DNA of 33,380 bases from NCBI GenBank assembly GCA_014859375.1, contig JACUUH010000026.1, positions 1 through 33,380 on the forward strand, given 5' to 3'. Position numbers and translations under genes: made by a program. This DNA comes from Gammaproteobacteria bacterium. GTDB taxonomy: Bacteria; Pseudomonadota; Gammaproteobacteria; Nitrosococcales; Methylophagaceae. Below are positions 1-33,380 of the stretch, piece after piece; position 1 is the first letter of the stretch; each line of letters begins with the position of its first letter. Below the pieces are notes generated by a model that worked only from the letters and a program-made list of their open reading frames with translations, was not told the DNA's origin and ran no database searches.

Positions 1-72
1 CCATCGTCTAGAGGCCTAGGACACCGCCCTTTCACGGCGGTAACAGGGGTTCGAACCCCCTTGGGGACGCCA
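1..72 (+). tRNA. tRNA-Glu (UUC), 5' end cut by window
   Basis: Identical over its whole visible length to the complete tRNA-Glu at 161-236, but the first four bases (gtcc) lie outside the window. The anticodon stem ccgcc/ggcgg (24-28, 36-40) encloses a seven-base loop with anticodon TTC at 31-33. The T arm contains ggttcgaacc, and the encoded CCA ends at 72. Charges glutamate for GAA/GAG codons. Confidence 0.95.
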
Positions 73-80
73 TATAAATC

Positions 81-112
81 AACCGCTTAGGTAAAACTAA
101 GCGGTTTTTTTT
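81..112 (+). terminator. intrinsic terminator between the two tRNA-Glu genes
   Basis: Perfect 10-bp stem, aaccgcttag (81-90) with ctaagcggtt (97-106), a six-base loop and a run of eight T (105-112). It lies nine bases after the first tRNA and should end that transcript, so the second tRNA probably has its own promoter or depends on readthrough. Confidence 0.75.
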
Positions 113-123
113 ATCATATATTT

Positions 124-145
124 CATAACTTCAACAGAAGTTATG
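124..145. repeat. perfect 9-bp inverted repeat upstream of second tRNA-Glu
   Basis: cataacttc (124-132), four-base loop aaca, gaagttatg (137-145). No T-run follows, so it is not a standard intrinsic terminator. It sits 16 bases before the second tRNA gene, where promoter or leader sequence is expected. It could be an operator, a processing hairpin or chance; the sequence does not decide. Confidence 0.5.
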
Positions 146-160
146 CACACAACGTTTTAG

Positions 161-236
161 GTCCCCATCGTCTAGAGGCCTAGGACACCGCCCTTTCACG
201 GCGGTAACAGGGGTTCGAACCCCCTTGGGGACGCCA
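161..236 (+). tRNA. tRNA-Glu (UUC)
   Basis: Complete 76-base cloverleaf with encoded CCA. The acceptor stem gtcccc pairs with ggggac, the anticodon TTC is at 195-197 in a seven-base loop, and the T-arm consensus ggttcgaacc is present. It matches the visible 72 bases of the upstream copy exactly, pointing to a recent tandem duplication or gene conversion. Confidence 0.97.
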
Positions 237-244
237 ACATAACC

Positions 245-292
245 CCCCTAGAGCCGATCTTGTAATGAATTTCGGCTGTAGGGGTATCTTTT
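245..292 (+). terminator. terminator hairpin after tRNA-Glu
   Basis: Thirteen-base stem cccctagagccga (245-257) with tcggctgtagggg (272-284), one mismatch, 14-base loop, followed by tatctttt. It begins about nine bases after the second tRNA and is the expected end of its transcript. Confidence 0.65.
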
Positions 293-313
293 ATAGGAGA
301 TTCACTCCTATAA
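291..313. repeat. perfect 9-bp inverted repeat
   Basis: ttataggag (291-299), loop attca, ctcctataa (305-313). It lies between the tRNA terminator and the stop of the small minus-strand frame at 323. Neither strand shows a good T-run after it, so its role is unclear. It may be a weak transcription end for the lptFG side. Confidence 0.4.
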
Positions 314-322
314 TGTTGATTT

Positions 323-460
323 TTAAGATGATTTTGAAAGAAGATCTTTGACTTGTTCAGCGTCTAATCGTTGTAAATCCTTGGCCAAATTCGCCAGAGC
401 ACGCTCGATTTCAAATTCGTTGATGTCTTTTATTTTCTGATTGAAGTTGCTCTGTTTCAT
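323..460 (-). CDS. small hypothetical protein, 45 aa (possibly 3' part of a frameshifted gene)
   Basis: An ATG at 460 opens a 45-residue frame ending LLSKSS at a TAA (323-325). The product is charged and helical-looking, with repeated acidic and Lys/Arg residues (for example NEFEIERALANLAKDLQR). It has no cysteine, membrane segment or family I recognise. The start lacks a good ribosome-binding site. A second frame at 411-515, shifted by one base, encodes a similar coiled-coil-like stretch and overlaps it, so the two may be halves of one short gene broken by an indel. It lies downstream of lptG on the same strand. Chance translation cannot be excluded. Confidence 0.35.
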   Translation of the reverse strand: MKQSNFNQKIKDINEFEIERALANLAKDLQRLDAEQVKDLLSKSS

Positions 461-515
461 AAAGCTTATTCTCGGACTCTTCTCGTTCCTTGTTCAAATC
501 TTGAATTCTGATCAT
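411..515 (-). pseudogene. small overlapping frame, 34 aa, candidate 5' part of a frameshifted gene
   Basis: An ATG at 515 starts a 34-residue frame beginning MIRIQDLNKEREESENK, strongly charged and coiled-coil-like, ending at TGA (411-413). It overlaps the 45-aa frame at 323-460 in a different reading frame. Joining the two near 430-440 would give one protein of about 60 residues with uniform charged-helix character. That suggests a one- or two-base indel in a formerly intact small gene. Function unknown. Confidence 0.3.
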
Positions 516-551
516 GTACGGGCGATGAAAGATCAACAGACCCTAGTATCA

Positions 552-1616
552 TCAATACACTTTTTTCATTAAAAAATAGCCTATAACAGCGAATACTGCG
601 GTAGGGAATGCTGCCGTCAACCAAGGCAATACGCCAAATACTAGCCCCATATGTTGAAAACTTTCATTAAACAAATGAAAACCTATCCCTACTAAAGCGC
701 CAGCTAAAATACGCCCACCTAACGGTGTCGATCGCAATGGTCCAAATATAAATGGCACGGCAAGAAAGACCATCACAGCAGAACTAATTGGCATCATAAT
801 TTTCATCCAAAATGCCATTTGATATTGCTGCACTGCTTGGTGGTTTGTTTTTAGGTAATTGATGTATTTTACTAAACTCCATACAGGTAGAAATTCAGGT
901 GGTACCACCACGACATTAATCATGCCCGGATTTAATTGTGATTTCCAACGTGCATATTCAACAGCTCTGACTCTTACCCCGTCTTCATCTATTGTGCTCT
1001 GAACGACATTAGATAAGATCCAACTTTCATCTTCATACACAGCTTCTGCCGCTTTAGTGACGATACGTAAGCGCTTTTCAGGATCGAATTCATAGATTGA
1101 GATGCCTGAAAAACGGCCATCTGGCAATATTTGAGCAATATGATTGAAATGTAAGCCATCTCGCGTCCAAAAGCCATTTGCTGATCGCGATCCTACTGTT
1201 CCGGTTTGAGCTAAAGATTGCAACTCTCTTGCATATTGCTCAGCCGGAGGCCTGATAATTTCACCAACAAACACCGCTATAACCATTAAAAAGGCAGCAA
1301 CAATCATCACAGCTTTATTTATTTGTTGAATTGAAATACCCGCTGCACGCATTACAACAAGTTCACTCTGGCTGGCTAAATTTCCTAAACCCAACACACT
1401 TCCAAGTAATGCCGCGATAGGCAGTAATTCATAAATACGTTTCGGCATAGACAGCGCTATATATTCGAACATATCAATTAGCTGATACGTCCCTCGCCCC
1501 AAATCATCCAGTTCAGTGACTAAATCCATAAAGGTGTATAAACCTAACAGGATAAGCAATACTAGCATCGTACTGCTTAGAATAGTCTTGGCTATATAGC
1601 GTTGTAAAATGGTCAC
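552..1616 (-). CDS. lptG: LPS export ABC transporter permease LptG
   Basis: Inner-membrane subunit of the LptB2FG complex, which extracts lipopolysaccharide from the inner membrane and passes it to the LptC-LptA-LptD bridge. At 354 residues it has the family length. Three N-terminal membrane segments (about 12-32, 62-81 and 101-121) and three C-terminal ones (about 271-294, 299-319 and 330-350) flank a large periplasmic beta-jellyroll region. The stretch after segment 2, with SELVVMRAAGIS, is the conserved cytoplasmic coupling region that meets LptB. The start is GTG, and its G is shared with the TAG stop of lptF, so the pair is translationally coupled. LptB, LptA and LptC are not in this window. 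Confidence 0.95.
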   Translation of the reverse strand: MTILQRYIAKTILSSTMLVLLILLGLYTFMDLVTELDDLGRGTYQLIDMFEYIALSMPKRIYELLPIAALLGSVLGLGNLASQSELVVMRAAGISIQQINKAVMIVAAFLMVIAVFVGEIIRPPAEQYARELQSLAQTGTVGSRSANGFWTRDGLHFNHIAQILPDGRFSGISIYEFDPEKRLRIVTKAAEAVYEDESWILSNVVQSTIDEDGVRVRAVEYARWKSQLNPGMINVVVVPPEFLPVWSLVKYINYLKTNHQAVQQYQMAFWMKIMMPISSAVMVFLAVPFIFGPLRSTPLGGRILAGALVGIGFHLFNESFQHMGLVFGVLPWLTAAFPTAVFAVIGYFLMKKVY

Positions 1617-2749
1617 TAAATTTGGCCCTTAGCATGCTGATATTGCATCCACAAATAACGAAGTTTATGTCGATTAAATAATACAATCACGATTATCATC
1701 ATCAATAAGTGCACCCAAACTGCACCAAATAGTGGTGCCATCACGCCTTTAGATACCCATGCTCGCGTTACCCCTAGCAAATTACTGTAGATAATATAAA
1801 CCAATATCGCAGGAAAAAAGCCGGCATAACGGCCTTTACGTGGCCCAGCGTTAGCCAGTTTAATCGCTAAAAGGCACAAAATAATTGTCATCACTATTGC
1901 AGATACCCGCCATTGAATTTCAGCAATATCAGCCGATCCACCACGCTGCCATAATTCAGCAGTGGGCAGGGCTTTATGGCGTTCTTTTACCTGTTGCGCT
2001 TCGCCTTTTTCTACCAACAGACTGTGACTGGCAAATTGCGCAATAATAAAATCCTGATCGCCCGCCTCACCCTGATAACGAAAGCCATCTTCTAAAATAA
2101 GATATTTGCTGCCATTTTCTGAATCAATCTCAAAATGTCCGCTTTCAGCTCGAAATACCATTGGCTTATCATTGCGATGTATTTCGATAAACACATTAAC
2201 CATACCTTGCTTGTCTTCAGTTAATCCTTCTGAATAAAACGTCCAGTCTCCATTGCGACTTTCTTTAAAATTACCTGCAACCAAGCCACTTGTATCAGCG
2301 GCCATTTTTGCATTCTGTTCTAGCTTGTAGCCATCAGTTGTTACCAACGGCACAATAATTAAGGAAAGCAGACCGACACAAACAGCAATAATCGATGAAA
2401 AAATCAGTACATTGTTAACAATCTGTTTTTCTGGAATGCCACAAGCAGCCATAACAGTAAGCTCATTATCAGAACTCATGCGTCCCATCGCTAACATGAC
2501 AGCTAATAACGCGCCTATCGGTAAAATCATATGTAAGGCACTGAGCGAACTATAACCAAGCAAGGTAAAAATTATCTCGCCAGGTAAATTGCCCATTGCA
2601 GCTTGTGCGAGATAGCGTGCAAATCGGGTTGCAATGAAAATTAACCACAGTACACTTGTCACTGCTACCAAACTTAATAAAAACTCTCGCAGTAGATATC
2701 GATCGATAACCGAAAAAAATGAACAAAAAAGTTGTCGAATTACGGGCAT
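1616..2749 (-). CDS. lptF: LPS export ABC transporter permease LptF
   Basis: Partner permease of LptG in LptB2FG. It has 377 residues, with membrane helices near 27-47, 67-90, 113-136 and three more after residue 280, around a periplasmic domain. The coupling segment SSDNELTVMAACGI (after helix 2) is the LptF/LptG signature. The ATG at 2749 gives an N-terminus about 15 residues longer than many homologues, which usually begin near the IDRYLLREFL motif at 14-23, so an internal start is possible. It is divergent from pepA across a 103-base gap, the arrangement seen in many gammaproteobacteria. Confidence 0.95.
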   Translation of the reverse strand: MPVIRQLFCSFFSVIDRYLLREFLLSLVAVTSVLWLIFIATRFARYLAQAAMGNLPGEIIFTLLGYSSLSALHMILPIGALLAVMLAMGRMSSDNELTVMAACGIPEKQIVNNVLIFSSIIAVCVGLLSLIIVPLVTTDGYKLEQNAKMAADTSGLVAGNFKESRNGDWTFYSEGLTEDKQGMVNVFIEIHRNDKPMVFRAESGHFEIDSENGSKYLILEDGFRYQGEAGDQDFIIAQFASHSLLVEKGEAQQVKERHKALPTAELWQRGGSADIAEIQWRVSAIVMTIILCLLAIKLANAGPRKGRYAGFFPAILVYIIYSNLLGVTRAWVSKGVMAPLFGAVWVHLLMMIIVIVLFNRHKLRYLWMQYQHAKGQI

Positions 2750-2852
2750 TATTAAGTGGTCTTAGTTAAAATAGATCTGGTTATGAATATCATAAAAAAC
2801 ATGCAGTCTAAATGATCCCTAGCCTGATTGCATAAATTCACAGGAGATACAA

Positions 2853-4337
2853 ATGCAGTATTTTGTCACATCAAACGCGCCAACAACACATAAAACAGAG
2901 TGCGTTGTGGTCGCAGTGTTTGAACAAGGTGAGCTCAGCGCGAGTGCATCAGTTCTAAATCAACATGCTAACGGCTATATTCAAACCATCATTGATCGTG
3001 GCGATATCTCAGGTAAAGCAGGCCAAACCATACTGTTACAAGATGTTGCAAATATCACCAGTCCGCGCATTTTATTAGTTGGCTGTGGCAAAAAAGAGGC
3101 CACCAGCGAAAATGACTTTATTTCTGCCATTACCGCCTCAGCCAAATTGCTTAATGATTTGGGTGCAACCGAAGCGACAACCTGTTTGGCTGAAATTGAT
3201 GTCAAACAACGATCTGCAGAATGGAAAGCACGTCAAATTGTAATCAGTACAGAAACAGCACTTTACTTATATTCAGCAACCAAAGAAATCAAACCTGCTA
3301 AACATCCTTTGCAAAAACTCGGCTTTTTTGCCGATGATAATGCTGAGCAATTGGAACTGGCAATTGCACGTGGACAAGCCGTCGCCACTGGCATGAACTT
3401 AGCGCGTGAGCTGGGCAATCTTCCGGGCAATATTTGCACACCTACGTACTTAGCAAACCAAGCTATCGAAATTGGCCAGCGTTTTGAAACAGTTACAACA
3501 CGTATTATTGACGAATCTGAAATGGAAGAACTCGGCATGGGTTCATTTCTGTCTGTTTCGCGAGGTAGTCGTGAACCGGCAAAATTAATTACACTCAATT
3601 ATAACGGTGCAGGTGACGACCGCCCTGTTGTATTAGTAGGCAAAGGCCTAACCTTTGACACGGGTGGTATTTCACTTAAACCGTCACAAGGCATGGATGA
3701 AATGAAATACGACATGTGTGGCTCTGCCAGTGTGTTTGGAACCATCAGTGCCATTGCACAACTTAATTTACCAATCAATGTGGTTGGTGTTGTCCCAAGC
3801 TCAGAAAATTTACCGGATGGCGATGCCAACAAACCTGGTGATGTTGTTACCAGCATGGCTGGAAAAACCATCGAAATTTTAAACACAGATGCTGAAGGTC
3901 GCTTATTGTTATGTGATGCGCTTACCTACAGCGAACGCTTTAACCCAGAAATAGTCATTGATATTGCAACCTTAACAGGTGCGATTATTGTCGCGTTGGG
4001 TAATCATGCAACAGGCTTGATGGCAAACAATCAAGATTTAGCAGATGACCTATTAAAAGCAGGTAACGATAGTTTTGATCGTACCTGGCAACTACCATTG
4101 TGGGATGACTATCAACAACAACTGGACAGTAACTTTGCAGACATTGCCAATGTCGGTGGCAAAGAAGCCGGTAGTGTTACTGCAGCTTGTTTCTTATCAC
4201 GTTTTACAGAGAAATTTACCTGGGCACACCTGGATATCGCTGGGACAGCCTGGGTCAGTGGCAAAGCAAAAGGCGCCACCGGTCGACCTGTACCGTTGTT
4301 AGTGCAATATCTACTTAACCGTATCGAAAGCAAATAA
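2853..4337 (+). CDS. pepA: leucyl aminopeptidase (cytosol aminopeptidase, M17)
   Basis: Two-metal aminopeptidase that removes N-terminal residues from peptides in the cytosol. In E. coli it also binds DNA as XerA/CarP. The protein has 494 residues: a variable N-terminal domain (about 1-165) and a catalytic C-terminal domain. The metal and catalytic residues are in place: K264 and D269 (VGKGLTFDTGG), K276, D287, and D346, E348 and R350 in the M17 signature NTDAEGRLLL. These are offset by six from E. coli numbering. A clear ribosome-binding site (aggag, 2842-2846) lies six bases before the ATG. It is followed 11 bases later by holC, a conserved pairing. Confidence 0.97.
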   Translation: MQYFVTSNAPTTHKTECVVVAVFEQGELSASASVLNQHANGYIQTIIDRGDISGKAGQTILLQDVANITSPRILLVGCGKKEATSENDFISAITASAKLLNDLGATEATTCLAEIDVKQRSAEWKARQIVISTETALYLYSATKEIKPAKHPLQKLGFFADDNAEQLELAIARGQAVATGMNLARELGNLPGNICTPTYLANQAIEIGQRFETVTTRIIDESEMEELGMGSFLSVSRGSREPAKLITLNYNGAGDDRPVVLVGKGLTFDTGGISLKPSQGMDEMKYDMCGSASVFGTISAIAQLNLPINVVGVVPSSENLPDGDANKPGDVVTSMAGKTIEILNTDAEGRLLLCDALTYSERFNPEIVIDIATLTGAIIVALGNHATGLMANNQDLADDLLKAGNDSFDRTWQLPLWDDYQQQLDSNFADIANVGGKEAGSVTAACFLSRFTEKFTWAHLDIAGTAWVSGKAKGATGRPVPLLVQYLLNRIESK

Positions 4338-4348
4338 CATTTTCAGCA

Positions 4349-4774
4349 ATGACTAAAATCGACTTTTATATTTTAAAAGGTCAACACGCTCACGATCGGC
4401 AGGTGTTTGCCTGCCGATTGGCTGAAAAGGCCTACAAATTAGGTCATCAAATTTATATTCATGCCCGTGATGCAGAGCAATGTGAACAACTCAATCAGGC
4501 ATTATGGTCATTTCGTTCTGACAGTTTTGTACCTCACCAATTAGACGATGGCCAAGCAAATGAACAGTGTCCGATATTGATCGGTCATAGTGCATCGCCC
4601 CCGCGCTTGATGGACTTATTAATTAATTTAAATACAGAACAACCGCTATTTTTCAGCCAGTTTGAACGTGTAGCAGAAATCATAGATGACAATGACGACA
4701 TTAAAGTTGCTGGCCGTCAACGATTCCAATTTTATAAACAGCGTGGTTACGAGCTAGATACACACACGTTATAA
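4349..4774 (+). CDS. holC: DNA polymerase III chi subunit
   Basis: Chi subunit of the replicative clamp loader. It bridges the psi subunit and single-stranded-DNA-binding protein. At 141 residues it matches the family length. The N-terminal MTKIDFYIL and the following segment with CRLAEKAYKLGHQIYIH are characteristic, as is the C-terminal ending FYKQRGYEL. It lies 11 bases after pepA with no terminator between them, so it is probably cotranscribed, and it precedes valS as in E. coli. Confidence 0.92.
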   Translation: MTKIDFYILKGQHAHDRQVFACRLAEKAYKLGHQIYIHARDAEQCEQLNQALWSFRSDSFVPHQLDDGQANEQCPILIGHSASPPRLMDLLINLNTEQPLFFSQFERVAEIIDDNDDIKVAGRQRFQFYKQRGYELDTHTL

Positions 4775-4865
4775 GTCGCTTTCAACTAAGTCACTTACAA
4801 CGCCCAAAATTAACCTCTTCAGATGATCATCGCATACCTTGGGTCACATCATGTCTGGTTCAAGG

Positions 4866-4871
4866 TATAAT
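4866..4871 (+). promoter_or_regulatory. -10-like element upstream of valS
   Basis: The hexamer TATAAT lies 35 bases before the valS start in the 132-base gap after holC. No convincing -35 hexamer sits at 16-18 bases; TTGGGT at 4839 is 21 bases away. A separate valS promoter is plausible but only weakly supported. No T-box-like leader is visible. Confidence 0.4.
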
Positions 4872-4906
4872 GCGCATCTTAATTTTTTGACCGAACCTGA
4901 GATATC

Positions 4907-7660
4907 ATGGAAAAAACCTACACTCCTGACGCAATCGAACAACGCTGGTACCAAACATGGGAACAAAACGGCGAATTTACACCCTCTGCTGAAGGTACAC
5001 CTTACGCCATTATGTTGCCGCCTCCCAATGTCACTGGTAGCTTGCACATGGGTCATGGCTTTAATAATACGATCATGGATACTCTCAGCCGTTACCATCG
5101 AATGAAAGGTGATAACACCTTATGGCAGCCAGGCACTGATCATGCCGGTATTGCAACTCAAATGGTGGTTGAACGCCAATTAAATGCCGAAGGTAAAACC
5201 CGTCATGATCTCGGTCGTGATAAATTCATTGATCGCATCTGGGATTGGAAACAAGAATCGGGTGACAACATTACCCGCCAATTACGTCGTCTTGGCTCTT
5301 CTTTAGATTGGTCGCGTGATCGCTTCACCATGGACCAAGATCTATCTGAAGCGGTCAAGCATGTGTTTGTACAATTGCATAGAGAAGGTCTGATTTATCG
5401 TGGCAAACGCTTGGTCAATTGGGATCCTGTCTTACATACGGCCGTGTCAGATCTCGAAGTACTGTCCGAAGAAGAATCAGGTCATTTGTGGCATTTTCGT
5501 TATCCATTAACTGATGGCTCAGGTTATTTAGTTGTTGCCACAACACGTCCTGAAACCATGTTAGGTGATACTGCGGTTGCTGTTCATCCTGAAGATGAGC
5601 GTTATCAACATCTGATTGGCAAAACGATTACCTTGCCACTGGTTGGTCGTGAAATACCTATTATTGCCGATGACTATGTCGATCCTGAATTTGGTACCGG
5701 CTGCGTTAAAATTACGCCTGCACATGACTTTAATGATGCCGAAATGGGCCAACGTCATAATCTGGAACAAATCAATGTTCTTACCATTGATGCCGCCATC
5801 AATGACAATGCACCCGAAAAGTACCGTGGTTTAGATCGCTATGAAGCACGTGATGTTATTGTCCATGATCTGAAAGAGCTTGGCTTATTAGAAGCTATTA
5901 AAGACCACACCTTGATGGTACCTCGAGGTGATCGCTCAGGCGCTGTTATTGAACCATTCTTAACTGATCAGTGGTATGTCAAAGCCGATGTGTTGGCACA
6001 ACCCGCTGTTAAAGCCGTGCAAGAAGGTAAAGTTAAATTTGTACCAGCCAACTGGGATAAAACCTTTTATAACTGGATGGATGGCATTCAAGATTGGTGT
6101 ATTTCACGCCAAATCTGGTGGGGACACCGTATTCCAGCATGGTATGACGATGAAGGTAATGTCTATGTTGGTCATGATGAAGCAGCCGTTCGAGCCGAAC
6201 ACAAATTGGCTGATGATATAGCACTCCGACAAGATGAAGATGTATTAGATACCTGGTTTTCATCGGCACTGTGGCCCTTCTCAACATTAGGTTGGCCTCA
6301 AAATACTGATGCTTTAAACACATGGTATCCAACTAGCGTCTTAGTCACTGGTTTTGACATCATCTTCTTCTGGGTTGCCAGAATGATGATGATGGGCATT
6401 CATTTTATGGGCGATGTGCCATTTAAAGAAGTCTACATTCATGGCTTGGTGCGTGATTCACATGGTCAGAAAATGTCAAAATCTAAAGGTAATGTGCTCG
6501 ATCCTATCGATATTATCGATGGCATTGATTTAGAAACATTAGTTGCCAAACGCACCTCTGGCATGATGCAGCCACAACTTGCAGCCAAAATCGAAAAAGC
6601 CACTCGGAAAGAATTCCCAGAAGGCATCGAAGCCCATGGTACTGATGCCTTACGTTTTACCTTTGCATCATTGGCTTCAACCGGTCGTGATATCAACTTT
6701 GATATGAACCGTATTGGTGGCTATCGTAATTTCTGTAATAAATTATGGAATGCCGCCCGTTATGTATTGATGAATACCGAAGGCCAAGATACTGGTATTG
6801 ATAACAATAATGTTGAGTTAAGTTTGGCTGATCGTTGGATTATTTCAAAATTACAATCAACTGAACACGCAGTGACTGCCGCCATTGAAAGCTATCGTTT
6901 TGATCATGCCGCCCAGGAAATATATGAATTCATCTGGAACAACTATTGTGACTGGTATTTAGAACTATCAAAACCAGTATTAAATAACGACAATGCGAGC
7001 GAACAAGCCAAGCGTGGCACCCGTCGTACCTTGGTGCGTGTATTAGAAACGGTATTACGTTTAACCCATCCATTTATGCCGTTTATCACCGAAGAAATTT
7101 GGCAAACAATCGCACCGCTTGCAGGTAAATCAGGCTCGTCAATTATGAGTCAGTCTTATCCGATTGCTGATTCAACTAAAGTAGATGAAACTGCCGTTGC
7201 CGATATGGAATGGTTAATGGAATTTATTACAGGCATTCGTTCAATTCGCTCACAAATGAACATTCCACCCAAAAAGCAACTGCCTGTTTTATTAAATAAC
7301 AGTAGTGATATCGACCAGCAACGTTTACATTCAAATCGTGACTTTTTAAGTCGTCTGGCTAATCTGGAAAGCATTGCCTTGTTAGAAGGTGATGCACCTG
7401 CTTCAGCTACGGCTCTTGTTGGCAAAATGGAGATTCTGATCCCATTAGAAGGTTTAATTGATAAACAAGCTGAATTAGATCGTCTTGATAAAGAAATTGC
7501 AAAACTTGATAAAGTGATCAAGCAATCAGCAGGCAAATTGAGCAATGAAAATTACGTTGCCAAAGCGCCAGTTGATGTTGTTCAAAAACAACGTGACAAG
7601 TTAGCTGAAATGGAACAGTCATTGTCACAACTGCAACAGCAACGTAATTCATTAGCTTAA
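4907..7660 (+). CDS. valS: valyl-tRNA synthetase
   Basis: Class I aminoacyl-tRNA synthetase that charges tRNA-Val and edits misactivated threonine. At 917 residues it is slightly shorter than the E. coli enzyme. The ATP-binding HIGH-type motif is within [14 protein letters not shown] (38-51) and the KMSKS loop is at 522-526. The inserted CP1 editing domain lies between them, with the [10 protein letters not shown] motif. The anticodon-binding helical domain follows, and the last roughly 70 residues form the coiled coil typical of ValS ([17 protein letters not shown]). The ATG at 4907 is preceded by a weak TGAGA site. A strong terminator follows. Confidence 0.98.
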
Positions 7661-7686
7661 ACACTTAAATTCAGATTTTATCGATC

Positions 7687-7730
7687 AAAAAGGGTCGGAT
7701 TAATTGAAGCTTAATCCGACCCTTTTTTTT
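7687..7730. terminator. bidirectional intrinsic terminator between valS and hemerythrin gene
   Basis: Perfect 15-bp stem, aaagggtcggattaa (7689-7703) with ttaatccgaccctttt from 7711, seven-base loop, then eight T on the plus strand. Read on the minus strand the stem ends in a shorter T-run, so it can serve both convergent genes. Confidence 0.9.
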
Positions 7731-7759
7731 ACCGTTAGTAACTTAACTGCTAGTGCCGC

Positions 7760-8218
7760 CTATCCGAATAGGCGGTTAAACCAACTTTTTCCACTATGTT
7801 TTTCTTTATCGCCATGTCCGTTAGATTCCAGATTAGCTTTTACACAATCAACATAATCCGCATCATCATGCTTGATATGGTTGATGATCCATCTGGACAA
7901 CATAGTGTGTAACTCTGTAGTAATATCATCACCAAGCTCAAACCGTTCTACATATTCCTGGATGCGACGAGTGAATAATTCGTGTACTTTTTTATGCGGT
8001 TTACAAAATTTATAACCGGCCTCTTCCTGCAAACTTTCTTCAAACGCAAAGTGTGACAAAGTATAATCTACACAGTCATTTAGCACGTCTGCAATAGCTT
8101 GCTGATCATTATTATTTTTAGCTTGTTCAAGTTCATTGATAAATTCAACAATCCGCATATGCTGTTGATCAATCACTTTTATGCCTATTTCCAGACTGTT
8201 ATCCCATACTATAGCCAT
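7760..8218 (-). CDS. bacteriohemerythrin
   Basis: Small di-iron oxygen-binding protein of the hemerythrin fold, thought to store, sense or deliver O2. Numbered from the chosen start (152 aa), the diiron ligands are H20 (DQQH), H56 and E60 (HFAFE), H75 and H79 (PHKKVH), H114 and D119 (NHIKHDD). The complete set is present. Three ATG codons occur in tandem at 8224, 8221 and 8218. GAGGG (8225-8229) abuts the first but is six bases before the third, so the third is preferred, giving the usual MAIVWDNSLEIG N-terminus. The last 20 residues are a hydrophilic tail ending SWFNRLFG. No methyl-accepting or GGDEF domain is fused. It is convergent with valS. Confidence 0.92.
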   Translation of the reverse strand: MAIVWDNSLEIGIKVIDQQHMRIVEFINELEQAKNNNDQQAIADVLNDCVDYTLSHFAFEESLQEEAGYKFCKPHKKVHELFTRRIQEYVERFELGDDITTELHTMLSRWIINHIKHDDADYVDCVKANLESNGHGDKEKHSGKSWFNRLFG

Positions 8219-8462
8219 CATCATCCCTCATGAATAAATACTTTCCGGTTGCACTTTTGCTGACTGGTAACAGTATACGACAAGTCCAAGTTTATAATTG
8301 ACGTAATCGACCATTACTTGATCTGGTTCAAAAAACTTTATCCGTCTATGGCTACCTAGAAAAGTCTTTTTGTAATTGTGAACAAGGGCCAGATAGCAAC
8401 TGACTTGGAAAAAAAGATGTGATGATCTGCCAAAATGACATTGGCAATTCACCATTTTGTTA

Positions 8463-10154
8463 TTAGCCTAGATAGTGATAGTCGCGATATTCCGGGATCC
8501 AAAAGTGTTTTTCTATGGCTGTGATTAACGCCTCATCCGACAGTTCGGGTGCTACGCCTTGTTCTTGCCCTACTTTTGCTATAACCATTGCAATTTTTTT
8601 ACTTAATGTAGCAATATCAGTTAATGGTGGCAGTAAAGCGCCTTCGCCTGTTTGCACCATTGGTGAGGCAGCTGCGAGCGTTTCACTTGCTACGATTAAC
8701 ATTTCATCGGTGATCCGTGATACTTTGCCAGCAACCACAGCCAAACCAAATGCAGGGAATATATAGCTGTTATTGCATTGGGGAATAATGTAACGACACC
8801 CATCAAATTCAACTGGTTCAAATGGACTCCCCGTTGCAATAATCGCTTTGCCATTGGTCCAATTCAATAACTGTTCTGGCGTGGCTTCAATCTGTTGTGA
8901 CGGATTACTAAGCGGCAATATGATGGGACGCTCACATTTTTGCCACATCGTTTCAATGATTGCTTGGGTGAATAATCCTGCTTGTCCCGATACCCCTATT
9001 AATATCGTCGCATTAGTGTATTTAACGACTTCGGCTAAGGAGGCATAATGGCTTTGTATTTGCCAATCATTAACCACGGTTTTAGTTTTACTCAAGGCTT
9101 GCTGAAAATCTGGCAGATCCATGCCTTGTGTTAATAAACCATGTCTATCGACCATAAAGATTTGGCTTCTGGCTTGTGATTCTGACAGTCCTTCGCTACG
9201 CATTTGAGCCACAATTTGTTCGGCAATACCACAGCCTGCTGCTCCAGCCCCAGCAAACACGATGGTTTGCTGACTCAAACGTTCATTTTTTGCATAACAG
9301 GCAGCGAGCAGAGTGCCAACTGTCACCGCTGCCGTACCTTGAATATCATCGTTAAAGCAGCATAGTTGATCGCGATAACGCTTTAATAATGGCAAAGCAT
9401 TGGTCTGATTAAAGTCTTCAAATTGCACTAATACGTCGGGCCAACGTTTTTTTACTGCTGTAATAAATAAATCGACAAATTCATCATAGTCATTTTGCTC
9501 GATTCGAGGGTGTTGCCAACCAAGGTAGTACGGATCGTTTAATAACGTCTCATTATTAGTACCGACATCAAGCATGATGGGTAATGTATACGCTGGACTG
9601 ATCCCACCACAAATCGTATACAAAGATAGTTTTCCGATAGGAATGCCCATGCCACCGACACCCTGATCGCCCAAACCTAAAATACGGCTACCATCGGTTA
9701 CCACAATCACTTTTACATTACGTTTGCTGACATTGGCCAGTATGTCATCAATATAATGTCGATCAGGATAAGAAACAAACAACCCTCTGGTTCGGCGATA
9801 AATTTCAGAAAAACGTTGACACGCTTCACCGACAACAGGGGTATAGATAATCGGCATCATCTCTTCAAGATGGTCGTGTAACAAACGATAAAACAGCGTT
9901 TCATTTTCATCTTGCTTGGCTCGCAAATAAATATGCTTATTTATTGGCTGATCAAAGCTTGAATACTGTTTGTATGCTCGTGCAACTTGCTGTTCGAGTG
10001 TCTCATAACACTGGGGTAATAAGCCTGTAAGTTTGAATGAACGTCGTTCTTGCTCACTAAAAGCACAGCCTTTATTGAGTAAAGGCATACTCAACAAGGT
10101 TGAACCAGAATATGTCAATGTGATCGGTGACTTGGTAGAACCGTGTTGTGTCAT
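8463..10154 (-). CDS. maeA: NAD-dependent malic enzyme (oxaloacetate-decarboxylating)
   Basis: Oxidative decarboxylation of malate to pyruvate and CO2 with NAD. At 563 residues it is the size of the E. coli MaeA/SfcA class, not the longer MaeB-phosphotransacetylase fusion. The N-terminal malic domain carries [12 protein letters not shown] with catalytic Tyr104, and catalytic Lys175 in [10 protein letters not shown]. Metal ligands E246 and D247 (FEDFN) and D270 (FNDDIQG) are present. The Rossmann nucleotide loop GAGAAG is at 302-307. A ribosome-binding site (AGGGG) precedes the ATG. It lies 83 bases downstream of sufT on the same strand, and I see no intrinsic terminator in that gap, so readthrough from the SUF operon is possible. 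Confidence 0.95.
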
Positions 10155-10237
10155 GCTTGCCCCTAATTTTCAGATAGTCGTTGTACTCAATAATACAACT
10201 AATTGGCAGGCTAATTGTAGGATGATGTAAGTTTTAT

Positions 10238-10570
10238 TTAAAACATGCCTAATTGAAGCTGCGCGGCTTCCGTCATCATGTCTTTAGTCCAAGGTGGATC
10301 CCAAACTAATTCAACATGAACTTTGTTGACACCATCGACTGTCGCTACTTTTGCTTCAATATCACCAGGGAAAGATTGCGCAACCGGACAACCAGGTGCA
10401 GTCAAGGTCATATTAATATTGACATTGCCTGAATCACTGATGCTGATATCGTAAATCAGCCCTAGCTCATAGATATTGATTGGAATTTCAGGATCAAAGA
10501 TGGTTTTAAGCATCTCGATCACATCATCTTTCAGCTCTTCAGGTGTCATTTTAAAATCTTGTAAACTCAT
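10238..10570 (-). CDS. sufT: SUF-associated DUF59/MIP18 family protein SufT
   Basis: Fe-S cluster maturation factor of the DUF59 (MIP18) family, which assists cluster delivery to target proteins. It has 110 residues and is essentially one domain. The family hallmarks are FDPEIPINIYELGLIYDI (25-42), the conserved Cys61 in LTAPGCP, and VWDPPW (89-94). It is the last gene of the SUF operon, eight bases after sufU. DUF59 proteins also occur in phenylacetate degradation (PaaD), but the operon context makes the SufT role far more likely. Confidence 0.93.
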   Translation of the reverse strand: MSLQDFKMTPEELKDDVIEMLKTIFDPEIPINIYELGLIYDISISDSGNVNINMTLTAPGCPVAQSFPGDIEAKVATVDGVNKVHVELVWDPPWTKDMMTEAAQLQLGMF

Positions 10571-10578
10571 GCTCTGCT

Positions 10579-11031
10579 CTATTCTGTTGTCACTGAAATA
10601 TCGTGATCGCTATCCATCGCCGCATGGATAGTGTGCCAAGATAAGGTTGCACATTTAACGCGTGCTGGAAATTCTTTAACACCGCTTAATACTTCCAGCT
10701 TTCCTAATGCTGATGTATCAACCTCTTCACCCGTCATTTGTTTATGAACTAAATCATACAAAGCGTCGGCTTCTGCTGACGTTTTGCCTTTTAAAGCTTC
10801 GGTCATTAGTGATGCTGAGGCAACAGAAATAGCACAACCACTGCCTTGAAAACTGACATCTTCAATCACATCACCATTCAATTTGAGATACACAACCAAA
10901 GCATCACCACATAATGGATTATTGCCATGTGCAAGATGATTAGCATCACTCATTTCACGAAAGTTACGTGGTTTTTTATTGTGATCCATGATCACTTGTT
11001 GATATAAATCTCTTAAATCACCGGCACTCAT
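10579..11031 (-). CDS. sufU: SUF system NifU-like scaffold/sulfurtransferase SufU
   Basis: A 150-residue SufU/IscU-fold protein that accepts sulfur from SufS, with zinc at its active site in the studied SufU proteins. The zinc ligands C41, D43 (NPLCGD), C66 (GSGCAIS) and C127 (VKCATL) match B. subtilis SufU almost position for position. The roughly 20-residue insertion between the second and third cysteines (GEEVDTSALGKLEVLSGVKE) is what separates SufU from IscU. No SufE or SufA gene is in this operon, consistent with SufU as the SufS partner. Its start overlaps the sufS stop by one base. Confidence 0.93.
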   Translation of the reverse strand: MSAGDLRDLYQQVIMDHNKKPRNFREMSDANHLAHGNNPLCGDALVVYLKLNGDVIEDVSFQGSGCAISVASASLMTEALKGKTSAEADALYDLVHKQMTGEEVDTSALGKLEVLSGVKEFPARVKCATLSWHTIHAAMDSDHDISVTTE

Positions 11032-12251
11032 TAGGCAAACAGCTCCTGTACTTTTTTGATTGCATCGACTAAGGCATCAATTTCTTCAAAGGTATTATAA
11101 AAAGCAAATGAAGCGCGTGCCGTTGCAGGAATACCAAAAAACTGCATAACGGGCTGAGCACAATGATGACCTGTGCGAATTGCCACGCCTTGTTGATCAA
11201 AAATAGTACCCACATCATGTGGGTGCACACCTTCAATCATAAACGACAACACACTGGCTTTATGCTCTGCTGTACCAATAATACGAATACCATCAAGGGC
11301 TTCTAATCTTGCTGTAGCAGCAACAAGCAAATCATGCTCATGTTGGGCAATCTTAGCTATGCCTATCGTATGCATATAATCTATAGCCGCAGCCAAACCA
11401 ATTGCACCAGCAATATGCGGAGTACCTGCTTCAAATTTATAAGGTAATTCGTTGTATTGTGTATGGGCGAAACTGACCGATAAAATCATGTCACCACCAC
11501 CCTGCCATGGTGGCATAGTTTCTAATAAATCTTGCTTACCATACAACGCACCAATGCCAGTAGGCGCAAACATTTTATGGCCAGAAAACACATAAAAGTC
11601 ACAGTCCAAATCTTGCACATCAACAGCCATATGAGGCACAGCCTGAGCACCATCAACTAATACAGGAATACCTTTAGCATGAGCTTGAGCAATCATGTCT
11701 TTAACAGGATTGATTGTACCTAAAGCATTAGAAACATGGCCTATTGCCATAATTTTAGTACGTTCGTTTAGTAATTCATTTAAACCTGATAAATCCAGTT
11801 CACCTTTAGTTGTCATCGGGATGACTTTTAAGTTAGCGCCTGTTTGTTCACACAGCATTTGCCAAGGCACAATATTGGCGTGATGTTCCATATGACTAAT
11901 TAAAACGTCATCACCTTTGGCTAACATTGGACGCACAAAACTTTGTGCAACCAGGTTCACTGCTTCAGTCGCACCGCGAACAAAAATAATTTCTTTGTCA
12001 GATTTGGCATTGACAAAGCCACGCACTTTATCACGAGCACTTTCATAGGCATCGGTTGCGCGTTGGCTTAAACGGTGAACACCACGATGAACGTTGGCAT
12101 TGTCTTGTCGATAATAATCAGAAATCGCATCAATAACCTGATTTGGTTTTTGACTGCTCGCCGCATTATCTAAATAGACTAGCGGATGACCGTTGACCTG
12201 CTGATCAAGGATCGGAAAATCTCGGCGGATAGCAGCTAAATCTAAGCTCAT
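11031..12251 (-). CDS. sufS: cysteine desulfurase SufS
   Basis: PLP-dependent group II desulfurase that converts cysteine to alanine and holds the sulfur as a persulfide for cluster assembly. It has 406 residues, the E. coli SufS length. The PLP Schiff-base lysine is K226 (SGHKMFAP) and the persulfide cysteine is C364 in RTGHHCAQP, both at the E. coli positions. Other PLP contacts are visible in [17 protein letters not shown] and DGAQAVPH. It overlaps sufD by four bases (ATGA) and sufU by one, indicating tight translational coupling. Confidence 0.97.
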
Positions 12252-13558
12252 GCTTTTTCACCTGTTTTAGGTAAACGTTGTTCAACGACCTTGGCTAATG
12301 CTTCTCTAATAGAGAGATTTGGAATGCGTGTTAACACGTCAACTGCAAAGGCATAGGTTAATAAACTTCTTGCACTGACTTCATCCAAACCACGTGCTCG
12401 TAACAAAAATAATTGATCTTGATCTAGTTGTCCGATCGCGCTGCCATGACCACATTTGACATCGTCAGCATAAATTTCCATTTCTGGTTTACTATCAATT
12501 TCACAACCACGAGATAACAGTAAGTTACGATTACTTTGGTTAGCATCCGTTTTTTGGGCATCTTTATGCACCATCACTTTACCGTTAAATACGGCATGAC
12601 TATTACCATCCAACACGCCTTTGTATAACTCATCGCTAGTTGTGTTAGGTACAGCATGATCAATACGGGTATGGTTATCAACATGTTGCTCACCATCAAC
12701 TAAATACAAACCATCCATTGTGACGTGTGATTGTTCGCCTAATAATTGGCTATGAATATCATTGCGCGCCAATTTAGCGCCCAGTGAAATATTATTTGTT
12801 AACCAGTGACTAGCTTGTGCCTGATGGGTTGCCAATGTCGCAATATGAAAGGCATTATTTGATTCTTGCTGTAATTTATAGTGGGTTAACCGAGCTCGTT
12901 CAGCCAAATTCACCTCTGTTACAACATCGGTAAAATAACTGTCTGGTGTTAGACCAACATAATGTTCAATCACCGTTGCTTTTGCATCTGCTGCAAGTTC
13001 AATTTTGTGACGTAGATGTGTTGCTAAATTGGCTGTATTACCAGTATTGATAACGATAATTTCGATTGTTTTTTCAATCTCAATAGCGCTATCAATCGAT
13101 ATAACAACACCTTCAGACATCAGCATGGTATTGAGCGCATTAAGGCCAGCTTTGGTGAGTTCAGTTTGCTGCCCTAAGCAATGTTCAAGTTGATCCACTG
13201 ACTCAGATAACGCTGTAATGCTTAATCCTGATTGCAAGGCATCAATGTCAGACAATTCTTCTGAAAAAACGCCATCGACAATGACAACACGATAAGCATC
13301 GTGTAACAGAGCAACCGAATCAACTTGATCGGCTGCTATCTCAACAGACTCAGCATGATGACTAAATGCTTGCTGGGAAAGGCTCCACAAGCTGGTGTAT
13401 TTCCAATCTTCCTCTTTTTTAGCAGGCAAACTGAACGTCTTAAAGTGCGTTAACGCGTCTTGGCGTAGTTTTTTTAACCAAGGTGCAGTGCCTTCAGCAG
13501 CAATTAACGCCTCAGCAACACTCGCAAATGGAGTCGCTAATTCGCTTAATTGTTTCAT
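12248..13558 (-). CDS. sufD: Fe-S cluster assembly protein SufD
   Basis: Beta-helix component of the SufBC2D scaffold, paralogous to SufB and needed for iron acquisition and cluster formation. It has 436 residues: an N-terminal helical region, a central right-handed beta-helix, and a C-terminal helical domain holding [25 protein letters not shown]371 in that motif corresponds to the conserved SufD histidine near the SufB interface. It overlaps both neighbours by four bases (ATGA), with sufC upstream and sufS downstream. Confidence 0.95.
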
Positions 13559-14316
13559 GCAGACACACCTTCGGGTTGTTCATCCACCCAACTGTAACCT
13601 GTTTTTTCCAGTTCTTTGGCCAATTCCTTATCACCAGATTTAACGATTTGACCTTTAGAAAGCACATGAACAAAATCAGGCACGATGTAATCTAGTAAGC
13701 GTTGATAATGCGTGATCATAATGATCGAACGTTCTTGTGAACGTAATGCATTAACACCTTCAGATACGATTTTAAGTGCATCAATATCAAGACCAGAATC
13801 TGTTTCATCGAGAATGGCTAATGACGGTTCAAGCAATGCCATTTGCAGGATTTCATTACGTTTTTTCTCGCCACCAGAGAAACCTTCATTAACGCTACGG
13901 TGAAGGAATTGCTCGTCCATTTTGACTAATTCCATTTTGCTGCGAACTAGCGTTAGAAAATCAATCGCATCCAATTCATCTAAACCTTGGTATTTACGCA
14001 CCGCATTAAGGGCAGCTTTTAATAGATAAATATTGCTCACACCTGGAATTTCGACCGGGTATTGAAATGCTAAAAACACGCCACGTTGAGCACGCTCTTC
14101 AGGTTCAAAATCTAACAGATTTTCGCCTTTGTAGATCACTTCCCCTTGGGTGATTTCATAGCCATCGCGACCGGCTAAAACATTTGACAAGGTACTTTTA
14201 CCAGCACCATTTGGCCCCATAATGGCATGCACTTCGCCCGCATTCACAGTTAAGTTAATACCACGTAAAATTTCTTTGCCGTCAACACTGGCATGTAGGT
14301 TTTTAATTTCTAACAT
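13555..14316 (-). CDS. sufC: Fe-S cluster assembly ATPase SufC
   Basis: ABC-type ATPase that drives conformational change in SufBC2D. It has 253 residues. Walker A GPNGAGKS is at 34-41, the Q-loop glutamine is Q85, the signature SGGEK is at 147-151, and Walker B LAILDE is at about 167-171, followed by the SufC-typical [10 protein letters not shown]. The H-loop histidine is in [10 protein letters not shown]. There is no transmembrane segment, as expected for a cytosolic ABC protein. It lies 19 bases after sufB. Confidence 0.97.
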
Positions 14317-14335
14317 TTAGATCTCTCTTTATAGT

Positions 14336-15784
14336 TTAACCAACTGAACCTTCTAGCGATAAGCCAAGTAGGTTTTGTGCCTCTACCGCAAATTCCATCG
14401 GTAATTCACGAATAACTTGTTTACAAAAACCATTCACAATCATTGACACAGCATCTTCAAGATCTAAACCACGTTGCTTACAATAAAACAATTGGTCTTC
14501 ACTAATTTTTGAGGTTGATGCTTCATGCTCAACTTTTGCTGTTGGGTTTTTAACTTCAATATAGGGGAATGTATGAGCTGCACTTTTATCCCCCATCAAT
14601 AATGAGTCACATTCCGTATAATTACGCGCATTGTCAGCATTGGGTCCAACACGGACCAAACCACGGTAGGCATTTTGTGAACGACCAGCCGAAATACCTT
14701 TTGAAATGACAGTAGAACTGGTGTTTTTACCAAGATGAATCATCTTGGTGCCCGTATCAGCCTGTTGCATATTATTGGTCACAGCAACAGAATAAAATTC
14801 ACCTACCGAGTTATCACCCTGTAACACCACACTTGGATATTTCCATGTAATTGCAGAACCTGTTTCAACTTGTGTCCAAGATACTTTTGAACTTTCACCA
14901 CGGCATGCTGCACGTTTGGTTACAAAGTTATAAATACCACCTTTACCGTTTTCATCACCCGGATACCAGTTTTGTACGGTCGAATATTTGATCTGTGCAC
15001 GATCCATCGCCACTAATTCGACTACTGCCGCATGCAATTGATTTTCATCACGCATCGGTGCGGTACACCCTTCCAGATAACTCACATACGAATCATCATC
15101 AGCAATAATCAATGTACGTTCAAACTGTCCGGTGTTAGCCGCATTGATTCGGAAATAGGTCGATAGTTCCATCGGGCAACGTACACCTTTAGGAATGTAA
15201 ACAAATGAACCATCACTAAATACAGCTGAATTTAATGCCGCGTAATAGTTATCTTTGTAAGGAACCACACTACCCAGATATTGTTTAATTAGTTCAGGAT
15301 GTTCGTGCACTGCTTTAGAAAATGGCATAAAAAGAATGCCTTGTTCAGCCAGTTTATCCTGAAATGTATTGGCAACTGACACACTATCAAAGACAGCATC
15401 GACCGCAACACCCGCTAAACGTGCACGTTCATCAAGTGGCACACCCAATTTTTCATAGGTACGCAATAATTCCGGATCAACCTCATCCAGACTTTTCGGT
15501 CCATCTGTTTTTTTCTTAGGTGCCGAATAATAACTAATATCCTGATAATTGATTTCAGGATAATGGACATGCGCCCATTCAGGCGTTGCCATCGTTAACC
15601 AATGTCGATAGGCTTGTAGACGCCATTCTAATAAAAACTCTGGTTCGCCTTTGATCTGTGAAATTTGACGAACAATATCCTCACTTAATCCAGCCGGTAG
15701 GCTATCTGCTTCGATATCTGTTATAAATCCAGCAGAATATTCTTTAGGAACAAATTCTTCTATTTGCTGTTTTTGCTCAGCCAT
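14336..15784 (-). CDS. sufB: Fe-S cluster assembly protein SufB
   Basis: Main scaffold subunit of SufBC2D on which the nascent cluster forms. It has 482 residues with the SufB landmarks: the N-terminal [15 protein letters not shown], the central beta-helix with [14 protein letters not shown], the cysteine-bearing YLEGCTAP, and the C-terminal [11 protein letters not shown] plus [16 protein letters not shown] region. Its ATG lies inside the end of the upstream Rrf2 regulator gene (eight-base overlap, 15777-15784), so regulator and SUF machinery are made from one transcript. Confidence 0.97.
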
Positions 15785-16265
15785 TTAATTCACCATCTTT
15801 TAGTGTTTTCAGATCCACTTTTGAAGTAAGTGGATAAAAATGTATTGGACTCACCGCAACCGTTGAAGGAACGAGCATATCTGATAATTTCACTTCATCC
15901 AGGGCATGGAAAACAGCATCATTAATACGTGTCCAGTTTGTCTGAATTGAACAATGATTTTCTTGTTCACAATGACTTTGATCGCTGACACATTCCGTTA
16001 ATGCTATCGGTCCTTCAATTGCTGTAATAATCTCAGCTATCGAAATAGCATTTGCTCGTCGGCTCAAACTGTAACCACCTGTCGCACCGCGCTCTGACTT
16101 TAACAAGCCAGCACTGGAAAGTGATTTAAGTACTTTTTTAACTGTAGGTTGAGGTACACGAACAGCATCAGCCAAGGTGTGGGCACTGTGCTGCAACTCT
16201 GTTTTTTGTGCCAGATAACTCATCAATACGATACCGTAATCAGTTAATTTTCCCATACGTAACAT
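15777..16265 (-). CDS. Rrf2-family SUF operon regulator (IscR-like)
   Basis: Winged-helix Rrf2 regulator, 162 residues, likely sensing cluster status and controlling its own operon. The N-terminal winged helix includes [13 protein letters not shown] and the recognition segment [20 protein letters not shown]92, C99 and C105 ([12 protein letters not shown]) match the three-cysteine cluster-binding pattern of IscR (92/98/104), with one extra residue between the first two. The start at 16265 is supported by AGGAGAG five bases upstream. It is the first gene of the SUF operon, and a palindrome over its promoter is the probable autoregulatory site. NCBI-type names for this group are SUF system Fe-S cluster assembly regulator; it is not the cyanobacterial SufR. 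Confidence 0.92.
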
Positions 16266-16288
16266 GCGTTCTCTCCTGAATGAGGACT

Positions 16289-16317
16289 ATTATAGTACCA
16301 TTTAAATCAATAACCAA
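16289..16317 (-). promoter_or_regulatory. sigma70-type promoter of the SUF operon
   Basis: Read on the minus strand: -35 TTGGTT (16317-16312), exactly 17 bases, -10 TATAAT (16294-16289). This is a near-consensus promoter about 24 bases upstream of the regulator start, with the ribosome-binding site between them. Confidence 0.8.
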
Positions 16318-16334
16318 GTCTTTTACTCAGTTAT
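16310..16334. promoter_or_regulatory. 25-bp palindromic candidate operator of the Rrf2 SUF regulator
   Basis: Half-site ATAACCAAGT (16310-16319), five-base spacer CTTTT, half-site ACTCAGTTAT (16325-16334). The second half, reversed and complemented, is ATAACTGAGT, matching the first at 8 of 10 positions. It fully covers the -35 hexamer. Length and layout resemble E. coli IscR type 1 sites (ATA...GACT...AGTC...TAT). Binding here would block RNA polymerase, implying repression. The link to the adjacent regulator is inference. Confidence 0.65.
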
Positions 16335-16460
16335 TTCAACGACTATTTATTTTAAAAATATGAGAGAATGCCTGTCGTGAACTTTATCAGTATCAAAGTT
16401 ACTAAAACCAAGCAACACTGATAACACAAACACTTAATCCCTTGATTCGAGAGCATTTAG

Positions 16461-17141
16461 ATGAAATTTAAGACACTCGCACTAATTCCTTTTTTATTCG
16501 GAGCACAAGTAATGGCTGATACACATGCCGCAAAACTAGACACTGACAAACAACAACTAAGCTATATCTTCGGCATTCAAGTCGGTCAAAACATGATGCA
16601 AGAAGGCGTAGAATTAGATATGGATGCCTTCAGTGCAGGTGTTGCTGATATGTTTGCTGGCAAACCACCTCAATTAGACCAAGCTACCGCTGAAAAAGTA
16701 ATTGGTGAATTCCAACAGAAAAAAGCCAAAGAAATCGCTGATGAAATGAACAAAAAACAAGTCCAAGCTAAAGCATACCTTGATGAAAATGCTAAAAAAG
16801 AAGGTGTCGTTACAACAGCAAGTGGTCTTCAGTACACAATTCTTACCGAAGGTGATGGCGCAACGCCAACAGCTAACGATAAAGTTATTGCACATTACAA
16901 AGGTACATTATTAGACGGTACTGTTTTCGACAGCTCTTATGACCGTGGCGAACCTGCAACCTTCCCGGTTACCGGTGTTATTCAAGGTTGGCAAGAAGCA
17001 CTTCAACTGATGAAAGAAGGCGCTAAATGGCAAGTTGTTGTTCCTGCTAACCTGGCTTACGGCCCTCGTGGTGCGGGTCAATTAATTGGTCCAAATGAAA
17101 CCTTAATTTTCGATATTGAGTTAATCGCTATTACTCAATAA
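16461..17141 (+). CDS. exported FKBP-type peptidyl-prolyl cis-trans isomerase (FkpA/Mip-like)
   Basis: Periplasmic folding catalyst and chaperone. It has 226 residues. A signal peptide (1-19, ending QVMA) precedes an N-terminal dimerisation region with the typical LSYIFGIQVGQNMMQEG and a long Lys/Glu/Gln-rich helix (about 70-115). The C-terminal FKBP domain (about 125-224) carries VIAHYKGTLLDGTVFDSSYDRG, GVIQGWQEAL and AYGPRG. It is probably secreted to the periplasm; no lipobox cysteine is seen, so it is not a Mip lipoprotein. FkpA and FklB cannot be separated by sequence alone here, but the signal peptide favours FkpA/Mip. It diverges from the SUF operon across a 195-base gap. Confidence 0.92.
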   Translation: MKFKTLALIPFLFGAQVMADTHAAKLDTDKQQLSYIFGIQVGQNMMQEGVELDMDAFSAGVADMFAGKPPQLDQATAEKVIGEFQQKKAKEIADEMNKKQVQAKAYLDENAKKEGVVTTASGLQYTILTEGDGATPTANDKVIAHYKGTLLDGTVFDSSYDRGEPATFPVTGVIQGWQEALQLMKEGAKWQVVVPANLAYGPRGAGQLIGPNETLIFDIELIAITQ

Positions 17142-17158
17142 AAACGATCTAAAACAAT

Positions 17159-17187
17159 AAAGCCGGCTACTTAACTAGCCGGCTTTG
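17159..17187. terminator. terminator hairpin between fkpA-like gene and ampD
   Basis: Perfect 11-bp GC-rich stem aaagccggcta (17159-17169) with tagccggcttt (17176-17186), six-base loop. The T-runs on both sides are short, so it may act for both convergent genes. The ampD stop codon (17175-17177) lies at the loop/stem edge. Confidence 0.65.
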
Positions 17188-17735
17188 TTATTTAAAATGC
17201 AGTACAAATAATCCCAATCAAAAAAGGGCCCTGGATCAGTTTTACGATCAGGTGCAATATCACTATGACCTGTCACCCTGTCTAATGTTATCCCCCGATA
17301 GGTTTGTATTAATGCTTTTATCGTATTAGCGAGTTGTTGATATTGTTGCTGTTCAAACCTTTGGTCATCACAGCCTTCAAGCTCAATGCCAATCGTAAAA
17401 TCATTACAACGTTGACGCCCTTGCCAACATGACACACCTGCATGCCATGCCCGTTTATGAAATGGCACATATTGAATAATCTCACCATTTCTACGAATTA
17501 GAACATGGGCAGATACCTTTAATTGTGCGATATCCTGAAAATAAGGATGTGCTGTCGGATCAAGTTGATTCAAAAATAAATCATCTATCCAACCACCACC
17601 AAACTCACCTGGCGGCAGACTGATATTATGTACAACGATGCCTGTTATATCATCGCTATCAGGACGTTGGTCTTGATTAGGTGAGCAATGATAAGCGACT
17701 TTTGTTAATAAGCCTGATCTAATATCAACGTGCAC
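17175..17735 (-). CDS. ampD: 1,6-anhydro-N-acetylmuramyl-L-alanine amidase AmpD
   Basis: Cytosolic zinc amidase that cleaves the stem peptide from anhydromuropeptides during cell-wall recycling, which in some species affects ampC induction. It has 186 residues and no signal peptide. Zinc ligands H36 (VVHNIS), H157 (TGHSDIAP) and D167 (KTDPGP) match E. coli H34, H154 and D164, and catalytic E119 and K165 are also present. The start is GTG with AAAGG upstream. AmpE, its usual partner, is not adjacent. Confidence 0.95.
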   Translation of the reverse strand: MHVDIRSGLLTKVAYHCSPNQDQRPDSDDITGIVVHNISLPPGEFGGGWIDDLFLNQLDPTAHPYFQDIAQLKVSAHVLIRRNGEIIQYVPFHKRAWHAGVSCWQGRQRCNDFTIGIELEGCDDQRFEQQQYQQLANTIKALIQTYRGITLDRVTGHSDIAPDRKTDPGPFFDWDYLYCILNNKAG

Positions 17736-17886
17736 AATTAAACCTTTAATTTCGTTATATCAATTAGTAACTCTGACAGGACTAACAGCATAAGCACTAT
17801 TACGGAAATATTCTAATAAAGATAGAAAATTATCAAACCAACGGTTAACCTAATAGCCCTATTTAAATTTGTTGTAATCACATTCA

Positions 17887-18732
17887 ATGACAATCGAAAA
17901 CACCATAGCTACACGCGATATTCAAGCACAAGTCAAACTGGCACTTCAAGAAGATATCGGTCAACAGGATCTAACTGCTGATTTGATTCCGGCTGATTCC
18001 GTTGCAAAGGCGACAATTATAACTCGGGAAGCGGCAACCTTATGTGGTCAAGACTGGTTAAATGAAGTGTTCAAGCTACTAGACCCAAGTATAGCAATAA
18101 GGTGGCATTTTAATGATGGCGATAAAATGCAAGAAAATGATGTGATCTGCGAGTTATCTGGTTCAGCTCGCACCTTACTTACGGGTGAACGCACCGCAAT
18201 GAATTTCATTCAAACTTTATCAGCGACAGCTACTTTAACGTCGCACTATACTGATGCTGTCGCTGGTCTAGCAGTAGACATTTTAGATACTAGAAAAACC
18301 ATTCCAGGACTGCGTTTAGCTCAAAAATATGCCGTTCGCTGTGGCAAAGGCGTTAATCACCGTATAGGTTTATTTGATGGCGTGTTAATCAAAGAAAATC
18401 ATATTCAGGCAGCGGGGTCGATTGAAGCTGCTGTGGCAGCATCGAAACAATCTCATCCTACGGTTCCTGTCGAAGTAGAAGTTGAGGACTTTGTTGAATT
18501 GCAACACGCATTACATGCCAAGGCCGATATTATCCTATTAGATAATTTTGATACTGATGCCTTGGTAAAAGCAGTCGCATTAAACCAGGGTCAAGCCAAA
18601 CTGGAAGCCTCAGGTGGCATAAGCTTAGAAAATGTTAGAGCCATTGCACAAACAGGGGTTGATAGAATATCAATTGGTGCGTTAACTAAAGATATTCGAG
18701 CAATCGATCTGTCAATGCGTTTTAATGCATAA
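17887..18732 (+). CDS. nadC: nicotinate-nucleotide pyrophosphorylase (quinolinate phosphoribosyltransferase)
   Basis: Converts quinolinate and PRPP to nicotinate mononucleotide in de novo NAD synthesis. It has 281 residues. An N-terminal open sandwich domain with LQEDIGQQDLTADL is followed by the barrel, which contains DTRKTIPGLR, HRIGLFDGVLIKENHI, VEVEVEDF, DIILLDNF and EASGGISLENV, the substrate-binding motifs of the family. It diverges from ampD across 151 bases, a common gammaproteobacterial neighbour pair. Confidence 0.97.
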   Translation: MTIENTIATRDIQAQVKLALQEDIGQQDLTADLIPADSVAKATIITREAATLCGQDWLNEVFKLLDPSIAIRWHFNDGDKMQENDVICELSGSARTLLTGERTAMNFIQTLSATATLTSHYTDAVAGLAVDILDTRKTIPGLRLAQKYAVRCGKGVNHRIGLFDGVLIKENHIQAAGSIEAAVAASKQSHPTVPVEVEVEDFVELQHALHAKADIILLDNFDTDALVKAVALNQGQAKLEASGGISLENVRAIAQTGVDRISIGALTKDIRAIDLSMRFNA

Positions 18733-18767
18733 AAAAATGCCGTGATGTTGATAGCAACATCACGGCA
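18731..18767 (-). terminator. intrinsic terminator of the TonB-dependent receptor gene
   Basis: Perfect 13-bp stem (tgccgtgatgttg 18738-18750; caacatcacggca 18755-18767), four-base loop. On the minus strand it is followed by seven T (18737-18731). It therefore ends the receptor transcript. On the plus strand no T-run follows, so nadC is terminated less well. Confidence 0.85.
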
Positions 18768-18794
18768 ATAAACAACAACTATTACGCGCTTATT

Positions 18795-21104
18795 TTACAT
18801 TGAAACTTTAACACCAATCCAACCTGCTCTTGGGGCACCTGCACCAACAAAGCGTTCATCATCTAAGTTGTCTAAACCAGGTGCTTCATCAGGTTCACCA
18901 TAAAGCCCGAAAGAAGCATATTCCTTGTCAAACAGATTATCGACTTTAGCAAAGAACTCAACATTCTTATTGACTTTATAACGGCTGTGTAAGTTTACAA
19001 CAGTGTAACCACCGAGTTTATCATCCTCATTCGCTTCATCGCCACGTAGATATTGGCTTGAGTGATAAGAAGCTGTCGCACCTAATGAGAACTTACTAGT
19101 AAAGGCATAGTCAGTGCCAATTTTGACATTATGTTCTGGCGTACTAGGTAAACGATCTCCTTTACTTACCGTGAAGGTATCACCTTCTCGTGAGTATGAG
19201 AAAGAGTCTTCAAACGTTGCACGCACATAACCATAGTTAGCAAACCATTGCAGTTTATCTTGTTGACCATTTAATCCAAGCTCAAAACCTGCGCGAGCGG
19301 TTTTGTCTATGTTAGCAAAGTTACCTAAGCTAAAACGTGGATCAGGGTTACCTGTCGCCTCTTCATCTTCTGGGAAGAAGAATAGATCATCTTTTAGCTC
19401 AGTGTAATACACACCGGCATTCCAATTGAAGCTGGCTTGTTGACCACGCAAACCTGCTTCAACTGTTTTAGCCACAACATCATCCAATGGTGGATCTGCC
19501 AAAAATGCATTTGGATAAGCACATGGTGATGTTGGTTCCGCACACGTTAATTCAGATGGCGTTGGAGCACGGTTCGATTCACTATAACTACCATAAACAC
19601 CTAAATTGTCAGCGATAGCATAGGTTAAACCAATCGAAGGATTAAAGCGTTTAAATACATGCGTTTCTCCGGTTTCATTCAAGTTGGTATCGCCACCCTC
19701 ACTCGTGCCTGAAATATCAATCTCGATACGGTTATAGCGTCCACCTACAGTTAGAGCCAGCTTGTCTGTCAATGAAATAGTATCAGTGAAAAACAGACTA
19801 TACGTCTTAGTATCAATCTTGCCATCGACAATCGTTTCATCAATAACTACACCTGTACCACTGGTGCCACGTGTATCTGTGAACCGAGCAATTTCAGATT
19901 GTGATGCATGCTTAACGTCCGAACGGTCATAGGTAGCACCAACTATGAGTTGATTTTCTTTGCCAAATAGGTTTTGTAAAAATGTAGACTGCAAACCAAA
20001 ACCATAGCTATCTTGCTTGGTTTCACTAGAGTTATTCAATGCAACAAAATCGCCATTAGCAAAACCGAAGGCAGGAGCGTTGGTGATAAATACTTCATCT
20101 AATGTGCCAGGAGCATTATCATCCTCTTCACCGACTTGACCATCAATAACAGTCAACTCGGAACCATCACCGTTAAACGTTGTACGATCACTTGAGCGAT
20201 AGTAGGTATTTGCAGATAACATCACAGCATCATTAAGCCAATGTGAACCATTCAAAGTAAACATACGTAGTTCATTTTGGGTGTTATCAGGGTGAGTAAA
20301 CACCGCTTTACGATTGATATCAACCAGTTCAACCGGTGAGGCACCATTACCATTTAGGTCACTATCAACAAGGGTGATACCTAAATCTAACGATGAACTT
20401 TCATTTCTATAACTTAAGTTAGAGAAAAACTGTTCGACGCGAGATGGTGAAAAATCACGCCATCCATCCTCTTTAGTGACCGAGCCAGTTACAAAGTAAC
20501 CCAAGGTTCCATTGTTACCACCACTTGATATTGTGCCTGAATCACGACCAAACGAACCGGTATAAGCTTCTAGTTCGTGACCTTGAAAGTTAAAACCATT
20601 TTTAGTTTGAATCGACAAAGCACCGCCCAATGTATTCAAACCAAACAGTGGATTAGAACCCGGCATCAAATTCATGCTAGCGATAGCTGATTCAGGAATT
20701 AATTCAAAATTAACTGCATCACCAAACGGTTCGTTGATGCGAACACCATCGACATACACTGACATCCCCTGAGAATTCCCTACCAAAGGCGAAGCTGTAA
20801 AACCACGATACTTCAAATCAGGTTGAAATGGATTGTTTTGAGCTGAATTAATGCTAACGCTGCCCAGTGTTTTATTCATAAAGTCAGATAAATCTAACGC
20901 CTGAACTCGCTCTACATCTTCTGCAGTCGCTGATTGGACATTGCTGGCAATCATATCTGCTGGCAAACCCACGCCATGTAAAGGTGTGGTACCGATGACT
21001 TCAATACCACTTAATTCGACACTGTCTTCAGCATACAGACTTGGTGACGTTAATGCTGATGCCAACATTACCGCTAAAATTTTGCGATTTTGTATTACAT
21101 TCAT
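18795..21104 (-). CDS. TonB-dependent outer-membrane receptor, substrate unknown
   Basis: Energised outer-membrane uptake receptor, 769 residues. The signal peptide is 1-25 (cleavage after SLYA), and a TonB-box-like stretch (SGIEVIGTT) lies near 32-40. The plug domain (about 45-170) contains the motif run YRGFTASPLVGNSQGMSVY, DGVRINEPFGDAVN and PGSNPLFGLNTLGGALS. The remainder is the 22-strand barrel with alternating aromatic and polar segments, ending WIGVKVSM, not the common terminal Phe/Trp. This plug signature belongs to a widespread proteobacterial group of unassigned substrate as far as I can tell. Siderophore, cofactor or metal-complex uptake are all possible. It is divergent from an orphan response regulator and has its own terminator, so it is a single-gene transcript. 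Confidence 0.93.
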   Translation of the reverse strand: MNVIQNRKILAVMLASALTSPSLYAEDSVELSGIEVIGTTPLHGVGLPADMIASNVQSATAEDVERVQALDLSDFMNKTLGSVSINSAQNNPFQPDLKYRGFTASPLVGNSQGMSVYVDGVRINEPFGDAVNFELIPESAIASMNLMPGSNPLFGLNTLGGALSIQTKNGFNFQGHELEAYTGSFGRDSGTISSGGNNGTLGYFVTGSVTKEDGWRDFSPSRVEQFFSNLSYRNESSSLDLGITLVDSDLNGNGASPVELVDINRKAVFTHPDNTQNELRMFTLNGSHWLNDAVMLSANTYYRSSDRTTFNGDGSELTVIDGQVGEEDDNAPGTLDEVFITNAPAFGFANGDFVALNNSSETKQDSYGFGLQSTFLQNLFGKENQLIVGATYDRSDVKHASQSEIARFTDTRGTSGTGVVIDETIVDGKIDTKTYSLFFTDTISLTDKLALTVGGRYNRIEIDISGTSEGGDTNLNETGETHVFKRFNPSIGLTYAIADNLGVYGSYSESNRAPTPSELTCAEPTSPCAYPNAFLADPPLDDVVAKTVEAGLRGQQASFNWNAGVYYTELKDDLFFFPEDEEATGNPDPRFSLGNFANIDKTARAGFELGLNGQQDKLQWFANYGYVRATFEDSFSYSREGDTFTVSKGDRLPSTPEHNVKIGTDYAFTSKFSLGATASYHSSQYLRGDEANEDDKLGGYTVVNLHSRYKVNKNVEFFAKVDNLFDKEYASFGLYGEPDEAPGLDNLDDERFVGAGAPRAGWIGVKVSM

Positions 21105-21273
21105 CTCTCTTTAGAATCCTTACTTTATCGTTATTATTGAATAGTGAATTAGTTTTATTGCTTTGCTTGTCTTAATATAAGGCATAAAATTTAGAAACCA
21201 CATTATATGTGATAATGTCTGTTTACCCAGTAGGAAATATTCCTTTTTATTACAGAGCTAGAGCTAGAACTAA

Positions 21274-21921
21274 ATGAATAAGATAAGTGTATTACTAGTC
21301 GATGATCATGAAGTTGTCAGAGCAGGTTTTAAAATACTACTGGCTTCACAAGCTGATATTGGCGAGATCACCGACATCAATCGTGGCGAACTGGTTGCAC
21401 AGGAATATGCTCGCGTCACGCCAGAGGTCGTAGTAATGGACTTATCAATGCCCGGTATTGGAGGTCTGGAAACAATTAGACGATTAGTTAAACAGGATCC
21501 TCACGCTAAAATACTAGTCTACAGCATACACGATGAATCTATTTATGTAGAAAGGGCAATGCAAGCTGGCGCCAAGGGCTATGTTACCAAAAATAGCGCT
21601 GCTGAAATTCTCGCTGTCGCCATAACACAGGTAGCCAGAGGCGAAACATATATCGAACAAAACCTGTTACCCGATCTTAATGACACAAAGTACGACACTA
21701 CCTCGCACTACAAAGATATGATCGATTTACTGACACCGCGTGAGTTTGAGGTATTTCAGCGTCTGGCAAAAGGAATGACCGTACATGACGTATCAGAAAA
21801 TCTTCATCTCGGCTATAAAACTGTGGCTAATTACAGCACACAGGTAAAAACTAAACTCAAAGCAAATAGTGCTGCAGAAATTGCCAATATCGCGATGGTG
21901 CTCGGCATTATCAAACCCTGA
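21274..21921 (+). CDS. NarL/FixJ-family response regulator (LuxR-type HTH)
   Basis: Two-component transcription regulator, 215 residues. The receiver domain (1-120) has the acidic pair D10/D11, phosphoacceptor D56 (VVMDLSMPG), S84 and K106 (YVTKNSA), so it looks phosphorylatable. The LuxR-type HTH (about 149-205) begins LTPREFEVFQRLAKGMTVHDVSENLHLGYKTV. It is most like the UvrY/GacA branch. The start has only a weak ribosome-binding site, within a short repeated gagcta motif. No histidine kinase lies in the window. The divergent TonB receptor across 169 bases is the natural first candidate target, but that is inference. Confidence 0.93.
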   Translation: MNKISVLLVDDHEVVRAGFKILLASQADIGEITDINRGELVAQEYARVTPEVVVMDLSMPGIGGLETIRRLVKQDPHAKILVYSIHDESIYVERAMQAGAKGYVTKNSAAEILAVAITQVARGETYIEQNLLPDLNDTKYDTTSHYKDMIDLLTPREFEVFQRLAKGMTVHDVSENLHLGYKTVANYSTQVKTKLKANSAAEIANIAMVLGIIKP

Positions 21922-21948
21922 AACAACTGCTTGAGGGTTCCATAATCG

Positions 21949-22161
21949 CTATGCTGCCACCTGAAGATTGGAAACCCGCCGGTAGGTGGGCAGCAAACCG
22001 CCCAATCGGTTAAACTCAACAATCTCTGCTTTTTCATCCTGTGGATATGGCTCAATCATATTTCCGCCCAGTCTCGAGTGTGGGCGTTCATAGTTATAAT
22101 GCTCAATCTACTTTTTCACAATGTAGCGAAGCTGCTTTTCGCTGGTGTAACCGACTAAGGC
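21949..22161 (-). pseudogene. C-terminal remnant of an IS transposase (rve-type DDE)
   Basis: Translating the minus strand from 22161 gives ALVGYTSEKQLRYIVKK, an in-frame TAG (probably a former TGG Trp codon), then IEHYNYERPHSRLGG, a linker, and RLGGLLPTYRRVSNLQVAA ending at TAG (21949-21951). HYN.ERPH..LGG and GGLL..YRR are characteristic of the extreme C-terminus of integrase-core (rve) transposases. Only about 70 codons survive: another TAG precedes the fragment and no catalytic DDE residues or IS ends are visible. It is a dead relic 27 bases after the response-regulator stop. Confidence 0.75.
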
Positions 22162-22423
22162 CTATTGATTGCTTTTCATAACAATGAAATTGTTTTTTCG
22201 TAGGCTACGCTTCTATGCGACCCAAGCCCTCCCAGTGGGGCTTTTTATTGCCTAAAACAAATTTTCAATTAATTTTCATTAGATTAAGATGATAATAATT
22301 TAGATTTGACTCTCGCGTCCAATATAATTACGAGTCATCTCCCCAACTGCGTCCCTCTATGCAATAAAGTATCAGAAACTATAAATTAACCAAATATTAA
22401 GTAAAATGATTCAAAATTACAGG
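22162..22423. other. AT-rich non-coding spacer
   Basis: Together with the transposase relic this makes a stretch of more than 500 bases without an intact gene between the response regulator and tmRNA. Apart from the terminator at 22224-22246 and the tmRNA terminator at its end I see no gene, repeat or recognisable RNA in it. Base composition turns strongly AT-rich after 22250. Confidence 0.6.
22224..22246 (+). terminator. plus-strand intrinsic terminator
   Basis: Stem aagccct (22224-22230) with ggggctt (22237-22243), one G-T pair, six-base loop, then five T. It is the first terminator after the response-regulator gene and may have been its original end before the IS fragment arrived between them (inference). 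Confidence 0.65.
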
Positions 22424-22450
22424 CATAAAAAAACCACCCGAAGGTGGTTT
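22424..22450 (-). terminator. terminator of tmRNA
   Basis: Minus-strand stem AAACCACC / GGTGGTTT (22431-22438 with 22443-22450) and a tight TTCG tetraloop (22439-22442), followed by a T-run (plus-strand A-run to 22427). It begins seven bases after the mature tmRNA 3' end. Confidence 0.9.
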
Positions 22451-22457
22451 ATATGTT

Positions 22458-22817
22458 TGGTGGAGGCGGGGGGAATCGAACCCCCGTCCGCAAATCCTCT
22501 GCTTTCAGCTCTACATGCTTATTTCATCTATTAATTTAACTATCAGCTACCCGATGAACAGGGAAAACAGCTAGCGAGCTTGTAAGATTTTAGTCCATCA
22601 GCACCAAGCGTACTTCAGGCTTTGCTTATGAGAGTCGACGCCCGATACCAGACGCATAAGCACGGATCTGGTCGGACGGCATAGACAGGTTATTAAGCTG
22701 CTAGTGCGTAGTTGTTATCGTTTGCAACTATATTTTGCAGTCTGTTTTACGAGAAGAACTAACATACTCGGCATGCACCTTAAGTTTTGTAACCCACGTC
22801 GAAGCCAGGTCGCCCCC
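22458..22817 (-). ncRNA. ssrA: transfer-messenger RNA (tmRNA)
   Basis: Rescues stalled ribosomes with SmpB. Reading the minus strand, the 5' end GGGGGCGACCTGGCTTCGACG pattern (from 22817) pairs with the 3' end CGCCTCC followed by ACCA (22458). The tRNA-like T arm GGGGGTTCGATTCCCCC is intact. Total length is 360 bases. The resume codon GCA is at 22725-22723 and the reading frame runs to a TAA at 22695-22693, encoding ANDNNYALAA. That differs from the E. coli tag by Asn for Glu at position 4 and keeps the ALAA degron recognised by ClpXP. It lies just downstream of smpB. Confidence 0.97.
22693..22725 (-). other. tmRNA tag-peptide reading frame
   Basis: Ten codons plus TAA encoding ANDNNYALAA. 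The first alanine of the full tag is supplied by the charged tmRNA itself. Confidence 0.93.
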
Positions 22818-22874
22818 TAAAGTACTAAGTGTGACAGTATATATCTGTGAAGGTTTCACTGCTAGTAAAGTTTG

Positions 22875-23357
22875 TTATTTGTTTCTGGTGATGCGTGCTT
22901 TATCACGTGCCCAGTCGGCATCTTTGGATGATTGGCGTTTATCGTGTTGTTGTTTACCTTTGGCTAGGGCAATTTCGAGTTTGGCTCTGCCCTTTTTCCA
23001 ATACATCGCGACGGGTACGATGGTGTAGCCTTTACGATCAACGGCACCAATGAGTTTATTGAGTTCGATACGGTTTAATAATAATTTACGTCGTCGTGTA
23101 TTAAGTGGGCTGACATGGGTTGACGCGGATAGTAATGGTGATATGTGTGCACCGTGAAGCCATGCTTCACCTTGGTGGATCACGATATAACTTTCGTTTA
23201 GTTGTAAGCGTCCATCACGCAGACTTTTGACTTCCCAGCCTTCAAGTACGATGCCTGCTTCAAATTTATCTTCGAGGAAATAGTCATGCCGTGCACGACG
23301 ATTTTGAGCAATCGTGCTATTTCCATTGGTTTTTTTAGTATTTTTTTTCGTTGCCAT
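22875..23357 (-). CDS. smpB: SsrA-binding protein SmpB
   Basis: Binds tmRNA and mimics the codon-anticodon arm during trans-translation. It has 160 residues. An OB-fold core begins [29 protein letters not shown] and continues through GAHISPL and RRRKLLLNR, and the basic C-terminal tail [15 protein letters not shown] has the DWxRDKAR helix element. The start is fixed, since no other in-frame Met precedes residue 117. The upstream ribosome-binding site is poor (GCGG), and a TATAAT hexamer ends only six bases before the ATG. It lies 57 bases upstream of ssrA. Confidence 0.97.
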
Positions 23358-23363
23358 CCGCGT

Positions 23364-23369
23364 ATTATA
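23364..23369 (-). promoter_or_regulatory. -10-like TATAAT immediately before smpB
   Basis: Minus-strand TATAAT six bases upstream of the smpB ATG. If used, transcription would start at or next to the start codon, giving a leaderless message. No good -35 hexamer is seen at 17 bases, so support is weak. Confidence 0.3.
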
Positions 23370-23451
23370 TAGTGCTGTTACACTTTATAGTTTGGGCATT
23401 TTAATAAATTCTCACAAAATCTGAATTCATTATGACGAAACAGGGAATATT

Positions 23452-24819
23452 ATGAGCAGACCTGCTAAATCAATTCACGGCCAGTGGACATCTCGCTGGG
23501 CATTTATTCTTGCGGCAACGGGTTCTGCCGTTGGCTTGGGTAATATTTGGAAGTTCCCTTATATTACGGGTGAAAATGGTGGTGGGGCTTTTGTTCTTGT
23601 GTATTTAGCCTGTATTGCGGCAATTGGTGTTCCGGCAATGATGGCGGAAATTATGCTTGGACGTCGCGGTCGACAAAATCCAATCTATACGATGCGAACA
23701 CTCGCCAAGGAAGAAAAGGCAAGCCCTTACTGGAAGTATTTAGGCTGGAGTGGCGTGGTTGCTGGTGTGCTTATTCTGTCTTATTACAGCGTCATTGCAG
23801 GTCAGGCAATGGCGTATGTATTTCGCTCTTTTTCTGGTGTTTTTGAGGGGGTCACGCCCGATGGCGCTCAAAGTATTTATGCTACATTAGCAAACGATCC
23901 TGAACGTTTAATTACCTGGCATACCTTGTTTATGATTGTCACGATGGGAGTTGTGGCTCAAGGTGTTAAAAACGGCTTGGAAAGATCCCTTAAATTTCTG
24001 ATGCCGGCACTTGTCGTTATATTACTTATGCTTGTGGCTTATGCGACTAATACCGGCACTTATTTCACTCAGAGCCTACATTTTTTATTTAATCCCGATT
24101 TTTCTAAATTAACGGGACAAGCGATTTTAAGTGCGATGGGACATGCCTTTTTTACGCTGAGTTTAGGTATGGGGGCGATTATGATTTATGGCTCGTATTT
24201 ACCTGATAAGACATCTATTGCCAAAGCAACCCTGACTATTTCAGCTGCTGATACGATGATCGCATTGTTGGCTGGTATGGCGATCTTCCCTCTAGTATTT
24301 GCTAATGATTTAGCAACCAATGCTGGTCCGGGACTCATTTTTCAAACCCTTCCAATTGCGTTTGGTCATATGGCTGGCGGTGCTTTTTTTGGTGGGCTGT
24401 TTTTTGTATTGCTGGTTTTTGCAGCGTGGAGTTCGTCAATTTCATTGATTGAACCTGCGGTGACATGGTTAGTGGAAAATAAAAAAATAAGTCGTATACG
24501 GGCGTGTGTGGTGATGGGTGTCGGTACCTGGTTTTTAGGTCTGTTAACTGTTTTTTCATTTAATTTCGGCAAAACGTGGACGATTTTTGGCAAAACAATG
24601 TTTGATTTGTTGGATTATTTAACAGCCAATATCATGTTGCCATTGGGTGGTTTGTTCATCGCTATCTTTGCAGGTTGGATTATGAAACAATCAAGCAGCG
24701 AACAAGAGCTTGCTATTAAATCACCAATTTTTTACCATACATGGCGTATTTTAATTCGATACATTACCCCAGCAGCGATTATTATTGTCTTTTTAGAAGT
24801 TATCGGTCTGTTGGCATAA
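23452..24819 (+). CDS. sodium-dependent transporter, NSS/SNF family
   Basis: LeuT-fold symporter of 455 residues, probably taking up an amino acid or related compound with Na+. Helix 1 (about 16-36) carries the signature GSAVGLGNIWKFPY (24-37) with the unwound Na+/substrate site. GENGGGAFVLVYL follows, and further helices cover the whole length. The C-terminus lies just after the last helix. The substrate cannot be read from the sequence. A good ribosome-binding site (aggga, 23442-23446) precedes the ATG. It lies between smpB and ratA, which are neighbours in many gammaproteobacteria, so it is an insertion into that arrangement. It ends 13 bases before ratA. Confidence 0.93.
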   Translation: MSRPAKSIHGQWTSRWAFILAATGSAVGLGNIWKFPYITGENGGGAFVLVYLACIAAIGVPAMMAEIMLGRRGRQNPIYTMRTLAKEEKASPYWKYLGWSGVVAGVLILSYYSVIAGQAMAYVFRSFSGVFEGVTPDGAQSIYATLANDPERLITWHTLFMIVTMGVVAQGVKNGLERSLKFLMPALVVILLMLVAYATNTGTYFTQSLHFLFNPDFSKLTGQAILSAMGHAFFTLSLGMGAIMIYGSYLPDKTSIAKATLTISAADTMIALLAGMAIFPLVFANDLATNAGPGLIFQTLPIAFGHMAGGAFFGGLFFVLLVFAAWSSSISLIEPAVTWLVENKKISRIRACVVMGVGTWFLGLLTVFSFNFGKTWTIFGKTMFDLLDYLTANIMLPLGGLFIAIFAGWIMKQSSSEQELAIKSPIFYHTWRILIRYITPAAIIIVFLEVIGLLA

Positions 24820-24832
24820 GACGTTCTATTCT

Positions 24833-25273
24833 ATGACGATAATTACTCGCAGTGCTTTAGTGCTCTATTCACCTGATCAAATGTTTGATTTGGTTAATGA
24901 TGTTGAGAGTTACCCTTCCTTTTTGCCATGGTGTCGCTCTAGTACTGTGATCTCGAAATCACCGGAGGAAATTATCGCCTCCCTAGATCTGGCTAAGGGC
25001 GGGATTCACCATGTGTTTACTACTCGTAATAGACTCATTCATGATGAGTCCATCGAAATTGCATTAGTCGATGGCCCTTTTAAACATCTTGAAGGTCTTT
25101 GGCAATTTGCAATGATTGGTGATAATCAAGGCTGTCGCATTACATTAAGTATGGATTTTGAGTTTTCCAATCGCATTATCAGCATGGCTTTAGGCCCTAT
25201 TTTTACTCAAATATCTGGCTCTTTAGTCGATGCCTTTTGTAAACGTGCTCAGGACATTTATGGAAACAACTAA
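24833..25273 (+). CDS. ratA: RatA / COQ10-START family protein
   Basis: START-like lipid-binding fold of 146 residues. In E. coli it was described as the RatA toxin that blocks 70S assembly, while homologues are related to the Coq10 ubiquinone-binding protein; which role holds here is open. Recognised by the RSALVLYSPDQMFDLVNDVESYPSFLPWC N-terminus, VDGPFKHLEG.W in the middle, and FEFSNRIISMALGPIF near the C-terminus, all close to E. coli RatA. There is no obvious ribosome-binding site, so it may be translated by coupling to the transporter gene just upstream. It overlaps rnfH by 14 bases. Confidence 0.92.
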   Translation: MTIITRSALVLYSPDQMFDLVNDVESYPSFLPWCRSSTVISKSPEEIIASLDLAKGGIHHVFTTRNRLIHDESIEIALVDGPFKHLEGLWQFAMIGDNQGCRITLSMDFEFSNRIISMALGPIFTQISGSLVDAFCKRAQDIYGNN

Positions 25274-25580
25274 ACATATAACTATCGAAGTAGCCTACGC
25301 GCTGCCGACAGAACAAGTGATTTTATCGCTAGAAGTACCGGAAGACTGCACGGTTGAAGAGGCGATTAAACGTTCTGGCATTTTGGAACAATTTAGCCAG
25401 ATCGATATCACAACGGATAAAGTCGGTATTTTTGGCAAGATGTGTAAACTCAATACCACTATGCATGATAAAGATCGTATCGAGATTTATCGTAAACTGA
25501 TTGCTGATCCAAAAGAGTCACGTCGTCAAAAGGCTGAAATGGAACGCAAGCAAGCCGCTAAAGATAAGGCAGTATCATGA
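25260..25580 (+). CDS. rnfH: RnfH family ubiquitin-fold protein (RatB)
   Basis: Beta-grasp protein of unknown exact function, named after its link to rnf electron-transport genes in other bacteria and conserved beside ratA. From the ATG at 25260 it has 106 residues, opening METTKHITIEVAYALPTEQ, with the family core VGIFGKMCKLNTTMHDKDRIEIYR.L. The C-terminal 25 residues are charged (RRQKAEMERKQAAKDK). AGGA at 25251-25254 supports this start. An in-frame ATG 30 bases upstream would add a non-homologous leader. It overlaps the end of ratA by 14 bases and the next gene by four. Confidence 0.92.
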   Translation: METTKHITIEVAYALPTEQVILSLEVPEDCTVEEAIKRSGILEQFSQIDITTDKVGIFGKMCKLNTTMHDKDRIEIYRKLIADPKESRRQKAEMERKQAAKDKAVS

Positions 25581-25867
25581 CCTACAATTTCAACAGCACC
25601 TTATTTGGTATTTGTGCCATTGTCTTTTTCGTTCTTTTTATCATTTCTCGATATGGCCCTATTAAAAGCACAATCATGGGTAGCCTGAGTGTGGTGGGCG
25701 CGTTAATGATGCCTGCTTTTATACCTCGTGGCGGTGGTATTGTGATGGTTGTGCCAGGCACCAGCTTGTTTTCATCAGATGATGAACTTTCATGGGCAAT
25801 TGCCTGTGTGTTTGTTGTTATAAATTATCTTATTTTGACTAAGATTTTTAATACGTCACGCGGCTAA
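25577..25867 (+). CDS. small inner-membrane protein of unknown function, 96 aa
   Basis: I do not recognise the family. Three hydrophobic helices are visible: about 8-24 (LFGICAIVFFVLFIISR), 32-54 and 73-89. A Gly-rich loop PRGGGIVMVVPGTSLFSSDDE lies between the last two. The start overlaps the rnfH stop (ATGA), so it is translationally coupled to ratA-rnfH. In E. coli-like genomes the lipoprotein gene bamE lies near this pair. This protein has no lipobox and is not BamE. It is probably membrane-embedded; no catalytic motif is seen. Confidence 0.75.
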   Translation: MTYNFNSTLFGICAIVFFVLFIISRYGPIKSTIMGSLSVVGALMMPAFIPRGGGIVMVVPGTSLFSSDDELSWAIACVFVVINYLILTKIFNTSRG

Positions 25868-25876
25868 GCATCTCAC

Positions 25877-26671
25877 CTATCGCCCTTCTAATAAGGCCAT
25901 CTCTTGTTCGGTGAACCCAGCCTGCTTGCGTGCTTGTGTATGAAATGGACCGCGTAGTTCACCCGCAAAGTATGTATCGAGTAACTCACGAAATGTGGCT
26001 AATGAATCAAGCTGACGGAGATCACATAAGTAATTGAACCAATGTGTACCGATCTTCACATGACCTATTTCTTCACGCAAAATCACTTCTAATATTTCAA
26101 CTGCTCGTAAATCGCCTGTCCCTCGCAGTTTATCCATCATTTTCGGGGTCACATCTAATCCCCTTGCCTCTAATACTCGCGGCACTAATGCCATTCTAAT
26201 CAAAGGATCATGGTGTGTTTTTTGTGCCATTTCCCACATACCGTTATGTGCAGGAAAGTCACCATAGTCATAACCTAACGATACTAAATGTTGTCGTAGT
26301 AGGACAAAATGTTCCGCTTCTTCTGAGGCAACTCGTGCCCAATCGGCATAGAACTGTTTCGGTAGATTGGGAAAACGTGCAACGGCATCCCATGCTAGAT
26401 TGATGGCATTAAACTCGATATGGGTGATGGCATGTAGTAATGTGGCAACACCGGTCTGTGCACTATTGCGACGACGCGGCAAATCACGTGGTGCCACCAG
26501 TTCAGGTTTGTCGGGTGCCCCCGGCAACTCAGGTACATCCAAAATACTATCTCGATCAAGCTCAACGGCATTATTTTTAAACTTGTGATACAAAATGTGG
26601 GTCTGTTCACGCTTTTGTGCAGGATCGGTCAGTAATAAAATGGTGAGTGCCTGTTGACGTAATTCATCCAT
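25877..26671 (-). CDS. DUF455 family ferritin-like protein
   Basis: A 264-residue protein of the DUF455 family, which has a ferritin-like four-helix fold; biochemical function not established. Candidate diiron ligands are E86 (HIEFNAI), E117/E118 with H121 (SEEAEHF), E169, and E201 with H204 (REEIGHVKIG), in the spacing expected for a carboxylate-bridged diiron site, as also seen in the tRNA hydroxylase MiaE group. Its ATG lies within the last codons of the upstream permease gene (eight-base overlap), so the two are coupled. It is convergent with the ratA-rnfH operon, nine bases apart, with no obvious terminator. Confidence 0.88.
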   Translation of the reverse strand: MDELRQQALTILLLTDPAQKREQTHILYHKFKNNAVELDRDSILDVPELPGAPDKPELVAPRDLPRRRNSAQTGVATLLHAITHIEFNAINLAWDAVARFPNLPKQFYADWARVASEEAEHFVLLRQHLVSLGYDYGDFPAHNGMWEMAQKTHHDPLIRMALVPRVLEARGLDVTPKMMDKLRGTGDLRAVEILEVILREEIGHVKIGTHWFNYLCDLRQLDSLATFRELLDTYFAGELRGPFHTQARKQAGFTEQEMALLEGR

Positions 26672-27644
26672 CCAAACGTACTCGCGGATCGACCAGTGTA
26701 TAGGATATATCTGTCAACACTAACCCCACTATATATAAGACCGAACCTAAAAAGACCATAGCTCTGACAATGGCAAAATCTTGAGCTTGAATTGCATCAA
26801 TGGTGTAACTACCAAGTCCCGGTATGCCAAAGAATGATTCAAGGATCAGGCTACCCATAAATAAGGTTGGTATGACGACAACGGCACCAGTCAATATTGG
26901 GATCATGGCATTTTTTAATACATGTCGAAATAATACTGTGACTTCTGATAAACCTTTGGCTCGTGCCGTGCGCACATAATCTTTTGATACTTCTTCAAGA
27001 AATAAGGTGCGATACCAACGTGAACCAGCACCAATGCCAGATACAATGCCTATCAGTACCGGTAGGATGACAAACTTAAAGGCACTGATACCCTGTGCAT
27101 AGCCTGAGATCGGCACCAATTGCATCATCTTTCCAACTAAAAACTGACCACCAATGATATAAAACAGACCCGAAATTGACATGATAATAACGCATAAAAT
27201 TACGCCGCCCAGATCGATATAGGTTGCTCGGAAAAACACCATTAATAAAGCAAAGGTAATATTGACCAGTAAGCCTATGACAAAAATAGGTATTGCTATT
27301 GCCAGACTTGGCCACATTCTGGTTTGAATGTCTTGCCCAATAGCTCGTCCATCATCTGCCGCGCCAAAATCAAATACAAATAATCGTAAAGATTTGTCAA
27401 AAAATATGGTGTTTGTTGCTTTATCAAGGCCAGATTCATCAGCCGCCCACAATAATGGTTTGTCATAGCCGCGTTCCTGTTTCCAGACATCTATCGCTTG
27501 TTGGTTGATGTGTTTGGCGCCGAGTTGCATTCTCGCCATATCATCAGGCGTATTAACCATAAAAAATAAAGCAAATGTCAGTGCATTTACCCCAATTAAA
27601 ATAGGAAATGAATACAGAATTCTTCTTATGATATAGGCAAACAT
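26664..27644 (-). CDS. orphan ABC transporter permease, OppB/DppB/YejB type
   Basis: Binding-protein-dependent transport permease of 326 residues. N-terminal helix YIIRRILYSFPILIGVNALTFALFF is followed by a long periplasmic segment (about 35-105), then about five further helices. The EAA cytoplasmic loop (TARAKGLSEVTVLFRHVLKNAMIPIL, about 226-251) contacts an ATPase. The ending VDPRVRLDG is the family C-terminus. Such permeases normally work with a second permease (OppC type), one or two ATPases and a periplasmic peptide-binding protein. None is present on either side. The reading frame is intact. The start has only a weak ribosome-binding site. It overlaps the DUF455 gene. Confidence 0.9.
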   Translation of the reverse strand: MFAYIIRRILYSFPILIGVNALTFALFFMVNTPDDMARMQLGAKHINQQAIDVWKQERGYDKPLLWAADESGLDKATNTIFFDKSLRLFVFDFGAADDGRAIGQDIQTRMWPSLAIAIPIFVIGLLVNITFALLMVFFRATYIDLGGVILCVIIMSISGLFYIIGGQFLVGKMMQLVPISGYAQGISAFKFVILPVLIGIVSGIGAGSRWYRTLFLEEVSKDYVRTARAKGLSEVTVLFRHVLKNAMIPILTGAVVVIPTLFMGSLILESFFGIPGLGSYTIDAIQAQDFAIVRAMVFLGSVLYIVGLVLTDISYTLVDPRVRLDG

Positions 27645-27749
27645 AGTCTACTCAGGAGGTCAGATAAGTATAGTATAAATGTGTTTTTGTTTATTAGTTA
27701 ATTCTTATATAGAATAGAAACTTTGTATTAGCCTAACAGGAGTTTAACA

Positions 27750-28097
27750 ATGACACTATCCGTATTCGATTTGGTTAAAACCGCCAAAGAAGTTATCAAT
27801 GAAGTATCTGTAGAAAAAGCCAAAAACATGCTAGAAGATAACACTATAGCCTTGGATGTGAGAGAACCTGCTGAGTTCGAATCTGGGCATATCAACAATG
27901 CTCGTCATCTGCCTCGAGGTGTACTTGAATTTAAAATTGCGGATCATCCCGATTTTCAGGATTTAGAACGCCCTATTCTGGTCTATTGTAAAACCGGTGG
28001 TCGTTCAGCATTAGCTGCAGTGGCCTTACAACAACTCGGTTATTTAAATGTGTACTCGCTTGCAGGCGGCTTTGATGCATGGCAACAATATGAATAA
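27750..28097 (+). CDS. single-domain rhodanese-like sulfurtransferase
   Basis: A 115-residue cytosolic protein with one rhodanese domain, able in principle to carry sulfane sulfur on the active-site cysteine. The CH2A-like ALDVREPAEFESGHINNARHLPRG (34-57) precedes the active-site loop C80-KTGGR, with C80 and R85, followed by GGFDAW. No signal peptide. AGGAG lies nine bases before the ATG. The next gene follows 55 bases later on the same strand with no terminator between, so the two are likely cotranscribed. Confidence 0.92.
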   Translation: MTLSVFDLVKTAKEVINEVSVEKAKNMLEDNTIALDVREPAEFESGHINNARHLPRGVLEFKIADHPDFQDLERPILVYCKTGGRSALAAVALQQLGYLNVYSLAGGFDAWQQYE

Positions 28098-28152
28098 AAA
28101 CACTGCTCAAATGCAAGTTCAACACTGATACTGTAAATCTTAGGAATACATC

Positions 28153-28902
28153 ATGATCATAATTAAATACATACTCTTTCTTGTCGCCATAGTGTTCACA
28201 AGTGTCGCTTTTGCTGAACCAACCCATGTTATGGTGCGAGCCAAAGCCGTTGATGCCAAATTTATTGGTACCAGTGTGGGTGGCGTTAAGGTTGTTGTTG
28301 AAGATGCAGAAACGGGTGAAATTCTTGATACCGGTTGGATAAATGGTGGCACTGGTAGTACCTCAACCTTAATTTCACAGCCGATTACTCGGGGTCAGAC
28401 AGTAAGCGATAAAGACACGGCAGGATTTGTAGCAACACTTGATATTTCAAGCCCTCGCTTAGTTCGCTTTACGTTAATTGGGCCTTATGGCTTTCGTCAG
28501 TCATTGCAAGAAGCATCGTTAACCAGTTGGGTAATACCGGGTAAAGATATTCTGGGTGATGGCATTATTATTTCGATGTCAGGCTTTATTGTTGATGCGT
28601 GGACACGTGTGCTTGAAGGCGGAAAAGTCGATATTTATACACAAACATCATTATTATGTGGTTGCCCTATTTACCCTGATGGCCCTTGGGATCCGGCAAA
28701 TTACCAAGCAAAAGCGATCGTAATGCACAATCAAAATAAGGTCGATGAAGTTGATTTAACTTATACCGGGCCAACAGGTCTATTTTCTGGCAAGACAACA
28801 CTCACTGAATCAGGTCATTATAAAGCGATCGTATATTTAATCGATACCAAAACCGGTAACGTAGGTGTTGACCGCGCTATGTTTGAGATCGATCTCAACT
28901 AA
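28153..28902 (+). CDS. exported protein of unknown family with a CGC motif, 249 aa
   Basis: I do not recognise the family. A signal peptide (1-21, ending SVAFA) directs it out of the cytosol. The mature part is rich in beta-strand-forming residues with repeated short Gly/Thr turns, suggesting a beta-sandwich. Segments 20-110 and 185-249 resemble immunoglobulin-like or carboxypeptidase-regulatory-like modules, but this is impression only. The only cysteines are C169 and C171 (LLCGCPIYPDGPWDP), a possible metal- or modification site. AGGA precedes the ATG at a good distance. Its stop codon TAA is directly abutted by a transposable element, which separates it from a hairpin and from the downstream MNIO gene. 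It may be a partner or substrate of that enzyme (inference). Confidence 0.8.
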   Translation: MIIIKYILFLVAIVFTSVAFAEPTHVMVRAKAVDAKFIGTSVGGVKVVVEDAETGEILDTGWINGGTGSTSTLISQPITRGQTVSDKDTAGFVATLDISSPRLVRFTLIGPYGFRQSLQEASLTSWVIPGKDILGDGIIISMSGFIVDAWTRVLEGGKVDIYTQTSLLCGCPIYPDGPWDPANYQAKAIVMHNQNKVDEVDLTYTGPTGLFSGKTTLTESGHYKAIVYLIDTKTGNVGVDRAMFEIDLN

Positions 28903-28904
28903 AT

Positions 28905-29135
28905 AACCTCAGTTCTGGATAAGCACAGCCATCCAGCACCTTTGTTTTAGCGGCTATCGGCGTTAGCTTTTCTTGCAATAGCTGGGCTATTGCTACATAA
29001 ATCTGCCTTGATATCCACTAAAACAAAGGCACTGCTTATGTCATTAAAACTGGTTTTAGTGGTTTTACCAGCTATTTGTTGGTAAGTCATTGTGCGTTAT
29101 AGGGTCGCTGACTATTCTTATCCAGAACTGAGGTT
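28905..29135. mobile_element. 231-bp MITE-like element with 19-bp terminal inverted repeats
   Basis: The left end AACCTCAGTTCTGGATAAG (28905-28923) is repeated exactly, inverted, at the right end (29117-29135). Both ends are flanked by AAAT (28901-28904 and 29136-29139), a 4-bp target duplication. Internally there are further dyads: cctttgttttag with ctaaaacaaagg, and gcaatagc-tgg-gctattgc. No full transposase fits, so it is a non-autonomous derivative. The left target copy includes the last two bases of the upstream gene's TAA stop, so the insertion kept that stop. This accounts for most of the 340-base gap before the MNIO gene. Confidence 0.85.
28947..29090 (-). CDS. 47-aa frame inside the MITE-like element
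   Basis: An ATG at 29090 opens 47 codons to TAA (28947-28949), beginning MTYQQIAGKTTKTSFNDISS and including DIKADLCSNSPAIARK. It spans most of the element's interior. It may be the remains of a transposase start from the parent IS or mere chance; I cannot match it to a family and there is no clear ribosome-binding site. Low confidence that it is expressed. Confidence 0.2.
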   Translation of the reverse strand: MTYQQIAGKTTKTSFNDISSAFVLVDIKADLCSNSPAIARKANADSR

Positions 29136-29150
29136 AAATAGTGATTTCCG

Positions 29151-29173
29151 ATACCCTGATAGTTACAGGGTAT
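29151..29173 (+). terminator. hairpin upstream of the MNIO gene
   Basis: Stem ataccctg (29151-29158) with cagggtat (29166-29173), seven-base loop. The following T-run is weak (ttcaagctattttt). Without the transposable element it would lie about 14 bases after the stop codon of the exported protein gene, the usual place for its terminator (inference). Confidence 0.5.
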
Positions 29174-29242
29174 TTCAAGCTATTTTTGTAACATTAACGT
29201 TTATCAAACGTCTTAGCTTTATCGATGATTAGGAGAAGTAAG

Positions 29243-30094
29243 ATGAATACAACTTCATGCCCAATTTCTGGTGCCGGACTAGGGTTACGAAGAAGTTTTA
29301 TGGATGAACTGGATACATTTGATCATCATCAACCAGCTGATTTTTTAGAAGTTGCTCCAGAAAATTGGATGGGCATGGGTGGTGTTTTGGGTAAACGCTT
29401 CAGTCATTTTGCTGAACGATATCCTATGCTGTGTCACGGCTTATCGCTTTCAATTGGCAGCCCCGCCCCCTTGGATGAAGCCTTTATTAAGACGCTTAAA
29501 ACGTTCTTTGATAAACATCATATCGTTTGTTATAGCGAACACCTCAGTTATTGCAGTGATGATGGTCATTTGTATGATTTAATGCCAATCCCATTTACCG
29601 AAGAAGCAGTGCATCATGTTGCGGCTCGTATCAAACGTGTGCAAGATATTTTAGAGCGACGATTAATCATCGAAAATGTGTCGTATTACGCTGCGCCTGG
29701 TCAGGAAATAAAAGAAGTCGAATTTGTTAAAGCAGTACTGGAAGAAGCTGATTGTGACTTGTTACTTGATGTCAATAATGTTTATGTCAACAGCGTTAAT
29801 CATCGCTATGACCCGGTCGAATTTATTAAAGCCATGCCGCAACATCGTATTGCCTATCTTCACATAGCTGGGCATTACAATGAAGCACAAGACTTAATTG
29901 TTGATACTCATGGTGCTGATATTGTTGATCCGGTATGGCAATTATTAGAAACTACCTATCAACATCATGGTGTTATTCCGACGTTATTAGAACGCGATTT
30001 TAATATTCCTGCACTTGATCTATTAATCAGTGAAGTTGAACAAATTCGCCACTATCAATCTGCTTATAAGGCTGCTAACCGTGTCAGCGCTTAA
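29243..30094 (+). CDS. bufB: MNIO family (DUF692) multinuclear iron enzyme, BufB-like
   Basis: TIM-barrel multinuclear non-heme iron oxidase. Characterised relatives modify cysteine or other residues of ribosomally made peptides (MbnB, TglH, bufferin BufB). From the ATG at 29243 it has 283 residues, with aggagaa at 29231-29237 deciding the start over an in-frame ATG at 29225. Candidate iron ligands follow the family order: H65 (LCHGLSLSIG), H100 (YSEHLSY), E144 (IIENVSYY), D176 (LLLDVNNVYVN), H207 and H211 (LHIAGH), D221 and H223 (DTHG), E250 (LLERD). The 3' end overlaps bufC by 14 bases. No DUF2282-type precursor gene is found next to it. The name BufB rests on this DUF2063 pairing. Confidence 0.9.
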   Translation: MNTTSCPISGAGLGLRRSFMDELDTFDHHQPADFLEVAPENWMGMGGVLGKRFSHFAERYPMLCHGLSLSIGSPAPLDEAFIKTLKTFFDKHHIVCYSEHLSYCSDDGHLYDLMPIPFTEEAVHHVAARIKRVQDILERRLIIENVSYYAAPGQEIKEVEFVKAVLEEADCDLLLDVNNVYVNSVNHRYDPVEFIKAMPQHRIAYLHIAGHYNEAQDLIVDTHGADIVDPVWQLLETTYQHHGVIPTLLERDFNIPALDLLISEVEQIRHYQSAYKAANRVSA

Positions 30095-30842
30095 CTCAAA
30101 ATCAGCTAGTTTTATCGAGACCCAATACCAATTTGCCGCGCATTTACGTGATCCTGCCAATCAAGCTATCCCAGGCGATCTCGAACCGCGACGTATGGCC
30201 ATTTATCAGGAGCTGTTTTATAACAATATAGAAGGTTTCATTGCTAACGGATTTCCAGTCATTCGCACTATTACTTCTGACGAAAATTGGCATGCCATGA
30301 TCCGTGATTTCATGATCAAACATCGCTGTAAAACGCCACTCTTCCATGAGGTTTCTCGTGAATTCCTAATGTATCTTGAGCATGAACGTGATACAGCCAA
30401 TGATCCCCCTTTTCTTGGTGAATTAGCCCATTATGAATGGGTAGAATTAGCCTTAAGTGTATTGGATAGTGATGCCACACCTTTTGAGTTAACTGGTGAT
30501 ATTGACTGTATGCAGCAACACCTCAAAACCTCACCATTAGCCTGGCCTTTAGCCTATCATTATGATGTGCAAAATATTGGATCAAAACATCAACCAACCG
30601 TCGCTAGCGATACGATGGTATTTTTACTGGTCTATCGTAATCAACAAGATAAAATCACCTTTATTGAGTTAAACCCGGTCAGTGCTCGTCTTATTGATTT
30701 ACTTAATGACAATCATACTGGACAACAAGCCGCTGCAATAATCGCTCAGCAGTTAAATCATCCTAATCCACAACTCGTTACTGATAGTGCCAAAGCCTTA
30801 CTTGAAGATTGGATTAATCGAGGCATAATGATCAAGCAATAA
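30081..30842 (+). CDS. bufC: DUF2063 family MNIO partner, BufC-like
   Basis: Partner protein that in bufferin-type systems helps the MNIO enzyme recognise its precursor. From GTG at 30081 it has 253 residues, beginning MSALNSKSASFIETQYQFAA. The N-terminal DUF2063 domain (about 10-105) has the family pattern RRMAIYQELFYNNIEGFIANGFPVIR. The C-terminal half (about 150-250), with FLLVYRNQQDKITFIELNP, looks like the winged-helix-like region seen in these partners. AAGG lies about nine bases before the GTG. An upstream in-frame ATG at 30030 would extend 17 residues further into bufB and adds nothing conserved. It ends at a strong shared terminator. Confidence 0.88.
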   Translation: MSALNSKSASFIETQYQFAAHLRDPANQAIPGDLEPRRMAIYQELFYNNIEGFIANGFPVIRTITSDENWHAMIRDFMIKHRCKTPLFHEVSREFLMYLEHERDTANDPPFLGELAHYEWVELALSVLDSDATPFELTGDIDCMQQHLKTSPLAWPLAYHYDVQNIGSKHQPTVASDTMVFLLVYRNQQDKITFIELNPVSARLIDLLNDNHTGQQAAAIIAQQLNHPNPQLVTDSAKALLEDWINRGIMIKQ

Positions 30843-30875
30843 AAAAGGCCGAGAATACCATTCTCGACCTTTTTT
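30841..30875. terminator. bidirectional intrinsic terminator between bufC and eda
   Basis: Sixteen-base arms (30841-30856, 30860-30875) forming GGxCGAGAAT-type stems flanked by six A and six T. One C-A mismatch in the plus-strand RNA becomes a U-G pair in the minus-strand RNA, so the signal is somewhat better for eda. It sits between the two convergent genes. Confidence 0.85.
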
Positions 30876-30898
30876 AAAATAGCTATGTAGAACTGAAA

Positions 30899-31531
30899 TT
30901 AAGCAGTCGCTAGTTCAATCGCTTCAGCTGATAAACGTGTGATCTCATCCCAGTTTTCTGCATCAACCAAATTAGCCGCACACATCCAAGAACCACCAAC
31001 ACAGGCCACATTTGGCAAGCTGTAGTAGTCTTTAACATTTTTTTGACTAACACCACCCGTTGGGCAAAATGTAATCTGTGGGATTGGCGCACCAATTGAT
31101 TTCAACATAGGTACACCACCTGCAGCTTCAGCAGGAAAAAATTTCATTTCTGTAATGCCTTTCTCCAATAAACGCATAGCGTCACTTGGGTTAGCAATAC
31201 CAGGTAGTAATGGCACACCTGTAGCAATCGCTGCATCAATCAATTTATCGGTTGTACCAGGGCTCACGATAAACTCTGCACCAGCATCAATTGCAGCATG
31301 TAATGTTTCAATGTTAATGATAGTACCTGCACCCACGATTGCATCAGGCACTTCTGCCTTAATACGACGAATGGATTCTAAGGCTGCATCAGTACGTAAT
31401 GTGATTTCTAAAACGTTTAAACCACCTTTTACTAGGGCTTTAGCTAAAGGCACAGCATGTTCAACATTATTGATGACCATCACCGGTACAATCGGCGATA
31501 CATTCATAATTTCTTTTATTGTTTTGCTCAT
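30899..31531 (-). CDS. eda: 2-dehydro-3-deoxy-phosphogluconate aldolase (KDPG aldolase)
   Basis: Splits KDPG into pyruvate and glyceraldehyde 3-phosphate, the last step of the Entner-Doudoroff pathway. It also acts as 4-hydroxy-2-oxoglutarate aldolase. It has 210 residues and a class I aldolase barrel. The Schiff-base lysine is K130 (ITEMKFFPAEAAGG), with E42 and R46 in VLEITLRT, matching E. coli K133, E45 and R49. The phosphate loop is in CPTGGVSQKN and VGGSWM. It lies 18 bases after edd on the same strand, so the two form an operon. Confidence 0.97.
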   Translation of the reverse strand: MSKTIKEIMNVSPIVPVMVINNVEHAVPLAKALVKGGLNVLEITLRTDAALESIRRIKAEVPDAIVGAGTIINIETLHAAIDAGAEFIVSPGTTDKLIDAAIATGVPLLPGIANPSDAMRLLEKGITEMKFFPAEAAGGVPMLKSIGAPIPQITFCPTGGVSQKNVKDYYSLPNVACVGGSWMCAANLVDAENWDEITRLSAEAIELATA

Positions 31532-31549
31532 TTTTGTTTTTATTCCAAT

Positions 31550-33373
31550 TTATTCAACATTAAACATGTTAACCGCACCCGTTTCAGCAGACGAAACCCC
31601 TCGACGGAAACTATCAAATAATTCTCGCCCCATGCCATAATGATGTTCAGTACTGCCTTTGATACATTGTGTACGTGAGTTAAATACATCATCATCGATC
31701 AGGATATTGAGCGAACCGGTTTGTGTATTCAAATGCAGTATATCGCCAGTGCGAACACGGGTTAAAGGGCCGCCTTCTTCACATTCTGGACACATATGAA
31801 TGGCTGAAGGCACTTTACCTGACGCACCTGACATACGGCCATCGGTTACAATCGCAACTTTAAAGCCTTTGTCTTGTAACGAACCAAGCAATGGCGTCAA
31901 TTTGTGTAATTCTGGCATACCGTTGGCTTTTGGTCCTTGGAATCGTAAAACAACAATTAAATCTTTTTCCATTTCACCACGTTTAAATGCAGCAACAACA
32001 TCGTCTTGATCATCAAACACCATTGCTGGTGCTTCAACAATTTGATGCTCTTCTGCAACAGCTGATATTTTGGACACACCACGACCCAAATTACCGTGGA
32101 TAAGATGTAAGCCGCCTGTGCTTGAAAATGGTTTTTCGATCGTACCGATAACATTGGTATCAAGCGACTTGCCTGGACCTTCTTCCCAAATTAAGTTGCC
32201 ATTAACTAATTTTGGCTCTTGAGTGTAACTGCTCATGCCTCGTGTTGGTGCTACCGTCATCAAATCTTCATGCATTAAGCCATGATTTAGCAATTCACCA
32301 ATTAATACGCTCATACCACCTGCTGCCTGGAAGTGATTAATATCAGCTTCGCCATTAGGATAGATTCGTGTAAGCAACGGTATAATTTTGGTCAATTTAT
32401 CAAAATCACCCCAATTGATGATAATGCCAGCTGCACGAGCGACAGCAATTAAATGCATCGTATGGTTAGTTGAACCACCCGTTGCCATTAAACCCACAAT
32501 AGCATTGACAATCGCTTTTTCGTCAATCACATGACCAAATGGACGGAAATCATCACCGATAGCAGTGTATTTCAATACATGTTCGGTTGCACTTTGAGTT
32601 AAGGCATCACGCAATGGTGTATTAGGATTAACAAATGAGGCGCCTGGCAAATGTAGCCCCATCATTTCAACCATCATTTGGTTACTGTTAGCCGTACCAT
32701 AGAAAGTACAGGTACCGGGGCTATGGTAAGACTCAGATTCTGCTTTTAATAATGCATCACGACCGACTTTACCTTCTGCATAAAGTTGCCGAATACGGAC
32801 TTTCTCTTTGTTTGGCAAACCGCTCGGCATCGGACCGCCAGGTACAAATACCGCTGGTAAATGCCCAAAGCTTAATGCAGCAATCAATAAACCCGGTACG
32901 ATTTTGTCACAAATACCAAGGAATAAGGCCCCATCAAACATATTATGGCTTAGACCAATCGCAGCTGACATCGCAATAACATCACGGCTAAATAGCGATA
33001 GTTCCATACCCGCTTGGCCTTGTGTAACACCATCACACATCGCTGGCACACCACCTGCGAACTGAGCAACACCGCCAGCTTTATTAGCTGCTTGTTTAAT
33101 GATGTCGGGATAATCTTTATACGGTTGGTGTGCAGATAACATATCGTTATAAGCAGAAATGATGCCTATATTAGCTTTGACACTGACTGATAAATCCGCT
33201 TTTTCTGATGCAGCACAAGCAGCAAAACCATGAGCTAAATTACCACAGGCTAATTGCGCGCGGTGGGGACCATTCTTAACTGCGGCATCAATACGCGTTA
33301 AATAGTGTGCGCGGCTTTCGCTACTACGCTCAATAATTTCATTGGTAACAGCTTCTAATACTGGATGAACCAT
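31550..33373 (-). CDS. edd: 6-phosphogluconate dehydratase
   Basis: Dehydrates 6-phosphogluconate to KDPG, the first committed Entner-Doudoroff step. It belongs to the IlvD/Edd family with an oxygen-sensitive 4Fe-4S cluster. It has 607 residues and is close to E. coli Edd throughout, including [25 protein letters not shown]-like [23 protein letters not shown], and the cluster cysteines C155 ([10 protein letters not shown]) and C222 ([14 protein letters not shown]). The C-terminus carries [17 protein letters not shown]. The gene is complete, with its ATG at 33373, seven bases from the window end, so its promoter and ribosome-binding site cannot be judged. In RuMP-pathway methylotrophs this pair feeds formaldehyde-derived sugar phosphate to pyruvate; that context is inference. 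Confidence 0.97.
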
Positions 33374-33380
33374 ATTTACC

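Follow-up and report, generated by a model that had tools for sequence, protein, structure and literature searches.

The window analysed here is the whole of contig C80, a stretch of 33,380 bases from a 2.35 Mb assembly that comprises 106 contigs and is 96.7% complete. In the part studied, a minus-strand ABC transporter permease gene is followed on the plus strand by genes for a rhodanese and a 249-aa protein, a short mobile element, hvfB and hvfC, and then by two minus-strand genes, which we take to be eda and edd (Table 1). The position and strand of the rhodanese agree with the first-pass annotation of this DNA. The MNIO ORF spans 29225–30094, within which the ATG at 29243, with aggagaag in front, is the better start. 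For hvfC the likely start is the GTG at 30081, since the match to the HvfC family begins only at residue 31 of the ORF that opens at 30030. This GTG lies inside the end of hvfB, whose stop codon occupies 30092–30094.

Table 1. Coordinates of the features at the hvfBC locus (window numbering) and of the precursor gene on another contig of the same genome.
Feature	Position	Strand	Evidence
Rhodanese, single-domain, 115 aa, motif CKTGGRS	27750..28097	+	PF00581, 82.4 bits
Putatively exported 249-aa protein, C169-G-C171, unnamed family	28153..28902	+	ORF; CGC in 80/80 relatives (best 80 of 241)
Left target-site repeat TAAATA	28900..28905		Its first three bases are the 249-aa gene's stop codon; single copy in sister genome G021
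MITE-like element, 229 nt, terminal inverted repeats	28906..29134		Sequence comparison
Right target-site repeat TAAATA	29135..29140		Sequence comparison
hvfB, MNIO-family enzyme, 283 aa, Lys-Cys (EGKCG) type	29243..30094	+	NF003818, 449.7 bits; R16-R17 and D252-F253
hvfC, DUF2063 / RiPP-recognition partner protein, 253 aa	30081..30842	+	NF050145, 300.8 bits
HvfA-type precursor ORF, 112 aa	G000 contig C63:39908-40246		Signal-peptide-like start; 3 EGKCG and 3 EAKCG repeats

The MNIO enzyme, the only one found in its genome assembly, scores well above the curated cut-off of 360 bits for HvfB, and its partner well above that of 142 bits for HvfC. The coupled bufB- and bufC-like genes described at first are thus an overlapping MNIO/partner pair, as claimed, which by NCBIfam cut-offs is HvfB/HvfC. 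The solved chain nearest to HvfB is 3bww (E 4.2e-75), and HvfC matches the solved structure 3dee (E 5.2e-08). HvfB also carries the signature of Lys-Cys-type captophorin MNIOs, the pairs R16-R17 near the N-terminus and D252-F253 at the catalytic Asp, both of which are common to all 29 HvfB-class relatives checked (74 genomes exceed the NF003818 cut-off) and occur in none of 15 MNIOs below it, a hand-picked subset of such proteins of which 11 are from Methylophagaceae. In the available text of PMC13097082, an Arg and a Phe close to the substrate are conserved in Lys-Cys MNIOs and lost in the enzymes of other precursor classes. The residues of the window enzyme would therefore fit an EGKCG-type precursor, with positions matched to FonB through an alignment of relatives to which FonB itself does not belong. 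A later sentence of that paper assigns the second Arg to the Cys-Lys class, contrary to its own earlier text, and is taken here as a slip.

Two other labels were tried and rejected. The enzyme stays below the curated cut-off for BufB (NF050167, 277.2 bits against 310), and a Buf1 (DUF2282) bufferin system is rejected because no DUF2282 precursor is matched anywhere in the genome at E ≤ 10, which also answers the proposed check for a canonical bufA elsewhere, none being found.

No precursor-like small ORF was found in the window among ORFs of 25–149 aa with at least four cysteines on either strand, none of which shows EGKCG-like repeats, in accordance with the claim that the flanking DNA holds no Cys-rich precursor. 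A degenerate EGKCG pattern matched the genome three times, all inside a single ORF on contig C63, and a backwards control pattern gave no match. This ORF passes the HvfA-family domain model NF050137 (KCGExKCG; 53.3 bits over two stretches, cut-off 19.5) and stays below the HvfA equivalog NF050188 (50.6 bits, cut-off 95), for which reason we call it HvfA-type. A precursor encoded elsewhere had been one of the two options offered at first; it proves to be the right one, with an EGKCG protein in place of a DUF2282 bufferin, and the reading in which the precursor is simply missing is rejected.

The surroundings of this gene are interrupted in the assembly. hvfA stops 106 bases before C63 runs out. 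In the sister genome G021 a DoxX gene comes next after hvfA, and here that gene begins at base 32 of contig C53, so the second locus has probably been cut by an assembly gap. On C53 the DoxX-family (HvfX-like) gene is followed by genes for a molybdopterin oxidoreductase and then a ferric-reductase-like membrane protein. We joined C63 to C53 across the gap by synteny with G021 only, so a further gene could lie between hvfA and DoxX. The ECF sigma gene of this genome is a remnant (36 aa with a stop), as is its small neighbour gene (65 of 84 aa), and the control of hvfA may be altered as a result.

To place this arrangement in its lineage, we used 143 genomes, 57 of them Methylophagaceae (its own genome included) and 86 from outside the family, with raw counts in which shared descent is ignored. 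hvfB was counted above the NF003818 cut-off and hvfA was sought at E ≤ 0.1; the count for hvfA omits the non-family genomes G097, G112, G122 and G129 (E 0.02 to 0.09), none of which has hvfB above the cut-off. Of the Methylophagaceae genomes, 51 have hvfB, 48 have hvfA and 46 have both genes. In none of these 46 are the two genes 10 kb or less apart, as they are in 18 of 20 genomes outside the family, counted from hand-entered hvfA places with secondary pieces left out. In 38 of the 46 the two genes are on separate contigs, and in the other 8 they are 49 kb to 2.5 Mb apart. When only Methylophagaceae genomes at least 90% complete are considered (n = 37, contamination unfiltered), 36 have both genes and one has neither. 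All Methylophagaceae genomes in which just one of the two was found are less than 90% complete: G002, G009, G019, G022 and G026 for hvfB, and G048 and G056 for hvfA. The hvf pathway is thus split across the lineage. In G060, from the same order, hvfA and hvfB are also apart, by 62 kb.

The hvfA side of the split has a recurrent composition: across 18 Methylophagaceae hvfA loci, oxidoreductase and ferric-reductase genes lie downstream in 17 (Pfam Oxidored_molyb and Ferric_reduct; presumably MsrPQ-like), as does DoxX in 16, while 16 loci have an ECF sigma gene upstream in opposite orientation. In most of the family loci examined, one permease gene accompanies hvfBC, and another permease gene and the ATPase accompany hvfA; four same-order genomes have both permease genes and the ATPase together, adjoining the gene for the 249-aa protein. 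We considered a single recombination within a peptide ABC transporter operon as the origin of the split, though this is not proven.

Taken together, we judge with a probability of roughly 0.9 that an hvf (oxazolin/captophorin) pathway is divided between this locus and the second one, which encodes its HvfA precursor. By analogy with the studied systems, HvfA supplied from C63, in a locus continuing on C53, would be acted on in the cytoplasm by HvfB and HvfC, which would convert the cysteines of its EGKCG/EAKCG repeats to 5-thiooxazoles; its Sec signal would then take the modified protein to the periplasm, where it would bind copper. The 249-aa protein and the rhodanese are neighbours and not demonstrated parts of this pathway, and the HvfBC locus itself is real but of an ordinary kind.

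The closest known parallel is the hvf operon of nontypeable Haemophilus influenzae (oxazolin; HvfA, HvfB, HvfC and the DoxX-like HvfX), as it is described in the text available of PMC13419390, with which our system shares the HvfB and HvfC families, a signal-peptide HvfA with six repeat cysteines and a DoxX-family gene that accompanies hvfA. It differs in that hvfBC and hvfA are unlinked, and in that the hvfA locus of the relatives adds redox genes and an ECF sigma gene, the latter a remnant here. Captophorins such as fontiphorin likewise have EGKCG repeats and, in their MNIO, the Arg-Arg and Asp-Phe pairs, but with the precursor beside the enzymes, in the parts of PMC13097082 consulted. An MNIO survey (PMC12452194) has already reported bufferin precursors encoded apart from MNIO genes, and notes that a few Buf_EGKCG/oxazolin clusters contain oxidored_molybd and ferric reductase genes; the accessible portion of that survey does not describe a separation fixed across one family. 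Methylophaga is not named in the MNIO papers among those listed from the open-licence literature (16 of 20), and the excerpts of PMC8692599 and PMC11015633 each name it once, beside DUF692. What is new is modest: across the lineage the precursor is encoded apart from the enzymes, and the CGC proteins form a widespread family without a name, found in several phyla. If the precursor were sought in the neighbourhood alone, the HvfBC pair would pass for an orphan through the whole family, and the split loci allow separate control of the enzymes and the precursor to be tested.

The 249-aa protein looks exported, judging from a putative signal peptide at its N-terminus, and C169 and C171 are its only cysteines, as had been claimed. 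Neither Pfam nor NCBIfam matched it at E ≤ 1, and a dedicated model for its family would be worthwhile. In a genome scan 241 related stretches came up, and among the best 80 of these the CGC motif, whose conservation was one of the checks proposed at first, is kept in all 80, with a Pro after the second Cys (CGCP) in 74. Half of the 80 are from outside Methylophagaceae (Bacteroidota, Nitrospinaceae, Hyphomicrobium, Thermodesulfatator, Methylocaldum and others). The motif count spans all 80; the alignment of the family (A2) consists of the window protein plus 46 of the 80 loci. A Pfam scan of these 47 members returned scattered matches at E 0.0036 or weaker, each in at most three members and several of them Ig-like, and a PDB sequence search with the family profile returned five weak matches, the best to ribosomal protein eL33 (E 0.034). 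The structural model (mean pLDDT 94.5) predicts two Ig-like beta-sandwich domains, the second of which bears the CGC loop. Foldseek aligned this model with Ig- and FnIII-like chains at TM-scores of ~0.2 to 0.36, and VIA-align ranked an S-layer chain first (Z 10.8, rmsd 11.1, 183 residues aligned), most of its rows near Z 10 aligning ~90 residues of the second domain. Comparisons with the predicted structure thus give generic Ig-like folds and point to no function.

Could the CGC protein, and perhaps the rhodanese, assist the copper-peptide system from the periplasm, for instance by binding metal as a partner of the mature HvfA? An accessory role is possible because, of the 43 Methylophagaceae genomes that have both genes, 40 have the CGC gene no more than 3 kb from hvfB, with adjacency in 35 of 40 named loci of the family, and because some copies outside the family stand beside the gene of a P-type ATPase that carries a heavy-metal-binding domain (L190 and L195) or beside cytochrome c genes (L214, L222 and L224). 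We nevertheless consider it unlikely, as the metal or redox neighbours named here come from 5 of the 40 non-family loci, and a tblastn search of all 40 (3.8 to 10.8 kb) with the window's HvfB and HvfC found neither. Moreover, among the 86 non-family genomes the CGC protein is found in 7, hvfB in 23 and both in one, where they are 1.93 Mb apart, and in G001, G005 and G006 the CGC gene stays with the ABC permease and rhodanese genes while hvfBC is elsewhere. The co-occurrence with MNIO genes that the first-pass annotation proposed to look for holds inside the family (43 of 46) and mostly not outside it, where 34 of the 39 CGC genomes searched, out of 40 and of completeness not given, have no PF05114 (MNIO) match. 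The invariant CGC thus most likely has a role independent of HvfBC, perhaps metal binding or a disulfide. A more elaborate version of the accessory reading, in which the protein was recruited beside hvfB as a periplasmic copper or thiol partner of the exported thiooxazole peptide and the precursor ended up in a separate ECF-sigma-linked redox operon, is a speculation to which we give somewhat less credence than to the accessory role itself. The rhodanese gene was found by tblastn in 29 of 40 Methylophagaceae loci, some of which stop at a contig edge, and its relevance to the pathway is unproven.

It is improbable that HvfBC also modifies other, unrecognised precursors encoded at a distance. 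Some relatives (e.g. G001, G006 and G007) have two hvfA-like places, and one enzyme pair may serve several precursors, as suggested in the available part of PMC12452194; against this, the genome holds one EGKCG ORF and no DUF2282 gene in a search limited to these two precursor types.

The other option offered at first, in which the 249-aa protein is itself an unusually large substrate of HvfBC, is very improbable despite its apparent export, its position near hvfB, its sole cysteines forming CGC and the Gly after C169 that recalls the EGKCG repeats: the conserved motif persists in those non-family carriers with no MNIO match and in the near-complete same-order genomes G059, G061 and G062, where the CGC is intact and no NF003818 match is present; the protein is absent from 5 of the 36 Methylophagaceae genomes (at least 90% complete) that keep hvfA and hvfB, all five with hvfC and with the rhodanese gene directly before hvfB; the prevalent CGCP stands against the behaviour of FonBC on peptides in vitro, which in the text seen of PMC13097082 tolerates no Pro and accepts only Gly or Ala after the Cys; and the model appears confidently folded around the motif. 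This removes the lead to a large-protein MNIO substrate, and leaves the split hvf pathway, with its HvfA-type precursor on C63, as the preferred reading.

Lastly, the element between the 249-aa gene and hvfB has inverted ends and is flanked by direct repeats, and in G021 the same site is uninterrupted, bearing out the suggestion that the CGC and MNIO genes were closer before its insertion. With the window's own copy included, the element is found in at least 14 places of the genome that cover at least 200 of 238 query bases (40 of 64 candidates scored). It also occurs in shorter forms of ~128 nt, and several copies lie at contig ends.

The peptide ABC transporter genes at the two loci look like the halves of a single transporter, with one permease gene beside hvfBC (the MNIO enzyme and partner protein genes) and the second permease and ATPase genes beside the unlinked precursor gene hvfA; in four genomes of the same order (L228-L231), both permease genes and the ATPase gene are united. 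The small gene adjoining the ECF sigma gene at hvfA is, from its position only, a putative anti-sigma gene, and both genes are seemingly intact in the sister genome G021 (L120:2620-3491).

Coordinates of features in the window and at the hvfA locus of the same genome (L134)
Feature	Position
ABC permease gene adjoining hvfBC	26664-27644
Exported two-domain protein, unnamed family, invariant CGC	28153-28902
MITE family member	28906-29134
Second permease and ATPase genes adjoining hvfA	L134:15446-18867
Remnants of ECF sigma gene and adjoining small gene, next to hvfA	L134:19108-19405

A second MNIO, present in seven Methylophagaceae genomes (L248-L254), carries Asp-Asp where HvfB has Asp-Phe, a replacement suggesting that its precursor class probably differs.

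The MITE family has two size forms, full-length (~230 nt) and short (~128 nt), and since several copies lie at contig ends, the element may have broken the assembly. Judged from record titles, the CGC-protein family is spread across Gammaproteobacteria, Bacteroidota, Nitrospinaceae and others; some copies adjoin a heavy-metal P-type ATPase (L190, L195) and others cytochrome c genes (L214, L222, L224).
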